Notes under the pieces: model-generated | Told to the model about the DNA's origin: nothing | Seen by the model: the letters and a program-made list of their open reading frames with translations, nothing else | Database searches by the model: none | In this document: positions 1-64,000 of the stretch, one piece after another | Layout: the number at the start of each line of letters is the position of its first letter | Numbering within the stretch: position 1 is the stretch's first letter | From: Blastocatellia bacterium | GTDB lineage: Bacteria > Acidobacteriota > Blastocatellia > Pyrinomonadales > Pyrinomonadaceae | Direction of reading: 5' to 3' | DNA: 64,000 nucleotides | Assembly: GCA_003168335.1 (NCBI GenBank) | Contig: PMSM01000006.1 | Span: 310,001-374,000, forward strand | Made by a program: the position numbers and the translations under genes

Positions 1-723
1 ACTTTTGCGCGACCGCCGCTCAACGTCTTCAACATCGCGATGATGCGCGAGATTGGCGACGCGCTGAGCGAGTGCCTGCCCCAGAGAGATCTGGCGGCGA
101 TTGTTTTCGACGCGGCGCCGGAAACAAGGGCGTTTAGCGCCGGGGTGGCCGTGGAAGAGCACGTCGCCGAAACCATCTTTCAAATGCTCGACTCGTTTCA
201 TTCCGTGTTCCGCCTGCTGGTCCAAATCTCCCGGCCGGTGATCGCGGTAGTTGATGGTCCGGCGCTCGGCGGTGGTTGCGAGTTGGTGGCCGCGTGCGAC
301 CTCGTGATTGCCGGCGAGCGGGCCCGCTTTGGTCAACCGGAGATCAAGCTCGGTGTGTTCCCACCGGTCGCTGCGATTCTTCTGCCGCGCATCATCGGGG
401 AAAAGCGCGCCCGCGAACTGATCATGTTGGGCGACATGATCGACGCGGCCGAGGCCTTGCGCCTGGGTCTGGTGAACTACGTCGTGCCGGTTGCCGAACT
501 CGAGCCGAAGTTGCAGAGTGTGCTGGCAAAGCTGCGGGATCTTTCGGCGTCGTCTTTGGCTATGACCCGCGCCGCGCTTGATCTGGGAAGTCAAATCAGC
601 TTTCAATCAACACTCACTGAAGTCGAGAATCTGTATTTGCACGAGTTGATGAAAACCGAAGACGCACACGAGGGCGTGCGCTCATTCATCGAAAAACGAA
701 AGCCGGAGTGGCGGCATCGATGA
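1..723 (+). CDS. Enoyl-CoA hydratase/isomerase (crotonase) family protein, 5' end cut by window edge
   Basis: The frame is open from base 1 and reads RPPLNVFNIAMMRE before the first Met at 40, so the true start lies left of the window; about 240 residues are visible. Crotonases hydrate or isomerise acyl-CoA thioesters. The oxyanion-hole segment FSAGV, the GPALGGGCE segment with the first catalytic Glu position, and FGQPE with the second Glu position are all present. The stretch after it, LGVFPPVAAILLP, replaces the usual IPGAGGTQRL of plain enoyl-CoA hydratases and resembles dienoyl-CoA hydratase-like members; that subfamily assignment is inference. It overlaps the next gene by 16 bases (4 if that gene starts at 720). 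Confidence 0.85.
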   Translation, partial: TFARPPLNVFNIAMMREIGDALSECLPQRDLAAIVFDAAPETRAFSAGVAVEEHVAETIFQMLDSFHSVFRLLVQISRPVIAVVDGPALGGGCELVAACDLVIAGERARFGQPEIKLGVFPPVAAILLPRIIGEKRARELIMLGDMIDAAEALRLGLVNYVVPVAELEPKLQSVLAKLRDLSASSLAMTRAALDLGSQISFQSTLTEVENLYLHELMKTEDAHEGVRSFIEKRKPEWRHR

Positions 724-1772
724 AGAGAATCGAGACATGGAGTCGCGGAGACCGGGGGACGCGGAGAAAACTCCCTTCGCTCGTGCCAAGGTCACACCGC
801 GTCACCGCGTCCGGGTTTCGTGTCGCTTCTTTCATTTTTTCGATCGCGCTGCTCGCATTTGCCATTAACTTCACTGCTGCCTCGAGGGCGCAGCAACGCC
901 GCAATGGGGCGCACTCTACCTCGGCGCGAGAAGCGTTTACTTCGGCCGATCGCCGCCTGGTTGAACGCGCGATCGGCCAAACCTGTACCGAGCGGATTCG
1001 CGATCCGTTCGGCAGCACGCCGATTGACGAGATGCAAGCTCGCCCGTCTTTGCCCGTCGGCAATCCCGACGCCGTGGCAGGCCTGCGCCGGGCAGAGCGC
1101 GTGCTGCCAACCACCAGGCGACTGGTCGCCGCCACCATCGTCCAGTTGGCAAAGGAATATGATCACTATGGCACTGCAATCGCGCGATCCAGAATCAATG
1201 CGGCCACCGCGCGCGTAGAGGCTGTCAGGCGGGTCAGACCCGACGTTGATTCGCGTGACAACGCGTCGGTTCTCTTGCGCGAGCCGCGCACGATCGAATT
1301 CGGCACTATTTTTCTGGCGGGTCTGCGATCCGACGAAGCCATGATTAGCGTGCTGGCCCACGAACTGACGCACATCGCCAGCGGCCAGGCCAATTCTCTG
1401 CGGCCCTTGTTTCGGGCGATCGCCCGTCGCGCGGCCGTGCGCACCGGCTTGTCCATCCAGGGACAACGCGCCGAAGAACTGGCGTGCGATTTGGTGGGCA
1501 TGACCGCCGCCCGCAAGTTCATCAGGGAAACCCCGAGTTGGGAACCGTTGCCGCGCCGGCTGGCTCGGGCAGTCGAACACAACTGTGTGGATGATGATGC
1601 GTCGGACGAAGATCACCTGTCGCCCAGAAGCACAATTCGTGCGCTCTTTGCGCTTGACGTGGGGCTGGCCAGCGAAGTTCTGGCTGACGGCAGCTTAGGC
1701 GCGCGCTCAATCCGCCCTGAGTGGACACCCGTGAGCAAAAGCGTGTTGACAGTTTCAACCGGCCCTTTCTAA
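708..1772 (+). CDS. Secreted/membrane-anchored M48-like zinc metalloprotease
   Basis: The 354-residue product has a hydrophobic segment near residues 42-62 (FIFSIALLAFAINFTAASRA) that looks like a late signal peptide or anchor. A zinc-protease HELTH motif lies at about residue 218 within VLAHELTHIASGQ, and a downstream RAEELACDLVGM segment fits the third zinc ligand (E..A.D) of M48-type peptidases. The family cleaves proteins in the envelope. The first 40 residues are basic and low quality, so the start could be ATG 720 rather than 708. The stop is 12 bases before an ORF containing the next lipoprotein gene. Confidence 0.7.
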   Translation: MAASMKRIETWSRGDRGTRRKLPSLVPRSHRVTASGFRVASFIFSIALLAFAINFTAASRAQQRRNGAHSTSAREAFTSADRRLVERAIGQTCTERIRDPFGSTPIDEMQARPSLPVGNPDAVAGLRRAERVLPTTRRLVAATIVQLAKEYDHYGTAIARSRINAATARVEAVRRVRPDVDSRDNASVLLREPRTIEFGTIFLAGLRSDEAMISVLAHELTHIASGQANSLRPLFRAIARRAAVRTGLSIQGQRAEELACDLVGMTAARKFIRETPSWEPLPRRLARAVEHNCVDDDASDEDHLSPRSTIRALFALDVGLASEVLADGSLGARSIRPEWTPVSKSVLTVSTGPF

Positions 1773-1889
1773 GATCACTCCCGGATGTTTGCAGGCTTGA
1801 GCAACGCCCCAGATTCTTCGCCGCGAAATCGCACCCGGCCGACCCGCCGGCGCGGCCATTCTTCTCGCCCTTTTTCTTCCCGGCCGTCC

Positions 1890-3095
1890 ATGTTCGTCTC
1901 ATTGCTCAGTATTGTGCTGCTCTTGTCCGCGCTCGCGTGCCGCACTAACAGTGACTCGCAGGGCGTCCGACCTCGACAGTTGCGCGATGTTCCGGCGCGG
2001 CGACTTGCTTTTACTTTTCAGCCCGATGTCCAACCGCCGGCCACAGTCGCGGCTGAAGAAGCGAAGACGATTATTCCGGCCATCCAGCAGGACTTTGACC
2101 AGCGCCGGCAGGATGATGCTCTGCTGCGGACCGTGCCGTCGCCGGACGGCCAGCGAGCGCTCGCGCTTTACGGCACCAACGACGAACCGACCCAGACGTT
2201 TCGCATCGATCTCTATTCCGCGGACGGAACTTTTCTGCGCAATGTTACGCCGCCCAATCTCGCCGTCGTGTTCCAGGATTCGGTCGCTTGGTCAGCGGAC
2301 AGCAGCTTCATCGCTTTTGTTGGGCGCAAGAGCTTGCAGGCGGAACCGAGTCCGACGCCCATCGAACAAGGTCCGCTCCCGCAACCGCTCTCTTCCGCTT
2401 CGCCCGTGCCTGCTCCGTCGATTGCGCCGATGTTTGCACCCCTGGCAGTTTTCAATACCGAGCAGGTCTATCTCTGCAACCGTGACGGTTACGATCTGAA
2501 ACCGCTGACGACCCGCGATGGGTTGATTTATTTTGCGCTCTCATGGGCGCCGGACACGCATGCCCTGGTCGCGTTAGCGTGCAAAGAAAGTGAGTGGCAA
2601 GCCCGTGAGAAAGAATTCAAAACTCCGGCCGGCCGGCCACGCCTGATCTCGCTGGATGGGGGCGAGCGCTTGCTGGATGATGCGCTGGCCGAAGCGCCGC
2701 CCGTCTGGTCGGCGGATTCTTCGAAAGTAGCAACTGCGTTCGGCGTCGATATCGGGATTTATGACGCGGTGAGCAAAGCCTCGACGCAAGCGCGGATAGA
2801 ACTGCGCGAGCAATTGCTGACAGCTTCCGCCAAGTTTGATGAAAGATCCGCGCCCGCGAAAAGCAAGCCGGCGGATTCGCCGAACAAAACCGGAGCGACG
2901 CCAGCGAACACGCCGGCCAACACCTCAACAGTCACGCTACCTGTTTCTTTCAACCCCGTCGTGCGCCTCGAATGGTCATCGCCCGACAAACTTTACATTG
3001 AAACTGCGTATATCAGTTTACGGAGCGAGCTGATCAAAACATTCTCGCGCTGGCATTTATTGATCCTGAGTCCGCAGGCGGCCGTGCTTAAATAG
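1890..3095 (+). CDS. Lipoprotein with TolB/WD40-like propeller repeats
   Basis: I place the start at ATG 1890 because MFVSLLSIVLLLSALAC is a textbook lipoprotein signal with lipobox LSAC-like ALAC; the frame is open further upstream but that part is basic shadow sequence. The mature 400-residue protein holds blades such as VAWSADSSFIAFVG, LSWAPDTHALVAL and PVWSADSSKVATAFG, typical of TolB-like beta-propellers used for protein or ligand binding in the envelope. A Pro/Ala/Thr-rich linker near residues 330-365 precedes the last blade. The exact function is unknown. Confidence 0.65.
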   Translation: MFVSLLSIVLLLSALACRTNSDSQGVRPRQLRDVPARRLAFTFQPDVQPPATVAAEEAKTIIPAIQQDFDQRRQDDALLRTVPSPDGQRALALYGTNDEPTQTFRIDLYSADGTFLRNVTPPNLAVVFQDSVAWSADSSFIAFVGRKSLQAEPSPTPIEQGPLPQPLSSASPVPAPSIAPMFAPLAVFNTEQVYLCNRDGYDLKPLTTRDGLIYFALSWAPDTHALVALACKESEWQAREKEFKTPAGRPRLISLDGGERLLDDALAEAPPVWSADSSKVATAFGVDIGIYDAVSKASTQARIELREQLLTASAKFDERSAPAKSKPADSPNKTGATPANTPANTSTVTLPVSFNPVVRLEWSSPDKLYIETAYISLRSELIKTFSRWHLLILSPQAAVLK

Positions 3096-3157
3096 CGGTA
3101 AAAGGGAAAATAGCGACGGGGTTTATGGAATCCTCCGGGCGGTTCCAGGAAGAGTGC

Positions 3158-3370
3158 AGGCCCGAAGGGCCGGCATTCAATAGCCACGCCCGTGAGGGCG
3201 TGGTCAGGATAATCTTGAAAGGTTTTAAGGCCCGAAGGGCCGGCACTTCCTGTGGTCACAATTTCATCAAATCCTTAAATTGTGCCGCACCTTCGGCGCT
3301 CATGGGTCTGGGATATCTCTTGATCCACGCCCTTACGGGCGTGGCTATTGAATGTCGGCCCTTCGGGCCT
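3158..3370. repeat. REP-A palindromic element (two 46-nt arms, inverted)
   Basis: The left arm at 3158-3203 and right arm at 3325-3370 are inverted copies with 2 mismatches in 46. Each arm itself carries two small hairpins (GGCCCGAAGGGCC and CCACGCCCGTGAGGGCGTGG). Smaller degenerate units lie between them (3228-3247, about 3282-3300). The same architecture recurs at 12863-13047. It fills the 370-base gap between a plus-strand and a minus-strand gene, so it may also act as a bidirectional terminator. Confidence 0.9.
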
Positions 3371-3464
3371 AAGCGCAATTTCCCTTGGGCGATAGTTCCA
3401 AATTCTCCCGCCACCAACTACTTCAGAGCTTCCTGAAGTTTGGCTCAAAATCTGAAAGCGTCTT

Positions 3465-4043
3465 CTACTCGTCTGCTGCCGCCAAACCTTCGTTATTTCG
3501 CGTCGGCCAAACCCACGAAAGCGCCCTGCCGATAGCCCACAAACAAAAGGCCACGATCGCGGTCATCACGACCCAGAATTTCCAATAGCTGCTGAATGCG
3601 TGCTCCCAGCCGGTTTGAATTCGATGCGCGGCGTTTACGTTCAGCACCGGCACAGTAACCAAACGCGAGACGACTTGCATAAATAAATACCAGACGAAAG
3701 CATAGACCCACGCGATCCGATCCATGCGCACGCGGCGCAGAACGATCAGCGCCACGATGATCCCGCCCACGTGCGCGAGCGCGGATGAAAACACGAAATC
3801 ATATTCAAACAGCACGTAGCGGATCCAGATTCCCAGTCCGGGGATTGTCCAGATCGCCGTGGCCCTGATTAGCTCGCGATGATTGAGGAACAGACCAAGG
3901 GCCAGCAGCAGGTTTCCGATGTTGCACATGAAAAACAAATTGCCCATGCCGCCGACGCGCCAGTAGTGAACCGTCTGGGCGAGAAAAAAAGTCAGCGGCA
4001 GCAAACCAATCAGCCGGAAGCGCGTGTTCAATTGCCCTGACAT
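3465..4043 (-). CDS. Polytopic membrane protein, family not recognised
   Basis: From the ATG at 4043 (MSGQLNTRFRLIGLL) the product is about 192 residues with five or six hydrophobic segments, for example LIGLLPLTFFLAQTVHYW, LGGIIVAL-type and VVMTAIVAFCLWAIG near the C-terminus. The frame is open up to 4244, but that extension overlaps the divergent gene and is polar, so it is probably not translated; ATG 4073 is an alternative start. No catalytic motif is visible. It shares a roughly 130-base divergent promoter region with the glycosyltransferase gene at 4174. Confidence 0.55.
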   Translation of the reverse strand: MSGQLNTRFRLIGLLPLTFFLAQTVHYWRVGGMGNLFFMCNIGNLLLALGLFLNHRELIRATAIWTIPGLGIWIRYVLFEYDFVFSSALAHVGGIIVALIVLRRVRMDRIAWVYAFVWYLFMQVVSRLVTVPVLNVNAAHRIQTGWEHAFSSYWKFWVVMTAIVAFCLWAIGRALSWVWPTRNNEGLAAADE

Positions 4044-4173
4044 TCCCGTAAGAATATCACGCGAGATTGGCATCGGTTTACAATTTCGAACCCCGGTCCC
4101 GGTTCGTGCACTGGTCCTCAAATCTAAAATCAGTTGATTTGTTTGTTTGCTTCCGGCATTCTTCATCAGAGCC

Positions 4174-5901
4174 ATGGAAGAGATCCAGGAACCAGCAAAC
4201 GACTCTGAACCCGGAAGGAAACCTCGGGCCCCAAACTGGATCAAGAGCGACTCGGCCGTGCGCGCTGCTGATCTGCTGGCCGGAGCTATCGCTATCGCTT
4301 TGGTCTTCTGGTGGCTCCAGTACTCTACCCAGGCAATATGCTGCGGCGACTTTGACGGCTATTACCACATCAGGTGGGCGCGCATGCTTTGGGACAACAT
4401 GCGCGCCGGACATTTTCCGCCCGCGTTTCCGTGGCTGCCGCTGACCACCCTCAATCCTCACGATTACGTCGATCATCATCTGCTGTATCACATCATCCTG
4501 ATCCCGTTTACCTGGTTTCGCGATCTGCAACTGGGCGCGAAGGTCGCTGCGATTCTGTTCGCCAGCCTGGCGGTCTTTTCCTGTTACTGGCTGGTCGTGC
4601 GTTATGAAATCCGCTATCGCCTGATCTGGCTGCTGGCGCTGCTCGCCTGCTCGGCGCCTTTTCTTTATCGGATGAACATGACGAAGGCGCCGCCGTTCGC
4701 GATCATCTTCACGATCTTCGGCACGTATTTATTGTTCGAAAGAAAGTACTGGCCGTTGTTGCCCCTCGCCTTTGTCTTCGCGCTGACTTACGACCTGTTC
4801 GTGCTGTTGGGAGTGGCGGTCGTGATCTGGACGATCGTGATCGGCTGGACTGAGGAACGTTTCGAATGGCGTCCGCTGGTGTGGGTGGGGCTGGGGTCGG
4901 TTCTGGGACTGATCATCAATCCGTACTTTCCCCACAACCTGTATCTCTTTTACGAACATGCGCGCGTGAAGATTACCGCCGCCGACTTTGCGACCAAGGT
5001 CGGCCAGGAATGGTACCCATACGACACGCGCGAGTTCATGGTCAACTGCTATGTAGCGCTGGTCGCGATGCTGATTGGTTACCTGGCATTCGACGGCACC
5101 GACCGCAAACGCTCCCAACGGCCGCTGTACTTTCTCATCCTGTCGACCTTGCTGTTGCTGATGATGGCGCGCTGGAAACGTTTTGCCGAATACTTTCCGC
5201 CGTTCGCGATTCTATTTGTCGCGTTCACGCTGGAAAACTTCTGGCGCGGTCGCGCGGTGTTCACGCGCCTGCCCGAATTCGTGATGGAGGACCTGCAACC
5301 TTTCCTTGATCGACACGAAACGGCGGCGAACGCGAAAGAGATTAAGAGCGAGGAAACCTGGAAATATCTGAAAGTTGGATTCGTGGCGTTTGCGCTGCTT
5401 TTGGCGCTGGGCGCCAACGTCTACCGCACCGCGGGTGATATTCACGACAGCGATTCGCGCGACTATTACGCGAAGGGCGCGGCCTGGATGCGCGCGAATA
5501 TTCCGCCCGGCGAGATCGTTTTCAACACCGACTGGGACGATTTTCCGCGCTTGTTTTATTACGATCCGACCCACGTCTACACGTCGGGGTTGGATCCGAC
5601 CTATCTGCTGGATAAGAACGCGGACCTGTCGCGGCTCTATGATCGGATCACGACTGGCGAAGAAGAGGATCCGGGCCCGTTGATTCGCGATCGCTTCGGG
5701 ACGCGCTGGATCTTCAGCGACAACACCAAAGATCACGATAGTTTTTATGACAACGCGCTGCGCAGCGGTTGGTTTGACAAGGTGTATGAAGACGGCGATT
5801 GCAGCGTGTTGCACATACGCGATCAGAAGAGCGAGCCGCCGCCGGAAGAAAAGAACAACGACAAAGACAAAAGTAGCGGCGCGGAAGACAACTCGCCATG
5901 A
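4174..5901 (+). CDS. STT3/PMT-like polytopic membrane glycosyltransferase
   Basis: The start at ATG 4174 gives about 575 residues; an ATG at 4147 is also in frame. A polar N-terminus is followed by roughly ten membrane segments and then a soluble C-terminal domain from about residue 420. The first extracellular loop reads CGDFDGYYHIRWARMLW, resembling the acidic DxD/DYDAYYHxR loop of STT3 and related lipid-linked sugar transferases. The C-terminal part carries NTDWDDFPRLFYYDP. This suggests transfer of a sugar from a polyprenyl-phosphate donor on the outer face of the inner membrane; acceptor and donor are unknown. The C-terminal tail is very acidic and Lys/Glu-rich. Confidence 0.6.
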   Translation: MEEIQEPANDSEPGRKPRAPNWIKSDSAVRAADLLAGAIAIALVFWWLQYSTQAICCGDFDGYYHIRWARMLWDNMRAGHFPPAFPWLPLTTLNPHDYVDHHLLYHIILIPFTWFRDLQLGAKVAAILFASLAVFSCYWLVVRYEIRYRLIWLLALLACSAPFLYRMNMTKAPPFAIIFTIFGTYLLFERKYWPLLPLAFVFALTYDLFVLLGVAVVIWTIVIGWTEERFEWRPLVWVGLGSVLGLIINPYFPHNLYLFYEHARVKITAADFATKVGQEWYPYDTREFMVNCYVALVAMLIGYLAFDGTDRKRSQRPLYFLILSTLLLLMMARWKRFAEYFPPFAILFVAFTLENFWRGRAVFTRLPEFVMEDLQPFLDRHETAANAKEIKSEETWKYLKVGFVAFALLLALGANVYRTAGDIHDSDSRDYYAKGAAWMRANIPPGEIVFNTDWDDFPRLFYYDPTHVYTSGLDPTYLLDKNADLSRLYDRITTGEEEDPGPLIRDRFGTRWIFSDNTKDHDSFYDNALRSGWFDKVYEDGDCSVLHIRDQKSEPPPEEKNNDKDKSSGAEDNSP

Positions 5902-5907
5902 TATTGA

Positions 5908-6077
5908 GCGGCTTTGCCGCCCGCCCAGTGCGGTAAGGCTTCGCCTTACCGGGGCTTCTTCCTAATTGATCGATGAGGCTGCGCCTCAGTTATCGACGAG
6001 GCTTAGCCTCGCTCGATATTTCAAGGTACTGTCAACGGTCAGGCAAGCCTGACCGCACTGGTGAGCGGCAAAGCCGC
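5908..6077. repeat. REP-C palindromic element
   Basis: GCGGCTTTGCCGC at 5908-5920 is matched by its inverse GCGGCAAAGCCGC at 6065-6077. Between them lie further small hairpins, GGTAAGGCTTCGCCTTACC, GAGGCTGCGCCTC, GAGGCTTAGCCTC and GTCAGGCAAGCCTGAC. The same leading hairpin opens the elements at 13663 and 37037. It occupies nearly the whole gap between 5901 and 6097. Confidence 0.85.
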
Positions 6078-6096
6078 AAACTAGTCGGAGATTCCT

Positions 6097-6495
6097 ATGA
6101 AGAGTTCGTTCATCAGATTCGCCACACCGATTGTCGCAGCTGCTTCGTTGCTCGTCGCCTTCAGCGCCTGCCGGCACACTACCTCTTCCGAGGATGAAAC
6201 ACCTGACACCTCAACCTACCGGCCTGAGCAGACGCCGGCCACCGAATTCGAACAGAAACTCAAAGTAGTCCGTGACGCCCACTTCAAATATGTTTGGGTG
6301 TTTTCGCGGCTCGACGGCAAACCGTTTACGCCGGAGGATAGTCAGGTGCTGCACACGAACGCACCGAAGGTCGTCGACTGGGTGGGCATGGATGACAAGA
6401 AAAAGTTCATTGCCGGATCGAATTTCGAGATCGACCCACCCCAAATGGGCGGGCTGCAAAAGCGATTCAAGATCGAAGACTACTCAGGGAAGTGA
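6097..6495 (+). CDS. Small lipoprotein, unknown function
   Basis: A 132-residue product with signal peptide FIRFATPIVAAASLLVAFSAC ending in a lipobox (FSAC), then a short Ser/Thr/Glu linker. The mature part (about 100 residues) contains TPATEFEQKLKVVRDAHFKYVWVFSR and a C-terminal VDWVGMDDKKKFIAGSNFEIDPP. I do not recognise a domain. It sits alone between two palindromic repeat elements. Its size and charge suggest a soluble periplasmic domain tethered to a membrane. Confidence 0.6.
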   Translation: MKSSFIRFATPIVAAASLLVAFSACRHTTSSEDETPDTSTYRPEQTPATEFEQKLKVVRDAHFKYVWVFSRLDGKPFTPEDSQVLHTNAPKVVDWVGMDDKKKFIAGSNFEIDPPQMGGLQKRFKIEDYSGK

Positions 6496-6499
6496 CCAG

Positions 6500-6607
6500 T
6501 GATCGGGGCAGTAGCCCGACCGTAAGGGAGGGGGTCATTTTTACATTAGAGACTTCGATGACAACGAGTTTCCGCTCGCTTAGTCGGGCTACTTCCCCGC
6601 CTATCAC
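6500..6607. repeat. REP-B palindromic element
   Basis: GGGGCAGTAGCCCGACCGTA at about 6506-6525 is matched by the inverse AGTCGGGCTACTTCCCC at about 6582-6598. The signature AGCCCGACCGT-AGGGAGG marks family B, also at 14868, 18970, 21121, 29594 and 45445. It sits between convergent genes (plus lipoprotein, minus M16 protease) and may help terminate both. Confidence 0.85.
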
Positions 6608-6648
6608 AGGTGAACTCTCCGATCACCACCGCTTCAGATCATTAAGTT

Positions 6649-9402
6649 TCACTTCTTCGGTGGATTCTTCGCAAAATCACCCGCTTTGTAAATCACCAGC
6701 TTTGACGGATCCACGTAATGCCGCATGGCCGCGTTGATTTGTGCGGGCGTGAGCGCCTTGATTTTCGCTTCAAAGTCAGCGTCCCATTGCCAGCTGCGGC
6801 CAAGGAACAGATACGTGTTGGAACGATTCAGTAGTTCACTGTCCTGCGCGCGGCTTACCTGGCGCGATTGCAGATAACCGGACTTGGCAGCGTCGACTTC
6901 TTCGGTCGTGAAGCCATCCTTGAGCATGCGCGCGATCTCTTCTTTGAATGCCGCCTCGAGTTTCTCGACGTTCTGTGGCGCGTAGATGGCGGTCGCCGTG
7001 AAGCGGCCGTAGTGATCGACTGCGCTCACGAAGATTCCCGAACCGACGCCGTAGCTGAGACCGTCCTTCTGGCGAATGCGCGCGGCCAGCCGCGAACTCA
7101 AAAAGCCGCCGCCCAGCATGTAATGGCCCAGCGTCACCGCCGCATAGTCAGCGTTGTCGTCGCGCATGTCGAAAAGAAATCCGGCGACAAAAAACGCGTT
7201 GGCCTTATCCGGCGCCTGGAAGGTTTGATTCGCCGGCGCGATTTCTCTGAAGACGCTCGCTATGCGTTTGAACGGGCGAGGACTCTTCCAGTCGGAAAAC
7301 AACTCGGTTGTAAGCCTGGTTATTTCCTGCTCATCGAAATCGCCAATCACCGTTAGTTGCGCATTCGAGGCGCCATAGAAGTCGTGGTAGAACTGCTTTG
7401 CCTGATCGAGCGTGGCCGCATTCAGCTCCGCGATGTCTTCATCGGGCGTTGAAACGTAACGCGGATCGCCCTTCGGATAGGGATTGATCTGGCGATTGAA
7501 CGCGGTAAAGGCAATCTGGGTCGGCTCGCTCTTCTGCTGCTCGATCCCGGCGAGGTCCTCCTGCTTGAGCAGATCAAACTCTTTTGCGGGAAACGCGGGT
7601 TCGCGCAGCACTTCGGCCATCAGCCGCAACGCCGCCGGCAAGTTAGCGCGCGTCGTTTCGATAAAGAGGCTGGCCTGACTCGTGAGACCGGAAACGAAGG
7701 CGCGCGCCTTCAGACGATCGAGTTCGTCCTGAATCTGCTGGCGCGTGTGCTTCGTCGTGCCGCGCATCAGCATGTCGCCGGCGAGCCCCGCCGCTGTAGC
7801 GCGATTCATCAAGCTCTGCTCGTCGCCAAATCGAAAGGCCATCTGCGCGACGACGGTGCTGCCGCGGGTCTTCTTTGGCAGGAGGGCCATTTTCACTCCG
7901 CCGGCCTCAGCTCGTTTGGTGCGCGATTCGATGTTCGTTGGCGAAGGATCGAAGGCTTCGCCGGCGGCGATGGCTGCGTCGCCCTTGTAATCTTTCAACA
8001 TCGCGGCCACGTCGGGGGTGGCGGGGATTTCCGCTCGATCCGGCTTCGGTGTGGGAATAAACATGCCGAGCGTGCGGTTCGCGGCTTTGAAATACCGCGT
8101 CGCTACCTGCTGCACTTCTTCCACGGTTATCTTGCGCGTACGGTCGCGCTCCAAAAAGAACAGACGCCAATCACCTGAAGCAATGTACTCGCTCAAGATT
8201 AGTCCGATTAGATCGGACTTGTTCATGTTGAGATCAAATTCTTTCAGCAGTTGCCCGCGCGCTCGCTCGACCTCTTCTTTAGTTGGCGGAGCGGCAGTCA
8301 GTCCCTCGATTGTTTGCACCATGATGTCGCGCGCGGCGTCAAGCGAATCGCCTTGTCGCACTTCAGCGCCAAAGATTGCCATTCCGGGCTCGCGCAACGC
8401 GAAGTTGAAACCGAAAATGGAACTGGCCTTCTTCGTTTCGACCAGCGCCTTGTGCAGCCGCCCGGACGGAGTGTCGCCGAGCACCTGGGCCAGAATGTTT
8501 ACGGCGGCGAAGTCCGCGTGCGAGGCGGCGGGCACGTGATAAACCACGTCCACCATTTGTGTGTCACCGACTCGGCGCAGCATTACCGATCGCTCGCCAT
8601 CCTGAGTCGGCTCGACCGTGTAGATCTTTGGCAACGTGCGCGCCGGTCGCGGGATTGACGAAAAATACTTATCAACCAGAGCCAGAGTTTTGCCTTCGTC
8701 GAATTTGCCGGCGATGGTTAGCACAGAGTCATCCGGCTGATAGTATTTGTGGTAGAACGCCTGCAAACGTTCGATCGGTACGTTCTCGATGTCAGAGCGC
8801 GCGCCCACGACTTCCTTGCCATAGTTGTGCCAGGTATAGGCGCCGGACATTACGCGATCCAAAAGCACGCGGAATGGATTGTTCTCGTCCGCCTCAAACT
8901 CGTTGCGCACTACGGTCATCTCGCTGTCCAAATCTTTTTTCGCGATGAAGCTGTTGACCATGCGGTCCGATTCCAGATCGAGCGCCCAGTTCAGGTTCTC
9001 GTCGGTCGCGGCAAAGGTTTCGAAATAATTGGTGCGGTCATAAGAAGTGCTTCCGTTGGGCCGCGACCCGTGCGAAGTCAGCTCCTGCGGAATGTTTGTG
9101 TGTTTCGGCGAGCCCTTGAAGACCATGTGCTCGAGCAAGTGCGCCATCCCCGTCTCGCCATAATCTTCCACGGCTGACCCGACGAGATAAGTCATGTTGA
9201 CGGTCATCGTTTGCTTGCTCGGGTCCGGGAAGAGCAGCACCTTCAAACCATTCGGGAGACGATATTCGGTGATGCCTTCGACCGACGTAACGCGCTCGAT
9301 TCCTTTGGGCAGCGCAGCGTTTTGGGCCGGCGTAGATATTGACGCGAGGGCAATCAGCGCGAGCGCTGAAAGCAGGGCGAAAATCTTCATTCTGGTTTTC
9401 AT
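6649..9402 (-). CDS. Secreted M16 family zinc metalloprotease (two-domain pitrilysin type)
   Basis: The start at 9402 is chosen because GGGAGAAG lies just upstream and a clean signal peptide (MKTRMKIFALLSALALIALASISTPA) follows; the open frame continues to 9504 without this. The 917-residue protein has the inverted zinc motif HLLEH at residues 88-92, with Glu-rich ALDLESDRM about 60 residues on as the third ligand. It contains two tandem M16 halves; the second, from about 500, lacks HxxEH, as is usual for the inactive half. M16B enzymes degrade peptides in the periplasm. C-terminal VDPSKLVIYKAGDF is typical. Confidence 0.93.
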   Translation of the reverse strand: MKTRMKIFALLSALALIALASISTPAQNAALPKGIERVTSVEGITEYRLPNGLKVLLFPDPSKQTMTVNMTYLVGSAVEDYGETGMAHLLEHMVFKGSPKHTNIPQELTSHGSRPNGSTSYDRTNYFETFAATDENLNWALDLESDRMVNSFIAKKDLDSEMTVVRNEFEADENNPFRVLLDRVMSGAYTWHNYGKEVVGARSDIENVPIERLQAFYHKYYQPDDSVLTIAGKFDEGKTLALVDKYFSSIPRPARTLPKIYTVEPTQDGERSVMLRRVGDTQMVDVVYHVPAASHADFAAVNILAQVLGDTPSGRLHKALVETKKASSIFGFNFALREPGMAIFGAEVRQGDSLDAARDIMVQTIEGLTAAPPTKEEVERARGQLLKEFDLNMNKSDLIGLILSEYIASGDWRLFFLERDRTRKITVEEVQQVATRYFKAANRTLGMFIPTPKPDRAEIPATPDVAAMLKDYKGDAAIAAGEAFDPSPTNIESRTKRAEAGGVKMALLPKKTRGSTVVAQMAFRFGDEQSLMNRATAAGLAGDMLMRGTTKHTRQQIQDELDRLKARAFVSGLTSQASLFIETTRANLPAALRLMAEVLREPAFPAKEFDLLKQEDLAGIEQQKSEPTQIAFTAFNRQINPYPKGDPRYVSTPDEDIAELNAATLDQAKQFYHDFYGASNAQLTVIGDFDEQEITRLTTELFSDWKSPRPFKRIASVFREIAPANQTFQAPDKANAFFVAGFLFDMRDDNADYAAVTLGHYMLGGGFLSSRLAARIRQKDGLSYGVGSGIFVSAVDHYGRFTATAIYAPQNVEKLEAAFKEEIARMLKDGFTTEEVDAAKSGYLQSRQVSRAQDSELLNRSNTYLFLGRSWQWDADFEAKIKALTPAQINAAMRHYVDPSKLVIYKAGDFAKNPPKK

Positions 9403-9505
9403 GGTTCTTCTCCCAGGGCTAAGGAAAATTCGGGCCATATATCGAAACGGCTCCGTCTTTGGATTGTTGTACCTACGCCGCAAGCCGGCTGGTCGCGGCG
9501 GCATT

Positions 9506-10534
9506 CTAGGGCATCAGGACGAGCTTGCCAAACTGCGCGCGGTCTTCCATCAACTCATGAGCTTTTCTTGCTTCAGCAAGCGGCAGAGTTCGATCAACGA
9601 CAGCACGAATCTGACCTGATGCAATGAACTTCATGGCTGCAAGCAGTTCTGCTTTCGAGCCCATCATTGAACCAAGGATTGTGAGATGTCGATAGAAAAC
9701 CTGCCGCAGATCCGTATGCGCATCAAAGCCGCTGGTCGCGCCGCACGTTACCAAACGCCCGCCTTTTTTCAATGAGACGATCGAGCCGGGCCACGTTGCT
9801 TCGCCCGTATGTTCGAACACTACATCGACGCCTCGGCCACCCGTCAGCCTTCTGACTTCCTTCGGCCAATCGTCGCGTGAATAATTAACTGTTTCATCAG
9901 CGCCCAGCTCGCGGGCCCTGGCGAGTTTCTCATCTGAACTTGCGGTGGCAATCACCCGCGCCCCGAACAGTTTCGCAACCTGAATTCCGATTGAGCCGAC
10001 GCCGCTGCCTGCCGCATGAACCAAAACATCTTCGCCCGGTTGTACTCGAGCCTGCGTTACCAGCATATGCCATGCAGTTAGAGTCACCAGCGGCAATGCG
10101 GCCGCTTCAGGCCAACTCAAATTCTTCGGCTTCGGAATTACATTCACGCCGGGCACGGCGAGTAGTTCCGCGTAACCGCCATCGCGGCGATAACCGATGA
10201 TGTCGTAGCTGTCGCACATATTGTCGCGACCGGCGAGACATTGATCGCAGTGACCGCACGACAGGCCGGGATGGACCATCACTTCGTCGCCCGGCTTGAC
10301 CCACGTGACCAGTTCACCTGCTTCACGCACCACGCCGGCGACATCGTTGCCCAGAATGTGCGGCAGAGGAATCTTGATCCCCGGCAAGCCACCGCGCACC
10401 CACACGTCGAGATGATTCAGCGCGCAGCTGCGCACTTCGACCAAAACTTCGTTGGCTTTGATTTGAGGATCGGGCCCTTCAGTGAACTTCAGCACCTCAG
10501 GCCCGCCGTGTTGAGAGAAGATAACAGCTTTCAT
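9506..10534 (-). CDS. Zinc-dependent MDR alcohol dehydrogenase / quinone oxidoreductase family
   Basis: A 342-residue medium-chain dehydrogenase/reductase. The structural zinc cluster CGHCDQCLAGRDNMC (about residues 96-110) and the nucleotide-binding GSGVGSIGIQVAK (about 173-185) are clear. The segment GNDVAGVV is the usual start of the catalytic domain. Proteins of this group reduce or oxidise alcohols, aldehydes or enones with NAD(P). It lies 103 bases upstream of the M16 protease gene on the same strand; whether they are cotranscribed is not evident. The substrate cannot be read from sequence. Confidence 0.9.
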   Translation of the reverse strand: MKAVIFSQHGGPEVLKFTEGPDPQIKANEVLVEVRSCALNHLDVWVRGGLPGIKIPLPHILGNDVAGVVREAGELVTWVKPGDEVMVHPGLSCGHCDQCLAGRDNMCDSYDIIGYRRDGGYAELLAVPGVNVIPKPKNLSWPEAAALPLVTLTAWHMLVTQARVQPGEDVLVHAAGSGVGSIGIQVAKLFGARVIATASSDEKLARARELGADETVNYSRDDWPKEVRRLTGGRGVDVVFEHTGEATWPGSIVSLKKGGRLVTCGATSGFDAHTDLRQVFYRHLTILGSMMGSKAELLAAMKFIASGQIRAVVDRTLPLAEARKAHELMEDRAQFGKLVLMP

Positions 10535-10563
10535 CTAAATCAGGATTGAAACATGTTAGAGAA

Positions 10564-10608
10564 AAAGCCAGGTGGTGACTTTAGAAAATCCCGATCACCC
10601 CTGGCTTT
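10564..10608 (-). terminator. Intrinsic terminator downstream of the helical repeat gene
   Basis: AAAGCCAGGTGGTGA (10564-10578) pairs with TCACCCCTGGCTTT (10595-10608) with one bulge. Read on the minus strand the stem is followed by TTTTTCTC. This fits a Rho-independent terminator ending the gene at 10638-11051 and separates it from the MDR gene. Confidence 0.75.
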
Positions 10609-10637
10609 AGCCTGTATTTGGAATCAACTGATCTGAC

Positions 10638-11051
10638 TTAGCGACCAGCCTGGATCCCAAGGTTAACTTCGCTAATCGCCTGCTTGACCAGATCGATTGC
10701 CCTGACGCGATGTCCGCCCTTGTCGGCCTCGGCTTGATTCAGGTTATTCAAAGCGCCGTTCAGGGCCTCAAGCGCAGCTTGCATATGCGGCTGATCCGGC
10801 GACGATGCGTGATTGTGACGCTGCGAATAAGCGATGCCCTTATTCACTTCACTAATCGCCTGATTAACCAGACCCGCCGCTCTAGCGCGGTGGCCGGCTT
10901 TGTCGCGCAGGGCGGCCTGGAGTTCAGACTTTGCCGTTTGCAGATTAGCGCGAGCGGCGGTCATGAACGGTTGATCCGGAGGGGTCGCTGCACCGGCAAC
11001 CGCGGCGCCCATTATAAGAAACAAAACAGCAAGAACACTTTTCATTTTCAT
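10638..11051 (-). CDS. Secreted protein with two copies of a roughly 50-residue helical repeat
   Basis: A 137-residue product with signal peptide MKMKSVLAVLFLIMGAAVAGA. The start at 11051 is supported by AGAAGGAG about 11 bases upstream; an ATG at 11045 also exists. The mature protein is an internal duplication: FMTAARANLQTAKSELQAAL..GHRARAAGLVNQAISEVNKGI and HMQAALEALNGALNNLNQAE..GHRVRAIDLVKQAISEVNLGI. The conserved core is GHR-RA--LV-QAISEVN-GI. It should form helical hairpins. I know similar proteins occur widely in bacteria, but no function can be assigned. Confidence 0.7.
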   Translation of the reverse strand: MKMKSVLAVLFLIMGAAVAGAATPPDQPFMTAARANLQTAKSELQAALRDKAGHRARAAGLVNQAISEVNKGIAYSQRHNHASSPDQPHMQAALEALNGALNNLNQAEADKGGHRVRAIDLVKQAISEVNLGIQAGR

Positions 11052-11228
11052 TGCATTCAGACTCCTTCTGCTCAGGTTTTTACCAGGAGAGTTCCAGGGA
11101 GACGGCGGTTAACGTACTACAGCTTCAGTCAGTTCACAATAGCGGATCGGCCTTCCCCGTCTCGGGTTCTAGCTTGGATCGCGGGCATCCTTGCCTGCGG
11201 TTCACCGGCATCTGGCCGGGCCTTCCGC

Positions 11229-11248
11229 CCGCTCGCTATTGCGAGCGG
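11229..11248. repeat. 8-bp perfect hairpin across the stop of the amidohydrolase gene
   Basis: CCGCTCGC-TATT-GCGAGCGG. The stop codon of the minus-strand gene lies in the loop, so its last residues NRSQ are encoded by the stem. A second hairpin-like unit, CGCGGGCATCCTTGCCTGCGG, is at about 11179-11199. Together they resemble the REP elements elsewhere in the window. Confidence 0.7.
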
Positions 11249-12846
11249 TTCGGTAACAGCTGTTTGCGCAGGGCGCGGCCGGCGAGCGCGCCTGTGTACG
11301 CGCCATTCTCAACCGCGACCTTGCCGTTGACGATTACGAACTTCATCCCCACGGAAAACAATTCCGGCTGTTCATATGTGGCGCGATCGGCGACGGTCTT
11401 TTCGTCAAAGACGATCACGTCGGCGAAATAGCCTTCGCGGATCAAGCCGCGCTCGGGAATGCGAAACGTTTCGGCCGTCAGCGCGCTTGAATTGCGCACG
11501 GCAAACGGCAAGGTGATCAGCTTGCGGTTATAGACATACTCGCGCAGTTTGCGCGGAAACGTGCCGTACTTGCGCGGATGTCCGGCGGAACCATCCGAAC
11601 ACGTGGTGATGAAGCTCTGTTTCATGAAGCGGTCGATGTCCTTTTCGTTCATGTTGAAGGAGGCGACGCTAAGGTCGCGCGTCTTGATTAACTCAAGCGC
11701 AACTTCGACTGGAGACTTGTTCCGCGCCTTCGCGATCTCCGAAAGCTTCTTGCCAACAAGTTGCGGGTCACCCGCGTCGGTGATCAGCAGAGACTCAGCC
11801 CCGCCGCGACGCTTCAGATTTACTTCCATTTCCGAGAGTAGACGCGGCCGCACTTGTGAATCGTCGATGCGTTTGAGCAACTCGGCCCGGCCGCCGACTT
11901 CGGCCCAGCGCGGAACCAGCGAGGCCTCGAGAGTTGTGCCCGAAGCGTCGTATGGATACTGGCAGGCGCTGGCTTCGATTCCTTCGGCGCGTGCTTTCTT
12001 GATCAATTCGATCGCCTGTTTGCTTTGGCCCCAAACCTCCGGGCCGAGCGCTTTGATGTGCGAGATGTGCACTGGGATCTTTGCTTCGCGACCGATGCGA
12101 ATTGTTTCTTTGATCGAACCGAGCAGGCCAATCGAGTATGAACTCTCGTCGCGCATGTGCGTGTCGTAGATGCCACCCTTCGCGGCAGCGACCTTTGACA
12201 GTTCGATCACTTCTTCTGTTTTCGAGTAACTGCCGGGTGCGTAGTAAAGGCCGGTGGACAATCCAAATGCGCCTTCGTCCATGGCGCGTGCGACAAGGGC
12301 TTTCATCTCTTCCAGCTGCGCCGCGTTTGGCTGCGCGTCAGTCGGTCCGAGCACGTGCCCACGAATCGTGCCGTGCCCGGCAAGCAAAACCGCGTTGGTG
12401 CCGATGCCCTGCTCATCCCATTTGCTCAGCATCTCTCCGATGTCGAGCACGCTGCCGCCATCGTTTCCGGTAACGACTGTGGTCACGCCTTGCATCAGGT
12501 ACGCTTGATTGCCTTTTCGTTTTTCGTCGGAAAGATCACCAAGGGTGTGCGTGTGCGGATCGATGAAACCGGGCGCGACTACGAGGCCGGTGGCGTCGAT
12601 CATACGCACGGCCGTCATGTTCGCTTTGCGCGCGTCGCCGACAAAGACGATGCGATCACCGCTAATGCCGACATCGGCCATTCGTGGTTTCTTACCTGAA
12701 CCGTCGACGAGTTTGCCGTGAAGAATCAGGAGATCGAGTTGCCGGTCGCGAAGAGTCTGCGCCTGAGGAGTTGTGTAAAAGTGCGTGAGCGCGATCAGGG
12801 CGATCGGGATTACCAGCGCAATGGAGCAGCGAATAATTGACCGCAT
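11236..12846 (-). CDS. D-aminoacylase / N-acyl-D-amino-acid deacylase-like amidohydrolase, exported
   Basis: A 536-residue amidohydrolase with an N-terminal hydrophobic segment (CSIALVIPIALIALTHF) that should export or anchor it. The metal-binding motif PHTHT at residues 97-101 follows VVAPGFID, the hallmark of the D-aminoacylase branch. Later segments GHGTIRGHVLG, ISHIKALG and SACQYPYDASGTTLEASLVPRW also fit N-acyl-D-Glu/Asp deacylases. The predicted activity is metal-dependent removal of acyl groups from D-amino acids or peptides outside the cytoplasm. The exact substrate is not evident. The 3' end runs into a palindrome. Confidence 0.85.
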   Translation of the reverse strand: MRSIIRCSIALVIPIALIALTHFYTTPQAQTLRDRQLDLLILHGKLVDGSGKKPRMADVGISGDRIVFVGDARKANMTAVRMIDATGLVVAPGFIDPHTHTLGDLSDEKRKGNQAYLMQGVTTVVTGNDGGSVLDIGEMLSKWDEQGIGTNAVLLAGHGTIRGHVLGPTDAQPNAAQLEEMKALVARAMDEGAFGLSTGLYYAPGSYSKTEEVIELSKVAAAKGGIYDTHMRDESSYSIGLLGSIKETIRIGREAKIPVHISHIKALGPEVWGQSKQAIELIKKARAEGIEASACQYPYDASGTTLEASLVPRWAEVGGRAELLKRIDDSQVRPRLLSEMEVNLKRRGGAESLLITDAGDPQLVGKKLSEIAKARNKSPVEVALELIKTRDLSVASFNMNEKDIDRFMKQSFITTCSDGSAGHPRKYGTFPRKLREYVYNRKLITLPFAVRNSSALTAETFRIPERGLIREGYFADVIVFDEKTVADRATYEQPELFSVGMKFVIVNGKVAVENGAYTGALAGRALRKQLLPNRSQ

Positions 12847-12862
12847 GAGTTAATAGGAAGCA

Positions 12863-13047
12863 AGGCCCGCAGGGCGGGTATTCAATAGTCACGCCCGTGA
12901 GGGCGTGGAACACAAACGAGAAGTCATAATTGAGGCCCGCGGTGCCGACACAAATCGGTGCCGCGCCTTCGGCGCTCGAATGTTATCAAGACTGGCTCGA
13001 TCCACGGCCTTACGGCCGTGGCTATTAACTTGCGGCCCTGCGGGCCT
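12863..13047. repeat. REP-A palindromic element, second copy
   Basis: Arms of 46 nt at 12863-12908 and 13002-13047 with the same two-hairpin layout as 3158-3370, but with CCCGCAGGGCGGG-type substitutions that are partly compensatory. The inner part carries GGTGCCG-ACACAAAT-CGGTGCCG and GCGCCTTCGGCGC. It fills the gap before the amidohydrolase start. Confidence 0.85.
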
Positions 13048-13086
13048 CATCTCCGCCCAAGCGCTTGCCGATCATCCGCGTGAGCG

Positions 13087-13641
13087 TCACTCAAGCACTC
13101 CCTTCAGCCGATCGAGTGCCTGAGACCAAAACTTTTTCATCTTAGCCGCGCCCTTCGCATCCGGTAGTTTGCTGTGCTGAGCCACAGCCTGAGATTTGCC
13201 GGGGCCTTTGGGAAGGAAAGCAACCGCAACACTCGTCTTGCCGTCCTCCCAACTAATGCGCAGTGATTTATTCGTCGTCGCTTTCCGAATTGTCAGATTT
13301 ACCGGCAGCCATTTCTGGCGCGTCTTTTCATCTGTCCATGCTTCGAAGGCCTTGCCGACTGGCGCCTCAATCGTGCGGCTTACGCTGATCTCATGACCTT
13401 CAGGCTTCTCATGTTTATCGCGCAGGCCGCGCGCTTGTTCATAAGTGACCACCACCATCTGCTGCCACCATGGGCCGACATCGTGCTTTTCACTGAGGTG
13501 GGCGACGATATCCTGATGCGACATCTTCTTTGCGCCGGCGGCATCGAGATGCTTGAACCAGCGGATCCACGTCTTGCCGGTCTTGGATTCCACCGCTTCG
13601 TCACTTATGCGGGGAGTTTGTTTTGCCTTCGTTGCGGCCAT
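13087..13641 (-). CDS. DUF4287 domain fused to SRPBCC (AHSA1-like) domain
   Basis: A 184-residue cytoplasmic protein. Residues 1-75 (ESKTGKTWIRWFKHLDAAGAKKMSHQDIVAHL, then DVGPWWQQMVVVTYEQARG) match the DUF4287 type. Residues 80-145 (ISVSRTIEAPVGKAFEAWTDEKTRQKWLP) start like an SRPBCC/START-fold ligand-binding domain. Such fusions occur near AraC-type regulators. It lies downstream of the VOC and AraC genes on the same strand, though a REP-C element separates it from them. Confidence 0.8.
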   Translation of the reverse strand: MAATKAKQTPRISDEAVESKTGKTWIRWFKHLDAAGAKKMSHQDIVAHLSEKHDVGPWWQQMVVVTYEQARGLRDKHEKPEGHEISVSRTIEAPVGKAFEAWTDEKTRQKWLPVNLTIRKATTNKSLRISWEDGKTSVAVAFLPKGPGKSQAVAQHSKLPDAKGAAKMKKFWSQALDRLKGVLE

Positions 13642-13662
13642 TCAGGACTCCAGTTCAGTGAT

Positions 13663-13826
13663 GCGGCTTTGCCGCCCGATGTGCGGAAAGCCTCTGGCTT
13701 TCCGGGAGGCTCTCAAACTACCCGCTGCGAGGCTATGCCTCGAAGCACATGAGGTGCAGCCTCAAACGACCTGACGCGCGTAACGGAAAGGCAAAGCCTT
13801 TCCGCACATCAGGCGGCGTAGCCGCT
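13663..13826. repeat. REP-C palindromic element, second copy
   Basis: It opens with GCGGCTTTGCCGC, followed by a stretch shared exactly for 26 bases with the copy at 37037. Inner hairpins are GGAAAGCCTCTGGCTTTCC, GAGGCTATGCCTC and GGAAAGGCAAAGCCTTTCC, and it ends near GGCGGCGTAGCCGC. It fills the gap between the SRPBCC and VOC genes. Confidence 0.85.
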
Positions 13827-13841
13827 CAACTTATGCGAAGC

Positions 13842-14258
13842 TTAGTCTTTCTTATCCTGTCCGAGGCTGAACCAATTACCCGAGTTGTCTTTCATCACCG
13901 TGGCGGTTCCCCAGGATTGCGTGGTCGGTGGCCCTTTGAATTCAACCCCACGCGCCTTTAACTCTTCGTAAGTTTTGTGGATGTCATCCGCTTCAAACAC
14001 GCCGCCGCCGAGCACGCCCTTATCGATCAGAGACCGCAACTGCGCCGCGGATTCTTCATCGAGGATATATCCCGCCTTCGGCTCCATCAGGCTGATTTCA
14101 AAGCCAGGCTGGCCCTTGATCCTCATCGTGAGCCAGCGAAAGTCTTCGCCCACCATGGCGTCTGTATCAACTTCGAAGCCCAGCTTATCGCGATAGAACT
14201 CGAGCGCCTCCTGCTGGTTTTTGACCCAGATCAACGCATGCGACATTTTCGTGATCAT
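13842..14258 (-). CDS. VOC (glyoxalase/bleomycin-resistance) superfamily protein
   Basis: A 138-residue single-domain vicinal-oxygen-chelate protein. KMSHALIWVKNQQEALEFYRDKLGFEVD is the canonical opening strand-helix, and the second half has VFEADDIHKTYEELKARGVEFKGPP and ATVMKDNSGNWFSL. VOC proteins bind metals and small electrophiles or antibiotics as dimers; no ligand can be named here. It follows the AraC-type gene by 82 bases on the same strand, suggesting control by that regulator. Confidence 0.9.
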   Translation of the reverse strand: MITKMSHALIWVKNQQEALEFYRDKLGFEVDTDAMVGEDFRWLTMRIKGQPGFEISLMEPKAGYILDEESAAQLRSLIDKGVLGGGVFEADDIHKTYEELKARGVEFKGPPTTQSWGTATVMKDNSGNWFSLGQDKKD

Positions 14259-14340
14259 AATTCTCGCTCCCCTCCCTCAGATTTGCGAAGGAGCATAAGA
14301 GGTTTGGCGGAAAGTGGCTTCTCGAAAATTGCTAAAGACG

Positions 14341-14769
14341 CTAACGGTCGGACGGCTTAAGTCCGTGCATGAAAAGAAAGCAACCGGGGACCTTTTTCAG
14401 AGACTCTCTTTCGCGCTTGCGGTAATTGATCGGCGCTTGGCCGACACATCTGCGAAAGAGCGAACTGAACGATCCCAGACTCTGAAAACCAACTTCAAAG
14501 CACACGTCCGTGACGCTCAGACCGCGCGAACGCAGCAACTCCTTGGCCTTCTCAATTCGTCGCTGGATCAAATACTGGTGTGGCGTGGTGGCGAACGTCT
14601 CGCGAAACAGACGAAGGAAGTGGTATCGGGACAGACAGGCTTGCTTTGAAATCTCGGTCAGGCTCAGCGGCAGGTCATAGCACTCGTCGATATACCTGCG
14701 CGCGCGGCACAGTCGCTCGTGAAGATCCGAGTCGTTGGGTGTTGCCTGGGCTACTTTTGTTCCGTTCAT
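14341..14769 (-). CDS. Short AraC/XylS-type transcription regulator (DNA-binding domain only)
   Basis: A 142-residue protein that is almost entirely the double helix-turn-helix domain: ARRYIDECYDLPLSLTEISKQACLSRYHFLRLFRETF and then SVTDVCFEVGFQSLGSFSSLFRRCVGQAPINYR. It lacks the usual N-terminal sensor domain, like SoxS or MarA. It probably regulates the adjacent VOC gene and perhaps the SRPBCC gene. No start ambiguity is visible; a REP-B hairpin lies about 100 bases upstream. Confidence 0.88.
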   Translation of the reverse strand: MNGTKVAQATPNDSDLHERLCRARRYIDECYDLPLSLTEISKQACLSRYHFLRLFRETFATTPHQYLIQRRIEKAKELLRSRGLSVTDVCFEVGFQSLGSFSSLFRRCVGQAPINYRKRERESLKKVPGCFLFMHGLKPSDR

Positions 14770-14867
14770 TCCCTGCTCAGACGGTGGTACGAGTTCTCCC
14801 GACAGAATATAAGATCAGAAATGAGCTGCGAGCGAGCGAGATTTTACAGCGAGTTTGCAGAAAGCGG

Positions 14868-14926
14868 AAGCCCGACCGTGAGGGAGGGCAAGTTATTTTG
14901 AGGCGCCCTCCCTCACGGTCGGGCTT
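14868..14926. terminator. REP-B element forming a perfect 22-bp hairpin
   Basis: The arm at 14868-14889 is the exact inverse of 14905-14926, with a 15-base loop. It begins eight bases past the stop of the glycosyltransferase gene (minus strand). The stem is strong enough to act as a terminator, although there is no clean T-run. Its sequence is the family B signature AGCCCGACCGTGAGGGAGGG. Confidence 0.8.
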
Positions 14927-14933
14927 GCGGACA

Positions 14934-15662
14934 CTACCGGCCAGAGTTGTACCAGTAGCGCTCAGCCAGTTGCTCGTCGTTCCAGTTCCCCGTGACCAGA
15001 CTCTTGAGCACGTGGCCCAGCATCCCGAAATAATGCCAGTCGCCAAACTGATCGAACTTGCGCGTACAGCCAAGCGCTTTTACTTTCGGTAAGCGCGTTA
15101 GTCGCTGTCCACGCGAACGACCAAGGCGACGCAACGCCAGCGGAAACTTTACGTCCTCGGCGTACAGCCGTGACTCGTCATAACCGCCGACCGCTTCAAA
15201 GTCTTCGCGCCGGCAAAACGACAGGCCGGAGTCGAGTCCGGTTAGAAGAACCAACGGAATACACAGGAAATAGCTAAGCATCAAGGCGAAGGATTTTCGT
15301 TCCAATACAAAACCCGTGACGCCCCAAACATAGCGATCGGTTTTCATTGCCTGATCAATTGCGTTGAAGGTCTGCGGATGCAGCGCTGAGTCCGCATCGA
15401 TGAAACAAACAATCTCTCCGCGAGCCGCGTGGCCACCACCGTTGCGGGCGGCGGCGATGCGACGCTTCTTAACAGTGACGACTCGGGCGCCGCGCGCGGC
15501 CGCCACTTCGGCCGTGCGGTCGGTGGAATCGTTATCGGCTACGATGACTTCAATCGCATCCGGTCCGCCGGAATAATTCGACCTCGCCACTTCGATGGAA
15601 TCCAGCAGCCGCGGCAGGTACTGCTCTTCGTTGTACGCCGGAATGATTACTGAGAATTTCAT
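14934..15662 (-). CDS. Family 2 glycosyltransferase
   Basis: A 242-residue GT-A enzyme. The opening FSVIIPAYNEEQYLPRLLDSI is classic GT2, VIVADNDSTDRT follows, and the metal-binding DxD is FIDADSA near residue 92. One hydrophobic stretch (FALMLSYFLCIPLVLLTGL, about 125-143) may be a membrane-associated helix. YDESRLYAEDVKFPLALRR resembles the region carrying the catalytic base. It is predicted to transfer a sugar from a nucleotide donor in the cytoplasm to an unknown acceptor. It is transcribed divergently from the DUF2891 gene. Confidence 0.9.
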   Translation of the reverse strand: MKFSVIIPAYNEEQYLPRLLDSIEVARSNYSGGPDAIEVIVADNDSTDRTAEVAAARGARVVTVKKRRIAAARNGGGHAARGEIVCFIDADSALHPQTFNAIDQAMKTDRYVWGVTGFVLERKSFALMLSYFLCIPLVLLTGLDSGLSFCRREDFEAVGGYDESRLYAEDVKFPLALRRLGRSRGQRLTRLPKVKALGCTRKFDQFGDWHYFGMLGHVLKSLVTGNWNDEQLAERYWYNSGR

Positions 15663-15746
15663 CTCTCTTACAGTGTACAGATTCTGTTAGACTTGGAAAA
15701 CCTTCCTTGATCCAAACGGTGGAAGAAGACTATCCGGAGGGAACGC

Positions 15747-16853
15747 ATGCGCTTCGCAACAGCATCTTGTTTCATTGTCTTGCTTCTTGGCGGTCAATTC
15801 CCTGCGCCGGCACAGCCGGGAAAGCCCGATCAGCTTTTGCTAACGCAGGATCAAGCTTCGCATTTTGCGCAATTGGCGTTGAAGTGCGTCCAAAAAGAAT
15901 ATCCCAACAAACCCGATCACGTGATCAATGATGCGGACGATGTGCGCACCCCGCGGGCGATGCACGGGGCGTTCTACGGTTGTTTTGATTGGCACTCATC
16001 GGTGCACGGTCACTGGATGCTGGTTCATCTCCTGCGCCTATTCCCGGCGATGCCCGAAGCGCGCGCAATTCGGACCGCGCTCGACGCAAATCTGAGTGTT
16101 GAGAACATCCGCGGCGAAAACGCTTATTTGCTTCAGCAAAATCGCGCTTCATTCGAACGCACTTACGGTTGGGCCTGGTTGCTGAAACTCGCCGAGGAGC
16201 TAAACGGTTGGCATGATGAAGATGGAAAGCGCTGGTCGCAAAATCTTCAACCGCTCGCGGATGCGTTTGCTGAGAAGTATCTCAGCTTTCTTCCCAAACA
16301 AACCTATCCGATTCGCACCGGCGTCCATCCGAACACAGCGTTCGGTCTGGCTTTCGCGCTTGACTATGCGCGGGCTGTCGGGAACCAGAAGTTGGCAACG
16401 CTGATCGTCGAGCGCAGCCGCACTTACTATGCCCATGACATGAATTATCCGGCGGCCTGGGAGCCGGGTGGTGAAGATTTCTTTTCACCGGCGTTGATTG
16501 AGGCCGACCTGATGCGCCGCGTTATGAGCAAGACAGAATTTGCTGGTTGGTTTCATCGCTTTCTGCCGGATGTTGCGCGCGGCGGACCAAAGGCTTTGAT
16601 ACAGCCGGCAATCGTGACTGACCGCACCGATCCCAAGTTGGTTCATCTCGACGGCTTGAATCTAAGTCGCGCCTGGTGCATGCGCAGCATCGCCGTGGCA
16701 TTGCCGCAAAATGATCCGGCACGCAGAGTGTTGGCCCGGTCCGCGTTAGAGCACGCGAAGGTCACGCTGCCTCATGTGGCGAGTGGCAACTATGAAGGCG
16801 AGCATTGGCTGGCGTCTTTCGCTGTTTATCTGCTGACGACGCCGTCGCCTTAA
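15747..16853 (+). CDS. DUF2891 family protein, exported
   Basis: A 368-residue protein with signal peptide MRFATASCFIVLLLGGQFPAPAQ. The body matches the DUF2891 type: HGAFYGCFDWHSSVHGHWMLVHLLRLFP, ERTYGWAWLLKLAEEL, YPIRTGVHPNTAFGLAFALDYAR and NYEGEHWLASFAVYLL near the end. The many His and Trp residues and all-helical pattern suggest an alpha/alpha-toroid carbohydrate-active fold, which is inference. The start at 15747 follows GGAGGGAACGC. Confidence 0.85.
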   Translation: MRFATASCFIVLLLGGQFPAPAQPGKPDQLLLTQDQASHFAQLALKCVQKEYPNKPDHVINDADDVRTPRAMHGAFYGCFDWHSSVHGHWMLVHLLRLFPAMPEARAIRTALDANLSVENIRGENAYLLQQNRASFERTYGWAWLLKLAEELNGWHDEDGKRWSQNLQPLADAFAEKYLSFLPKQTYPIRTGVHPNTAFGLAFALDYARAVGNQKLATLIVERSRTYYAHDMNYPAAWEPGGEDFFSPALIEADLMRRVMSKTEFAGWFHRFLPDVARGGPKALIQPAIVTDRTDPKLVHLDGLNLSRAWCMRSIAVALPQNDPARRVLARSALEHAKVTLPHVASGNYEGEHWLASFAVYLLTTPSP

Positions 16854-16881
16854 GCGCGGTGTTGTGGCGATCGTCGGCGTA

Positions 16882-16965
16882 ATGAAGTCAATACCACCCG
16901 CGTAAGCGGGCGGATCCATCTGGCCTCTTGAACCCACCCGCTCACGCGGGTGGTACTGACTTCAT
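16882..16965. repeat. REP-D palindromic element
   Basis: ATGAAGTCAATACCACCCGC at 16882-16901, continuing to 16912, is inverted at 16934-16965 (CCACCCGCTCACGCGGGTGG then TACTGACTTCAT). Each arm contains its own CCACCCGC-GCGGGTGG hairpin. It lies just after the DUF2891 stop. Confidence 0.85.
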
Positions 16966-17042
16966 AACGGTGAGGCACCCATGCCCTGCTCGGAGATCGA
17001 TGCGCAACAACTAATCAATGAATAAGTCAGGAGCAAACAACA

Positions 17043-17435
17043 ATGCCGAATAACGTCAAACACTTTTCCATCAATGCCGATGATGTACCGCGCGCGAAAA
17101 CTTTCTACGAAAAATCTTTTGGGTGGCAATTCACCGCGTGGGGCCCGCCGGACTTTTACTTGATTCAAACCGGTACCGCCGAAGATCAGGGACTTCACGG
17201 TGCGCTGCAGGGACGGCGCGAGATCGTGAAAGGAAAACCGATGTTTGGCTTTGAGTGCACCATTGGCGTGGATTCAATCGACGAAACGATCGCGGCCATT
17301 GAACGGAACGGCGGAAAGATCGTCATGCCCAAGTTCGAGATCCCAACGGTGGGCACACTGATCTTCTTTGAAGATACGGAAGGCACCGTGGTGGGGGCAA
17401 TGCAATACGAAGAGAGCTACCTGAACGGCATTTAA
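17043..17435 (+). CDS. VOC superfamily protein
   Basis: A 130-residue single-domain protein with VKHFSINADDVPRAKTFYEKSFGWQF at the start, IGVDSIDETIAAIERNGGKIVMPKFEIP in the middle and LIFFEDTEGTVVGAMQYE at the end. This resembles the VOC subgroup often annotated as lactoylglutathione-lyase-like, but glutathione lyase activity cannot be inferred. It is monocistronic, ending convergently with the next gene. Confidence 0.9.
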   Translation: MPNNVKHFSINADDVPRAKTFYEKSFGWQFTAWGPPDFYLIQTGTAEDQGLHGALQGRREIVKGKPMFGFECTIGVDSIDETIAAIERNGGKIVMPKFEIPTVGTLIFFEDTEGTVVGAMQYEESYLNGI

Positions 17436-17481
17436 CTGCTCGAGCCAGACTGTCGCTTGCCTGTCGCCAAACGACGCTGGT

Positions 17482-18093
17482 CTATGGTTTGAATTCGCGC
17501 CGCTTTTGCTCTTCATAGGCGGCCAATCGCGTCTTCTGGGTTTGCATCCACTCCGGTTCAACGAGCATGAGTGTCGCGCGATCTCCACTGATCAATGCGA
17601 AAACCTGAAAGCCGTGGCACTGTAATCCTCTGCGGATGTCACTTCGGTCCAACAACCAGTTTGCGGTGCTTGGCAGCTTGAACGATTCCACAAACTTTTC
17701 AGCCAGGTCATCCACATTCGTCCATCGCGGCCCATTCGGTGGGCCCTCGTAGGCAACGTAGAGCCCCACAATGCGGCGATCAAATGCCTGCACGGCATAG
17801 TTAGAAATTCCCGCAAAGCGCTCGCCGGTCGGACTGATCGAGAAGAACGCCGCCCCGAATCGCGGATTACCCTCTGCCTCCGCCAAACTTCTTTTAATCT
17901 GCTGGTTCTCCGCGCTACCGGGAAACACCGCCAGCAGTTCGTCGACGGTCATTCCTAACTTCACGCCGCGAATCGCCGGCGCTTGCGCGACATCAAGCGT
18001 GCAGGGAGATACGCCCGGCAGCGCAGTTTGCGCCTGGCCGTAGGCAGAGAGGGCGGTTAGTGTACAGATGGCTGCCAGAAAGATTCGCTTCAT
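17482..18093 (-). CDS. Secreted protein with SmpA/BamE-like motif, unknown function
   Basis: A 203-residue product with signal peptide MKRIFLAAICTLTALSAYGQAQT. The mature N-terminus carries IRGVKLGMTVDELLAVFPGS, the motif seen in BamE/SmpA-like domains and again in the protein at 38177. Two Cys residues (SPCTLD and GLQCHGF) could form a disulfide in the periplasm. The rest is not recognised. Confidence 0.6.
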   Translation of the reverse strand: MKRIFLAAICTLTALSAYGQAQTALPGVSPCTLDVAQAPAIRGVKLGMTVDELLAVFPGSAENQQIKRSLAEAEGNPRFGAAFFSISPTGERFAGISNYAVQAFDRRIVGLYVAYEGPPNGPRWTNVDDLAEKFVESFKLPSTANWLLDRSDIRRGLQCHGFQVFALISGDRATLMLVEPEWMQTQKTRLAAYEEQKRREFKP

Positions 18094-18333
18094 AACCTTT
18101 CTCCTTTACAAACCCAGATCGCGGCCGTTAAACCAGGAGCCAAGACTTGTTAGGCATTGAAGGACCTCTTGTTCCAAAACCAATCGCGGGGACGGGTACC
18201 CACAATCTACGCCCAGCCAATCGCGAACGCAACGAGATACGCACCGTTCTTTCGCAGGCCTCAAGACTTTCCCCGGAGTCCGGTTATAATGCGAACGTGA
18301 ACGATCGCAGTAGAATTCATGCAAGGAGCTTTG

Positions 18334-20376
18334 ATGTCCACTGACGCAATTAACGCAAGGCCGAAGGTCGTGAAGTTCAACGGCCGCATGCTTTTTCTCA
18401 CCGAAGACACGTCTTTGATTCGGCGACAACTCGAAGCCCCTGCTGAGGAAGCAAGAGCATTGGAAGACGAGCTGGCGCAGCGACTGCTGAACGACGACCT
18501 GCCTTTGGTTAATAACATTTCCACCGACGAGATCACGCCGGGCTGGGTTTGCTTTTATTACGACGAGACATTGGGTCAATACGTTTATGTTGGCATGCGC
18601 GAAGGCTCGGTCAAAAAAGATGAAGTGAAGCAGGGCGGCTTCGCCGTCGTGGTTTCGGGGCTCTCTAAAGGATGCGGATCGTCGAGGGAAACAGCGCCGT
18701 ACGCGGAGAAATGGGCCGGCATTCAACTGGTCATAGCCCGTAGCATCGAAAAAATTTACGGCCAGAATTCACAGAACATCGGGCTTCTGACCTCGACTGA
18801 TTTTGGTTTGATTGAACGCATTCGGCAAGGTGAAGAGATCCAACTCGCAGAGTTCACCAACGGCCTGGATCCGATCGCGCAATCGATCGTCGAGCACGGC
18901 GGCCTCTTTAATTACAACAAGGCGCGCCTGGCGGGTGAAATCTCGCCACCAATAATCGAGTTAGGCCTCCCTGACGGTCGGGCTTCTGACACGTCGCTCA
19001 AGCAGCGGCCGATGAATATCGTCGAAAAAATTATTGCGCGTCATGCTTTCGTCAAAGCCGGACAGATCGGTGTCGCGGCGGTGAAGCCGGGCGACGCGCT
19101 GTTTGCTGTAGCCGACGTTCGTTTCTCTCACGAGTACGTTACGCCGATGGCTGAATCGCTTTTCAAGCAGGCCCTTGGGTCGAACGCGAGAGTTACCGAG
19201 CCCCAATCAGTCTTTGCTTTTCGCGATCACCTGACGTTCTTAAGCAAAGTGATGTCGCCCAAACATCGCGAGATGGGTCTGCTGGAAAAGGCCGACGGGC
19301 TGGCAACTACACAGGAAAGTTTTACTAAAGCGCAGGGCATCAAGCTCTACGGTGGAAATGCGGAGCACGGCTCGGAAGCAATCTGCCACAACGCGGTCGT
19401 CGAAGACCTCGCCTTGCCGGGTCAGATCGTGATTGGCACCGACTCGCATACGTGCATGGCCGGCGTGTTGGGCTGCTTTGCGTTCGGGGTCGGCTCAACC
19501 GACATGGCCAACGCCTGGTACACGAAGGACATTCGCATCCGCGTGCCGGAAACCGTGCGTTACGTTTTGAAAGGAACGAAACGTGCCGACGTCGCCGCGA
19601 AAGATGTGATGCTTTACATTCTCGCCAGCGACTACATGAAGACGAGCAAAGGGATCGGCAAGGTGCTCGAATTTGCCGGCGAGGATTTGCAGAACTGGGC
19701 TATGGATGAAAGAGCCACCCTCACCAACATGTCCGTCGAAGCCGGCGGCTTTACCGGCATCATCGAGCCCGACGAGTTCACGCTCGATTACATTGTGAAG
19801 ATGCGCGGACTCGATCCGGAAGAGGTGCGCAAAGGATTCATCTACAGTGACACGGACGCCGAGTATGCGGCGACCTTTGAGATCGACCTTGATGAAGTTC
19901 GTCCGATGGTCGCGCTCCCCGGAGATCCGCGTAACGGAATCCCGATCGACGAACTTCCGCAGGAAGTTCGAATAGATGCGGCGTACGGGGGCAGTTGCAC
20001 CGGCGGCAAGATGGCCGACATGGACATGTACGCGACCGTCTTGAAGAACGCATTATCAAGGGGCAAGCGTGTCGCGCCGGGCGTGCATCTCTACCTGCAA
20101 TTCGGTTCGCAGAAGATCAAACAATACGCGCGCGAAAAGGGCTACATCGAAATCTTTACCGAGGCCGGAGCGGAATTGATCGATCCAAGCTGCGGCGCCT
20201 GTATCAACGCCGGCCCCGGCGCTTCCCAAACCGCGGAGACCGTGACCGTCAGCGCCCAGAACCGGAACTTCCCCGGCCGCTCAGGCCCGGGAAAGCTTTA
20301 CCTCGCCTCACCATATGTTGTCGCCGCATCCGCAATCGCCGGAAAGATCATTGAGCCGGACGAGTTTCTGGATTAA
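18334..20376 (+). CDS. Aconitase-superfamily hydratase, fused small (LeuD-like) then large (LeuC-like) domains
   Basis: The start at 18334 has AAGGAG five bases upstream; an in-frame ATG at 18319 is less likely. The 680-residue enzyme has a LeuD-like swivel domain first (NISTDEITPGW, GLSKGCGSSRETAPYAEKWAG, IGLLTSTDFGL) and then a LeuC-like catalytic domain with iron-sulfur ligands in GTDSHTC and DPSCGACINAGPG. The family isomerises citrate/isocitrate or related 2-hydroxyacids. The domain order is the reverse of AcnA. Residues 212-220 (LPDGRASDT), in the interdomain linker, are encoded by a REP-B fragment. Aconitase versus isopropylmalate or homoaconitate substrate is not decided by sequence. 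Confidence 0.85.
   Translation: MSTDAINARPKVVKFNGRMLFLTEDTSLIRRQLEAPAEEARALEDELAQRLLNDDLPLVNNISTDEITPGWVCFYYDETLGQYVYVGMREGSVKKDEVKQGGFAVVVSGLSKGCGSSRETAPYAEKWAGIQLVIARSIEKIYGQNSQNIGLLTSTDFGLIERIRQGEEIQLAEFTNGLDPIAQSIVEHGGLFNYNKARLAGEISPPIIELGLPDGRASDTSLKQRPMNIVEKIIARHAFVKAGQIGVAAVKPGDALFAVADVRFSHEYVTPMAESLFKQALGSNARVTEPQSVFAFRDHLTFLSKVMSPKHREMGLLEKADGLATTQESFTKAQGIKLYGGNAEHGSEAICHNAVVEDLALPGQIVIGTDSHTCMAGVLGCFAFGVGSTDMANAWYTKDIRIRVPETVRYVLKGTKRADVAAKDVMLYILASDYMKTSKGIGKVLEFAGEDLQNWAMDERATLTNMSVEAGGFTGIIEPDEFTLDYIVKMRGLDPEEVRKGFIYSDTDAEYAATFEIDLDEVRPMVALPGDPRNGIPIDELPQEVRIDAAYGGSCTGGKMADMDMYATVLKNALSRGKRVAPGVHLYLQFGSQKIKQYAREKGYIEIFTEAGAELIDPSCGACINAGPGASQTAETVTVSAQNRNFPGRSGPGKLYLASPYVVAASAIAGKIIEPDEFLD
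18970..18992. repeat. REP-B fragment inside the aconitase-type gene
   Basis: These 23 bases (CCTGACGGTCGGGCTTCTGAC plus AC) are identical to 29594-29616 in an intergenic gap and are the inverse of the family B signature at 14868-14926 and 6500-6530. They are read in frame as part of LPDGRASDT. Confidence 0.85.
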
Positions 20377-20663
20377 CGTGAAAGTGCGGCTTACGCGGAT
20401 AGGCCCACGTGCCCGGTTGGCAACCAGTAAGAACGTTCCAAGCCAACAGGCGGGTTCGACTCCGCAAAAACTTCCGACATCTTGCGTCCAGTACATGGCG
20501 AATTATAACGGATGGGGTACGAGCGGTTTGCAGCTTCTGGTGGGACATTACCAACGAGCGCGTAGCTGTTAATTTCCCCTTTCTCGTGTATCATGTCGCC
20601 GCTTTTCGATCCCTTTCCCGTTAATGGTTCAAGCATTTCTGCTGAACTTTGAAGGAGTACCCA

Positions 20664-21062
20664 ATGTTAAGTAAGACTTTATTGATTTTGGCCGTTTTGT
20701 GCGCCGCCATTTTGGTCGGATGCAGTAAGACTGACACGACGGAAAACAGCAACACGATGGCCGGCAATTCCAACAAAGCCACCTCTACGACCAGCCCGGC
20801 GACCACCACGACGACATCAACCGCCGGTGAAAAGATTGGCATTCCGGAGTGCGACGACTTCATTGCCAAGTACGACGCCTGCGTTTCCAGCAAGGTGCCG
20901 GAAGCCCAACAGGCTGCGCTCAAGTCAGCTGTCGATCAGTGGCGCGCCTCCTGGAAGAAACTGGCTTCCAACCCGGCCACCAAAGGAACACTCGCAGCAG
21001 CTTGCAAGCAGGCCGCTGACCAACAGGCTGCCGCACTGAAGTCATACGGCTGCACCTGGTAA
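20664..21062 (+). CDS. Lipoprotein with Cys-containing helical domain
   Basis: The start at ATG 20664 follows GAAGGAG. The 132-residue product has signal peptide LLILAVLCAAILVGC with lipobox LVGC, then a Thr/Asn/Ser-rich linker (about residues 20-55). The C-terminal domain reads IPECDDFIAKYDACVSSKVP, then QWRASWKKLASNPA and LAAACKQAADQQAAALKSYGC, with four Cys residues in a helical pattern, probably two disulfides. I recall similar domains as conserved hypothetical proteins in Acidobacteriota; no function is known to me. Confidence 0.6.
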   Translation: MLSKTLLILAVLCAAILVGCSKTDTTENSNTMAGNSNKATSTTSPATTTTTSTAGEKIGIPECDDFIAKYDACVSSKVPEAQQAALKSAVDQWRASWKKLASNPATKGTLAAACKQAADQQAAALKSYGCTW

Positions 21063-21120
21063 TCGATTTTCGCGGGCTTGATGAAGAGCCGCTGAAAGTC
21101 CGAAACCAGACGAGTCTACC

Positions 21121-21210
21121 GAGCGGGGCAGTAGCCAGACCGTCAGGGAGTGCTTTATCTCAATTTCGAGGTTGAGGTGCTCTCTACGGCTTGCGCTACC
21201 GCCCCTTCTC
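21121..21210. repeat. REP-B palindromic element
   Basis: GGGGCAGTAGCCAGACCGTC at 21125-21144 is matched by the degenerate inverse CGGCTTGCGCTACCGCCCC at about 21188-21206. It lies between two plus-strand genes. Confidence 0.75.
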
Positions 21211-21285
21211 TATGACCTGTTTCAGGGCCGGCTAACTCCTCTTGCTTGTCGCCCGGACCAACTCCTTCTGCTATAATCCCGCGCC

Positions 21286-22746
21286 ATGAAAAATATTCTC
21301 GCTCGTTCAATCGCTGTTGCTCTCCTCGCCCTCTTTTTCGTTCAGACGTCTTTCGCCACTTGCGGCGGAGGCGGCGGTGGCGGTGGCGGCGGCATGTCCA
21401 ATAGCGGCGGCAGTGGCGGCTCGAACGCGCCCACGTACCCAGTGCCCTGGAAGATCTATAAAGCTAAGGACGTGCCGGCAACGGGTCTGGTTCTCTATTG
21501 GTTTCCGGCCAATGAGACCGAAGTAAGGAATTCGAGCCTGCGTCAATCACGCGCGCTGTCCCTGTACGCTTCGCAATGCGTCGCAATGGAAGTGGGCGAC
21601 ACGCAGGTCCCGAACGCCGACAAACTGCTGGGCGACTCAAAGCTGCCGGTGGCGGTGCTGGCGACTCCTGAGGGCGCTCCGGTCAAGAAGATCGAAAACA
21701 CAAATGGCAAGCTCAAAGTCGCGGACGTGGAAAAGGTTGTCGAGTCCGAAATGAAGCAACGCGAGACCGCGGTTGACAGCCAGTTGGCAGAGGCCGCCAG
21801 AAAGGTGAAAGCGGGCGACAACGATGGCGCGATCAAAGGCTATCGCGCCGTGCTGGATCAGAAATGCCTGTTTCCGAAAAAAGCAAAAGATGCCGCCAGG
21901 GAACTGAAAAAACTCGGCGTCGAAGTTGCAAGCATACCGGCGGCGCCAATCTTTGCGCCGCGCCAGAGCGCGCGGATCGAAACGACAATGAAGCAGGGAC
22001 TGATAGCCGAGAATAGCGGCCGCTACATTGCCGCGGACAAGTTGTACACCCGGGCGCACCTGATGGATCCGGCTGATCCAACACCACTGCGCTTCCTGGG
22101 TGAAAACTATCGCCACAACATCGGCGACTGGAACAAGGCGCGCGCGGTTTTCGAAACGATTCTGAACATGCCGGCCGATTCGCTGTCGCGCTCGGTCGCG
22201 CTGCACGGCCTGGGCAAGATGACGATTCACGATGGTGAGTTCAAAAAAGGTTTGGCCTTGATGGAGCGCGCGGTGGAAGAGTTTCCGCTGGCACTCGCCT
22301 ATCGAAACCTCGCGGTCTACTGGAACTCCGAAGGCAACCCGGTCAAGGCTAACGCATACACGCAAACGGCCCTGGCCCTCGATCCCAAAGATCCTTACAA
22401 CCTGGTCTTCGCCGCCGTGTTCATGGCGGCAAATGGAAAGAAGGAAGAGGCCCTGAAGATTGCGCGCGACAACGTCAATCTAATGCCGGCTTCATACAAC
22501 CTGGCGGCAATCTACGCGCAGAACGGACAGCGCGACATGGCACTGAGTTTGTTGCGCCGTCACTTCTTCCAGTACGAACGCTACCAGGCTGTACGCACAA
22601 AAGAGATGATGGAAGCGCGTGTCGATGCCGTGTTCGATTCCATCCGCACGGATCACACTTTCATCGCGCTGACCAGCGGCGCCGACGGCAAACTGCCGAT
22701 TCCGATGAAGGGGATGCCGGCGACGCAAGCGAGCCCTAACCGATAA
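21286..22746 (+). CDS. Exported TPR protein with poly-Gly N-terminus
   Basis: A 486-residue product with signal peptide MKNILARSIAVALLALFFVQTSFA, then Thr-Cys and a run of ten Gly followed by MSNSGGSGGS. Residues 45-150 form an unrecognised domain (ATGLVLYWFPANETEVRNSS). From about 160 there are tetratricopeptide-like repeats, for example AENSGRYIAADKLYTRAHLMDPADP and LGENYRHNIGDWNKARAVFETIL and SEGNPVKANAYTQTALALDPKDP. TPR arrays bind partner proteins. The poly-Gly tract is encoded by GGC/GGT/GGA repeats and may vary by slippage. Confidence 0.75.
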   Translation: MKNILARSIAVALLALFFVQTSFATCGGGGGGGGGGMSNSGGSGGSNAPTYPVPWKIYKAKDVPATGLVLYWFPANETEVRNSSLRQSRALSLYASQCVAMEVGDTQVPNADKLLGDSKLPVAVLATPEGAPVKKIENTNGKLKVADVEKVVESEMKQRETAVDSQLAEAARKVKAGDNDGAIKGYRAVLDQKCLFPKKAKDAARELKKLGVEVASIPAAPIFAPRQSARIETTMKQGLIAENSGRYIAADKLYTRAHLMDPADPTPLRFLGENYRHNIGDWNKARAVFETILNMPADSLSRSVALHGLGKMTIHDGEFKKGLALMERAVEEFPLALAYRNLAVYWNSEGNPVKANAYTQTALALDPKDPYNLVFAAVFMAANGKKEEALKIARDNVNLMPASYNLAAIYAQNGQRDMALSLLRRHFFQYERYQAVRTKEMMEARVDAVFDSIRTDHTFIALTSGADGKLPIPMKGMPATQASPNR

Positions 22747-22803
22747 CGAGATCGTGAAGCGCGGCAGTGACAGCAGACGTTTTGTCGATCCCGAAACTCT
22801 TAT

Positions 22804-22937
22804 TAGCACCTCGCTTCAGCGAGGTGGCCCGGAAGCAGGAACTACTGCCGAACCGTTTCAACGGTTTTTATGAAAAGACGTTGAAATCGCTAACTTTTGT
22901 TTGAACACGGACTACACCTCGCTGAGGCGAGGTGCTA
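22804..22937. repeat. REP-E palindromic element
   Basis: TAGCACCTCGCTTCAGCGAG at 22804-22823 (continuing GTG) is inverted at 22915-22937 (CACCTCGCTGAGGCGAGGTG then CTA). Each arm is a hairpin in itself. A smaller terminator-like hairpin lies between the arms. Confidence 0.85.
22851..22869 (+). terminator. Small intrinsic terminator
   Basis: AACCGT-TTCA-ACGGTT followed by TTT and A. It lies about 105 bases past the stop of the TPR gene, inside the REP-E element. Confidence 0.55.
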
Positions 22938-23034
22938 TCGGACTTTCAAAGCTTCTTTTGGAGAACAAACGGAAAGAACGGATCCCAGTCGCCGTCACAA
23001 AACTCCAAGCTTGGCGATTCGCCTCTTTGATCTT

Positions 23035-23289
23035 TCAAGCAGTTCGCCGCACTTCTTCTCGCACAACCCGCCGCACAACTTCTTCCAGAGATTCCGGGCG
23101 CGACTTGATGTGCTCGCGCAGAGCGTGATTGATCAGCGTCTGATAGTTGCCGCCGCCGGCCTTGTGAACCTCTCGACGAAACCAGTTGAGAATCTCGTCA
23201 TCCAGGCGGATCGTGATCCGGCTCTTGCCGCGCGCGGCCGTAATCACCGCACCTCGTTTGCCTTTACTAAAATCGTATTCCTTTTTCAT
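23035..23289 (-). CDS. brnA: BrnA family antitoxin
   Basis: An 84-residue protein with the BrnA layout: a basic N-terminus (YDFSKGKRGAVI), a ribbon-helix-helix core (SRITIRLDDEILNWFRREVHKAGGGNYQTLINHALREHI) and an Arg-rich helical tail. BrnA neutralises BrnT and autoregulates the operon. It overlaps the toxin stop by 4 bases, so translation is probably coupled. Confidence 0.92.
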   Translation of the reverse strand: MKKEYDFSKGKRGAVITAARGKSRITIRLDDEILNWFRREVHKAGGGNYQTLINHALREHIKSRPESLEEVVRRVVREEVRRTA

Positions 23290-23555
23290 AAGCCCTCTTC
23301 ATATTCGCGCCGCTCGTCCGGCGTAGCGTTGCGCGCAGAAATTATCCGAATCTTCTCAACTCGCCACGTGTAGACGACGACCAATACGCGAGCCAGGACG
23401 TCCATGCCAATAGTAACGAAACGTTTCTCGTCCGGGTCATCGTCGTCGATGGTTACGGCGGACTTGTCCTCGAATACAATTGCTGCATCGGCAAAATCAA
23501 CGCCATGCTTTCGCAGATTGCTTGTCGCTTTCTTCGGATCCCACTCATAAACCAC
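23286..23555 (-). CDS. brnT: BrnT family ribonuclease toxin
   Basis: The family normally begins (M)xFEWDPxKA; here VVYEWDPKKATSNLRKHGVDF fits a GTG start at 23555, giving 89 residues. The frame extends to ATG 23582 (MYKCAYTAI), but those bases form a dyad that looks like the operator. The rest, FADAAIVFEDKSAVTIDDDDPDEKRFVTIGMDVLARVLVVVYTWR and IRIISARNATPDERREYE, is standard for BrnT, a RelE-fold ribosome-independent RNase. Confidence 0.9.
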   Translation of the reverse strand: MVYEWDPKKATSNLRKHGVDFADAAIVFEDKSAVTIDDDDPDEKRFVTIGMDVLARVLVVVYTWRVEKIRIISARNATPDERREYEEGL

Positions 23556-23565
23556 GATTGCAGTG

Positions 23566-23583
23566 TATGCACATTTGTACATA
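23566..23583 (-). promoter_or_regulatory. Candidate BrnA operator at the brnT start
   Basis: The dyad TATGTAC-AAAT-GTGCATA (minus strand) has half-site ATGYAC with one transition. It sits 10 bases upstream of the preferred GTG start of brnT. BrnA is known to repress its own promoter; assignment of this dyad is inference. Confidence 0.45.
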
Positions 23584-23864
23584 TTCGCAAGAGCAAAATC
23601 TCCACCCCATTTTCTCTGCCCCAGAACCGCTATTTGCTGCTAGTATATGGCCGACGCTCCCCCGGGCCCGGAAAACCTGAAACCTTTGGTCGTCGCGACT
23701 CACTAACAACCGGAATATGCCAAACCGCTGGCCCGCGAGAACGACTTATTGAAACCCCGTCGATCGGTTGGCGTGTAAGGGTAGGTAATCGCGGTCGCTT
23801 CAGCTCAAACAACTAAACCTGGCGGTGTCTGGGCCAGGCCCATTCAAGAAACTGCTGAGGGCTT

Positions 23865-26800
23865 ATGTCACGTTCTCCCATTAGCCGGATACTCACGGCG
23901 CTGGCAACCTGCGTTCTTCTTCTTATCGTGATAGCGCCTGATGGTTTCTCTCAGCCAGGTACTGGATCGATCAAGGGCACCGTCACAGATCAGCTCGACG
24001 GCCTGGTCACAAACGCCACGATAGTTGCCAAAGACGCTCAGGGCACTGAGAGAACGGTTGTGACCAACTCGTCGGGCGCTTACGAATTCCGATCGCTGGC
24101 ACCGGGCAATTACGCTCTGAGAGTCTCGGCCACTGGTTTCTCAGTGCTGGAAGAGAAAAAGGTCGTGGTTAAGCCGGGCGCAACTACGACGCTTGATTTG
24201 CAATTAAGCATCGAAGCCCTGGAACAACAGGTCACGGTCGACAACAAAGGAGTCAGCACCGACTCGGATCGAAATGGGGATGCCATGGTTCTGCGCGGCC
24301 GCGACCTGGAGGCCCTACCCAACGATCCGGATGCGCTGGCAGCGGCACTGCAGGCGATGGCCGGACCAGCCCAGGGTGAAAACGCTCCGCAGGTGACCGT
24401 CGATGGATTCTCAAACGGCACCGTCCCGCCGAAGGAAGCAATCAGGGAAGTTCGCATCAACCAGAATCCCTACTCGGCTGAGAATGAATACCCGGGCTGG
24501 GGCGGCATTGAGATCTATACTCAACCGGGTTCTGACAAATTCCACGGCGGGGCCAACTTTAACTTCAACGACGAAAGCCTGAATTCGCGGAATCCATTCG
24601 CACTAAGACGGGCGCCGTATCAGCAACGGGGGTTCACCGCGAATCTCACCGGCCCGGTGGTCAAGAAACGCGCCTCGTTCTCTTTCAACATGGGGCGCTA
24701 TGCCAGTGAGAGCAATGCCGTAATCAACGCCACAATTCTCGATCCCGTCACGTTGAAGCCCGCGCTATTTAACCAGACCATAGTCACGCCAAACGTTTCG
24801 ACTTACTTCAGCATTCGCGGGGACTTGAAGATTAACAAGAAGCACACGCTCGTCGGAAGTTTCCAATACAACAGGTTTTCACAGAATCCAGGGCACCCGG
24901 GAGGGTTCTCGCTGCCATCGCGAGGGTATAAAGGCAGCGGCAATAACTACACGGTGCAACTGACAGAGACGGCGATCATCAATGAAAAGACCATCAACGA
25001 AACTCGGCTGCAGGTAATACATAACATTTATCGGCAGACCGCGAGCACGCTCCTGCCCGCGCTCAACGTGGCGGACTCGTTTTATGGCGGTGGCGCACAG
25101 ATCGGCTCTGCGTCCAACCAGCAGGATCGCGTGGAGCTGCAAAACTTCACGTCATGGTCGCATGGTAATCACTTTCTTAAGATCGGTGGGCGTCTCAGGA
25201 ATGTGCGGATCAAGAGTATCGCACCGTCCAATTTCGGCGGGAGTTACACCTTCGCTGGTGGCACGGGTCCGAGCCTCGATGCTAATGATCAGATTATTCC
25301 GGGCGGCGCGACTATTGAAATCAGCAGTCTCGAGCGCTACCGGCGCACGCTGTTGTTTCAACGGCAGGGTCTGAGTGCGGCGCAGATCAGAATTCTGGGT
25401 GGCGGCGCCGCCCAATTCGCGATCGCCGGTGGTAATCCCGAGGCCGGCGTCAATCAAAGCGACATCAGTTTCTATGCCCAGGACGAGTGGAAGGTGCGGC
25501 CGAACTTCACCATCTCACCGGGACTGCGCTACGAAAACCAGAGCAACATCAGCAGCAATTTGAACTTTGCTCCGCGCATCGGGTTCGCGTGGTCACCTTC
25601 AGTTGGCAATAAGAAAGCCGCGCCGCCGGCAACTGCGATTAAGACGGGCGCCCAAGCCAAACCAGGGCCGGGCGCGCCGGTGAAGACAGCCGGTCCCAGC
25701 CAGCCGAAGACGGTCGTTCGCGGAGGTGTCGGCATCTTCTATAACCGAATATCGGAGAACCTGATCCTTCAATCACTGCGATTCAACGGCATTAACCAGC
25801 AGCAATTCGTCGTCTCTGACACAGCGGTGCTCGATTTGTTTCCGCTAATCCCGCCGATTGGTCTGCTGAACGCATTTGCTCAACCACAGACGCGGTACCT
25901 TCTGGCTCCGGACCTGGCTACGGCTTATTCGTTCCGCGGTTCAGCGAGTATCGAGCATCAACTGACTCGCGATCTGAAACTCGATATCAATTACACACAC
26001 GCGCGGCAGATTCGGACTCAGCGGACGGTGAACATCAACGCGCCGCTGGCAGGCACTTATGATCCGGCCGTCCCCTCGAGCGGCACCCGCCCGCTCGGCG
26101 ACGGCGCCGGCAATGTCCTGGAGTCTCAATCAACCGGCCGGTCCGCGTATGACTCGCTCAGTGTGGGGATCAATGGAAAAGTGGGGAAAGTGAATTTCTG
26201 GACCTCCTATTCACTGAATAGTAGTCGCGGTACTGACACCGGGACCAGCGGTTCTTCGTTTAATCCTTACGACTTCAGCCAGGAGTATGGCCGGTCTTCT
26301 TTCGATGTGCGGCATTGGTTCTATGCCAATGCCTATTATCAAACTCGTTCAGGATTCAGTGTGAACACTTTTATCATCGCCAATTCAGGTCCGCGTTTTA
26401 ATATCACCACCGGACGCGACACGAACGGCGATACGTTTTTTACCGAGCGGCCGGCCTTTGCGACGGATCTCAACAAACCCGGTGTGGTCGTCACGCCACT
26501 CGGCGCTTTCGATCCGAATCCCGCACCCGGCCAGCCAATCATTCCGCGAAACTTCGGACAGGCGCCAGCCTTCGTTTCAGTCAACTTCGGTGTGTCAAAG
26601 ACGATCAAGTTCGGTCGCGCGATTCCGCCGAAAACCCCGCCACCCGCAGCGGCCGGAAGCGTCGTGACCACCAGCGGGAATGTAAGCACAACCCAGACCG
26701 GGACGACGACCGGCGGCCAAAAGCCGGCCCCAAAACCGCAGATCCAGCGGCCATACCAACTGACGTTTTCGATCAATGCAAACAATCTTTTGAACCGCAA

Positions 26801-26945
26801 CAATCAAGGGACGCCCGTCGGCAACATGGCCTCGCCATACTTTCTGAAATCGACCGGAACTTCGGGGATGTTCTTTTTTGGCCCCGGCGGCGGCGGTCCG
26901 GGCGGAAATCGACAGATTACGCTGCGGGTGAGATTGAGCTTCTGA
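23865..26945 (+). CDS. TonB-dependent receptor, Oar-like, with N-terminal CarboxypepD_reg domain
   Basis: A 1026-residue outer-membrane protein. The signal peptide is LATCVLLLIVIAPDGFS. Residues 35-125 form a carboxypeptidase-regulatory-like beta-sandwich (GSIKGTVTDQLDGLVTNATI, SGAYEFRSLAPGNYALRV). A plug follows (VTVDGFSNGTVPPKEAIREV, GGIEIYTQPGSDKFHGGANF), then a long barrel ending in ITLRVRLSF with an aromatic C-terminus. Two Pro/Ala/Thr-rich low-complexity inserts lie at about 585-620 and 925-965. Such receptors are expanded in Acidobacteriota and probably take up glycans or other large substrates; no SusD partner is nearby. Confidence 0.9.
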   Translation: MSRSPISRILTALATCVLLLIVIAPDGFSQPGTGSIKGTVTDQLDGLVTNATIVAKDAQGTERTVVTNSSGAYEFRSLAPGNYALRVSATGFSVLEEKKVVVKPGATTTLDLQLSIEALEQQVTVDNKGVSTDSDRNGDAMVLRGRDLEALPNDPDALAAALQAMAGPAQGENAPQVTVDGFSNGTVPPKEAIREVRINQNPYSAENEYPGWGGIEIYTQPGSDKFHGGANFNFNDESLNSRNPFALRRAPYQQRGFTANLTGPVVKKRASFSFNMGRYASESNAVINATILDPVTLKPALFNQTIVTPNVSTYFSIRGDLKINKKHTLVGSFQYNRFSQNPGHPGGFSLPSRGYKGSGNNYTVQLTETAIINEKTINETRLQVIHNIYRQTASTLLPALNVADSFYGGGAQIGSASNQQDRVELQNFTSWSHGNHFLKIGGRLRNVRIKSIAPSNFGGSYTFAGGTGPSLDANDQIIPGGATIEISSLERYRRTLLFQRQGLSAAQIRILGGGAAQFAIAGGNPEAGVNQSDISFYAQDEWKVRPNFTISPGLRYENQSNISSNLNFAPRIGFAWSPSVGNKKAAPPATAIKTGAQAKPGPGAPVKTAGPSQPKTVVRGGVGIFYNRISENLILQSLRFNGINQQQFVVSDTAVLDLFPLIPPIGLLNAFAQPQTRYLLAPDLATAYSFRGSASIEHQLTRDLKLDINYTHARQIRTQRTVNINAPLAGTYDPAVPSSGTRPLGDGAGNVLESQSTGRSAYDSLSVGINGKVGKVNFWTSYSLNSSRGTDTGTSGSSFNPYDFSQEYGRSSFDVRHWFYANAYYQTRSGFSVNTFIIANSGPRFNITTGRDTNGDTFFTERPAFATDLNKPGVVVTPLGAFDPNPAPGQPIIPRNFGQAPAFVSVNFGVSKTIKFGRAIPPKTPPPAAAGSVVTTSGNVSTTQTGTTTGGQKPAPKPQIQRPYQLTFSINANNLLNRNNQGTPVGNMASPYFLKSTGTSGMFFFGPGGGGPGGNRQITLRVRLSF

Positions 26946-27100
26946 TGACCGCGGAAGTCTCTGCAGGTTTCACTCAAATCCGAATAACGAGTTAGTCTCA
27001 ATCCCGGGTTGCGCAACGGATCTTTCAAGCGGCCGCTGTGCCGACTGATAAAGAAAATGTGCGGCGAATCATGTCTGATTGTCGTAAAATGTGAAGCATC

Positions 27101-27523
27101 ATGATCAGGAAAGCCTTAACGATCCTGTTTACCGTCGTCTGCCTGGTGCCGGCACTTTCCTTTTCGCAGGATAGGATTTCCGCACCGGAGCCTCCCTTAT
27201 TAACCTTCAGCGATCTACAAAGAGGTGATGCCATTGCCGGGCCCTTTCGGATCGAAGGCTTCGTCATCGACATCTACAAGTGTCCGCCGTGTCCGCCGCA
27301 AGCAATGTGCAAACCGTGCATCCCGGATAACATCGTCGTGACCGACAACATCGACGAGAAGGACGTTTCCAGGATCAAGCGTCTCAGGATCTCTACCGAT
27401 AAGCCCGAGCAATTTGAACTGAAAAAGAAGTATTCATTCACCGTCAGGGCCAGAGGCAAGACAGCGCCGGATCATCCCCTGGAAGAAGTCGCGTTGATTA
27501 CCTTTGAGCCAGTGAAAGAATAG
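27101..27523 (+). CDS. Secreted protein with CPPCPPQAMCKPC motif
   Basis: A 140-residue product with signal peptide MIRKALTILFTVVCLVPALSFS. The mature protein contains KCPPCPPQAMCKPCIPDNIVV, a tight cluster of four Cys with Pro, in what otherwise looks like a small beta-barrel (AIAGPFRIEGFVIDIY, FELKKKYSFTVRARGK). The cluster could bind metal or form two disulfides. I do not recognise the family. Confidence 0.6.
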   Translation: MIRKALTILFTVVCLVPALSFSQDRISAPEPPLLTFSDLQRGDAIAGPFRIEGFVIDIYKCPPCPPQAMCKPCIPDNIVVTDNIDEKDVSRIKRLRISTDKPEQFELKKKYSFTVRARGKTAPDHPLEEVALITFEPVKE

Positions 27524-27544
27524 ACGGAAACACCCGCACCCTCA

Positions 27545-28816
27545 TCATCGCGCCAGCACCGCATTAGCTGTGCGGTAGTCTCCATTATTGGGCGCCGGCT
27601 TCAGGCTAAGAATTCTGGTCATGATGTTATAGACCTGAATATTTTCAAACGGCTCGACAACGCTTCCCTTTCTGAATGCCTCTCCATGCCCGATAAAGAT
27701 CGCTCGCATCGAAGGAAGCTGATTGTCATAGCCGTGTCCACCTCTGGAACTCTTTGTCTCACCTTTCGCCTGCATCTCTGCAAACTGCTGACGATTTGTC
27801 AGAATCCAGCCCTCTGACGGCAGCACCAACAACGGCGCAATGCGTGGGCTCTGCGAGTAGTGGAAGCGCGCCGGCATTTCCGCTCTGCGATACACGCGCG
27901 CCTGCGGGGGGAGTTTCCGCTTCAAACTCCGGTAGATCTCGTCTTCCTCTCCTTCCTTTGGAAAGATGCTGACGATCTCGTGCGTCCAGAAAATCCTGGC
28001 CGCAAGTTTCGTGTCGAACAATTTGTCCAGCAAAATAGCGTTACTCCACTTAACCCGGGTCATCCCGTGATCGGACACTATGATCAAATTGATCCGGCTG
28101 AAGATCTCGCGTGCTTTGAGGCCCTTAATCAGTCGTCCAATTTCACTATCGACTTTGAGCACGGCTTGCTTCGTTTCACTCGAAATCGGGCCAAAGGCGT
28201 GACCCGCATCATCAGGGTCGCTGAAGTACAGAGCCAGAAAAGTAGGCCTTTGATCCCGCGGCAAATCCAGCCAGGAAAGGATCGTGTCGACCCGGACGTC
28301 GTTCGAAATTCTCTCGTCATACTTTTTCCAGAACGACGGACGCTTTCCGGCAATCTCGCCTTCCGTCCCCGGATAGAAAACTGAACCGGACGTTTGCCCC
28401 TGCTTTTCGGCCGTCACCCAGATGGGTTCGCCCAACCACCAACGGCCGTTCTCAACTTCCTGGCGGTCACTCAGTGTAAACACGGCTTTGAAAACCGGAT
28501 CGTAGATATTGTTCTCAACGATCCCGTGATTCTGCGGGTAGAGGCCGGTCGCAATGGTGTAATGATTAGGAAAAGTCTTACTGGGAAACGAAGGAATCAT
28601 CCACCTTGCTCGCACGCCGTCTGCCGCCAGCGAGTTCAGGTTCGCCGGCCGGTACCGATGCAGATAATCGGAACGAAAGCCGTCCAGTGAAATCAGTATC
28701 ACCGTCGGCTGCAGGTCTCTGATCGGTTTCGCTTGCGCCGGAACCGACTGGCTGATCGCCAGCAAACAGGCTAAGACCAAAACCTGGAGCAGAATTGTTC
28801 TGATATTTCTTCGCAT
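27545..28816 (-). CDS. Ectonucleotide pyrophosphatase/phosphodiesterase (NPP-type) family
   Basis: A 423-residue exported enzyme (signal IRTILLQVLVLACLLAISQSVPA). It has the alkaline-phosphatase-superfamily metal site VILISLDGFRSDYL, the catalytic Thr in PSFPSKTFPNHYTIATGLYP, DPDDAGHAFGP, and VSDHGMTRV. These are the NPP signatures; such enzymes hydrolyse phosphodiesters of nucleotides or lipids in the periplasm with two zinc ions. A final His-bearing GGHGYDNQLPSMRAIFIGHG is also typical. It is convergent with the previous gene. Confidence 0.93.
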   Translation of the reverse strand: MRRNIRTILLQVLVLACLLAISQSVPAQAKPIRDLQPTVILISLDGFRSDYLHRYRPANLNSLAADGVRARWMIPSFPSKTFPNHYTIATGLYPQNHGIVENNIYDPVFKAVFTLSDRQEVENGRWWLGEPIWVTAEKQGQTSGSVFYPGTEGEIAGKRPSFWKKYDERISNDVRVDTILSWLDLPRDQRPTFLALYFSDPDDAGHAFGPISSETKQAVLKVDSEIGRLIKGLKAREIFSRINLIIVSDHGMTRVKWSNAILLDKLFDTKLAARIFWTHEIVSIFPKEGEEDEIYRSLKRKLPPQARVYRRAEMPARFHYSQSPRIAPLLVLPSEGWILTNRQQFAEMQAKGETKSSRGGHGYDNQLPSMRAIFIGHGEAFRKGSVVEPFENIQVYNIMTRILSLKPAPNNGDYRTANAVLAR

Positions 28817-28847
28817 TTGATGATTCGGTTCTAATGGTAGTGACTAT

Positions 28848-29525
28848 TCAACGGCGGCCGGGCTTCAAGAGCGACGACGGACACAACTTCTCAACCACGC
28901 ACTCTTCACACAACGGACGGCGCGCTTTGCAAACCCGGCGGCCGTGAAAGATCAGCAGATGCGAAAAGAGGATCCAGTCTTTGCGCGACACCAGTTCAAC
29001 TAGATCCTGTTCGATTTTGCCGGCGTCTTTCTGCTTTGTCAGGCCCAGGCGTTGAGACAAACGGCTGACGTGCGTGTCAACGACGACCCCTGACGCGATC
29101 CCAAAGGCGACGCCGAGCACGACGTTTGCCGTCTTGCGCGCGACGCCGGGCAGCCGCAACAGTTCTTCCATGGTTTGCGGCACTTGCCCGCCAAATTCTT
29201 CCGTGAGCAGCTTGCAAGCGCCCTGAATCGACTTCGTCTTGTTGCGAAAGAAGCCGGTGGTGCGGATGTCCTGCTGCAGTTCAGTGGCCGGAACTTTCAG
29301 ATAGTCTTCGGGCTGGCGGTATTTGCGAAAGAGATCCGCGGTGACGATATTGACCCGTTCGTCAGTGCACTGGGCCGACAAGATCGTAGCAACTAAAAGC
29401 TCAAAGGCGCTTCCGTGATTCAAAGCGCAGTGGGCATCGGGATGCGCGCGCTTCAGCAGCTTGATGATCTGTTCAGTGCGGGCTTGGCGTTGAACTTTGG
29501 TTTCTCTCACGTGTTGTAGTGGCAC
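28848..29525 (-). CDS. nth: Endonuclease III (DNA glycosylase/AP lyase)
   Basis: A 225-residue base-excision-repair enzyme for oxidised pyrimidines. The helix-hairpin-helix LPGVARKTANVVLG contains the catalytic Lys, VVDTHVSRLSQRLGL contains the catalytic Asp, and the iron-sulfur loop is C-x6-C-x2-C-x5-C (CKARRPLCEECVVEKLC). Length matches E. coli Nth plus a short tail. The ATG at 29525 is the first in frame; an internal start is possible. Confidence 0.97.
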   Translation of the reverse strand: MPLQHVRETKVQRQARTEQIIKLLKRAHPDAHCALNHGSAFELLVATILSAQCTDERVNIVTADLFRKYRQPEDYLKVPATELQQDIRTTGFFRNKTKSIQGACKLLTEEFGGQVPQTMEELLRLPGVARKTANVVLGVAFGIASGVVVDTHVSRLSQRLGLTKQKDAGKIEQDLVELVSRKDWILFSHLLIFHGRRVCKARRPLCEECVVEKLCPSSLLKPGRR

Positions 29526-29593
29526 AGACTTTTAGTCTGTGATTCTTCAAGCGATCCGTGCCCTACCACGAGTCGCTCTTTCACGGAGCCCTA

Positions 29594-29616
29594 CCTGACG
29601 GTCGGGCTTCTGACAC
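29594..29616. repeat. REP-B fragment (intergenic)
   Basis: This is the 23-base copy identical to the segment inside the aconitase-type gene. It lies between nth and the DUF962 gene and lacks a visible inverted partner. Confidence 0.8.
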
Positions 29617-29629
29617 AACCCGGCTCCCG

Positions 29630-29938
29630 CTATGGCCCCAGTCTGCCGGTGAGCATCAACGCCAGCATTTTCCAATCACCCATGAGCGACCAGAGTGGAT
29701 GGGTGAAAGTGGCCGGCCGATTCTTCTCGATGAAGAAATGAGATGCCCAGGCAAAGGCGTAACCGGGCACGAGCGCCAGCGGAAACAGCCACCACTTTCC
29801 CATCGCAATCAGAGCGATCAAAGCGCCGATGGCCGTCAGCGTGCCGAGCCCATGCAGAAAGCGCGTGGCGGGCTGGCTGTGCTCGCCAAGGTAATAAGGC
29901 CAGAACTCTGCGAATGAGTTGAACTGCTGATTAGTCAT
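29630..29938 (-). CDS. DUF962 / Mpo1-like membrane protein
   Basis: Starting at ATG 29938 (MTNQQFNSFAEFWPYYLGEH) gives 102 residues; ATG 29956 is an alternative, and the frame to 30025 is probably untranslated. FAEFWPYYLGEHSQPATRFLHGLGT is the DUF962 signature with conserved His residues, followed by two or three membrane helices (ALIALIAMGKWWLFPLALVPGY) and a final SHFFIEKNRPATFTHPLWSLMGD. Yeast Mpo1 of this family is an iron-dependent fatty-acid alpha-dioxygenase; a related role here is inference. Confidence 0.88.
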   Translation of the reverse strand: MTNQQFNSFAEFWPYYLGEHSQPATRFLHGLGTLTAIGALIALIAMGKWWLFPLALVPGYAFAWASHFFIEKNRPATFTHPLWSLMGDWKMLALMLTGRLGP

Positions 29939-30040
29939 GCGAAGTTTCGTGGGCATTCTAGCAGAAGTAGTTCGATTCCTCCGCGGGCAGCGGCCCGGTC
30001 CGAACCCGAGAGTGAAAGCTCTCAACGAGCCCGCGCGGCG

Positions 30041-30231
30041 GGCGGCATATCAGTAGCCCCGGGCGTAAGCCCGGGTTTCCGCCACCACCACCGCCATCAA
30101 GCCAGCGAAGCGGGCGACAGAAAACAGGGCGGAACCGGATGCGCCATGAAAATCTCTTTCGCCCTACGGGGCTCCGAATCCTCCTGCTGCTGGTTCCCCG
30201 GGCTTACGCCCGGGGCTACTGATATGCCGCC
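30041..30231. repeat. REP-F element: perfect 35-bp inverted repeat
   Basis: The arm at 30041-30075 is the exact inverse of 30197-30231. Each arm ends in a CCCGGGCGTAAGCCCGGG-type hairpin and carries an outer GGCGGCATATCAGTAG. The 121-base spacer has no clear gene. It fills part of the 380-base gap upstream of the VWFA gene; the remaining 30232-30405 presumably holds its promoter, but no box stands out. Confidence 0.9.
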
Positions 30232-30405
30232 TGCTAACGCAGGCTGGTAGAGCGCTTCCTGTCAGGTCACGGAAACCCTTGTCAGAAAAACAAGAGTTTA
30301 CGAGTTGCTACGCAGAGCCCGCAAAGGTCTCTGAGAGGAACACCGAAATTAGCTCACTACCAGCTCACTTGACCGTTAACCCAAAGCACGGCAAGATCAA
30401 TCCCT

Positions 30406-32244
30406 ATGTTTCGCAGTTCAATAGTTCCACCGAGAGTCTTCCGTAAGATTCTGGCGTTCACTTCTCTTCTCGTCGCCGCCTGCCTGTTGGTTTCCTTCTT
30501 CCCTTCCCGTTCACGCATGCAGGCACAAGCACCGGCCTATGAAAAGGAATTGACCGCGGGCGGCAAGGCCCTGTTGACGATCAGGAATCGCCACGGCCGC
30601 GTTTCCGTGGTCGCCTCTGATGACGAGAAAAGCAAAGCAAGTTTGCGGGCGACCTCGACGGGCGCCCCGGTCGAGCCCGCAGACGTCAACGTCTCTGGCA
30701 GCGAGATCACAGTCCGCGAACGCCCGGATCGGATCGATCTCACGGTGCATGTTCCCAAGCGCGCGCGGGTAAAGATTGAAACTGAAACGGGCATGGTCGA
30801 CGTGATCGGAGACTTTGAGGTCGCCGACGTGTTTACGAACACGGGCACGATTCATGCCGACGTGCCACTGGATGCGCTCAAGTTCAAGTTCTTTTGGCAA
30901 TCCAGCCACCCGCGGTTCCTCAGCGACGTCGAACTGCCGCCAATCAAAGAAGGCCGCGCCGGTGCGTTTTCAATTTCCGGCGTGTTGGGACCCGATGCCA
31001 GGAGAAAGAAGCGAAAGAAAAAGGAAGCACCAGCCGGTGACGAAGCTGGCGATGCTGCCGATAACAAAGGCGCGGCGAACGAAACCCAGCCTAACGACAA
31101 CACGGCGCAGCCGCCGGAAAAACAGGAGCTGGTGCAGTTGAACTTCACCACGCAGCGCGGCGTGATCCTTCTGAACGTCGATCCCGCGATGGCGCCGAAC
31201 GATTTGCGCGAGCGGCCACTGACTGAAGCCGCGCGTTCGATTGTTCGCAGCGGCGATGGCCCGCTCATGGACGCGATTCGCAAAGTCAGTCCGCGCATGT
31301 TCGGTGACTTTGCCAAAACTCTGCCGCCGCCACGCACCGAGCCATCGCTCGTGACGCTGCGGCCGCCGGGCGAGATCGCCACCTCGGTCGCGCCCCAACT
31401 GATGCGTGTTAACGCCAGCGTTACCGACCGCAACGGCCGTGCCATTCCCGGCATGCGCAATTCAGACTTTGCGGTTTACGAAGACGGCAGCGAACGCAAA
31501 ATCGTGGACGTCACCCCGGCGACGGAACCCTTCAATCTGGTCCTGTTGCTCGACGTTTCCGGCAGCGTCGAAGAACGGATCGACTTCATTCGTAAAGCAG
31601 CGCGCGATTTCCTGAACACGGCCAGCCCGCAGGATCGCATCTCGATTATCAGCTTTCGCGACGACATCAAAATAATCTCCGGCTTCTCGACCGACCGTAG
31701 TTTGCTTTCAAAGAAGCTGGATGAGCTCGACGCCGGCGGCGCAACTGCCTTGTGGGACGCGCTCGCCTACACGCTGGTCGATACGCTTAAGCCTCTGCGC
31801 GGCGAGCGCACGGCCGTGGTGATCCTGTCGGACGGTGATGACAACAAATCGTTCATTCCCTTTCCCGCAATTCTGGAAGCGACGATCGAATCGGGCGCTT
31901 TGATTTATCCGCTGTACGTGCCCTCAGGATTGATTCCCGAAGGCAGTGTGCCCCGGCCTTCGATCACCGTCGATCCGATGCGCACAAGGTATCTGACGAT
32001 CACCACCCGCGCCGCGGAAGAAGGACAAAAACTAGCTACAGTGTCAGGCGGCGTGTTTTATCCAATTAAGCGCATGGAAGATTTGCAGAAGGCCTATGAC
32101 GACGTGGTAGCGCAGATGCGCACCGCTTACACGATCACCTACGCATCAGGTGCGGATGGCCAAAGTCACCATAGAATCCGCGTGCACGCCAACCGTGACG
32201 GGGCTTCGGTGAGATTAAGCCCCGTGGTTGCGGCGCAGCACTGA
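30406..32244 (+). CDS. VWFA-related acidobacterial protein with beta-rich N-terminal domain
   Basis: A 612-residue exported protein (signal ILAFTSLLVAACLLVSFF). Residues 45-190 are beta-rich (GGKALLTIRNRHGRVSVVAS, RARVKIETETGMVDVIGDF) like DUF4097-type beta-helices. A Lys-rich and acidic linker (RRKKRKKKEAP) lies at about 200-240. The VWA domain starts near 345 (VNASVTDRNGRAIPGMRNSDFAVYEDG is the TIGR03436 lead-in); the MIDAS is DVSGSVE at 383, GGATALW and LSDGDDNKS. It probably binds an extracellular ligand or protein through a metal. Its stop overlaps the sigma-factor frame. Confidence 0.88.
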   Translation: MFRSSIVPPRVFRKILAFTSLLVAACLLVSFFPSRSRMQAQAPAYEKELTAGGKALLTIRNRHGRVSVVASDDEKSKASLRATSTGAPVEPADVNVSGSEITVRERPDRIDLTVHVPKRARVKIETETGMVDVIGDFEVADVFTNTGTIHADVPLDALKFKFFWQSSHPRFLSDVELPPIKEGRAGAFSISGVLGPDARRKKRKKKEAPAGDEAGDAADNKGAANETQPNDNTAQPPEKQELVQLNFTTQRGVILLNVDPAMAPNDLRERPLTEAARSIVRSGDGPLMDAIRKVSPRMFGDFAKTLPPPRTEPSLVTLRPPGEIATSVAPQLMRVNASVTDRNGRAIPGMRNSDFAVYEDGSERKIVDVTPATEPFNLVLLLDVSGSVEERIDFIRKAARDFLNTASPQDRISIISFRDDIKIISGFSTDRSLLSKKLDELDAGGATALWDALAYTLVDTLKPLRGERTAVVILSDGDDNKSFIPFPAILEATIESGALIYPLYVPSGLIPEGSVPRPSITVDPMRTRYLTITTRAAEEGQKLATVSGGVFYPIKRMEDLQKAYDDVVAQMRTAYTITYASGADGQSHHRIRVHANRDGASVRLSPVVAAQH

Positions 32245-32836
32245 GCAGAATTCCAGTTCCCACACACCGTTGCCAGCCGAACCTGCAAAAATCCCCGACG
32301 CTGATCTCCTACACGCGATCGCGCGCAACGATGAAGCTGCGCTCTCCGCCTGCTATGATCGCTACCGCCTAATCCTGTTTGGCCTCATCCTGCGTATATT
32401 GCATGACCGCGAAGAGGCGGAGGACTGTTTGCAGGAGGTTTTTCTCCAGGTTTGGCGGCGATCGCGCGACTTTGACGAATCGCGCGGAAGAGCCTTCACG
32501 TGGCTCGTAACTATCGCCCGCAGCCGCGCCCTCGATCGTTTGCGAGCCTCCGGATCGCGCCTAAGGTTGGCCACGGAAGCGGCGCAAGTGCCACGTGATG
32601 AAGTGGGTGATGCCGCGGAAGAAGCTGTGCAGTCAGAACAGGGAGCGGTCGTGCGACGGGCCCTGGCCGAACTGCCTGAAGAGCAACGGCGCACGTTGCT
32701 ACTGGCTTATTTCGAAGGACTGACGCAAACAGAGATCGCCGCGCGCCTCGGCGATCCGCTGGGCACAGTCAAGACCCGAACGCGTTCCGGAATGATGAAA
32801 TTGCGAGAGTTACTACAGGGCAAATTGCGTGAGTAA
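32228..32836 (+). CDS. SigK-like ECF sigma-70 factor
   Basis: A 202-residue sigma factor. Region 2 is LILRILHDREEAEDCLQEVFLQVWRRSRDFDESRGRAFTWLVTIARSRALDRLR, and region 4 is LPEEQRRTLLLAYFEGLTQTEIAARLGDPLGTVKTRTRSGMMKLR. There is no early ATG; TTG 32228 overlaps the VWFA gene by 17 bases, and TTG 32270 is the alternative. It is followed after 3 bases by its anti-sigma factor, the usual SigK-RskA arrangement. It directs RNA polymerase to a small regulon, possibly including its own operon. Confidence 0.92.
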   Translation: MRRSTEQNSSSHTPLPAEPAKIPDADLLHAIARNDEAALSACYDRYRLILFGLILRILHDREEAEDCLQEVFLQVWRRSRDFDESRGRAFTWLVTIARSRALDRLRASGSRLRLATEAAQVPRDEVGDAAEEAVQSEQGAVVRRALAELPEEQRRTLLLAYFEGLTQTEIAARLGDPLGTVKTRTRSGMMKLRELLQGKLRE

Positions 32837-32839
32837 ATT

Positions 32840-33658
32840 TTGATGGAGCATCAGGAATACCAGGAACGATTGGCTTTGCACGCGCTGGACGCGCTGGACG
32901 CCGAAGAGGCACGCGCCCTCGAGGATCATCTACAGGCGTGCGCGCAGTGCCGCGCTGAGCTGATCGAATTGAGAGATGCTGCGGGTTTGCTGGCGCACGC
33001 TTCAACTCCTGCCGCACCGGGCAGTGAAGTTCGGGCGCGAATTCTCGCGAACTCCCACGCCGAACGTCAGCCGGCCTCGGCGGCGCAAGTCATCGCGATG
33101 CCACGCCGCGCGACAAAGCTCTGGCCCAATCTGATCCGGTTGGCGGCAGGCGTAGCCTTTGTTGCGTTGCTCGTCGGGGTCATCGTGTTCTGGCGCCGCG
33201 ACGTAAAATCGCGCCAGGAGATCGCACAGCTTTCACGTCAGGTCAACACTCAGCAGCATGAATTAGTGCGCGATCGTGATGTGCTGGCGCGCCAACGGGA
33301 AGCACTGGCGCTGCTTAACTCGCCAAACGCAAAGAAGATGGAGTTGACGGCCGGTCAGACTGCGCAGAATGCCCGCGGCACTTTCGTCTACGATCAAAAG
33401 ACGGGCCGGGCGATACTGATGGCGGAAGGATTGCCGGCAACTCCGGCTGACAAGGCTTATGAGCTTTGGTTTATTCCCAAAGGCCATTCGCCGATGGCCG
33501 GAAGAATGTTCACGATTGACGCCTCGGGGCACGCAATGCTTCCTGAGCAAATGCCTGCTGAGGCGATGGAAAACGCGGTCATTGCGATTACCCTGGAACC
33601 GAAGAAGGGATCAGCAGTCCCGACGGGCGCGATCTATCTCACCAGCCCGAGTTCGTGA
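32840..33658 (+). CDS. RskA-like membrane anti-sigma factor
   Basis: A 272-residue protein. The N-terminal anti-sigma domain has the zinc motif H-x3-C-x2-C (HLQACAQC) near residues 30-37, after LALHALDALDAEEARALE. A transmembrane helix (AAGVAFVALLVGVIVFW) lies at about 98-114, then a coiled segment, and the periplasmic RskA domain (GFVYDQ-like GTFVYDQKTGRAILMAEGLPA, KAYELWFIPKG, VAITLEPKKGS-like IAITLEPKKGS). It holds the upstream sigma factor until released, usually by regulated proteolysis. Confidence 0.92.
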   Translation: MMEHQEYQERLALHALDALDAEEARALEDHLQACAQCRAELIELRDAAGLLAHASTPAAPGSEVRARILANSHAERQPASAAQVIAMPRRATKLWPNLIRLAAGVAFVALLVGVIVFWRRDVKSRQEIAQLSRQVNTQQHELVRDRDVLARQREALALLNSPNAKKMELTAGQTAQNARGTFVYDQKTGRAILMAEGLPATPADKAYELWFIPKGHSPMAGRMFTIDASGHAMLPEQMPAEAMENAVIAITLEPKKGSAVPTGAIYLTSPSS

Positions 33659-33841
33659 GGAAACAGTTGCCGCAACCGCTCGCGGTAGCGGGCCGGTGAA
33701 TCTCGCAAGTTAACTACTTGCGCCGCAAATCCAAATCACCCTTTCATTCGTAATTACAGGCAGATCGTCCGATCTCAATTCGAACCAGTAAACTTCGAGT
33801 GGCCTGGCCATTCGTCTCACACATAAGGAGGACTTTCAGTC

Positions 33842-34336
33842 ATGTCTATGGTTAAGAGAATTGCTCTGGCTTTTTGTTTGATCGGCGCCTGCGCGGCCGT
33901 TGCCGCCGCGCAGCAGCCACCAGCGTCGACGCGCGCTTTGATGTCCGGCTCGATGACCAACAGCCAGGAGAAGAAGTCGCTTTACACTCGGCTCGGCGGA
34001 TACGATGCAATTGCCGCGGTCGTCGATGATTTCATTGGCCGGCTGGTTGCAGACAAACGCTTTTCCAGGTTCTTTGTCGGCCATAGCGAGGATTCGCTAA
34101 AGAAGATTCGTATGCACGTGATCGATCAACTTTGCGCGGCCGCCGGCGGGCCATGCTTCTACATAGGTCGGGACATGAAGACCTCACACCACGGTTTGGG
34201 GATCACGAGTGACGATTGGGATGCGTCAGCAAAGCACCTGGTTGAGTCGCTCGACAAATTCAAAGTACCGCAAGCCGAAAAGGACGAGTTACTCGCATTC
34301 GTCGGCACACTGAAAAAAGACATAGTCGATAAGTAA
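33842..34336 (+). CDS. Exported group 1-type truncated hemoglobin
   Basis: A 164-residue protein preceded by AAGGAGG. The N-terminus is a signal peptide (IALAFCLIGACAAVAAAQQ), unusual for this family. The globin part begins KKSLYTRLGGYDAIAAVVDDFIGRL and has FFVGH, LCAAAGGPCFYIGRDMKTSHHGLGI with the proximal His region, and ends with a helix ELLAFVGTLKKDI. Truncated hemoglobins bind O2 or NO. Its placement 183 bases after the RskA gene, with its own likely promoter, hints at but does not prove SigK control. Confidence 0.9.
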   Translation: MSMVKRIALAFCLIGACAAVAAAQQPPASTRALMSGSMTNSQEKKSLYTRLGGYDAIAAVVDDFIGRLVADKRFSRFFVGHSEDSLKKIRMHVIDQLCAAAGGPCFYIGRDMKTSHHGLGITSDDWDASAKHLVESLDKFKVPQAEKDELLAFVGTLKKDIVDK

Positions 34337-34370
34337 ACAAGAAAAGATTGGCTTAGGGAGCGGATCAGTA

Positions 34371-34395
34371 GAGGGCGCACCGCGTGTGCGCCCTC
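34371..34395 (+). terminator. Strong hairpin terminator after the hemoglobin gene
   Basis: GAGGGCGCAC-CGCGT-GTGCGCCCTC, 10-bp perfect stem, followed by GTTTG. It lies 35 bases after the stop codon. Confidence 0.75.
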
Positions 34396-34402
34396 GTTTG
34401 AT

Positions 34403-34506
34403 CAACCACAAAAACACAAAGGACACTAAGGAAAGAAAGCCGGATAATGTGTAACCGGGTTCCAGCGTCGATTCATATTTGTGGCTTGGTGTCTTGGTGG
34501 TGAAAT
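34403..34506. repeat. Imperfect inverted repeat with ACCACAAAAACACAAAGGAC motif
   Basis: ACCACAAAAACACAAAGGAC at about 34405 is loosely inverted as TTTGTGGCTTGGTGTCTTGG at about 34479-34503. It lies in the gap between convergent genes and may be another interspersed element; only one copy is present here. Confidence 0.5.
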
Positions 34507-34542
34507 CGATGACCGAGCGTCTTCAGCCAACCATTCTGCGCT

Positions 34543-35235
34543 TTAGAATCTGCCGCCTTTGCCGGGACTGTAAGCCCCGGTGAGAAACGGATTCGTGCGC
34601 CGCTCCTGGCCAATTGTCGTAGTTGGTCCGTGACCGGAATACACCTTTACGTCGTCGCCGAGCGGCAGGATTTTGTTGAAGAGTGAATCCATTAATTGCT
34701 CAGTCGAGCCACCCGGTAAATCAGTCCTGCCGATCGAGCCCGCAAACAAACAATCACCAACAAAGGCCTTTCTTTCGGCCGGCTCAAACAGCACCACGTG
34801 GCCCGGCGTGTGTCCGGGGCAATGGATCACTTTGAAACTCAACTCACCAACTTTGTAGATCTGGCCGTCGCTCCAGTACTCATCCACCCGCGGTGGCTGC
34901 TCATAATCAAAGCCGTATTCGGTCCACTGAGAACGCGGAATCCCCAGCCATCCCGGCTGGTTCGGCAATTCCAGGTACAAAGGCTCATCGGCAGGATGCA
35001 TAGTTATTTTCGCCACGGGCTTGAGCTTCTTGAGCGCCGCAACCCCGCCGACGTGGTCCATGTGCGCATGCGTGCAGGCGATGGCCTGCAATTCGAAACC
35101 ATGTTTGTCGATGGCTCCAACGATGTCTTCTGAGGCATCGCCCGGATCGATGCAAATCGCGCGTTTCGTCTTCTGACAGCCGACGATGCGGGTGTGTTGT
35201 TGAAAAGCAGTGACCGTGATTTCTTCGATAATCAT
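34543..35235 (-). CDS. MBL-fold metallo-hydrolase (glyoxalase II-like)
   Basis: A 230-residue beta-lactamase-fold hydrolase. THAHMDHVGG (H56-x-H-x-D-H61) provides the dinuclear metal site, with HCPGHTPGHVVL, FVGDCLFAGSIGRTDLPGG and VYSGHGPTT giving the other ligands. This pattern fits the short glyoxalase II-like thioester hydrolases of the YcbL type, lacking the C-terminal glutathione-binding domain. It lies 25 bases downstream of the DUF5615 gene on the same strand. Confidence 0.93.
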   Translation of the reverse strand: MIIEEITVTAFQQHTRIVGCQKTKRAICIDPGDASEDIVGAIDKHGFELQAIACTHAHMDHVGGVAALKKLKPVAKITMHPADEPLYLELPNQPGWLGIPRSQWTEYGFDYEQPPRVDEYWSDGQIYKVGELSFKVIHCPGHTPGHVVLFEPAERKAFVGDCLFAGSIGRTDLPGGSTEQLMDSLFNKILPLGDDVKVYSGHGPTTTIGQERRTNPFLTGAYSPGKGGRF

Positions 35236-35260
35236 GTCAGACTCATATATGGGGCTAAAC

Positions 35261-35581
35261 TCAATTCATGCCAGTTATTTCTATAGCTTGACCTGGGCTA
35301 ATAACTGCGAGAGCTGACTCGATCTGAGGTAGCAGCTCGATTACAGATGGAACATCGTTGCTTGGGATAATGACCGCGGAGATGTGTCGCTTCTTAAGGT
35401 TTTGTTGAAAGGGAAGACTTTTGTCGGTAGTTATCAGGATTTGAAATTGTCCGGTCATTAGATCAAGCAACGCGCCGTTCTTAATGCCTCTCCAACCCAG
35501 TTCCTCCACGTTGGATATCGAAAGCTCTCTTAAGCGCCTCTGGATGATTTTGGGAACGCCTTCGTCAAGCAGAATCTTCAA
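35261..35581 (-). CDS. DUF5615 PIN-like toxin of a DUF433/DUF5615 pair
   Basis: A 106-residue protein: MKILLDEGVPKIIQRRLRE with the early Asp, GWRGIKNGALLDLM, and FQILITTDKSLPFQQNL with TTD carrying the acidic site. This is the PIN-like DUF5615 fold, thought to act as an RNase toxin. It overlaps the DUF433 gene by 4 bases (ATGA type), so they are translationally coupled. Confidence 0.88.
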   Translation of the reverse strand: MKILLDEGVPKIIQRRLRELSISNVEELGWRGIKNGALLDLMTGQFQILITTDKSLPFQQNLKKRHISAVIIPSNDVPSVIELLPQIESALAVISPGQAIEITGMN

Positions 35582-35823
35582 CTGGAGAGTCCTAGCTTCT
35601 TTAACGTGTCGCTGGAAAACTTCAGAACCGCGAGCGCCTGCTCGCGGGTAACCGTTGGGAAATTTTCAAGGAACTCGTCCAGCGAAACGCCGGCAGCCAG
35701 GTTGTTCAAGAGGGCGTCTACCGGAACACGGGTACCTTCGAATACAGGAGTACCGCTCATGATTTCCGGATCAATGTTGATCGGCAGACGCTCGACTACT
35801 TCTTCTTCAATAACCAAGCTCAT
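35578..35823 (-). CDS. DUF433 family antitoxin
   Basis: An 81-residue protein with the DUF433 core INIDPEIMSGTPVFEGTRVPVDALLNNLAAGVSLDEFLENFPTVTREQALAVLKF, a winged-helix-like DNA-binding domain that serves as antitoxin. It precedes its toxin, as is usual for this pair. The promoter lies in the 121-base divergent gap shared with the radical SAM gene. Confidence 0.88.
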   Translation of the reverse strand: MSLVIEEEVVERLPINIDPEIMSGTPVFEGTRVPVDALLNNLAAGVSLDEFLENFPTVTREQALAVLKFSSDTLKKLGLSS

Positions 35824-35944
35824 TGTTTCATCCTCGCCGGGATTCTATCACGAACCCGCCATTCCTTTGGTAGCAAGCCAAAAATCAGGTTCTCCCATCC
35901 AAAAGAGTATAATTCCTCAAAGGAATTTCTGCATTAAACTGATT

Positions 35945-37018
35945 ATGCCACTGAGCGCTACAGCAACTTCACTCGCTGAAGTTTTGGACGAGATGACAGC
36001 CGAAGGCGCGGCCGAGTTGACCGAACATTTATCGGACGACGCCCTGCGATGTTTCGCGTGCGGCCATCGTTGTTTGATTAGGGAAGGCAAGCGCGGCATT
36101 TGCAAAGTCCGCTTCAACGAAGACGGGCATCTGCGCGTGCCGGTGAATTACGTTGCCGCGTTGGCGTGCGATCCCACTGAAAAGAAACCGTTCTTTCACG
36201 CGCTGCCCGGATCGGACACTCTGACTTTCGGCATGCTTGGTTGCGATCTGCATTGCGCCTACTGTCAAAACTGGGTGACCTCTCAAGCCTTGCGTGATGA
36301 TGCCGCCGGGTCAGCCCCTAACATAGTCACGCCCGAAAGATTGGTGGCCATGGCGAAGGCCTATGGCGCCTCGATGGTCGGGTCGAGCTACAACGAACCT
36401 TTGATTACCGCTGAATGGGCCGTCGAGGTTTTCAAGCACGCGAAGCCGGCGGGTTTTCGCACGGCTTTTATCTCGAACGGCAACGCGACGCCGCAAGTGC
36501 TCGACTATTTGAGGCCCTGGACTGACTGCTACAAGATCGATCTGAAGTCGATGAGCGACCGAAACTACCGTCAACTTGGCGGCGTGGTGGACAACATCCT
36601 GGACACGGTAAAGATGGTTCATGAGCGCGGCTTCTGGGAAGAAATCGTGACGCTGCTGATTCCCGGCTTTAATGATTCTGAAGATGAACTGAAACGCGCG
36701 GCTGATTTCATCGCGTCTGTCTCGCCGGATATTCCCTGGCACGTAACCGCCTTTCATCAGGACTACAAGATGAATGACAACGCTAACACTACGGTTGGGC
36801 AATTGATTCGCGCTTGCGAGATCGGGCGGGAAGCGGGGTTGCGTTATATCTATGCGGGAAATCTTCCGGGAAAAGTCGGGCGCTGGGAAAACACTTATTG
36901 TCCGTCGTGTGACGAACTGTTAGTCGAGCGTTACGGCTACTTGATTCAGGAAATGAAAGTCACGCCGGCGGGAAAATGCCCGTCGTGTGGTGAGAATATT
37001 CCAGGCATCTGGTCCTGA
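35945..37018 (+). CDS. amrS: AmmeMemoRadiSam system radical SAM enzyme
   Basis: ATG 35945 (MPLSATATSLAEVLDE) gives 357 residues; the frame is open to 35606 but that part is antisense to the DUF433 gene. An N-terminal CFACGHRCLIREGKRGIC cluster precedes the radical SAM motif GCDLHCAYCQNW (C-x3-C-x2-C). SYNEPLITAEWAVEVFKHAKPAGFRTAFISNGN is typical of pyruvate-formate-lyase-activase-like members. A C-terminal zinc-ribbon-like part has CPSCDELL and CPSCGENIPG. AMMECR1 and MEMO1 partners are not in this window, so the gene is split from the rest of its system. Its role is not established. Confidence 0.92.
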   Translation: MPLSATATSLAEVLDEMTAEGAAELTEHLSDDALRCFACGHRCLIREGKRGICKVRFNEDGHLRVPVNYVAALACDPTEKKPFFHALPGSDTLTFGMLGCDLHCAYCQNWVTSQALRDDAAGSAPNIVTPERLVAMAKAYGASMVGSSYNEPLITAEWAVEVFKHAKPAGFRTAFISNGNATPQVLDYLRPWTDCYKIDLKSMSDRNYRQLGGVVDNILDTVKMVHERGFWEEIVTLLIPGFNDSEDELKRAADFIASVSPDIPWHVTAFHQDYKMNDNANTTVGQLIRACEIGREAGLRYIYAGNLPGKVGRWENTYCPSCDELLVERYGYLIQEMKVTPAGKCPSCGENIPGIWS

Positions 37019-37036
37019 TACAGCAGTCGGTTTCTA

Positions 37037-37130
37037 GCGGCTTTGCCGCCCGATGTGCGGAAGGTCCTCGACCTTCTGGAAGGCTTGCGCTAAAAACTAC
37101 GGGCTGCGCCCCGCAATTAAGGCGCAGCCG
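37037..37130. repeat. REP-C palindromic element, third copy
   Basis: GCGGCTTTGCCGC at 37037-37049 and the 26-base lead shared with 13663. Inner units are GAAGGTCCTCGACCTTC and GGGCTGCGCCC/GGCGCAGCC. It sits between convergent genes. Confidence 0.8.
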
Positions 37131-37200
37131 TCTTCGCTTTTTATCCACGGTTACGGTGGGGCCAGCCCCACGTCATATCGGCAAACCCACGAACCAGTAA

Positions 37201-37902
37201 CTACGGCGTCTTTGCCTTCGTTGGTAAGGGCATGGGCTTCATCGGTTCCGACTTTGGTGCTGGCGGCATGACCTTGGCCGCTGGCGTTGGCTTCGCTGCC
37301 GGCGTTGTCTTCATTGCGGGCGTCCCGGACGCTGCGGGCGATGCCTTTGGCGATGGCGATGCGGATGCCGTTGCGTTCTTTGGCATAGGTGTAGTCGCGC
37401 CGGCCACTTCTTGCCACTGACCGTTGCGGCGCGAGTAGGTATCCAGCCAACGAAATTCGCCGCTGATGTCTTGAATCTTGCCGTCGGGCATTTTGTATTT
37501 TCCGCCCTTAACGATGCTGCGACCGCTGACCACGGCGTCATCATCGTCCAGCACGTTGACCTTTATATCAGCGACCTCCCACGAGTCGGCCGAAAGCGCT
37601 CCCGCTTCCATGTCCTTGATATCCTGCGCTTTGTCGCCCAGCGACCCGTCAGGATAAACAAAGACTGCATCATCGGCTTCGATCCGTTTGACCGCGGCTA
37701 CATCATGCTCTCTGATGATGCGCGGCCAATCATTCTCGATCTTTGTCAGCTCGGTTGTGATCGCATCCTTGTCCGGCGTCGGCTCCGGCGTGGCCATGTT
37801 GACTTTGTTGGTATTGCTGTTTTGACCAGCGCAGCCGAATTGGGAAAATGCCAAAAGCGCTGTTGCCACCGAGAGAACAGCCACCGAGAGATATTTCTTC
37901 AT
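37201..37902 (-). CDS. Lipoprotein with SnoaL/DUF4440-like domain and Pro/Ala-rich tail
   Basis: A 233-residue lipoprotein (signal AVLSVATALLAFSQFGC with lipobox QFGC). Residues 45-160 resemble an NTF2-like DUF4440 domain: ITTELTKIENDWPRIIREHDVAAVKRIEADDAVFVYPDG and SGEFRWLDTYSRRNGQWQEVAG. The last 65 residues are Pro/Ala/Lys/Thr-rich and could span peptidoglycan. AGAAGGAG precedes the start. NTF2-like domains bind small ligands or are structural; the role is unknown. Confidence 0.75.
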   Translation of the reverse strand: MKKYLSVAVLSVATALLAFSQFGCAGQNSNTNKVNMATPEPTPDKDAITTELTKIENDWPRIIREHDVAAVKRIEADDAVFVYPDGSLGDKAQDIKDMEAGALSADSWEVADIKVNVLDDDDAVVSGRSIVKGGKYKMPDGKIQDISGEFRWLDTYSRRNGQWQEVAGATTPMPKNATASASPSPKASPAASGTPAMKTTPAAKPTPAAKVMPPAPKSEPMKPMPLPTKAKTP

Positions 37903-37986
37903 TACCGCTTACTCCTTCTAGGAACAGATTTGAAATCGTTTTCTGAGTTCGGAAATCACAATGCTTCTATTCCAAATCGGTCTGCG

Positions 37987-38047
37987 AGTCAATAGTCGAT
38001 CAGCAGGCGCAGGCCAACTCTGCGCGACACCTCAGAGACTATTGACT
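37987..38047. repeat. Inverted repeat with 11-bp arms in the 274-base divergent gap
   Basis: AGTCAATAGTC (37987-37997) is the perfect inverse of GACTATTGACT (38037-38047). It lies between divergent promoters for 37902 (minus) and 38177 (plus), so it could be a binding site or a REP remnant. Nothing else is obvious in 37903-38176. Confidence 0.55.
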
Positions 38048-38176
38048 TGTGATTACCGCTGGCATATTGTCATCGGCATCACCATGGCCCGTCGTTTCTG
38101 AAAAGGACGTCAGGCGGCTGGGTACCGAACCTTCCGCCGCGTAATTCTAACGTGGCACTGATCGAAGGAGGACAAA

Positions 38177-38686
38177 ATGTTTTGCGTTTTCCCCGGACTC
38201 TTTCAAGGTCGAGCCAGCAGATTAACATTGCTTCTCGTTGGCACGCTGACCTTCATCGTGCTGGTGCCAGTCACGTCACGCGCGCAGCGCACTAGAACAT
38301 CACCTGACGAGCCGGAAAGTCGACCCGCCTTCAGCGACTTCAAAGGCGTGCGTATTGGAATGACCGCGGACGAAGCGCGCAAGAAGTTGGGAAGCCCGCG
38401 CGACAAGAGCGCTGAGCAGGACTTCTACGTCTTCAAAGATACGCAGGCCGTCCAGATTTTCTATGACAAAGGCGGCGCGGTGTCAGCGATCTCGATCGAT
38501 TTCATGGACGGCGCCAGTGCCATTCCCTCGGCCAAAGACGTGCTGGGTACCGAAGCGGAAGCGAAGGCGGACGGCTCTGTCTACAAAATATTGCGTTACC
38601 CGAAAGCCGGCTATTGGGTTTCTTACAATCGCACCGCGGGGAGCGCCCCGACAACCACAATTACGATGCAGAAGATCGAGCATTGA
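38177..38686 (+). CDS. Secreted protein with SmpA/BamE-like motif
   Basis: A 169-residue product preceded by AGGAGG. The signal segment is LTLLLVGTLTFIVLVPVTSRAQ. The mature part has FKGVRIGMTADEARKKLGSP followed by short beta strands (FYVFKDTQAVQIFYDKGGAV). The motif and the alternating pattern match BamE/SmpA-like domains and the protein at 17482. The function is unknown. Confidence 0.65.
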   Translation: MFCVFPGLFQGRASRLTLLLVGTLTFIVLVPVTSRAQRTRTSPDEPESRPAFSDFKGVRIGMTADEARKKLGSPRDKSAEQDFYVFKDTQAVQIFYDKGGAVSAISIDFMDGASAIPSAKDVLGTEAEAKADGSVYKILRYPKAGYWVSYNRTAGSAPTTTITMQKIEH

Positions 38687-38823
38687 TCTTTCCCGCGTTG
38701 ACTCGGGTCACGCACAACCGATGCCAGAATGAGCGTCGACCTTGTCCTCGTCGCTGTTGTTCCACGTTTGGATCGGTGGTATAAGCCTCTCGTTCTGCCC
38801 ACGTAATCTTTCGGAGGCTCAAT

Positions 38824-39549
38824 ATGAAAAAGTCGGCAACAATTCTGTTTGCGCTGTCCTTCCTGCTGGTACTTTGGGCCACTGGAAAAACTCACTCGAG
38901 TCCGATTGCTGAAGCTCCGGCAGGGAATGTCCCCGATGGGATGTACATGATCGCGGGCAGCGGCTTCGGCAGCGGTCGTTGTTTGGTAATTCCTAACAGT
39001 GCTTGCGGATATGAAAGCCTGCTGCAGACATTCGCCTGCGACGCGACGGATGCTGATAACAGCCAGAAGTTTAATATCGCCGCTGGCGGATCAGGGTTCT
39101 ACACGATCACTCCCGCACATAGTGATCTGTGTTTGGAGGTCGCCGGCGATCCTGACTCAGCGCAAGCTCCGATTCAACAGAATGTATGCAGCCCCGGCAA
39201 AGTTAGCCAGCAGTGGACCATGAACCAGTATGGCGGCAATTTGGAAATAAGGACCGCGCGCGCGAACCATTGCCTGGAAGTTATGCGTGCGGACAAGGGA
39301 ATCTATGGTCAAGTCAGCATACGTCCCTGTAACAGCGGCATTAACCAGCGATGGAGGCTAACCGCAAAGACACTTAACAGAAACGGCGTCATCTGTAGAG
39401 CTTCCCCCAGCCATCCTGAATACAGTTGTTATGGTTCGAATGAGAACCAAAAGCAGGTTAACCTTGGTAAGACGTTGACCAAAGCGCGGTGCGAGGAAGC
39501 ATGCAAGGCCAGCAATGTGGTCGGCTGCAAGTGGGAAGGTCCCCAATAA
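38824..39549 (+). CDS. Secreted ricin-type beta-trefoil lectin domain protein
   Basis: A 241-residue product preceded by GGAGG with signal ATILFALSFLLVLWATG. Residues 35-180 form a ricin-B-like trefoil: YMIAGSGFGSGRCLVIP, HSDLCLEVAGDPDSAQAPIQQNVC and NHCLEVMRADKGIYGQVSIRPC, with QxW-type motifs SQQWTMNQ and NQRWRL. The last 60 residues contain five Cys (VICRASPSHPEYSCYGS, RCEEACKASNVVGCKW), a separate disulfide-rich module. Predicted role: binding of extracellular glycans. There is no attached enzyme domain. Confidence 0.85.
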   Translation: MKKSATILFALSFLLVLWATGKTHSSPIAEAPAGNVPDGMYMIAGSGFGSGRCLVIPNSACGYESLLQTFACDATDADNSQKFNIAAGGSGFYTITPAHSDLCLEVAGDPDSAQAPIQQNVCSPGKVSQQWTMNQYGGNLEIRTARANHCLEVMRADKGIYGQVSIRPCNSGINQRWRLTAKTLNRNGVICRASPSHPEYSCYGSNENQKQVNLGKTLTKARCEEACKASNVVGCKWEGPQ

Positions 39550-39616
39550 TCAGGTCGCAATGGAACGCAGCCACTGTGGCGTCCTTGTGTAGGAGATTGC
39601 CGCTCTCGACCTAAAG

Positions 39617-39688
39617 CGATCCACGAACATACACGAAGCGGAACTCGTTTTGTTCGTGCGGGTTCGTGTAGATTCGTGGATCGTTTTT
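39617..39688 (+). terminator. Long imperfect hairpin with T-run after the lectin gene
   Basis: CGATCCACGAA-CATACACGAA pairs with TTCGTGTAGATTCGTGGATCG around a 25-base loop, then TTTTT. Arms are 39617-39637 and 39663-39683. It may also be an interspersed repeat. Confidence 0.65.
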
Positions 39689-39783
39689 GACCCAGCCGGA
39701 AAAATCACAATCCAAATTGAGACACTATTCCTGCCGCGCCCTGATGAAAAACCTGCGACTTTCCGTTAGACTGTTCCCTCACT

Positions 39784-40884
39784 ATGCTACAAGCAGGCTT
39801 CGTCGGCTTACCCAACGTCGGTAAGACAACTCTCTTCAATGCGGTCACGGCGCAATCATCGGCGCTAATCGCCAATTACGCATTTTCTACCAGCAAGCCA
39901 AACGTCGGCGTGGTGGCTGTTCCCGATGAACGCCTCGACCCGCTGGCAAAACTGGTGAAGACGACCGTGATTGTTCCAGCCAGCGTAGAGTTCGTCGACA
40001 TCGCCGGACTGGTGCGTGGTTCTTCCCAGGGCGAAGGTATGGGCAACCAATTCCTTCATGCCATCCGTGAAACCGATACGATGGTTCAGGTCGTGCGCTG
40101 CTTCGAAGATGAATCAGTCGTGCACGTCGAAGGTTCGATCAATCCCAGACGAGACATCGAGACCATTCAGATCGAACTCGCGCTCGCTGATCTAGCCACG
40201 GTCGAGCGTCGCCGGGAGCGGGGCCAGAAAACTGCGAAGAGCGGTGACAAGACCGCGAAAGCCGAGTTGGAAGTTCTGGACAAACTGCAGCCTGCACTGG
40301 AAGAGTTCAAAGCAGCCCGCAGCGTGTCGCTCACCGACGACGAACGAGTGATCGCTCGAAACTATTTCCTGCTGACAATGAAACCGACGATCTATGCCGC
40401 GAACGTTAACGAGGCGACGCTCGCCGCGCCAGACGAAAACGAACACGTGAAAGCGGTGCGCGAGATCGCGGCCAGCGAAGGCGCGGAGTGCGTGGTGATT
40501 TGCGCCCAACTCGAAGCCGACCTCGTTGACCTCTCGCCCGCCGAGCGCATTGAATATTTAACGTCGCTCGGTGTCCAAAGCAGCGGCGTCGATCAATTGA
40601 TTAAGAGCGCCTATCGAACGCTGGGTCTGATGTCTTTTTTGACGGCGGGCGAAAAAGAAGCGCGAGCCTGGACGATACCACAGGGATCGCGCGCGCAGGA
40701 CGCCGCCGGGACAATTCATTCCGACATTGCGCGCGGCTTTATCCGCGCCGAAATCGTCGGCTACGACGCGCTGATGCGCGCCGGATCATACGCTGCGGCC
40801 AAAGAACAGGGACTGATGCGTTTGGAAGGCAAGGACTACATCATGCAGGAAGGCGATGTAGTGAATTTCAGGTTTAATGTGTGA
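39784..40884 (+). CDS. ychF: YchF/Ola1-type P-loop ATPase
   Basis: A 366-residue TRAFAC-class protein. The P-loop GLPNVGKTTLFN is at residues 8-19, the Walker B/G3 region is FVDIAGLVRGSSQGEGMGNQFL, and the altered G4 is AANVNE in place of NKxD, matching its preference for ATP. The C-terminal TGS domain starts near SFLTAGEKEARAW and ends QEGDVVNFRFNV. YchF associates with ribosomes and is redox-regulated. The gene stands alone here. Confidence 0.97.
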   Translation: MLQAGFVGLPNVGKTTLFNAVTAQSSALIANYAFSTSKPNVGVVAVPDERLDPLAKLVKTTVIVPASVEFVDIAGLVRGSSQGEGMGNQFLHAIRETDTMVQVVRCFEDESVVHVEGSINPRRDIETIQIELALADLATVERRRERGQKTAKSGDKTAKAELEVLDKLQPALEEFKAARSVSLTDDERVIARNYFLLTMKPTIYAANVNEATLAAPDENEHVKAVREIAASEGAECVVICAQLEADLVDLSPAERIEYLTSLGVQSSGVDQLIKSAYRTLGLMSFLTAGEKEARAWTIPQGSRAQDAAGTIHSDIARGFIRAEIVGYDALMRAGSYAAAKEQGLMRLEGKDYIMQEGDVVNFRFNV

Positions 40885-40905
40885 GTCGGCCTAAGCACCG
40901 AAGGC

Positions 40906-41090
40906 GCGAAATGTGAAAGTCCGGGGCAACGCCCCCAGGAGAAAAATCAACCAGGATGAGAGAGCGCTGAAAGCGCGCAATTAGATCTCGATTATGCGTA
41001 TTCCGCGCCTTCAGCGCTTACCGTTCCGTTTGTTGACGCCACCAGGGGCGTTGCCCCTGGCTTCTGCATTTCGCACTTTCAGCGCTTGGG
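40906..41090. repeat. REP-G palindromic element
   Basis: GGGGCAACGCCCCCAGG at 40923-40939 is inverted at 41043-41060 (CAGGGGCGTTGCCCCTGG). Flanking GCGAAATGTGAAAGT and ATTTCGCACTTTCAGCGC also face each other, and two GCGCTGAAAGCGC-type units lie inside. It fills the ychF-hicB gap. Confidence 0.8.
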
Positions 41091-41109
41091 CTGAAGCGTT
41101 AAGGATAAG

Positions 41110-41325
41110 ATGATGCGATACGCGATTGTCATCGAGAAGGCTGAAAACAACTATGCCGCCTATGTACCCGATTTACCTGGGTGCGTGGCAACCGGCCAGA
41201 CTATCGAGGAAACGGAGCAACAGATCCGCGAAGCGATTGACTTGCATTTGCGTGGTATGCGTGAGGACGGATTGCCAATTCCGGAACCGAGTAGCAGTGT
41301 TGACTATGTAGATATCGCGGCTTGA
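41110..41325 (+). CDS. HicB family antitoxin-like protein (no HicA nearby)
   Basis: A 71-residue protein: RYAIVIEKAENNYAAYVPDLPGCVATGQTIEETEQQIREAIDLHLRGMREDGLPIPEP. This is the partial RNase H-like HicB fold, without a DNA-binding tail. No HicA-type small toxin is seen on either side, so it is an orphan or acts in another way. The start at 41110 is directly after the REP-G element. Confidence 0.88.
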   Translation: MMRYAIVIEKAENNYAAYVPDLPGCVATGQTIEETEQQIREAIDLHLRGMREDGLPIPEPSSSVDYVDIAA

Positions 41326-41329
41326 AATC

Positions 41330-41545
41330 TCAACGCAGCACCGCGCGAATTCCCACGACGATCAAATAAATTATTGCGACCACGATAGCGATCTTAATCA
41401 GCGCTATCGCCAGCGCTATCAGTATTCCCAAAACGCCGAGCGCGACGCCGGCCGCCGCCAAAACCAGGGGCACTCCCACAGCCAGCACAAACAGCGCCAG
41501 CAGGACAATTCCAACTATCTTCAAAACATCCGTTGCTTCTTTCAT
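41330..41545 (-). CDS. Small hydrophobic membrane protein
   Basis: A 71-residue product that is almost entirely hydrophobic: IVGIVLLALFVLAVGVPLVLAAAGVALGVLGILIALAIALIKIAIVVAIIYLIVVGI, split here as two or three helices, with a short charged N-terminus (MKEATDVLK) and final RAVLR. No family is recognised. It is convergent with the hicB-like gene, 4 bases between stops. Confidence 0.6.
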   Translation of the reverse strand: MKEATDVLKIVGIVLLALFVLAVGVPLVLAAAGVALGVLGILIALAIALIKIAIVVAIIYLIVVGIRAVLR

Positions 41546-41719
41546 TTCTCTACCCGATACCTTTCATTCACGGCCTTTCACAGGTCCTTTCCGTGTCCGC
41601 GTCAATATACGATAGGCCCGCGGGAATCGTTCCGTAAAACCTGAGAGGGCCCGCACGCTCAGGAGATCGACTGACAAGAGAAGGCTTACTAAGTGGATAA
41701 TCTTTGGGTCGACCGTGAG

Positions 41720-42055
41720 GAAGCAACTGGCGAGGTCGCTTCCGACAAGGAATGTCCAGGGAACGCTTGGCTATCACCTGGGAACAGATGACCTGTGCTT
41801 TGGCCCGAATGGGCCGTGCCGACTAATTCCGGTGCATTCCGCAACACGGATCATGCGTGGACGGGCACTGGTGAGCCGTGGCTGGGCACTGGTGATCCGT
41901 GGCTGGGCACCGGTGATCCGGAGACTGGCACGTGTCACCTGTTGCTCCGTCCGTGTGTCCCGGGCTCTGGCCCGTCCGGTTCGTTGGACGGCACGCGTCA
42001 TACGTTCCTCGGAACGGCTCATCCGTTCCGACTAGCTCCCTGCGGAATTGGCCGA
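41720..42055. repeat. Degenerate 21-bp periodic array (about 16 units)
   Basis: The block can be cut without gaps into sixteen 21-mers. The best four, at 41846-41929, share the pattern AC-GGTGATCCGTGG-TGGGC; units at 41867 and 41888 differ by one base. Outer units are strongly diverged but keep phase. Several adjacent units form hairpins, for example CGGAACGG-CTCAT-CCGTTCCG at 42010-42030, GGCCC-GAAT-GGGCC at 41802, and CGGGC-TCTG-GCCCG near 41960. Because 21 is a multiple of 3, all frames stay open in places and yield spurious ORFs. There are no unique spacers, so it is not a CRISPR. Confidence 0.8.
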
Positions 42056-42073
42056 AAAGACCACAATTCCGCA
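42041..42073. repeat. Perfect 10-bp hairpin at the end of the array
   Basis: TGCGGAATTG (42041-42050) and CAATTCCGCA (42064-42073) with a 13-base loop. It closes the 21-bp array on its right side. Confidence 0.75.
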
Positions 42074-42123
42074 GTAACTGTAGATTTGGGAGAAGGTGTT
42101 TGCCATGGCGTTTTCCTCGTTCT

Positions 42124-42307
42124 CTCCGTTAGGAGCGAAATGTTTATAGCACGAGTTGCCCTGAATAAATCCTCGCTCCTTTAGGAGCGAAATGTGCAGA
42201 ATTATCCATATCAAACGGTATCCGTACATTACGCTCCTAACGGACTTCAAAAACATTTTGGGATAGTCGCGACGTCTATAAACATCTTACCCCTGACGGG
42301 GTGAAGA
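42124..42307. repeat. REP-H element, copy 1
   Basis: About 184 bp. It starts CTCCGTTAGGAGCGAAATGT, has TTTATAG near its left end and CTATAAACATCTTACCCC near its right end (a short terminal inversion), and ends with a CACCCCTGACGGGGTG-type hairpin. The first 121 bases are identical to 42921-43041. Confidence 0.9.
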
Positions 42308-42319
42308 CCTTGTCGGCGC

Positions 42320-42895
42320 TTACCTCATTCGGCGTCCCTGCTCCGATTCTTCAGTCAATTTGTCGATCCGCTTGAGTCGGGTTGCTTCCTGCTTGGCGCT
42401 GACGACCCACCAGTTCATGACCTTACGGTAAGACGGCGGCTGGGCCTGGAAAAACTTCCATGCCGCCTTGTTTCGTTTCAGTTTTCCTAAATAAGGCTCG
42501 ACCAGCTCAGGACTTCTCTGTTCGTATGAATAAATTCCCGATCGGTTTTCTTTCCGCGCCGAGAACGCTTGCAAACCCGCGGGCTGCATTCGATTCTCTT
42601 TGATCAGCTTGGCTACGTTCCCGATATTCACCGCGCTCCAAACACTGCTCGGCTTGCGCGGCGTGAAACGAATCATGTAGCTCTCTTCATCGATGCGCTT
42701 GCGAACGCCGTCGATCCAGCCAAAGCAGAGCGCTTCATTGACGGACTCGGGCCAGTCGATGCTCGACTTGCCGGAATTCTTTTTAAAGAAGCCAACCCAC
42801 AACTCTCTCGAAGTGCCATGATGAGCTGCGAGCCATTTGCGGAAGGCGGATGGGCTTTTGAAGAATTGGGGGTTCACTGTCAACCCGATAGCCAT
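42320..42895 (-). CDS. YdeI/OmpD-associated (OmdA) family protein
   Basis: A 191-residue cytoplasmic protein: FFKSPSAFRKWLAAHHGTSRELWVGFFKKNSGKSSIDWPESVNEALCFGWIDGVRKRID is the conserved first half, and PYLGKLKRNKAAWKFFQAQPPSYRKVMNWWVVSAKQEATRLKRIDKL the second. Members are widespread with no settled function. It is bracketed by two nearly identical REP-H elements in direct orientation. Confidence 0.9.
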   Translation of the reverse strand: MAIGLTVNPQFFKSPSAFRKWLAAHHGTSRELWVGFFKKNSGKSSIDWPESVNEALCFGWIDGVRKRIDEESYMIRFTPRKPSSVWSAVNIGNVAKLIKENRMQPAGLQAFSARKENRSGIYSYEQRSPELVEPYLGKLKRNKAAWKFFQAQPPSYRKVMNWWVVSAKQEATRLKRIDKLTEESEQGRRMR

Positions 42896-42920
42896 TCGGC
42901 AAGTGAATGTGGAGAGTTCG

Positions 42921-43103
42921 CTCCGTTAGGAGCGAAATGTTTATAGCACGAGTTGCCCTGAATAAATCCTCGCTCCTTTAGGAGCGAAATGTGCAGAATT
43001 ATCCATATCAAACGGTATCCGTACATTACGCTCCTAACGGAGCTGATGGAGTTCTTTGGGAATAGCGGGTTCTATAAACATCTCACCCCTAGCGGGGTGA
43101 AGA
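42921..43103. repeat. REP-H element, copy 2
   Basis: About 183 bp. The first 121 bases are identical to copy 1; the remaining 60 are diverged but end with the same CTATAAACATCTCACCCC-AGCGGGGTGAAGA. Same orientation as copy 1. Confidence 0.9.
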
Positions 43104-43141
43104 GTCGCGAGAGCCCCCGTCAGAGACCGTCCATTGAATTA

Positions 43142-45436
43142 TCAATAACTGTGAACTTCCGCAATCGCCTTCGCCACATCCGCCACTTGCGGCAGAATTG
43201 CGTCTTCGAGTTGCGGTGCGTAGGCGACAAAACAATCAAGCGCAGCAACACGGCGGACGGGAGCGTCGAGGTGTTCGAACAATTCATCTGAAATGCGCGC
43301 GGCGATCTCGGCGCCATAGCCCCACGACATCGTGTCTTCATGAGCGACGATCACGCGCGAAGTTTTCTTTACCGACTCGGCAATCGCGTTCCAGTCGTAA
43401 GGATTCATCGTCCGCAGGTCGACGATCTCGACGCTGATGCCCTGCTGTTCCGCTTGCCTGGCGGCAACGAGTGAACGCTGAACTAAAGCGCCATACGTGA
43501 TGATCGAGAGATCGGTGCCTTCGCGCACAGTCTTCGCTTTGCCAAACGGGATCATGAAATCGTCGGATGGATAAGGCGATTTGTTGTAGGTCTGGCGATA
43601 GAGGTGCTTGTGCTCGAGGAACAGCACCGGATCATCACAACGAATTGCTGTGCGCAGCAAGCCGTTTGCGTCCAGCGCGTTGGACGGATAGACGACGCGC
43701 AGGCCGGGAATCTGGGTGAAGAGCGACACACCCGATTGCGAGTGATAAATTGCGCCGCCTTTCAGATAGCCGCCGACGGGGACGCGCATCACTACGGGCG
43801 CTGAGAATTCGTTGCCCGAGCGCCAGCGCATTAGCGCCAGCTCGTTGCGAATCTGGTGATACGCCGGCCAGATGTAGTCAAAGAATTGAATCTCAACAAC
43901 CGGCTTCAGACCGCGCGTGGCCATGCCGATGGCCCGGCCGACAATATTCGCTTCCGCCAAAGGCGAATTGAAAACGCGGGCGCTGCCAAACTCGCGTTGC
44001 AGGTTGGCGGTGACTTTGAAAACGCCGCCTTTGCCTTTTACCTGGCCGAGGGATTCTTCACGCGAGCAGTCGGCGATGTCTTCGCCAAACATGACCACGC
44101 GCGGATCGCGCTTCATCTCAGTGTGCAGGCAACGATTGATTAGATCCACCATCGTGCCGGGATTGCCGGTTAATTCGACCTGGGCTTCCGTATCAAACTC
44201 TGGCGAGGTCGGATCGACGAGCGGAGAGTAGATAAAGTCCAGCACCGTTTCGGGCGCAGGTTGTGGACTGGCCAGCGCCATATCGGCAGCTTCGTTGATT
44301 TCGCGATCGACTTCGTCTTTGAGTTGTTGCAGCTCGTCCTGGCTGGCGACGTTCTCTTTGACGAGATGTGTTTCAAACCGCTTAACGGGATCGTGTTCCG
44401 CGTCGGCCACGCGTTCCCCTTCGCACCGGTAAAGCTTTTCATCGTCGGAAAGCGAATGCGAATACGGCCGGATCACTTTCGCGTGCACGAACGAAGGCCC
44501 GCGTCCTTTGCGACAATTGTCGACGGCGCGCCGCATCGTCGCGAGCGACTCGATTGGATCCGTCCCATCACAACGTTGTCGATAAAGATTCGGAAATCCT
44601 TCGATCAATTTGGACACGTTGCCGCCGGCGGTTTGCACCTCGACGGGAACGCTGATCGCATAGCCGTTATCTTCCAGCAGAAACAGCACCGGCAGCTTCA
44701 AGTTGCACGCGGTGTTCAGAGCCTCCCAGAATTCTCCTTCGCTGGTCGTCCCGTCGCCGAGCGAAACGTAAACGACCTCATCGTTATGAAAGGCCTTGAC
44801 CAGCTGCTTCAATTCCTTAACCAGCTTTACGCGATAACCAGCTTCAGCACAGCCCACGGCCTGCAAAAGTTGCGTTCCCGTAGGCGATGACTGCGAGACA
44901 ATGTTGAGTTTTTTGTGGCCCCAGTGCGAAGGCATCTGCCGCCCATGCGAGTTTGGATCAGCCTCAGCGCCGACACTTTCCAAAAGCATTTCGAGCGGTG
45001 TCATCCCGAGCTGCAGGCACAGCGCGCGATCGCGATAGTAAGGATAGAACCAGTCATGACCCGGCTTCAGACACATGCCGGCGGCCACCAGGATCGCTTC
45101 GTGACCAGCGCCGCTAATCTGAAAGAAGATCCGGTTCTGACCCTTCATCTGAATTTCTTTGTCGTCCAGCCGGCGTGAGAGGTACATCGTGCGAAACATC
45201 TTGACCATCTGTTCGCGGCTGAGCGCGGGCTGGGTTTTCGGCTGTTGCCTCTGCTGTTGTCTGCCGCGCGCCGGGACCGCTTTGATTGGTGCAGCCACGG
45301 GCTTGATTGCCGGCACAGGCGCAGGCACCGCCGCAGGCTGAGGTTCGGGTGATGCCACGGCCTCTGCCGTGAAGGCTTTTTCGGGGGGTTCGCCTTCGCC
45401 CTTCTTCACCAGTCTTAGAACTTTCAAGTCACTCAT
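43142..45436 (-). CDS. 2-oxoacid dehydrogenase E1, alpha and beta subunits fused in one chain
   Basis: The start at ATG 45436 ([20 protein letters not shown]) gives 764 residues. Residues 20-75 are Pro/Ala/Gln-rich linker. The alpha half (about 80-410) has the thiamine-diphosphate motif [17 protein letters not shown] with LLEDNGYAI, and GRQMPSHWG. The beta half (about 430-764) has [52 protein letters not shown] and [11 protein letters not shown]. The form resembles branched-chain 2-oxoacid dehydrogenase E1. It likely feeds an E2 complex not encoded here. It lies downstream of an acyl-CoA dehydrogenase and a TPR gene on the same strand. Confidence 0.93.
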
Positions 45437-45444
45437 GATTTTCA

Positions 45445-45509
45445 GGGCCCTCCCTAACCGTCCCACCCCAACGCCGTCGGGGACCCCGGGGTCGGGCTAC
45501 TGCCCCGTT
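45445..45509. repeat. REP-B palindromic element between operon genes
   Basis: GGGCCCTCCCTAACCGTCCC at about 45445-45464 and the facing GGGGTCGGGCTACTGCCCC at 45489-45507. It occupies the whole 71-base gap between the TPR and E1 genes and could lower readthrough or protect mRNA ends. Confidence 0.75.
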
Positions 45510-45831
45510 ATGATGCGGCGTACTCGCTTTCCAAAACGGCCCGATATTCTTCGGCCATGCCTGGATGGCCGTGCGACATTGCAGCTTCGCGGCCGCGCTG
45601 AAAGGCGTCGCGTGCTTTGTCACCCTGCTTCGTGCGCTCGTAAGCACGCGCCAGCATACCGAACGCGTTGCCTTCATCATCGGCAGCAGCGAGATAGCGT
45701 TCGAGCGTGGCGATCAACCTCGCTTCGTCGCCGGCCTTCTCATATTCTTTCGCCAGTCCGAACAACACCATCGTGTTGGCTGGATCGCTGGTGAGCATTT
45801 GCTCGAAAACTTCAATCCGTGATGTAGCCAT
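45508..45831 (-). CDS. Small TPR protein
   Basis: A 107-residue protein of about two and a half tetratricopeptide repeats: RIEVFEQMLTSDPANTMVLFGLAKEYEKAGD and LIATLERYLAAADDEGNAFGMLARAYERTKQGDKARDAFQRGREAA. It is likely a protein-interaction adaptor. It lies 40 bases downstream of the acyl-CoA dehydrogenase gene, in the same operon. Confidence 0.85.
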   Translation of the reverse strand: MATSRIEVFEQMLTSDPANTMVLFGLAKEYEKAGDEARLIATLERYLAAADDEGNAFGMLARAYERTKQGDKARDAFQRGREAAMSHGHPGMAEEYRAVLESEYAAS

Positions 45832-45871
45832 TTTCTTCCCCGGGAAATCCGCAAGTTAACAACTTGCGCAA

Positions 45872-47056
45872 CTACTTGCCACTGATTATCAACTTGGCAA
45901 TCGTCTGCAACTGCATGTTCGAAGTGCCCTCGTAGATCGCGCCGATCTTCGAGTCGCGCCAAAATTTCTCAACCGGATAATCCTTGACATAGCCATAGCC
46001 GCCGTAAAGCTCGATCGCTTTCGAAGTGATGCGTTCCGCGGCGCGCGATGAATAGAGCTTGGCCATCGCGGCTTCCTTGACGAAGTTCAGGCCGGCGTCT
46101 TTCATCCGGGCGGCGTTGTAGACCAATAGCCGCGCGGCTTCCAGGTCCGTGGCCATCTCGGCGAGTTGAAACTGGACCCCCTGAAACTCGCTGATGTGCT
46201 TGCCGAACTGTTCGCGCTCGCCGGTGTAGCGGATGGCACATTCCAGCGCGCCGGTACCGATTCCAATCATCTGCGCGCCGATGCCGATGCGTCCTTCGTT
46301 CAGAGTTTCGATCGAAGTTTTGTAGCCCTTGCCAACTTCGCCCAGCACGTTCTCTTTGGGCACCGGGCAATCTTCGAGAATTATTTCAGTCGTCGATGAC
46401 GCGCGAATGCCCAGCTTGTTTTCCTTTTTCCCGACCGAGAATCCGGCCGTACTCTTCTCAACGATAAACGCCGTGATCCCGCGATAGCCGGCTTCGGGGT
46501 TTGCGTTGGCGAAGACTATGAAAATCTCCGCCTCCTTGCCGTTGGTGATCCAAAGCTTGCGCCCGTTTATGACGAAGTGATCGCCACCATCAACGGCGCG
46601 CGTTTGCATCGCGAACGCGTCTGAACCGGAACCGGCTTCGCTAAGGGCGTAAGCGCCGACCTTCTCGCTCGCTAACTGGTTCAGATATTTTGTCTTCTGT
46701 TCCTGATTGCCCCAACGTATCAACGCGTTGTTAACCAGAGTGTTCTGTACATCGACCAGGACACCGACGGACGCATCGACCCGCGAAAGCTCTTCGACGG
46801 CGAGTATCGCCTGAAAGAACGAGCCGCCGGCACCGCCGAATTCTTCCGGGGTTTCAATTCCCATCAGGCCCAAATCAAAACATAGTTTTGTCAGGGCGGG
46901 ATCGAGGCGTCCCTGCTCGTCCATTTCTTCGACGCGTTTGCGCAGCTCGCCTTCGGCAAACTCGCGCACACTGGCGCGGAACATTTGTTCGTCTTCAGAA
47001 AGCGTCGTCAGCGGACGCGCTATTGATTGTTCGATTGCGGTTTGACTTTGACTCAT
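45872..47056 (-). CDS. Acyl-CoA dehydrogenase
   Basis: I take ATG 47056 (MSQSQTAIEQSIARPLTTLS), giving 394 residues; an ATG at 47101 is in frame and the frame extends to 47179. Signature segments are YALSEAGSGSDAFAMQTRA, WITNGKEAEIFIVFA and YGGYGYVKDYPVEKFWRDSK with IGAIYEGTSNMQLQTIAK. In the KDYPVEK segment an Asp occupies the place where the catalytic Glu of medium-chain enzymes lies; I recall this in many bacterial members. It uses FAD to introduce the alpha-beta double bond of acyl-CoAs. The chain-length preference is unknown. Confidence 0.93.
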   Translation of the reverse strand: MSQSQTAIEQSIARPLTTLSEDEQMFRASVREFAEGELRKRVEEMDEQGRLDPALTKLCFDLGLMGIETPEEFGGAGGSFFQAILAVEELSRVDASVGVLVDVQNTLVNNALIRWGNQEQKTKYLNQLASEKVGAYALSEAGSGSDAFAMQTRAVDGGDHFVINGRKLWITNGKEAEIFIVFANANPEAGYRGITAFIVEKSTAGFSVGKKENKLGIRASSTTEIILEDCPVPKENVLGEVGKGYKTSIETLNEGRIGIGAQMIGIGTGALECAIRYTGEREQFGKHISEFQGVQFQLAEMATDLEAARLLVYNAARMKDAGLNFVKEAAMAKLYSSRAAERITSKAIELYGGYGYVKDYPVEKFWRDSKIGAIYEGTSNMQLQTIAKLIISGK

Positions 47057-47142
47057 GTGTGACTGGGCCTGCGGGAAATTCGATCGATCTTGAATCGACA
47101 TCATAATCAACGGGCAGACCAAAAGGCAAAACCGGAGAGGGC

Positions 47143-47260
47143 TGTCCGACAAACTTCCGTTTGTCGATTTAAGTAGCACGGGCTGCCAGCCTGTGCATCC
47201 CGGACACTACAGGCTGGCAGCCTGTAGTACCGAACGCGACAAACTGAAGTTTGTCGGACA
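47143..47260. repeat. REP-I nested palindromic element
   Basis: The outer arms TGTCCGACAAACTTCCGTTT and AAACTGAAGTTTGTCGGACA face each other (47143 and 47260 ends). The inner arms GGCTGCCAGCCTGTG and CTACAGGCTGGCAGCC form a second pair. It lies in the divergent gap between the acyl-CoA dehydrogenase and the flippase-like gene, so it may sit within their promoters. Confidence 0.85.
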
Positions 47261-47318
47261 TATTTGGACATCGCCCGCGCGATGCTCTATTTTTGTTTCC
47301 TCACTTAGTTTCACCCAG

Positions 47319-48380
47319 ATGAGTCAAACGAAAGCGCAAGGATCACGGAAGGGACTTACTCCGCTCAGCATAATATTCGTTGTCGTTGGCCTCGCCCTGT
47401 TCATTTATTTCGTCAAAAAAGCCGGGATTGGCCAGATCGCGGACGGCATCCGGCGACTGGGGGCCGGGTTTCTGCTGATTATCGCGATCTCGGCCGTGCG
47501 ACAGATAGTGCGCTCGATTGCCTGGTCGCTCTGCGTCGAAGGGCCTTACCGGCTCCGGTTCTGGGATGCTTTTCGCGCGCGGGTAATGGGCGACGCAATT
47601 GGCAACATCCTTCCCTTCGCCAGCTTCGTGATCTCTGAACCGGCCAAGCCAGCTTTAATTCGCGATCGCCTGCCGTTGATGGCCGGCTTATCAGCCATCA
47701 CGATCGAGAACATTTTTTACGGCTTGTCCGTGGCCGTCTTTATCTCTTCCGGGATGATTGCCTTTCTGTTGAGCTTCAGCCTGCCGCAGGGGTTGCGGGC
47801 GGGGAGCGTCATCGTGCTGCTCGTGATTGTGATCATAATCACGCTGGGCACTTTGCTGGTGCGCAAGCAAGTCAAATTTATCAGCGGCACGGCCGGCTGG
47901 CTGCACCGCCGCGGTCTCAACGCGAAATGGGTCGAGAAGGGACGAACTCTCGAAGATCGAATCTACGGGTTCTACCATCGCAATCGCGCGCGGTTCGTGC
48001 CGATTCTGCTGTTGGAAACGTGCTTTCATCTCGCGGGAGTATGCGAAGTTTACGTGACCCTGAGCTTCATTAGCCCGCTGCAAGCGCCCACCATTCTCAC
48101 CGCCTTTATTCTGGAGTCGGTGAATCGTGTGATCACGATGGCATTCAAGTTTATTCCGTTGCGGATGGGTGTCGACGAGGCGGGCACCGGGAAGGTTTCC
48201 AAAGTGCTGTTATTCACGGAAGCCACCGGCGTAACCCTCGCGATCGTTCGCAAAGCCCGCGATGTATTTTGGGCAGCGGTGGGCATGGCACTGCTGCTGC
48301 AGCGCGGCTTGTCATTGCGCACCGTGGCGCGCGATGCAGAAAGTGCGCTCGCCGAAGAGGCAAAAGCATCGGTGCTGTAG
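47319..48380 (+). CDS. Lysylphosphatidylglycerol synthase TM-region / flippase-like (UPF0104-type) membrane protein
   Basis: ATG 47319 (MSQTKAQGSRKGLTPLSIIF) gives 353 residues; the open frame to 47193 is REP-derived. There are about eight membrane helices, with IAISAVRQIVRSIAWSLC, GDAIGNILPFASFVISEPAKPALI and FKFIPLRMGVDEAGTG, the conserved loop features of the MprF-type flippase domain family. No aminoacyl-transferase domain is present. It may move a lipid-linked molecule; that is inference. Confidence 0.8.
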   Translation: MSQTKAQGSRKGLTPLSIIFVVVGLALFIYFVKKAGIGQIADGIRRLGAGFLLIIAISAVRQIVRSIAWSLCVEGPYRLRFWDAFRARVMGDAIGNILPFASFVISEPAKPALIRDRLPLMAGLSAITIENIFYGLSVAVFISSGMIAFLLSFSLPQGLRAGSVIVLLVIVIIITLGTLLVRKQVKFISGTAGWLHRRGLNAKWVEKGRTLEDRIYGFYHRNRARFVPILLLETCFHLAGVCEVYVTLSFISPLQAPTILTAFILESVNRVITMAFKFIPLRMGVDEAGTGKVSKVLLFTEATGVTLAIVRKARDVFWAAVGMALLLQRGLSLRTVARDAESALAEEAKASVL

Positions 48381-48476
48381 AACTGAGGTCAGTACCGGGA
48401 GCGGTAGCGACCGGGTCTCGATCTTGTGATCTCGGGTTGTGTGGGGCGTCACGACCCTGACACGTCTCAGTTACTT
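48381..48476. repeat. Possible REP-like element after the flippase gene
   Basis: AACTGAG (48381-48387) and CTCAGTT (48466-48472) bracket CAGTACCGGGAGCGGTAGCG-type sequence with small GC-rich stems, followed by ACTTTT. It could also be a terminator. Single copy in this window. Confidence 0.4.
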
Positions 48477-48517
48477 TTGGAGGGTCTTAACGGTTGTCAT
48501 CGGTTGATTTCAATTCA

Positions 48518-50227
48518 ATGAAGAGTGAAGCAGCCATTTCTGGCCAGAGCTCGGCGATTCCACTGTCGAGCGCCGCGATTCCCGTATCAAGAAGCCGCGC
48601 GACCCGGTGGTCATGGGGAATGACCACCGTGGCTGTGATCGGGTTAATGACGGTAATGGGTCTTGGTCTGCGTGCGGCCGGCCTTGGTCGCCTAGGATTC
48701 GCGGAAGACGAGATCAATAAGCTCGAGGCCGTGCGCGCTTACGACCGCGGCGATTTTACGGCCAACGCCGAACATCCGATGCTGGTGAAAGCGCTAATTG
48801 ACGTCTCGATGCGCGGGGCACGAGCCTGGAACTCAATCACCGGCCTGGCCATTAGCGACGAAGCGGCTTTGAGATTTCCCAGTGTGCTGTTTGGCGCGCT
48901 GACGGCTATTCCTCTTTTTCTGCTGACCGCAGCGTTGTTCGATAGCGCCACGGGGTTTTGGGCCGCCGCGTTCTGGTCATTCGGAGTCAACGCGATTACC
49001 TACAACCGCATCGGCAAAGAAGATACCCTGATGGTCTTCTTCATGTTGTTTGCTTTCTATCTGTTTCTCCAGGGCAAGCAGAGGTATGCGCAAAATCAGA
49101 AGCTGGGTAATCGTCTCCGAAATCTGAGCGGCGTCAGTTTTGGCTTGATGATGGCTTCAAAGTATTTCCCGCACTACCTGGGCCTGAACATGGTTTATCA
49201 TCATTTCTTCGATGTACAGGGGCCCTCTGCTAAACCTCGGTGGCAGACGCCGCTCAGCTTCTTTCTGATCATCGGCGCCGCGTTGGTGCTGGCTAATCCG
49301 GTGATGCTGCTGCCAGGCGTTTGGAACTATCTGAACGCATATTCGGGAGAAAAACTACTGACCCATACCGGGTACTTGATGGGAAATCAGCTCTACAAAA
49401 ACAGGATGTCGAATTCGCCTTTTGGGGGCCTGCCGGTTTATTTCTATCTGCTGTTCCTGACCATCAAAGTTCCAATTGCAGTGACGAGTACATTTCTCGT
49501 GGGCCTGTTTGTCAGTCTTCGCCGCTGGCGACATCCGGGTAACGCTTTTGTGCTGTTCATGCTCTTGTTCTGGATCGTCCCCTATTCGCTGGTCGGGGCG
49601 AAATGGTTGCGCTACACACTTTCGTTGATGCCGTTCGTGTATATGGGCGCAGCCATCGGGACGATGACTTTGATTCGCCGAACTGCCGCATGGCTCGAAG
49701 AGTTGCAGCCGGGACCCACTGCATTCCGGACGGCCACCGCGATCATGGTACTGATCCTGGTGGTTTGGCCGGCCTGGACTGCGTATGCTGTCGCCCCGCA
49801 TTACGCGCTTTACACCAACGCCATCGGCTCGGGATACGCCACGTATTTCTTTCCTCACGACGAGTTCTATGACGACGGATTGAACGATGCGATTCGATTT
49901 GTCTGCGAGCGCGCGCCGCGCAACGCGACGATTGTCACCGAGACACCGGGCGCCGTCAGATACTACACTGAGAAGCTTGGCCGCACGGATTTGCAGTCGC
50001 GTATCATGTCGGATCCGAAGTTCAACATGCCGGAACAGGGACCCGCATACGTCATTCTGCAAAGAGGCCGCACGTATTTTGAAAATCAGAACGAGATGAA
50101 GGAGGTGCGCGATCGCTTTACGCTGGTCTATGCCGGCTGTATCGCTGGCCACACGGCCGCGGAAGTTTATGCCGTGTCAGCCAATCCGAGCGAGGCGGTA
50201 AAGCCGTGCGGCGATGCGCGACCATAG
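48518..50227 (+). CDS. GT39/PMT-like membrane glycosyltransferase
   Basis: ATG 48518 is preferred over TTG 48494. The product of about 569 residues has ten or more membrane segments. The first periplasmic loop carries GFAEDEINKLEAVRAYDRGDF, the acidic DE motif of PMT/ArnT-type enzymes, followed by HPMLVKALIDVSMRG. Later segments include TYNRIGKEDTLMVFFMLF and LLFWIVPYSLVGAKWLRYTL. The final 120 residues form a soluble domain. It is predicted to use a polyprenyl-phosphate sugar on the periplasmic side. It overlaps the next gene by up to 14 bases. Confidence 0.8.
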   Translation: MKSEAAISGQSSAIPLSSAAIPVSRSRATRWSWGMTTVAVIGLMTVMGLGLRAAGLGRLGFAEDEINKLEAVRAYDRGDFTANAEHPMLVKALIDVSMRGARAWNSITGLAISDEAALRFPSVLFGALTAIPLFLLTAALFDSATGFWAAAFWSFGVNAITYNRIGKEDTLMVFFMLFAFYLFLQGKQRYAQNQKLGNRLRNLSGVSFGLMMASKYFPHYLGLNMVYHHFFDVQGPSAKPRWQTPLSFFLIIGAALVLANPVMLLPGVWNYLNAYSGEKLLTHTGYLMGNQLYKNRMSNSPFGGLPVYFYLLFLTIKVPIAVTSTFLVGLFVSLRRWRHPGNAFVLFMLLFWIVPYSLVGAKWLRYTLSLMPFVYMGAAIGTMTLIRRTAAWLEELQPGPTAFRTATAIMVLILVVWPAWTAYAVAPHYALYTNAIGSGYATYFFPHDEFYDDGLNDAIRFVCERAPRNATIVTETPGAVRYYTEKLGRTDLQSRIMSDPKFNMPEQGPAYVILQRGRTYFENQNEMKEVRDRFTLVYAGCIAGHTAAEVYAVSANPSEAVKPCGDARP

Positions 50228-51884
50228 TATGTTCAAAAAACGATTCGTAGCCATCGGTTTCTTAACGCTATCGATTTTGGCGCTGTCGATTTCGGTCCGC
50301 ACCTCGGCAGTGACCGGCGCCGCGCAACGCGCGCACGTAGTCATTCTGGGCACGACCGACATGCACGGCCGCATTTTCCCAATCGATTACTACACGAACA
50401 AGTATGACAACGTGGGCATCGCGAAGGTCGCTACGCTGGTCAGGGAAGCGCGCAAAAATGATCCCGATCTGCTGCTGGTTGACTCTGGAGATACGATTCA
50501 GGGAACACCGCTCGAATACTTTCATAACAAGCGAAACAACACGCCGCCCGATCCGATGATGCTGTCGATGAATGCTCTGCACTACGATTCGATGGCCGTA
50601 GGGAATCATGAATACAACTTCGGATTGAAAGTTCTGGAGAAGGCCCGCAACGAAGCGAAGTTTCCCTGGCTGTCGGCAAACACCTACAACAAAGGCACCT
50701 CGACGACTCACTACCAGCCTTACATCGTCAAGGAAACCAATGGCGTGCGGGTCGGCGTGCTGGGATTGACAACGCCGGGCATTCCCAACTGGGAAAACGT
50801 GCCGAACTATGAAGGTCTCGAATTCAAAGAGACCGTCAGCGAAGCAAAGAAGTGGGTGCCCATTCTGCGCGACAAAGAAAAAGTCGATGTCATCGTGATC
50901 ACGATGCACATGGGCCTCGAAGAAGACCTGCGGACCGGGCAAACTAGTCCATCACAAGTGCCCAATGAGAACGCGGCGATTGCCATCGCGCGACAGGTGC
51001 CGGGCGTTGATGTGATCCTGATGGGTCACACGCATCGCGAAGTGTCGTCCCTGGTAGTCAACGGCGTGCTCTTGACGCAAGCAAACCGCTGGGCCAGTCA
51101 CGTTGCCCGCGTCGATGTCTATCTGGAAAAGAACAGCGATGGCAAATGGCACGTCGTAGCAAAACAATCGCGCACGATTCCGGTGACGGAGAAGACCACC
51201 GTCGATCCTGAAATCGCCCAGCTCGGTCAACCTTACGACAAAGAAACGCAGGATTGGTTGAGCCGGACGATCGGGGAGTCTACGGAAGAATTGACCTCGC
51301 AGGATTGTCGCTTTCGCGACACGGCAATCATCGATTTGATTCAGCGGGTGCAAATGGAAGCCGGCAAGGCCGACGTTTCGATGGCCGCGTGCTTCAATCC
51401 GCAGGCGCGCATCCCGAGAGGCCCGGTCACGGTCCGCGACATCGCCGGGCTCTACGAATACGAAAATACTCTGGTGACACTCGAGCTGACGGGGCAGCAA
51501 TTGAAGGATGCGCTCGAACATTCCGCCGCGTACTTTCGTGAATACCAGCCGGGCAAGAGCTTGAACGAGCTCGTCGATCAACGTATTCCCGGATACAACT
51601 TTGATATGGCTCAGGGAGTTACCTACGAACTCGATATCACGAAGCCCTTTGGCCAGCGCATTCAGAATTTAAAGTTCAAGGGCCAGCCCCTCAATCCCAC
51701 GCAAAAACTCCGCGTCGTCACTAATAACTATCGCGTCAACGGCGGTGGCGGCTTCACCATGTACAAGGACGCGCCCGTGGCTTATCGATCCAGCGAAGAA
51801 GTGCGCGAGTTAATCATCGATTGGGTCGAGCGGCATAAAACGATCCCGACCCAGGCGGATAGCAACTGGCGGATCGCGCAATAG
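50214..51884 (+). CDS. 5'-nucleotidase / 2',3'-cyclic phosphodiesterase family, exported
   Basis: A 556-residue UshA-type protein. ATG 50229 (MFKKRFVAIGFL) may be the real start, giving signal AIGFLTLSILALSISVRTSA. The metallophosphatase motifs are GTTDMHGR (46-53), DSGDTIQGTP, VGNHEYNFG and LMGHTHREV. The C-terminal nucleotidase domain has DIAGLYEYENTLVTLELTGQQL and VVTNNYRVNGGGGFTM. It hydrolyses nucleotides in the periplasm. The overlap with the upstream gene suggests a two-gene operon, an odd pairing. Confidence 0.93.
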   Translation: MRDHSMFKKRFVAIGFLTLSILALSISVRTSAVTGAAQRAHVVILGTTDMHGRIFPIDYYTNKYDNVGIAKVATLVREARKNDPDLLLVDSGDTIQGTPLEYFHNKRNNTPPDPMMLSMNALHYDSMAVGNHEYNFGLKVLEKARNEAKFPWLSANTYNKGTSTTHYQPYIVKETNGVRVGVLGLTTPGIPNWENVPNYEGLEFKETVSEAKKWVPILRDKEKVDVIVITMHMGLEEDLRTGQTSPSQVPNENAAIAIARQVPGVDVILMGHTHREVSSLVVNGVLLTQANRWASHVARVDVYLEKNSDGKWHVVAKQSRTIPVTEKTTVDPEIAQLGQPYDKETQDWLSRTIGESTEELTSQDCRFRDTAIIDLIQRVQMEAGKADVSMAACFNPQARIPRGPVTVRDIAGLYEYENTLVTLELTGQQLKDALEHSAAYFREYQPGKSLNELVDQRIPGYNFDMAQGVTYELDITKPFGQRIQNLKFKGQPLNPTQKLRVVTNNYRVNGGGGFTMYKDAPVAYRSSEEVRELIIDWVERHKTIPTQADSNWRIAQ

Positions 51885-51910
51885 AGCGAGGCTCAGTCGC
51901 TCGGCAATAA

Positions 51911-51972
51911 CGGAGCCGGCGTCAGACTTGAGTCCCGACGGGTGATCGTCGAGGGTTCTTACGCCAGCTCCG
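51911..51972. repeat. Inverted repeat downstream of the nucleotidase
   Basis: CGGAGCCGGCGT (51911-51922) faces ACGCCAGCTCCG (51961-51972), one mismatch. It may terminate the operon. The remaining gap to 52159 probably holds the sigma-factor promoter. Confidence 0.6.
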
Positions 51973-52159
51973 CCATTTCAATGGGAGGGCCGCCTAACTT
52001 GCGTGGGGTGAGTTTCTTCTAAATCCCTGTTCAGTTGCTAAAGCGCAGTTCAGGCATAAATCCCCTCACCAAAAGTGCTAGAATCAGCGCCAATCATCCA
52101 GGCCGCCCTTTTATTCTTGAAATCGGATTAGTCCGGAGCGCCAAAAAAGCGGACGATGC

Positions 52160-52726
52160 ATGCCTAGCGACGCGCCAGATAGCATTACCGGGTTGTTATT
52201 GAAGTGGAGCGACGGCGACCCTGCCGCCATCGAGCGGCTTATGCCGCTGGTCTATGACGAGCTGCGCCGGTTAGCCGTAAGATTTCTGAGGCGCGAGCGC
52301 GCAAACCACACCTTGCAGCCAACGGCGCTGATTAACGAGGCCTATCTGCGGTTGGTGGATCAGCAGCAGGTTCAGTGGCAGGGGCGCGCCCAGTTTTACG
52401 GCCTGGCGGCCAGGGTGATGCGGAATATCCTGGTCGACCACGCCCGTAGTCAACAGGCTGCAAAGCGTGGGGGACAGCAGTTCAGAGTATCGCTGGACGT
52501 CGATCACCGGGTTGGCGACGCCAAGCCACCGATCGAATTCATCGCCGTCCATGAGGCTTTGGAACGCCTGGCCGCAATCGATGCGCAGAAAGCTCAAATC
52601 GTTGAATTGCGGTTCTTTGGTGGACTCTCAATTGAGGAGACGGCAGAAGTTCTGCATGTTGGCCACGCTACTGTCGAGCGCGATTGGAAGCTGGCTAGAG
52701 CCTGGCTCGGGCGAGAACTAAAATAG
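52160..52726 (+). CDS. ECF sigma factor, TIGR02999 type
   Basis: A 188-residue sigma factor: SITGLLLKWSDGDPAAIERLMPLVYDELRRLAVRFLRRERANHTLQPTALINEAYLRLV is the typical opening, FYGLAARVMRNILVDHARSQQAAKRGG the region 2 end, and QIVELRFFGGLSIEETAEVLHVGHATVERDWKLARAWL region 4. This subfamily is often encoded beside Ser/Thr kinases in Acidobacteriota and Planctomycetota, as here. There is no membrane anti-sigma factor nearby. Confidence 0.92.
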   Translation: MPSDAPDSITGLLLKWSDGDPAAIERLMPLVYDELRRLAVRFLRRERANHTLQPTALINEAYLRLVDQQQVQWQGRAQFYGLAARVMRNILVDHARSQQAAKRGGQQFRVSLDVDHRVGDAKPPIEFIAVHEALERLAAIDAQKAQIVELRFFGGLSIEETAEVLHVGHATVERDWKLARAWLGRELK

Positions 52727-52832
52727 TTTTCACCGCACTCTGCTGAGGGATTCTGAACTTCGCTCACGCTTTAATTCTTGATGGATTAAAAAGCCCGGAG
52801 ACCTCCCCACGGAGAGAATTGAAACTTAAATC

Positions 52833-55800
52833 ATGACATCCGAGCGATGGCAGCACATCGACAGACTCTTCCATGCGACGCTGGAATGTGCGCCGGAAGA
52901 ACGCGCCGGCTTTCTATCTAAGGCCTGCCGTGGCGATGACGATCTTCGTAACGAAGTGGAATCGCTGCTGCGCGCGCATGAACAGGATGCAACCTTTCTC
53001 GACATCCCGGCTTATGAGTTGGCCGCCGATTTTCTCACCGATGCTTTGGGCGGACTGTTGCCGGGCCAGCAAATCGGCCCATACAAGATTCTGGCGTCGC
53101 TGGCCGCGGGCGGAATGGGTGAAGTCTATCTCGCCCAGGACAGCCGGCTGGGTAGAAAGGTGGCGCTCAAACTTCTTCCTCCTGATTTCGCCAGAGACCA
53201 ACATCGCGTGCGGCGCTTCGCCCAGGAAGCTCGGGCGGCTTCCGCCTTGAGCCATCCCAATGTCTGCGTGATTCATGAAGTCGGCAAGACGAGCGACGGT
53301 CGCCACTTCATCGCGATGGAGTACATCGACGGAATTACCTTGCGCGAGCGAATCGCGCATGGACCCTTGAGTTTGAACTCAACGCTGGCGATGGCCGAGC
53401 AGATCGCCGCAGCCCTCTCCGCAGCGCACACCGCGGGCGTGATTCATCGCGATATCAAACCGGAAAACATCATGCTGCGCAAAGATGGCTACGTTAAGGT
53501 GCTGGACTTTGGCCTCGCCAAGCTAAGCGAGAGTCAGCCCAACCCGACAGACCTCAACGAGGCCCCGACGATGGCGCACTTCCACACCGAGCCGGGCACG
53601 CAAATGGGCACGGTCAGATACATGTCGCCTGAGCACCTGCGCGAACGCCCGGTTGATGAGCGGGCTGATATCTGGAGCTTCGGCGTAGTTCTGTACGAAA
53701 TGGTAACCGGCTCTACGCCCTTCGAAGCGCGCAGCCGCGCCGAGATCATCGCCTTAATCCTGAAGAGACAACCTCCCGAGCTGTCTTTTTCAGAGAACGT
53801 GCCCCGAGAGTTCCAGCAAATCGTAGCGAAAGCACTGAGTAAGGATCGCGGGCACAGATACCCCTCTGTCGATGACCTGGCAGCGGATCTGAAAAAACTG
53901 CGCCGGCAGATCGAGGGTGAGACAACCAGCGAGCCTTTAGCCGAGCCAATTGCTGCGGGGAAGTATGGCGTTACGAGGAGTTCGCTGGAATCTGTAACCC
54001 GCCACCAGCGAAAGTTAGCGCCGGCGTCGAGTACCGATCGGTTGTCCTCGGCTTTGACCTATGTCTCACATACGGCTGAGCAAATCCTGACGGGAATAAG
54101 GGCGCACCCCAAAGCGACGATCTTCTCAGGAATCACCGCTGTCGTCGCCCTGTTATTGCTTGGGCCTGTTATTTCGCATCGGCTCAGTAGTTTCGTCAGC
54201 CGCACGCCTCAGCAGCAAGCCGTGCCATTCCAGGCGATCACGATGAGGCCGCTGACCAACGCGGGCCAGTCAGTGTGCGCCGCGATTTCGCCCGATGGCA
54301 AATTGTTTGCGCATGCTGAGAAGAAGAACGGCAGGCAGGAACTGCTGATGACCAACATTGCCAGCGCGGGCACATCGGTTGTGGTTGCTCCGAGCGATCT
54401 CAAATATCGTGGCATCACATTTTCGCGCGATGCCAACTATCTCTACTTCACAACGGGTGAGAGAAACGAAGCCGGCGTGCTCTATCAAGTCTCGCTGCCC
54501 GGTGGCGCGCCCAGAAAAATCAAGGACGGCGTGGATAGCCCGATCACGTTTTCACCGACCGGAGACAGATTCGCATTCGTGCGCTTCAACCGAAGCAGCG
54601 CTGAATACCTCTTGATGATTGCCGGAATTGATGGCACGGGAGAACGCTCGATAGCTGCACGGCGCGACGGAAATACGCTTTCCCTGTGGGGACCCGCGTG
54701 GTCGCCCGACGGCCAAACGATCATTTGCGGCGCTGGGAGATGGGACCAGAGCTATCACATGAACTTGATCGGGTTTAATGTCGAAGACGGACACGAGAGA
54801 GCAATCGGAAACCAACAGTGGTATCTGGTTTCACAGGTGGTGTGGCTCAGCGGAAAAAGCGACCTGATAGTGAGCGCCAGGGAACAATGGACCAGCCCCT
54901 ACCAACTTTGGCGGATCTCTTACCCGGAAGGCAAATCCTTCAGAGTGACCAATGATACAACTGAATACGAGCGCGTAAGTGCATCAAGCGATGGAAACAA
55001 CATCGTGGCGGTGCAAAACCATCAAGTGGCTAAATTATGGATTGCGCCGGATGGGGATGCTCTGCGGGCGAAGGCAATCACGTCGATTGTCGGCGTAGCT
55101 TACGGTTTGGACTGGAGCAGCAAGGATAAGATTGTGTTTTCGTCGATGGCCGGAAACAATTTGAATATATCGTCGACCGATCCTGACGGATCGAATGGAG
55201 TTCAACTAACGGTCAATGTCGGGGACAATTACTCGCCGGCGGTTTCGCCCGACGGTCGTCTCATCGTGTTCGCTTCCAATCGAACCGGGACCTTGAACAT
55301 CTGGCGCATGAATGCTGAAGATGGCGGCGCTGCCAGGCAGCTAACTTTCGGCAACGGCAATTCTTATCCAGCGTTTTCGCCAGATGGGCAGTGGGTGGTC
55401 TACGACAATCAAAGCGAGGGTGCCACGACGATTCGGAAAGTGTCAGTCGAAGGCGGGAATCCAGTACAACTCGCTGACCACGCTCGAATGCCGGTGGTTT
55501 CGCCTGACAACCAATTCGTGGCCTATCGTCACTATCCAGAAGGAGGCTTGCCCGAAATCGCCATCATGCCTTTCCAGGGTGGCGCGCCGGTCAGGAATCT
55601 GCCAATTCCGATCAGCGACTGGCAGTGGGTGCAGTGGACACCTGACAGCCGCGCGCTCGTCTACATAGAAGTCGCCGACGGTGTCTCTAACATTTGGAGT
55701 CATGACGTCGCCGGCGGCCCAAAGAAACAGCTCACGAATTTCAAGACCGATCAGATTTTCGCGTACGCATGGTCGCCCGACAAACAACTGGCGTGCCTGC

Positions 55801-55847
55801 GCGGAACTGAAGTCCGCGACGTGACCTTGATCAGCAACCAGAAGTGA
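52833..55847 (+). CDS. Transmembrane Ser/Thr protein kinase with TolB-like propeller sensor
   Basis: A 1004-residue protein. Residues 1-70 are an N-terminal helical segment (TSERWQHIDRLFHATLECAPEERAGFL). The kinase domain spans about 82-345: GGMGEVYLA, the Lys at 113 (VALKLLP), HRDIKPEN with Asp 207, DFGLAK at 225 and MSPEHL. A membrane helix (FSGITAVVALLLLGPVI) is at about 430-446. The outer part is a beta-propeller with repeats such as FSPTGDRFAFVRF, VSPDGRLIVFASNRTGTLNIW and FSPDGQWVVYDN. It probably senses an extracytoplasmic ligand and phosphorylates cytoplasmic targets. Confidence 0.93.
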   Translation: MTSERWQHIDRLFHATLECAPEERAGFLSKACRGDDDLRNEVESLLRAHEQDATFLDIPAYELAADFLTDALGGLLPGQQIGPYKILASLAAGGMGEVYLAQDSRLGRKVALKLLPPDFARDQHRVRRFAQEARAASALSHPNVCVIHEVGKTSDGRHFIAMEYIDGITLRERIAHGPLSLNSTLAMAEQIAAALSAAHTAGVIHRDIKPENIMLRKDGYVKVLDFGLAKLSESQPNPTDLNEAPTMAHFHTEPGTQMGTVRYMSPEHLRERPVDERADIWSFGVVLYEMVTGSTPFEARSRAEIIALILKRQPPELSFSENVPREFQQIVAKALSKDRGHRYPSVDDLAADLKKLRRQIEGETTSEPLAEPIAAGKYGVTRSSLESVTRHQRKLAPASSTDRLSSALTYVSHTAEQILTGIRAHPKATIFSGITAVVALLLLGPVISHRLSSFVSRTPQQQAVPFQAITMRPLTNAGQSVCAAISPDGKLFAHAEKKNGRQELLMTNIASAGTSVVVAPSDLKYRGITFSRDANYLYFTTGERNEAGVLYQVSLPGGAPRKIKDGVDSPITFSPTGDRFAFVRFNRSSAEYLLMIAGIDGTGERSIAARRDGNTLSLWGPAWSPDGQTIICGAGRWDQSYHMNLIGFNVEDGHERAIGNQQWYLVSQVVWLSGKSDLIVSAREQWTSPYQLWRISYPEGKSFRVTNDTTEYERVSASSDGNNIVAVQNHQVAKLWIAPDGDALRAKAITSIVGVAYGLDWSSKDKIVFSSMAGNNLNISSTDPDGSNGVQLTVNVGDNYSPAVSPDGRLIVFASNRTGTLNIWRMNAEDGGAARQLTFGNGNSYPAFSPDGQWVVYDNQSEGATTIRKVSVEGGNPVQLADHARMPVVSPDNQFVAYRHYPEGGLPEIAIMPFQGGAPVRNLPIPISDWQWVQWTPDSRALVYIEVADGVSNIWSHDVAGGPKKQLTNFKTDQIFAYAWSPDKQLACLRGTEVRDVTLISNQK

Positions 55848-55909
55848 TGGCGAATCGCCTACGCTTCCTGCACTTCGAAAACGGCACGAACCAAGGATGA
55901 TGCTACTTC

Positions 55910-56221
55910 TTAGTTCCCTCCTCCTGTACATCCTGGCGGCCCATCGCCGGGAACCGACTGAACCAGGATCAAAGCTTCGTCTAGAGGGCCGCCTCTTTTG
56001 CCTGTCGCAGGGTGATCTTGCTTTATGGCATTTATAGCTGCCTCGATGGCCTCATAGAGCTTTCCGTTGATTCCCCGCTGATTCTCGACCATTATCTTGA
56101 GACCCGCGCAGCTCATACAGCCCTTCGAATCAAGAAGAGCCTTAAACTTGGGTTGAGCCCATACTTTCGGGTCGGGCCGTCGTTTCCTCGCCTTTGCTTT
56201 CTTCGCTTTCTTTGTCGCCAT
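55910..56221 (-). CDS. Small protein ending in VPGDGPPGC-type tail, unknown family (copy A)
   Basis: A 103-residue product preceded by AAGGAGAATCACC. The N-terminus is strongly basic (MATKKAKKAKARKRRPDPK) and there is no signal peptide. A CMSC pair (KGCMSCAGLKIM) is followed by NQRGINGKLYEAIEAAINAIK, a Gly-rich turn, and LDEALILVQSVPGDGPPGCT with GGGN at the end. The second half aligns with the neighbour at 56590. It is convergent with the kinase gene, 62 bases apart. I do not recognise the family; a ribosomally made peptide precursor is one speculative option. Confidence 0.55.
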   Translation of the reverse strand: MATKKAKKAKARKRRPDPKVWAQPKFKALLDSKGCMSCAGLKIMVENQRGINGKLYEAIEAAINAIKQDHPATGKRGGPLDEALILVQSVPGDGPPGCTGGGN

Positions 56222-56255
56222 GGTGATTCTCCTTTTCGTTCACAGGGATAAGTTT

Positions 56256-56286
56256 TCCCTTGCCGAAGACTGACTGGCTCGGCAAG
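56256..56286. repeat. 9-bp perfect inverted repeat upstream of copy A
   Basis: CCTTGCCGA at the left and TCGGCAAGG at the right with a 12-base loop, about 35-65 bases before the copy A start (minus strand). It could be a 5'-leader hairpin or an operator. The rest of the gap (56287-56589) shows nothing clear. Confidence 0.5.
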
Positions 56287-56589
56287 GGAGTGAAAAAGCC
56301 AAGTTGCTGCTAGCGCATATCAGAGGTTCGAAAAGATAATCCCAGCTTGGGCGTGACTTATATAACGACGGCGATCAACTGTCAATTGTTGGTTTACGTT
56401 GGCCCGTGCCCCTAGAGGCGGCCAACTTAGTATTGCTCCCGTTCGCGTCTAGCTTCTAAGGCGTGAGCCGCAGGAAAACTCCCTCAGTAGGTTTCCCATT
56501 CCGGTCGCACAGCGGCCGCGCCGGAAAGAAAATGAACGGCGACCCGGGCCTCGGATTGCCGTTCCAGTTTTTGCCAAGTCGAGATATCT

Positions 56590-56934
56590 TTATCCGCCGC
56601 CGTAGCCGCCAGGTATTTCGCAACCTGGGCCGTCACCAGGAACTGTGTCTATGTAGCCTTCTGCCTGGTCCAATTTAGCATTGGCTGCCGTCACATCTAA
56701 CCCTGGTACAAGAGGGATTATCATACGCAGGACATCTAGTATCAGATAGTCTGACACACAGAGATTTCCGTTGATCTTCCTTTGACCTGGAATCATAAAA
56801 TCAAGAAGCGGCCTGGTACCTTGAGGCCAGTTAGATTCAGACGCCATCGCAATCTTTCCAGAGGCGACCCCAACTCCCGCGCCGATAACGACGGCGGGAG
56901 CTTTTCCCAAAAACTTTCGACGTGAATTGTTCAT
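56590..56934 (-). CDS. Tat-signal small protein ending in VPGDGPGC-type tail (copy B)
   Basis: A 114-residue product. The N-terminus MNNSRRKFLGKAPAVVIGAG is a twin-arginine signal (SRRKFLGK) with hydrophobic VVIGAGVGVASGKIA. The mature part has PGQRKINGNLCVSDYLILDVLRMI and KLDQAEGYIDTVPGDGPGC, then EIPGGYGGG. QR-ING-L and LD-A....VPGDGP-GC align with copy A. The leader AAGGAAAATCAC before ATG also resembles that of copy A, suggesting duplication. The function is unknown. Confidence 0.6.
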   Translation of the reverse strand: MNNSRRKFLGKAPAVVIGAGVGVASGKIAMASESNWPQGTRPLLDFMIPGQRKINGNLCVSDYLILDVLRMIIPLVPGLDVTAANAKLDQAEGYIDTVPGDGPGCEIPGGYGGG

Positions 56935-57034
56935 GTGATTTTCCTTTCGGGAGTAGCATGAGAGTTTGCAAAAACGCCGTCAGACAATTCCTGTTAGTTG
57001 AACCTGTTAATGAGTTTCGTGGGAACAGGTTCAG

Positions 57035-57210
57035 CGCTCCGTAGGAGCGCGATGTGTATAGCACTTGGTAATCTAAGGGAGCCAAAGCTCCTTTAGGAGC
57101 GAAATATATGAGAAGGTATTTGGCATGGAGTTTTCACCTTCCGCTCCCGAGCTTGCCTGAGGACAGAGAGTTGCGAATCTATAAACATCTCACCCCTGAC
57201 GGGGTGAAGA
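57035..57210. repeat. REP-H element, copy 3 (diverged, overlaps mpl 3' end)
   Basis: It starts GCTCCGTAGGAGCGCGATGT, contains GCTCCTTTAGGAGCGAAATA and ends ATCTATAAACATCTCACCCC-TGACGGGGTGAAGA. The right end lies inside the mpl coding region. About two-thirds of positions look shared with copies 1 and 2 by eye. Confidence 0.85.
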
Positions 57211-58626
57211 GCGCGCCTCTCTTGCTTGTAGAGCAGCCAACAACTTCTCATGAATTCCGCCAAAGCCTCCGTTTGACATAATCGCCACTACGTCGCCTGA
57301 GCGCAGTTCTGCAGCCAAACTCCGCACGATCTCATCAACATCGGTGATCGCGAAAGCGGGTTTGTTTTGTGCGGCAATATCATCGATCAATCTCGCGATG
57401 TCGAGCACGCCGCCCATTTCCGCGGCCCGCTGAGCGTCAAAAACCCGCGAGATAATCACATAATCAGCGGGCATGAAGGCGCCCACATATTGATCCTGGA
57501 AGGTTGCATGACACGAGGTGCGCGAGCGCGGCTCAAAGACGGCGACAATCCGCCGGTCCCGATATTTTAGGCGCAGGGCGCCGAGCGTTTCGCGCACGGC
57601 CGTCGGATGATGCGCGAAATCATCAATCACCGCGACGCCGTTAACTTCACCCCGAACTTCGCAGCGCCGGCGGACACTCTTGAAAGTCTTGAGTGCGCCC
57701 ACAATGGCCTCGCGCTCAACTCCCCACGCGTCAGCGGCAATGATCACCGGCAGGCAGTTGCGCACGTTGAAGTCGCCGATTAGCAAAGTCTGAAAGTCTG
57801 CCCACTTGCGGCCTTCACGAAAAACGCTAAAGCGCGTCATCCCTGCTGAGTATTCGATGTCGCGCGCGCGCCAGCGGGCATCTTCGCAAGTCCCGAAGGT
57901 TTCTAATTGCGTGAACAGCCGCTGCCCCATCGACGCGACTACGTCGCGCACGTGCGGGCTGTCCCAACCGGCAATTAACTTGCCGTTGCCGGGCGCAAGG
58001 TTGAGGAAGCGGCGAAACGCGATTTTCACTGCGTCCAGATCGTGGTAAATATCCGCGTGGTCAAATTCGATGTTGTTGACGACGGCCAGTTCAGGTAAGT
58101 AGTGCATGAACTTTGGCCCCTTATCGAAGTATGCGGTGTCATATTCGTCGCCTTCAACAACGAAGTAATCACTGCCGGTGACGCGAAAGCTGACGCCAAA
58201 GTTCTGCACGACTCCCCCGACCAGAAACGAAGGATCAAGTCCGCCCTGATCCATAACCCAGGCCGCGAGGCTGGTTGTTGTAGTCTTTCCATGAGTGCCG
58301 GCGACTACCAGAGAGCGGCGGCCGCGAATGAACTCTTTTTTCAGAACTTCGGGAAGCGAGCGATACGGAAGTCTGCGATTGAGTACACTTTCGACCTCGG
58401 GATTGCCGCGGGGAATCGCGTTGCCGACAACGACGCAATCCGGCGCCGGCGTGAGGTGTGCCGCGTCATAACCGTGCATGAGGTGAATGCCCAGACCCTC
58501 GAGCATGGTGGACATCGGCGGGTAAACGCTTTCGTCAGAGCCCGTCACGCGGTGCCCACGCGCTTGCAGCATCCCTGCCAGTGAAGCCATCGCGGTCCCG
58601 CAGATTCCTATCAGATGATAGTGCAT
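57190..58626 (-). CDS. mpl: UDP-N-acetylmuramate:L-alanyl-gamma-D-glutamyl-meso-diaminopimelate ligase
   Basis: A 478-residue Mur-ligase-family enzyme that reattaches recycled murein tripeptide to UDP-MurNAc. It opens MHYHLIGICGTAMASLAGML, has the ATP loop GTHGKTTTTS (110-119), VEGDEYDTAYFDKGPKFMHYLPELAVVNNIEFDHADI, and DDFAHHPTAVRETLGALR, all Mpl signatures. The last residues SSPRQG and stop come from a REP-H element, so the C-terminus has been rewritten by a repeat. It indicates a Gram-negative-type cell wall recycling pathway with mDAP. Confidence 0.95.
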   Translation of the reverse strand: MHYHLIGICGTAMASLAGMLQARGHRVTGSDESVYPPMSTMLEGLGIHLMHGYDAAHLTPAPDCVVVGNAIPRGNPEVESVLNRRLPYRSLPEVLKKEFIRGRRSLVVAGTHGKTTTTSLAAWVMDQGGLDPSFLVGGVVQNFGVSFRVTGSDYFVVEGDEYDTAYFDKGPKFMHYLPELAVVNNIEFDHADIYHDLDAVKIAFRRFLNLAPGNGKLIAGWDSPHVRDVVASMGQRLFTQLETFGTCEDARWRARDIEYSAGMTRFSVFREGRKWADFQTLLIGDFNVRNCLPVIIAADAWGVEREAIVGALKTFKSVRRRCEVRGEVNGVAVIDDFAHHPTAVRETLGALRLKYRDRRIVAVFEPRSRTSCHATFQDQYVGAFMPADYVIISRVFDAQRAAEMGGVLDIARLIDDIAAQNKPAFAITDVDEIVRSLAAELRSGDVVAIMSNGGFGGIHEKLLAALQAREARSSPRQG

Positions 58627-58704
58627 ACCGATCGTCGCTCGCCAAGAGTGGCTACCGAACCAATTGGCCGCGTACCACGCACGTATCCGGCAGCTGTGCT
58701 CGCC

Positions 58705-59706
58705 CTATTTTAGCGAGAAGCCCTGGTCTGACGGCGCGAACTTTCCCTTGCTTACTTTCAATTGCTTAGCAAAATAAGCGATCGTAGGCTTCAGACCTTC
58801 GCGCAAAGGAATTTTCGGCGACCAGCCGAGCAGTTTCTCGGCGCGCGTGATATCCGGGCGGCGTTGCTGTGGATCATCCTCCGGCAGCGGTAGATATCTG
58901 GTCCGGACGGCCACCCCGCAGCCGTGCGCGACCTCGTCCGCAAGGTCTTTAATTGTGAATTCGCCAGGGTTGCCAAGGTTGACAGGATCGTGCACGCCCT
59001 CCACGTTCATCAAGCGAATCAGCGCCTCGACCAGATCGTCCACGTAGCAGAACGAACGCGTCTGCTCGCCCGTCCCGTAGATAGTAATCTCATCGCCGCG
59101 AAGTGCCTGGACGATGAAATTCGAGACGACGCGGCCGTCGTTCTCGAGCATGCGCGGCCCGTACGTGTTAAAGATCCGCGCGATGCGAGTGTCGACATTA
59201 TTCTGCCGGTGATAGTCCATCATCAGGGTTTCGGCTATGCGCTTGCCCTCGTCATAACAGGAGCGAATCCCAATCGTATTCACGTTGCCCCAATACTCTT
59301 CCGGTTGCGGATGCACTTGAGGGTTTCCATAGACTTCGGAAGTCGAGGCCTGGAGGATGCGTGCCCGGACGCGCTTGGCGAGACCCAGCATATTGATCAT
59401 GCCCATGACGCTGGTCTTCACCGTCTTTACCGGATTGTACTGGTAATGAATCGGTGACGCCGGACAGGCCAGATTATAAATCTGGTCAACCTCGAGCAGA
59501 ATTGGTTCGATCACGTCGTGCCGCAGAAGTTCAAAACGCCGATTGTCCAGCAGGTGAGAAACATTTTCGCGCCTGCCGGTGAAAAGGTTGTCCAGACAAA
59601 TGACGTCGTTTTCTTCCGCGAGCAGACGTTCGCAGAGGTGTGACCCAAGAAAGCCCGCACCTCCAGTCACCAGTACTCTCAGTTTGTTGTGCGACAAAGG
59701 CGTCAT
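58705..59706 (-). CDS. UDP-glucuronate decarboxylase-like SDR (UDP-xylose synthase type)
   Basis: A 333-residue extended SDR. The NAD motif TGGAGFLG is at 14-21, [25 protein letters not shown] and STSEVYGNP follow, and the catalytic Tyr-Lys is in [34 protein letters not shown] and [10 protein letters not shown] are standard. The SCYDEGKR signature is that of UXS enzymes, which turn UDP-glucuronate into UDP-xylose. It begins the leftmost part of the minus-strand surface-polysaccharide cluster. Confidence 0.9.
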
Positions 59707-59789
59707 TGACTTTCCTTGTTACTCCTGAGCGTAATCACAAGCCGTCAGCTCGTACTTGGCTTCGACGATGCCGCGAAGCCGTGCGGAAG

Positions 59790-60920
59790 TCAAACCAACA
59801 TATCGGTCAGAAATATTTCCAGTCCCTCGCGCGGCGACCAGCCGAGCTCGCGGCGCGCTCGCGAGGAATCAACCTCGATTATGAACGGATCCGCCGGGCG
59901 AAGCAGCAACGGATTCACCTCCACAGCCAGCTTGCCGCTTGAGCAGAAGTGCGCTTGCCAACGGCGCGGATCATCTCCCTCCAGACTCCATTCGAGGTCG
60001 AACCCAATCAGACGAAACGCAGTGTCTACAAGTTCCCATACTGCATGGGTCTGCCCAGTCCCCAGTACATAATCGCGATAAGCGCGACCCTCATCAACCA
60101 TTGGAGCCTTGTTCTCCTCCAGCAGATCTGCCCGGGCAGTCAGCGCGGCCCTGACCTTGATCTGGCGCAGAATCAAGCGCATGCCTTCGACGTAATCGGG
60201 GGCAAAACCCCAATCACGACGAATCTTGAGATTGCCCATCTTAAGCGGAGGAGTTCTAGTCTGCTCGTCCGGCTTCAGACCGCGGAGACTGCGCACATGA
60301 TCGGCAACCTTGCGTGTTAGGAAATGTCCCCGCCGCCTGTGTGACTCGTGATTCGAGAGAATGCCGCACGCGATTCGCAGATTGTAGTCCTCGCGATAAG
60401 AACGGCACAGCAAGTGGGCGGCGGCCTTGGCGCTCGCGTATGGACTCTGTGGATTGAGGGCCGAGTCCTCATTGCACAACAGGGTTCCATTGTCCCCGCC
60501 GCCAAACATGTCGGTTGAGGAAGCCTGGTACAGCCGAGAGTGTGGAGTTTCAACCCTGACGCATTCAAGAAGCAGGGCAACAAAATCCGCATTGGTGCGC
60601 CAGGTCAATAGAGGATCGGCAAAAGAGCGCGATACGCTGGACTGGCTCGCGAGATTGTAGATCTCCACCGGCCGCGCGCGCGCAATCAAATCGAAAAGCG
60701 ATTCAGCCGAAGTTAACTCCGCCGTATGAACTCTCAAACGGTCGCGGGCTGTTGAATTCGACAACAACGGAGTCAGCCTCTCAGACTCGCGGACAACGGC
60801 GTGCACGGTCCAATCCTCTTCCAACAGGCGCTGGGTAAGGAAATAACCATCCTGGCCCGAAGCGCCAATCACCAGGGCGGTCGCGGAGCTGACCTCGGAA
60901 TGGCTCAATGCGTTGCTCAA
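59790..60920 (-). CDS. GDP-mannose 4,6-dehydratase-like SDR
   Basis: A 376-residue extended SDR. GASGQDGYFLTQRLLEE (19-35) is the NADP motif, VEIYNLASQSSVSRSF and ASSTDMFGG follow, and the catalytic Tyr-Lys is PYASAKAAAHLL. GILSNHESHRRRGHFLTRKV is the GMD signature region and RDWGFAPDYVEGMRLIL also fits. It differs from typical GMD in NHESHRRRG versus NHESPRRGE and in its divergent C-terminal half, so the nucleotide sugar may not be GDP-mannose. Confidence 0.82.
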   Translation of the reverse strand: MSNALSHSEVSSATALVIGASGQDGYFLTQRLLEEDWTVHAVVRESERLTPLLSNSTARDRLRVHTAELTSAESLFDLIARARPVEIYNLASQSSVSRSFADPLLTWRTNADFVALLLECVRVETPHSRLYQASSTDMFGGGDNGTLLCNEDSALNPQSPYASAKAAAHLLCRSYREDYNLRIACGILSNHESHRRRGHFLTRKVADHVRSLRGLKPDEQTRTPPLKMGNLKIRRDWGFAPDYVEGMRLILRQIKVRAALTARADLLEENKAPMVDEGRAYRDYVLGTGQTHAVWELVDTAFRLIGFDLEWSLEGDDPRRWQAHFCSSGKLAVEVNPLLLRPADPFIIEVDSSRARRELGWSPREGLEIFLTDMLV

Positions 60921-60926
60921 TTCTAC

Positions 60927-61874
60927 TCAAGCGGCCTTGGTAAGCACGACAAAGATATGGTCCTTAGCCGATGTCCACCAACAGCTCCGCCATTGTCCAA
61001 TTCGCCGCACCAGCGGCATCTTAAATAGGATTGATGGCACAAACGGCAGACGCCGCATGCGGTGATATCCAATGTACAAAAGGTTCTTGAGACTCTCGTC
61101 TATCCAGTTTCGCCACGATGACGACCGATAGCGCATTCGTCTAATCGAAACAAGGTCGCAACCCATCCTGGAAGCTGCCCAGTGGAACCACGAAGGTCTC
61201 ACGAAAGCGACGTGCTCAGGCAGAGCGCTGTAATAATAATCCAGCCCGGCCAGACGCCACGATAAGGCGTCCGTGCTTCCGGTAAAGATGATTAGCTTTC
61301 CGCCAGGCATCAAGAGCCGAGTCAAGCGCTGCAACGACTCCAACGGTCTGGGCAGGTGCTCGGCAACATCGATCAAAGTAATGGCGCCAAACCGTGGCCC
61401 GTTATCGCTTAATGATTCTATCCTGTCGGCAATAAGCGTGACGCCGCGCCTTTCGGCTTCGCGCGCTGCCTCTTTGGAAGGCTCCACACCGAAGCGCTCA
61501 AAGCCGTTCCCCAAATAGCTCAACATATCCCCGCGAAAGCACCCGACGTCGAGGACTGATCGTTCAGGGACATCTTGCACTTCCTCTTTGATATAGCGCC
61601 AAACCTCACGTTCAGGTCCATGCTGCCAGCATTCGGCTACGTCCATGCCCTGGTAGTACTTCATTAACTCATCTTCAGTTGGCTGCGGAGCACGAAACCG
61701 AATGGCGCAGCTTTCACACTCATATAGAGTTCCGGGATCGATGCTCGAATCCAGATCCCGGCCAAGAAAATCGGATGTATAGACGGGCAGCCGCCCCAGA
61801 CTGGTCAGCTTATGGCTGTCGCAAGCGATGCAAGTAAGGCCCGATGATTGTCCCATTCCGGGGTCAGTGCTCAT
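60927..61874 (-). CDS. SAM-dependent methyltransferase with N-terminal zinc-binding module
   Basis: A 315-residue protein. Four Cys in CIACDSHKLTSLG and YECESCAIRFRAPQP form a zinc ribbon, as in C-methyltransferases and related sugar methyltransferases. The SAM-binding core is SVLDVGCFRGDMLSYLGNGF, with ITLIDVAEHLPRPLESLQRLTRLLMPGGKLIIFTGS. It ends in a basic helical tail. It starts 6 bases after the GMD-like start in the direction of transcription, so they are one operon. Confidence 0.88.
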   Translation of the reverse strand: MSTDPGMGQSSGLTCIACDSHKLTSLGRLPVYTSDFLGRDLDSSIDPGTLYECESCAIRFRAPQPTEDELMKYYQGMDVAECWQHGPEREVWRYIKEEVQDVPERSVLDVGCFRGDMLSYLGNGFERFGVEPSKEAAREAERRGVTLIADRIESLSDNGPRFGAITLIDVAEHLPRPLESLQRLTRLLMPGGKLIIFTGSTDALSWRLAGLDYYYSALPEHVAFVRPSWFHWAASRMGCDLVSIRRMRYRSSSWRNWIDESLKNLLYIGYHRMRRLPFVPSILFKMPLVRRIGQWRSCWWTSAKDHIFVVLTKAA

Positions 61875-61950
61875 TTTTTCAACTCGACGAAGAGGTTCAC
61901 GAAGTTTTTACGTAAGTCAGCACAGACTTTCTGCATTTCGTCCCATTGTG

Positions 61951-62856
61951 CTAATACCGACCTAAAACCCTGCGCCGAAGACGCCGGTACAACTTAGGGG
62001 TCCAACCTACAAAATGGTTTTCAAGAGTGAACTTGTCCGCTTCTCTGTTGCTCGCCATATACCGGGGGTGGTTCAGAGGAAAACTCATTGCCTCGGTCGC
62101 CAAATTAGCTGATGGGTTGTCCAGGGCTTTGGTGTGGGTGGCGTCATTTCCCCATCCGATATTGGAAATCAAATTTACGTTCGGCAAAATCGCCAAACCG
62201 TGCTGGGCCCAGCAGGAAAAAATCCATTGGTAATCCCACACGTCTGAATTGCTGCTCAGACCGTCAAACACGGCCCGCCAGTACGCGGCAGATTCCCGGT
62301 CGCCAAGTGTGTCCGGGAGCCAGCTAGTCTCGCGTAGTTCCGGCCAGATCTTTGCTTCGAAATCGTAAAGCTGCCAGGCCCTGCGCCAGGTGGCCCAACC
62401 CCAGGTGTGCGGGTATCTCGAAAAGTAGTAACTCTCTATCGTGCGTCTGGTTCCATGCTGAAAATTATTACCGCTAATGGTCATTACGCGCTTATCGTTG
62501 CGGTAATACTCGAGCAACTCTTCGCAGAAACGGAAGAAGGTCGGATGAGGCAGGCAATCGTCCTCCAGGATAATAGCCTCTTCGACATTTTGAAAAACCC
62601 AATTAATTCCGGATGCCGGTCGCCGGCCGCAACCCAGATTTACGTCCGAGTAGTTCTTGAGCACCTCACAATCCCAATTCGGATTCTCAACGATTGCGCG
62701 CGCCGCAAGGCACCGCTCTTCTTCGCCGGGCTGATCCGCACGTGGGCCATCCGCAATCACCAACAGCTTCGCTGGGCGGGCTTTGCCAATCTCAGCGAAG
62801 ATGCGCGCGGTCAACTCGGGACGGTTGAAGATTAGTAAGGCGACGGGCGTGTTCAA
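61951..62856 (-). CDS. Glycosyltransferase, nucleotide-diphospho-sugar fold (HlpA/GNT-I-like)
   Basis: A 301-residue GT-A-fold enzyme: TPVALLIFNRPELTARIFAEI at the start, LVIADGPRAD, and the DxD-type EEAIILEDDCLPHPTFFRFCEELL. RYPHTWGWATWRRAW and WDYQWIFSCW are recurrent in polysaccharide-cluster transferases of this kind. It probably adds a sugar in the surface glycan made by this cluster. The acceptor is unknown. Confidence 0.85.
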   Translation of the reverse strand: MNTPVALLIFNRPELTARIFAEIGKARPAKLLVIADGPRADQPGEEERCLAARAIVENPNWDCEVLKNYSDVNLGCGRRPASGINWVFQNVEEAIILEDDCLPHPTFFRFCEELLEYYRNDKRVMTISGNNFQHGTRRTIESYYFSRYPHTWGWATWRRAWQLYDFEAKIWPELRETSWLPDTLGDRESAAYWRAVFDGLSSNSDVWDYQWIFSCWAQHGLAILPNVNLISNIGWGNDATHTKALDNPSANLATEAMSFPLNHPRYMASNREADKFTLENHFVGWTPKLYRRLRRRVLGRY

Positions 62857-62927
62857 GACTTTTTCTCAGACAAATTTTCAAACTGTTCGCCACTCTAGCG
62901 GCAAAATTGGGCGGTTGCCCTCTGCAA

Positions 62928-63587
62928 TCATTTTACCGCCTCAACGTACAGGCTCTCAAAGGCGCGAGCTTCTGTATCGATGTTCTTCATCCGCGGGTGT
63001 TGGGAAGAGCCGAAGCCCTGCTCGACAACCTCGCCAAAGCCCGCCTGTTTCAAGAGGAGGATTAGTGCCGGCGCATCATAGACCCACAGGTGCTGGCCGT
63101 CCTCGCGCATCATTTGGTTAATGCGATCCATCGGCGTTTCAATCGAACGACCGAACGATGAATGGCGCAGGAACTCGCCATCGTTCGCATACGCTCGCAA
63201 ATAACGACCCGCATCCGGCGTCGAAAGACGAATTACTCCTCCCTTTTGCAGCACGCGGTGACATTCTTTCAAGAGGCGAGAAGCGTCTTCTTTCGTGAGG
63301 TGTTCGATAACGTGTTCACCGAAGGCGGCAGTACAACTTTCGGAAGGAAACGGCAGCCCTTGTCGCAGGTCCCACACGATGTCGATGCCCTCGTTGCGAG
63401 CCATATCGACATTGACCCACTCGGACAAAAAGTTCGGCCCACAGCCGATGTTGATGCAAAGATCCTTCGCCGGAAGCGTCGCCAGCCGATGCCGAGTTCG
63501 CCGCCGCGCCTTCCAATCGTGGTACGGAGCCGCCACCCGATTGGCGCGCTTACGTCCCAACAGTTGGACAATGATTCGTTTCAGCAT
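62928..63587 (-). CDS. Class I SAM-dependent methyltransferase
   Basis: A 219-residue protein. The SAM site is LCINIGCGPNFLSEWVNVDMA; FGEHVIEHLTKEDASRLLKECHRVLQKGGVIRLSTPD is the typical downstream motif. The basic N-terminus (IIVQLLGRKRANRVAAPYHD) is common in sugar or glycan methyltransferases from surface-polysaccharide loci. It lies 13 bases after the partial methyltransferase at the right edge. Confidence 0.88.
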   Translation of the reverse strand: MLKRIIVQLLGRKRANRVAAPYHDWKARRRTRHRLATLPAKDLCINIGCGPNFLSEWVNVDMARNEGIDIVWDLRQGLPFPSESCTAAFGEHVIEHLTKEDASRLLKECHRVLQKGGVIRLSTPDAGRYLRAYANDGEFLRHSSFGRSIETPMDRINQMMREDGQHLWVYDAPALILLLKQAGFGEVVEQGFGSSQHPRMKNIDTEARAFESLYVEAVK

Positions 63588-63600
63588 CGCGGGTACACTC

Positions 63601-64000
63601 TCAGGCGCCCGCCGGCGCGTTCAAGCTCTCAACCTTGCCGCCGAGATGAAAGACGTAGACCGTAAAACTGTCAACCCAGGGAAACATCACATCGAAGATG
63701 TCCCGGTTGGCAAAGTATGCTTCTTGAAGTGGATGATACCGCCTGTCCATAATAAGGTTTTCCCACACGGTCGAACCGATGCCCTCCAGCTGGCGGGGAG
63801 AATATTCGAAGAAACAGAGCGTTTGATTGATGCTGACGACGTGCCACTTGTGGCGCTCTTTAGCCCAGGCAAACAGGATGTCTTCGCTAATCGTAGGCGT
63901 CTCCAGATAGCCGCGCTTTCCGATTCTCATGATCTCGGCGCAGGCTTTCACAGGATCGTCGACGTGCTCCAGAATATGAGCGCAATAAACAAAGTCGAAG
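63601..64000 (-). CDS. Methyltransferase-like protein, 5' end cut by window edge
   Basis: The minus-strand frame is open from the right edge, reading FDFVYCAHILEHVDDPVKAC before the first Met at 63951. The visible C-terminal part of about 132 residues has HILEHVDDP (a methyltransferase post-motif), RIGKRGYLETPTISEDILFAW and a His/Phe-rich tail (VVSINQTLCFFEYSP). It probably belongs to the same cluster of glycan methyltransferases. Confidence 0.75.
   Translation of the reverse strand, partial: FDFVYCAHILEHVDDPVKACAEIMRIGKRGYLETPTISEDILFAWAKERHKWHVVSINQTLCFFEYSPRQLEGIGSTVWENLIMDRRYHPLQEAYFANRDIFDVMFPWVDSFTVYVFHLGGKVESLNAPAGA

Follow-up and report, generated by a model that had tools for sequence, protein, structure and literature searches.

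A solo, probably decaying 21-bp palindromic array in a Blastocatellia genome and the gene-linked array class to which it is assigned

An array of 21-bp palindromic units in the window, which is the whole 64-kb stretch of DNA analysed here, is very probably a solo, decaying member of a class of arrays linked to the gene of one protein family. The gene-array pair is marked by its link to the gene, a fixed 21-bp period, dyad symmetry with covariation, the absence of coding, gaps of whole units, and turnover of the units, and solo arrays exist in the genome of the window and in two sampled genomes that hold the gene. A first-pass annotation had offered a structured RNA, a multi-site protein-binding array, or a decaying minisatellite; the last two of these fit in part, and the main point, the link of the array to one gene family, lay beyond the reach of the window sequence alone.

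The array in the window

Identity at lag 21 over positions 41720-42055 was 0.48, compared with a mean of 0.26 for dinucleotide shuffles (z 8.4), and was equalled by 0 of 300 shuffles, as was also the case at lags 42, 63, and 84. The array is the strongest lag-21 stretch within the window (0.65). The left part (41720-41855) alone gave 0.37 versus 0.25 and the right part (41929-42055) alone 0.46 versus 0.28, each with 0/300 shuffles; because these outer parts pass on their own, the array does not reduce to the four best units of the first-pass annotation, which had named lag-21 autocorrelation against shuffled controls as the check. Its description of sixteen in-phase 21-base units was upheld as to the array and gave way as to perfect phase, a 1-bp slip being seen by eye between 41802 and 41843 and again in another copy of the array (L002, below).

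The array proper, comprising approximately 15-16 units with no partner gene beside it, was placed on the minus strand at 41718-42041 using lag 21, two other genomic copies, and the alignment with L002; read on that strand, it has the orientation of this gene-linked copy, in which the array precedes the gene. The best-conserved central units lie at 41856-41928 (minus strand), the only part detected by TRF (period 21, 3.1 copies, 88-90% matches). The distal end is closed by a hairpin at 42040-42074 (minus strand), with counterparts in both other copies, in which the arms 42040-42050 and 42064-42074 flank a 13-nt loop; by eye, the stem is perfect, as had been annotated, but is 11 rather than 10 bp long and reaches past 42055. 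The distal boundary was set by the alignments at 42075-42079 (minus strand), the last bases in common with L002 (AGTAACT, ending at 42079). Judged from the copies, the whole element therefore covers approximately 41718-42079 rather than the 41720-42055 first assigned.

Other features were observed nearby. REP-like palindromes (GCTCCGTTAGGAGCGAAATGTTTATAG type) at 42117-42138 and 42171-42192 stand directly beside the distal end of the array; such palindromes also lie beside the distal end of the third copy (L003:1400-1477), and stretches similar to them adjoin the gene at 42320-42895 in two genomes of the same genus (G001 and G005). A 24-codon ORF (MANTFSQIYSYCGIVVFSANSAGS; 42034-42108, minus strand), whose ATG is preceded by GAGG, resembles the start of IS200/RAYT transposases; as to a possible insertion of the array in a RAYT gene, blastn comparison of this ORF's flank (E <= 0.1, same strand) with 10 of the genome's 14 Y1_Tnp loci gave no match. 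Elsewhere in the window, three RNAs scored above the gathering cut-off as Acido-Lenti-1 (RF01687), at 3158-3203 (minus strand), 3325-3370 (plus strand), and 13002-13047 (plus strand); the distribution of this RNA suggests Acidobacteriota as the phylum.

Copies in the genome and the corresponding place in relatives

The two further copies, found by DNA search of the same genome, are L002 (C9:187581-187963) and L003 (C12:151408-151675, other strand). Of the 333 bases aligned between the window array and L002, 270 are identical, and the alignment contains two gaps, both exactly 42 bp long; with L003 the identical bases are 245 of 328, and there are three large gaps, each summing to 21. Gaps of these sizes indicate that the order of the units is ancestral and that the larger length changes involved whole units, which suits in part both the protein-binding array, as do the palindromic units, and the decaying minisatellite of the first-pass annotation. 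Among the 119 genomes of the family, a two-unit pattern matched this genome only. In a check for more copies in this genome, 16 loci from pattern matches were examined, and lag 21 was best in five, four inside known arrays and one weak (L018, 0.42).

Within the genus, G001 has kept the left neighbour to approximately 41642 and the gene at 42320-42895, with a different gene and no such array between them. A 27-bp repeat (L005:2047-2313) was observed within the gene that occupies this place in G001. G003 and G005 show only the gene at 42320-42895, with small repeats beside it in G005, and are therefore uninformative on the gap that holds the array. Since no array stands at the corresponding place in G001, the window array is young or was lost there and is not a fixed part of the locus.

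Stem pairs in which both bases had changed with pairing preserved numbered 0 of 29 (window array to L002), 0 of 41 (L002 to window array), and 2 of 32 (window array to L003); the same count in other homologous arrays gave 0 of 55 (L137/L138) and 0 of 19 (L122/L125). Stem changes among the three copies seem not to be compensated beyond chance, and the window array, as the decaying minisatellite would have it, seems to be drifting. With no excess of compensatory point changes, symmetry seems to arise as new units spread. Absence from close relatives with random drift in the stems, which the first-pass annotation held to tell against its reading, came true in part for this copy: G001 has no array, and compensatory changes are not in excess.

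Linkage to a gene family

The L002 array stands approximately 70 bp upstream of the gene for an uncharacterised 220-aa protein (L002:787-1449, minus strand). A degenerate two-unit pattern run over genome contigs (257 Gb) gave two matches, both of them 21-bp tandem arrays in other groups: L041 in a Prevotellaceae MAG (G142) and L042 in a Planctomycetaceae MAG (G143), each from a genome that holds further arrays. Arrays L045 and L048 of G142 stand upstream of relatives of the L002 gene (L002 and L045 proteins 33% identical, E 6e-36).

A set of 52 loci was chosen from searches of three chosen genomes, the phylum of the window genome, the class of G143, and the order of G142; 50 were counted, L142 and L146 being dropped for short upstream DNA. 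The 50 include partial-profile matches, so that a "locus" is not in every case a proven intact gene. Excluded beforehand were edge or partial loci with no array (L101, L102, L105, L106, L107, L112, and L117), loci without an upstream array (L123, L131, L133, L135, and L136), loci without upstream DNA (L141 and L164), repeats of loci in the set, 10 matches from the order of G142, and four loci that were examined later (L151 and L152, no array; L153 and L157, lag 21 best at 0.65 and 0.55).

In the 700 bp upstream of the homologs, lag 21 was the best of the 31 lags from 10 to 40 in 46 of 50 loci, and was best with an identity of at least 0.5 in 40 of 50; in the 700 bp downstream it was best in 4 of 45. 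The corresponding upstream baselines for ordinary ORFs (at least 150 aa, six sampled sets) were 6.6-11.4% and 0-5.4%. The binomial chance of 46/50 under the highest baseline is 6e-39, a figure that overstates the case because the loci are related. The exceptions were L108 (start estimate off, array seen), L109 (lag 21 second), L128, and L143. Two results tell against the reading: at L094 lag 21 was best at only 0.40 with no run at 0.5, and four of the seven intact loci of G566 were only weakly periodic (0.37-0.45). Over 44 loci, the median array had approximately 14 units and the median gap to the estimated gene start was approximately 87 bp. From a sister genus, 11 of 18 matches were used, namely four full-length loci, in all of which lag 21 was best upstream (4/4), six fragments, relics, or weak matches, in which it was best once and weakly (0.42), and one weak distant match with an array (L262, 0.69); the remaining seven were five loci already counted and two fragments without an array (L265 and L268). 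Other tandem arrays were observed near family members (L110:3065-3253; L119:2139-2432; L264, downstream), with periods of multiples of 8, 26 bp, and 14 bp.

Using the L002 protein or a 17-member alignment (A2), family matches were obtained in 3/3 chosen genomes, 7/396 genomes of the phylum of the window, 3/297 of the class of G143, 18/393 of the order of G142, and 12/41 of one sister genus, weak matches included. Both the family and its arrays are present in three groups of bacteria, and the distribution is patchy. Carriage by phages, plasmids, or viruses was ruled against: no relatives of the L002 protein were found among viral contigs, plasmids, and phages, and a scan of viral contigs with the array pattern gave 0 matches.

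The L002 protein had no Pfam family, and none was common to the 17 members; no NCBIfam family was assigned to the two members searched. Scans of the 17 members against Pfam, PHROGs, and PADLOC returned isolated weak matches only; PADLOC, searched for known anti-phage defence, gave a single one, to Can1 (1/17, E 0.0018), and no PADLOC family was common to the 17. The AF2 model (pLDDT 90.7, pTM 0.49) combines an N-domain of long helices with a beta sandwich at the C-terminus, an FN3 fold (VIA Z 12.3, rmsd 2.1, 93 residues aligned to 5e53_B; Foldseek E 8e-5). The N-domain, modelled alone, reached a pLDDT of 94 and had no convincing counterpart among solved folds, those that bind DNA included: Foldseek gave 0 matches at E <= 0.001, and alignment to 59 chains gave a VIA Z of 6.6 at best. 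No signal peptide was evident by eye. At L095, L096, L097, and L100 the matched C-terminal part is preceded by an N-domain of another type (DWLKQNHEDLYDQA-like, YWIPYNHDALHKQA), again with 21-bp arrays upstream.

Unit sequence, symmetry, and coding potential

Units differ from locus to locus (e.g., GCTGAAAnnnTTTCAGC, ACTTAAAnnnnATTAAGT, and GGMACnnnTSAnnnGTKCC) and are unrelated between most loci, and L048 (= L073:158-801) passes through three families of units while staying in one 21-bp register. L113 and L119 encode proteins with 97% identity, and their upstream regions have no blastn match to each other. At L095 and L097 (70% identical) both array flanks are kept at 82-85% around different units, and L137 and L138, with identical proteins, have an upstream identity of 92%. 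Period and symmetry are constant while the unit sequence turns over.

Dyad covariation over 33 arrays had a mean z of 2.23, compared with 0.61 for a column-permuted null with centres re-chosen, and 29 of the 33 lay above the null. Covariation with the arm of the neighbouring unit was nearly as strong (mean z 1.82 at shift -1 and 1.20 at shift +1), which tells against the reading, as local homogenisation thus accounts for part of the dyad covariation. When 25 arrays with an assigned sense strand were pooled (the strand of the window array and L003 being assigned by homology to L002), there were 1558 Watson-Crick pairs versus 1367.7 expected, and G.T and A.C at dyad positions were equally depleted, at 0.899 and 0.898 of expectation. 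Equal depletion points to duplex DNA more than to RNA: with no sense-strand wobble preference, an RNA hairpin is a poorer account than a palindrome in duplex DNA, or template switching, would be.

These counts bear on the structured RNA of the first-pass annotation, which they do not specifically support and the odds of which they lower. The array would in that case be transcribed as a leader (5' UTR), or as a stand-alone RNA in the solo copies, and its 19-nt hairpins with 2-nt linkers would either regulate the gene or act as a sink for an RNA-binding protein. The position of the arrays directly 5' of the gene agrees with a leader, as do putative -7 boxes (TATTTTTG and TACCTTTG, which we take to be of the Bacteroidetes type) that visual inspection places at the distal end of three G142 arrays, L041, L045, and L048; however, no sigma-70-like promoter was found distal to the window array (one match elsewhere, 0.6 expected), and four of the eight solo arrays of G028 are flanked by convergent genes. 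The window array folds slightly better than shuffles, but about equally well on its two strands (z -2.8 and -3.0). Single changes at paired positions between L122 and L125 give G.T in five of six cases, and by eye the pairing of the terminal hairpin is kept in both other copies, through wobble-type pairs in L002 and one pair changed on both sides in L003. Rfam 15 had nothing in the array at the gathering score, and at E <= 1 only mir-4081 (25.3 bits versus a cut-off of 70). Overall, an RNA is considered unlikely.

A coding origin as a heptad protein, which the first-pass annotation had entertained, was rejected as improbable: substitutions among the window array, L002, and L003 fall evenly on the three codon phases (p 0.33 twice), and in 20 of 25 arrays every one of the six frames is interrupted by stops. 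Long heptapeptide ORFs across the Bacteroidales arrays are as expected of a stop-free 21-bp unit.

Solo arrays and array dynamics

Period-21 arrays numbered 11 in 239 kb of G142 and 8 in 400 kb of G028, two genomes that hold the gene. Part of the G142 sequence came from contigs selected because they carried known arrays, and its 11 arrays comprise gene-linked as well as solo ones. The 464 kb sampled from the window genome, in stretches chosen around the known copies, contained two period-21 arrays, both known (two of the three), and no solo array beyond these. G566, in which the gene is present, had 0 in 400 kb away from the gene, a result against the reading. Genomes without a gene match had 0 in 634 kb (G005, 400 kb; 20 genomes from the order of G142, 234 kb), versus 19 in the 639 kb of G142 and G028 pooled. 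Over the six sampled sets, periods of 16-20 and 22-26 were represented by at most 3 arrays per sample and 15 in total, versus 21 arrays of period 21.

The eight solo arrays of G028 lie between genes or at gene ends, half of them (4/8) between convergent genes. Solo and gene-linked copies within one genome were L081/L096 (91%), L192/L109 (87%), L003/L002 (82%), the window array and L002 (81%), and L072/L091 (79%). Since 7 of the 8 solo arrays of G028 and 6 of the 8 of G142 are unlike every gene-linked array sampled, copying can account for only a part of them. An all-against-all blastn of 31 arrays from three genomes gave 8 similar pairs within genomes.

The possibility was considered that the arrays are selfish in a REP/RAYT-like manner, the protein or a recruited host enzyme making or spreading 21-bp units with no function for the cell. 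The occurrence of solo arrays in gene-holding genomes with 0 in the 634 kb lacking a gene match, the derivation of some of them from gene-linked arrays, the patchy distribution of the family, and the near absence of periodicity at fragments, relics, and weak matches (1/6) are all in keeping with it. It is nevertheless judged improbable, given that no transposase, nuclease, or polymerase signature was found (Pfam and PADLOC, 17 members; NCBIfam, two members), that the C-domain is FN3, and that most arrays of one genome have no common sequence.

Unit identity declines along the array, from 0.655 between neighbours to 0.399 at 12 units, and mid-array units are closest to the consensus, the edge values being somewhat too low because the array ends were set by window. 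The strong divergence of the outer units reported in the first-pass annotation would be accounted for by these trends. They would also be expected of plain, functionless minisatellites, formed by slippage on quasi-palindromes with template-switch correction and tied to the gene by shared mobility, as would large gaps in multiples of 21; template switching would equally yield the symmetric G.T and A.C depletion. A period of 21 held across unrelated sequences and a tight, repeated link to one gene family argue against such minisatellites, which are regarded as very unlikely.

Proposed mechanism and significance

A mechanism in which the array is a DNA platform and the linked protein its predicted binder is put forward tentatively. 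The unit would correspond to two turns of B-DNA (2 x 10.5 bp), so that the sites would all face the same side of the helix and cooperative protein binding would be possible. The array would serve as a multi-site platform whose geometry counts more than its bases; recognition of particular bases is made less likely by the conservation of the protein where the neighbouring arrays are unrelated in sequence. Cooperative binding, for which a dimer of the linked protein is the likeliest candidate, would depend on shape or symmetry, and the bound array would control its own downstream gene. Arrays would be renewed by internal duplication of units, a new unit spreading from the middle while the edges decay, and occasionally an array would be copied elsewhere without the gene, as in the window, such offshoots then decaying. 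We place the complete reading (solo copy, DNA platform, and autoregulation) at about an even chance.

We lean towards regarding the system as a new class of element, consisting of a gene for a helical plus FN3 protein and a near-obligate upstream array that is conserved in geometry alone, is renewed locus by locus, and seeds solo arrays across gene-holding genomes. No described family fitting it was found in the literature searched, from which most subscription papers were out of reach, and we know of no system that keeps a 21-base spacing while the array sequence changes completely. Homology-based annotation would miss a cis-acting DNA element that is preserved in its spacing and symmetry rather than in its sequence. 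If the reading is true, it would provide a clean test case for the birth, homogenisation, and copying of tandem DNA arrays in bacteria, and it would also bear on what the FN3 protein does beside such arrays.

Comparison with known systems

CRISPR arrays consist of repeats with unique spacers; here, as the first-pass annotation had stated, the units are contiguous at 21 bp and no unique spacers separate direct repeats.

The palindromes of REP/BIME-RAYT systems are reported to carry a GTAG/CGTC tag at one end. Dispersed extragenic palindromic units are common to both systems, whereas the present genomes do not have one sequence each (8 similar within-genome pairs among 31 arrays) and the linked gene does not encode a Y1 (IS200/IS605-like) tyrosine transposase, its product having no Pfam family and an FN3 C-domain. 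REP/BIME elements with RAYT are likewise palindromic, extragenic, and multi-copy with a linked gene, the presence of which accompanies repeat abundance (PMC2817692). They differ in their Y1 transposase partner, and the present arrays stand on one side of the gene in a strict 21-bp tandem, with units that share period and symmetry and mostly not sequence (PMC2817692).

PARCEL elements similarly have tandem dyad-symmetric units and a patchy distribution, but encode a 25-residue motif, whereas the present arrays are of 21 bp and non-coding (PMC2996958). No translated repeat was found here, the unit being 21 bp rather than 75 and 20/25 arrays having stops in six frames.

Plasmid iterons are tandem units of approximately two helical turns that immediately precede the gene for the protein that binds them. 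The present arrays would be analogous, with tandem units of about two turns right upstream of a gene whose product would bind; unlike iterons, they occur in several copies per genome at scattered places, with a unit sequence that varies by locus, and the adjacent gene is not a rep gene (no Rep family for the linked protein in Pfam or NCBIfam).

Bacterial minisatellites and VNTR loci change in number by whole units and are more uniform in the middle than at the edges. Both properties are shared by the present arrays, which differ from minisatellites in keeping one period over unrelated sequences and in having a recurring neighbour gene.
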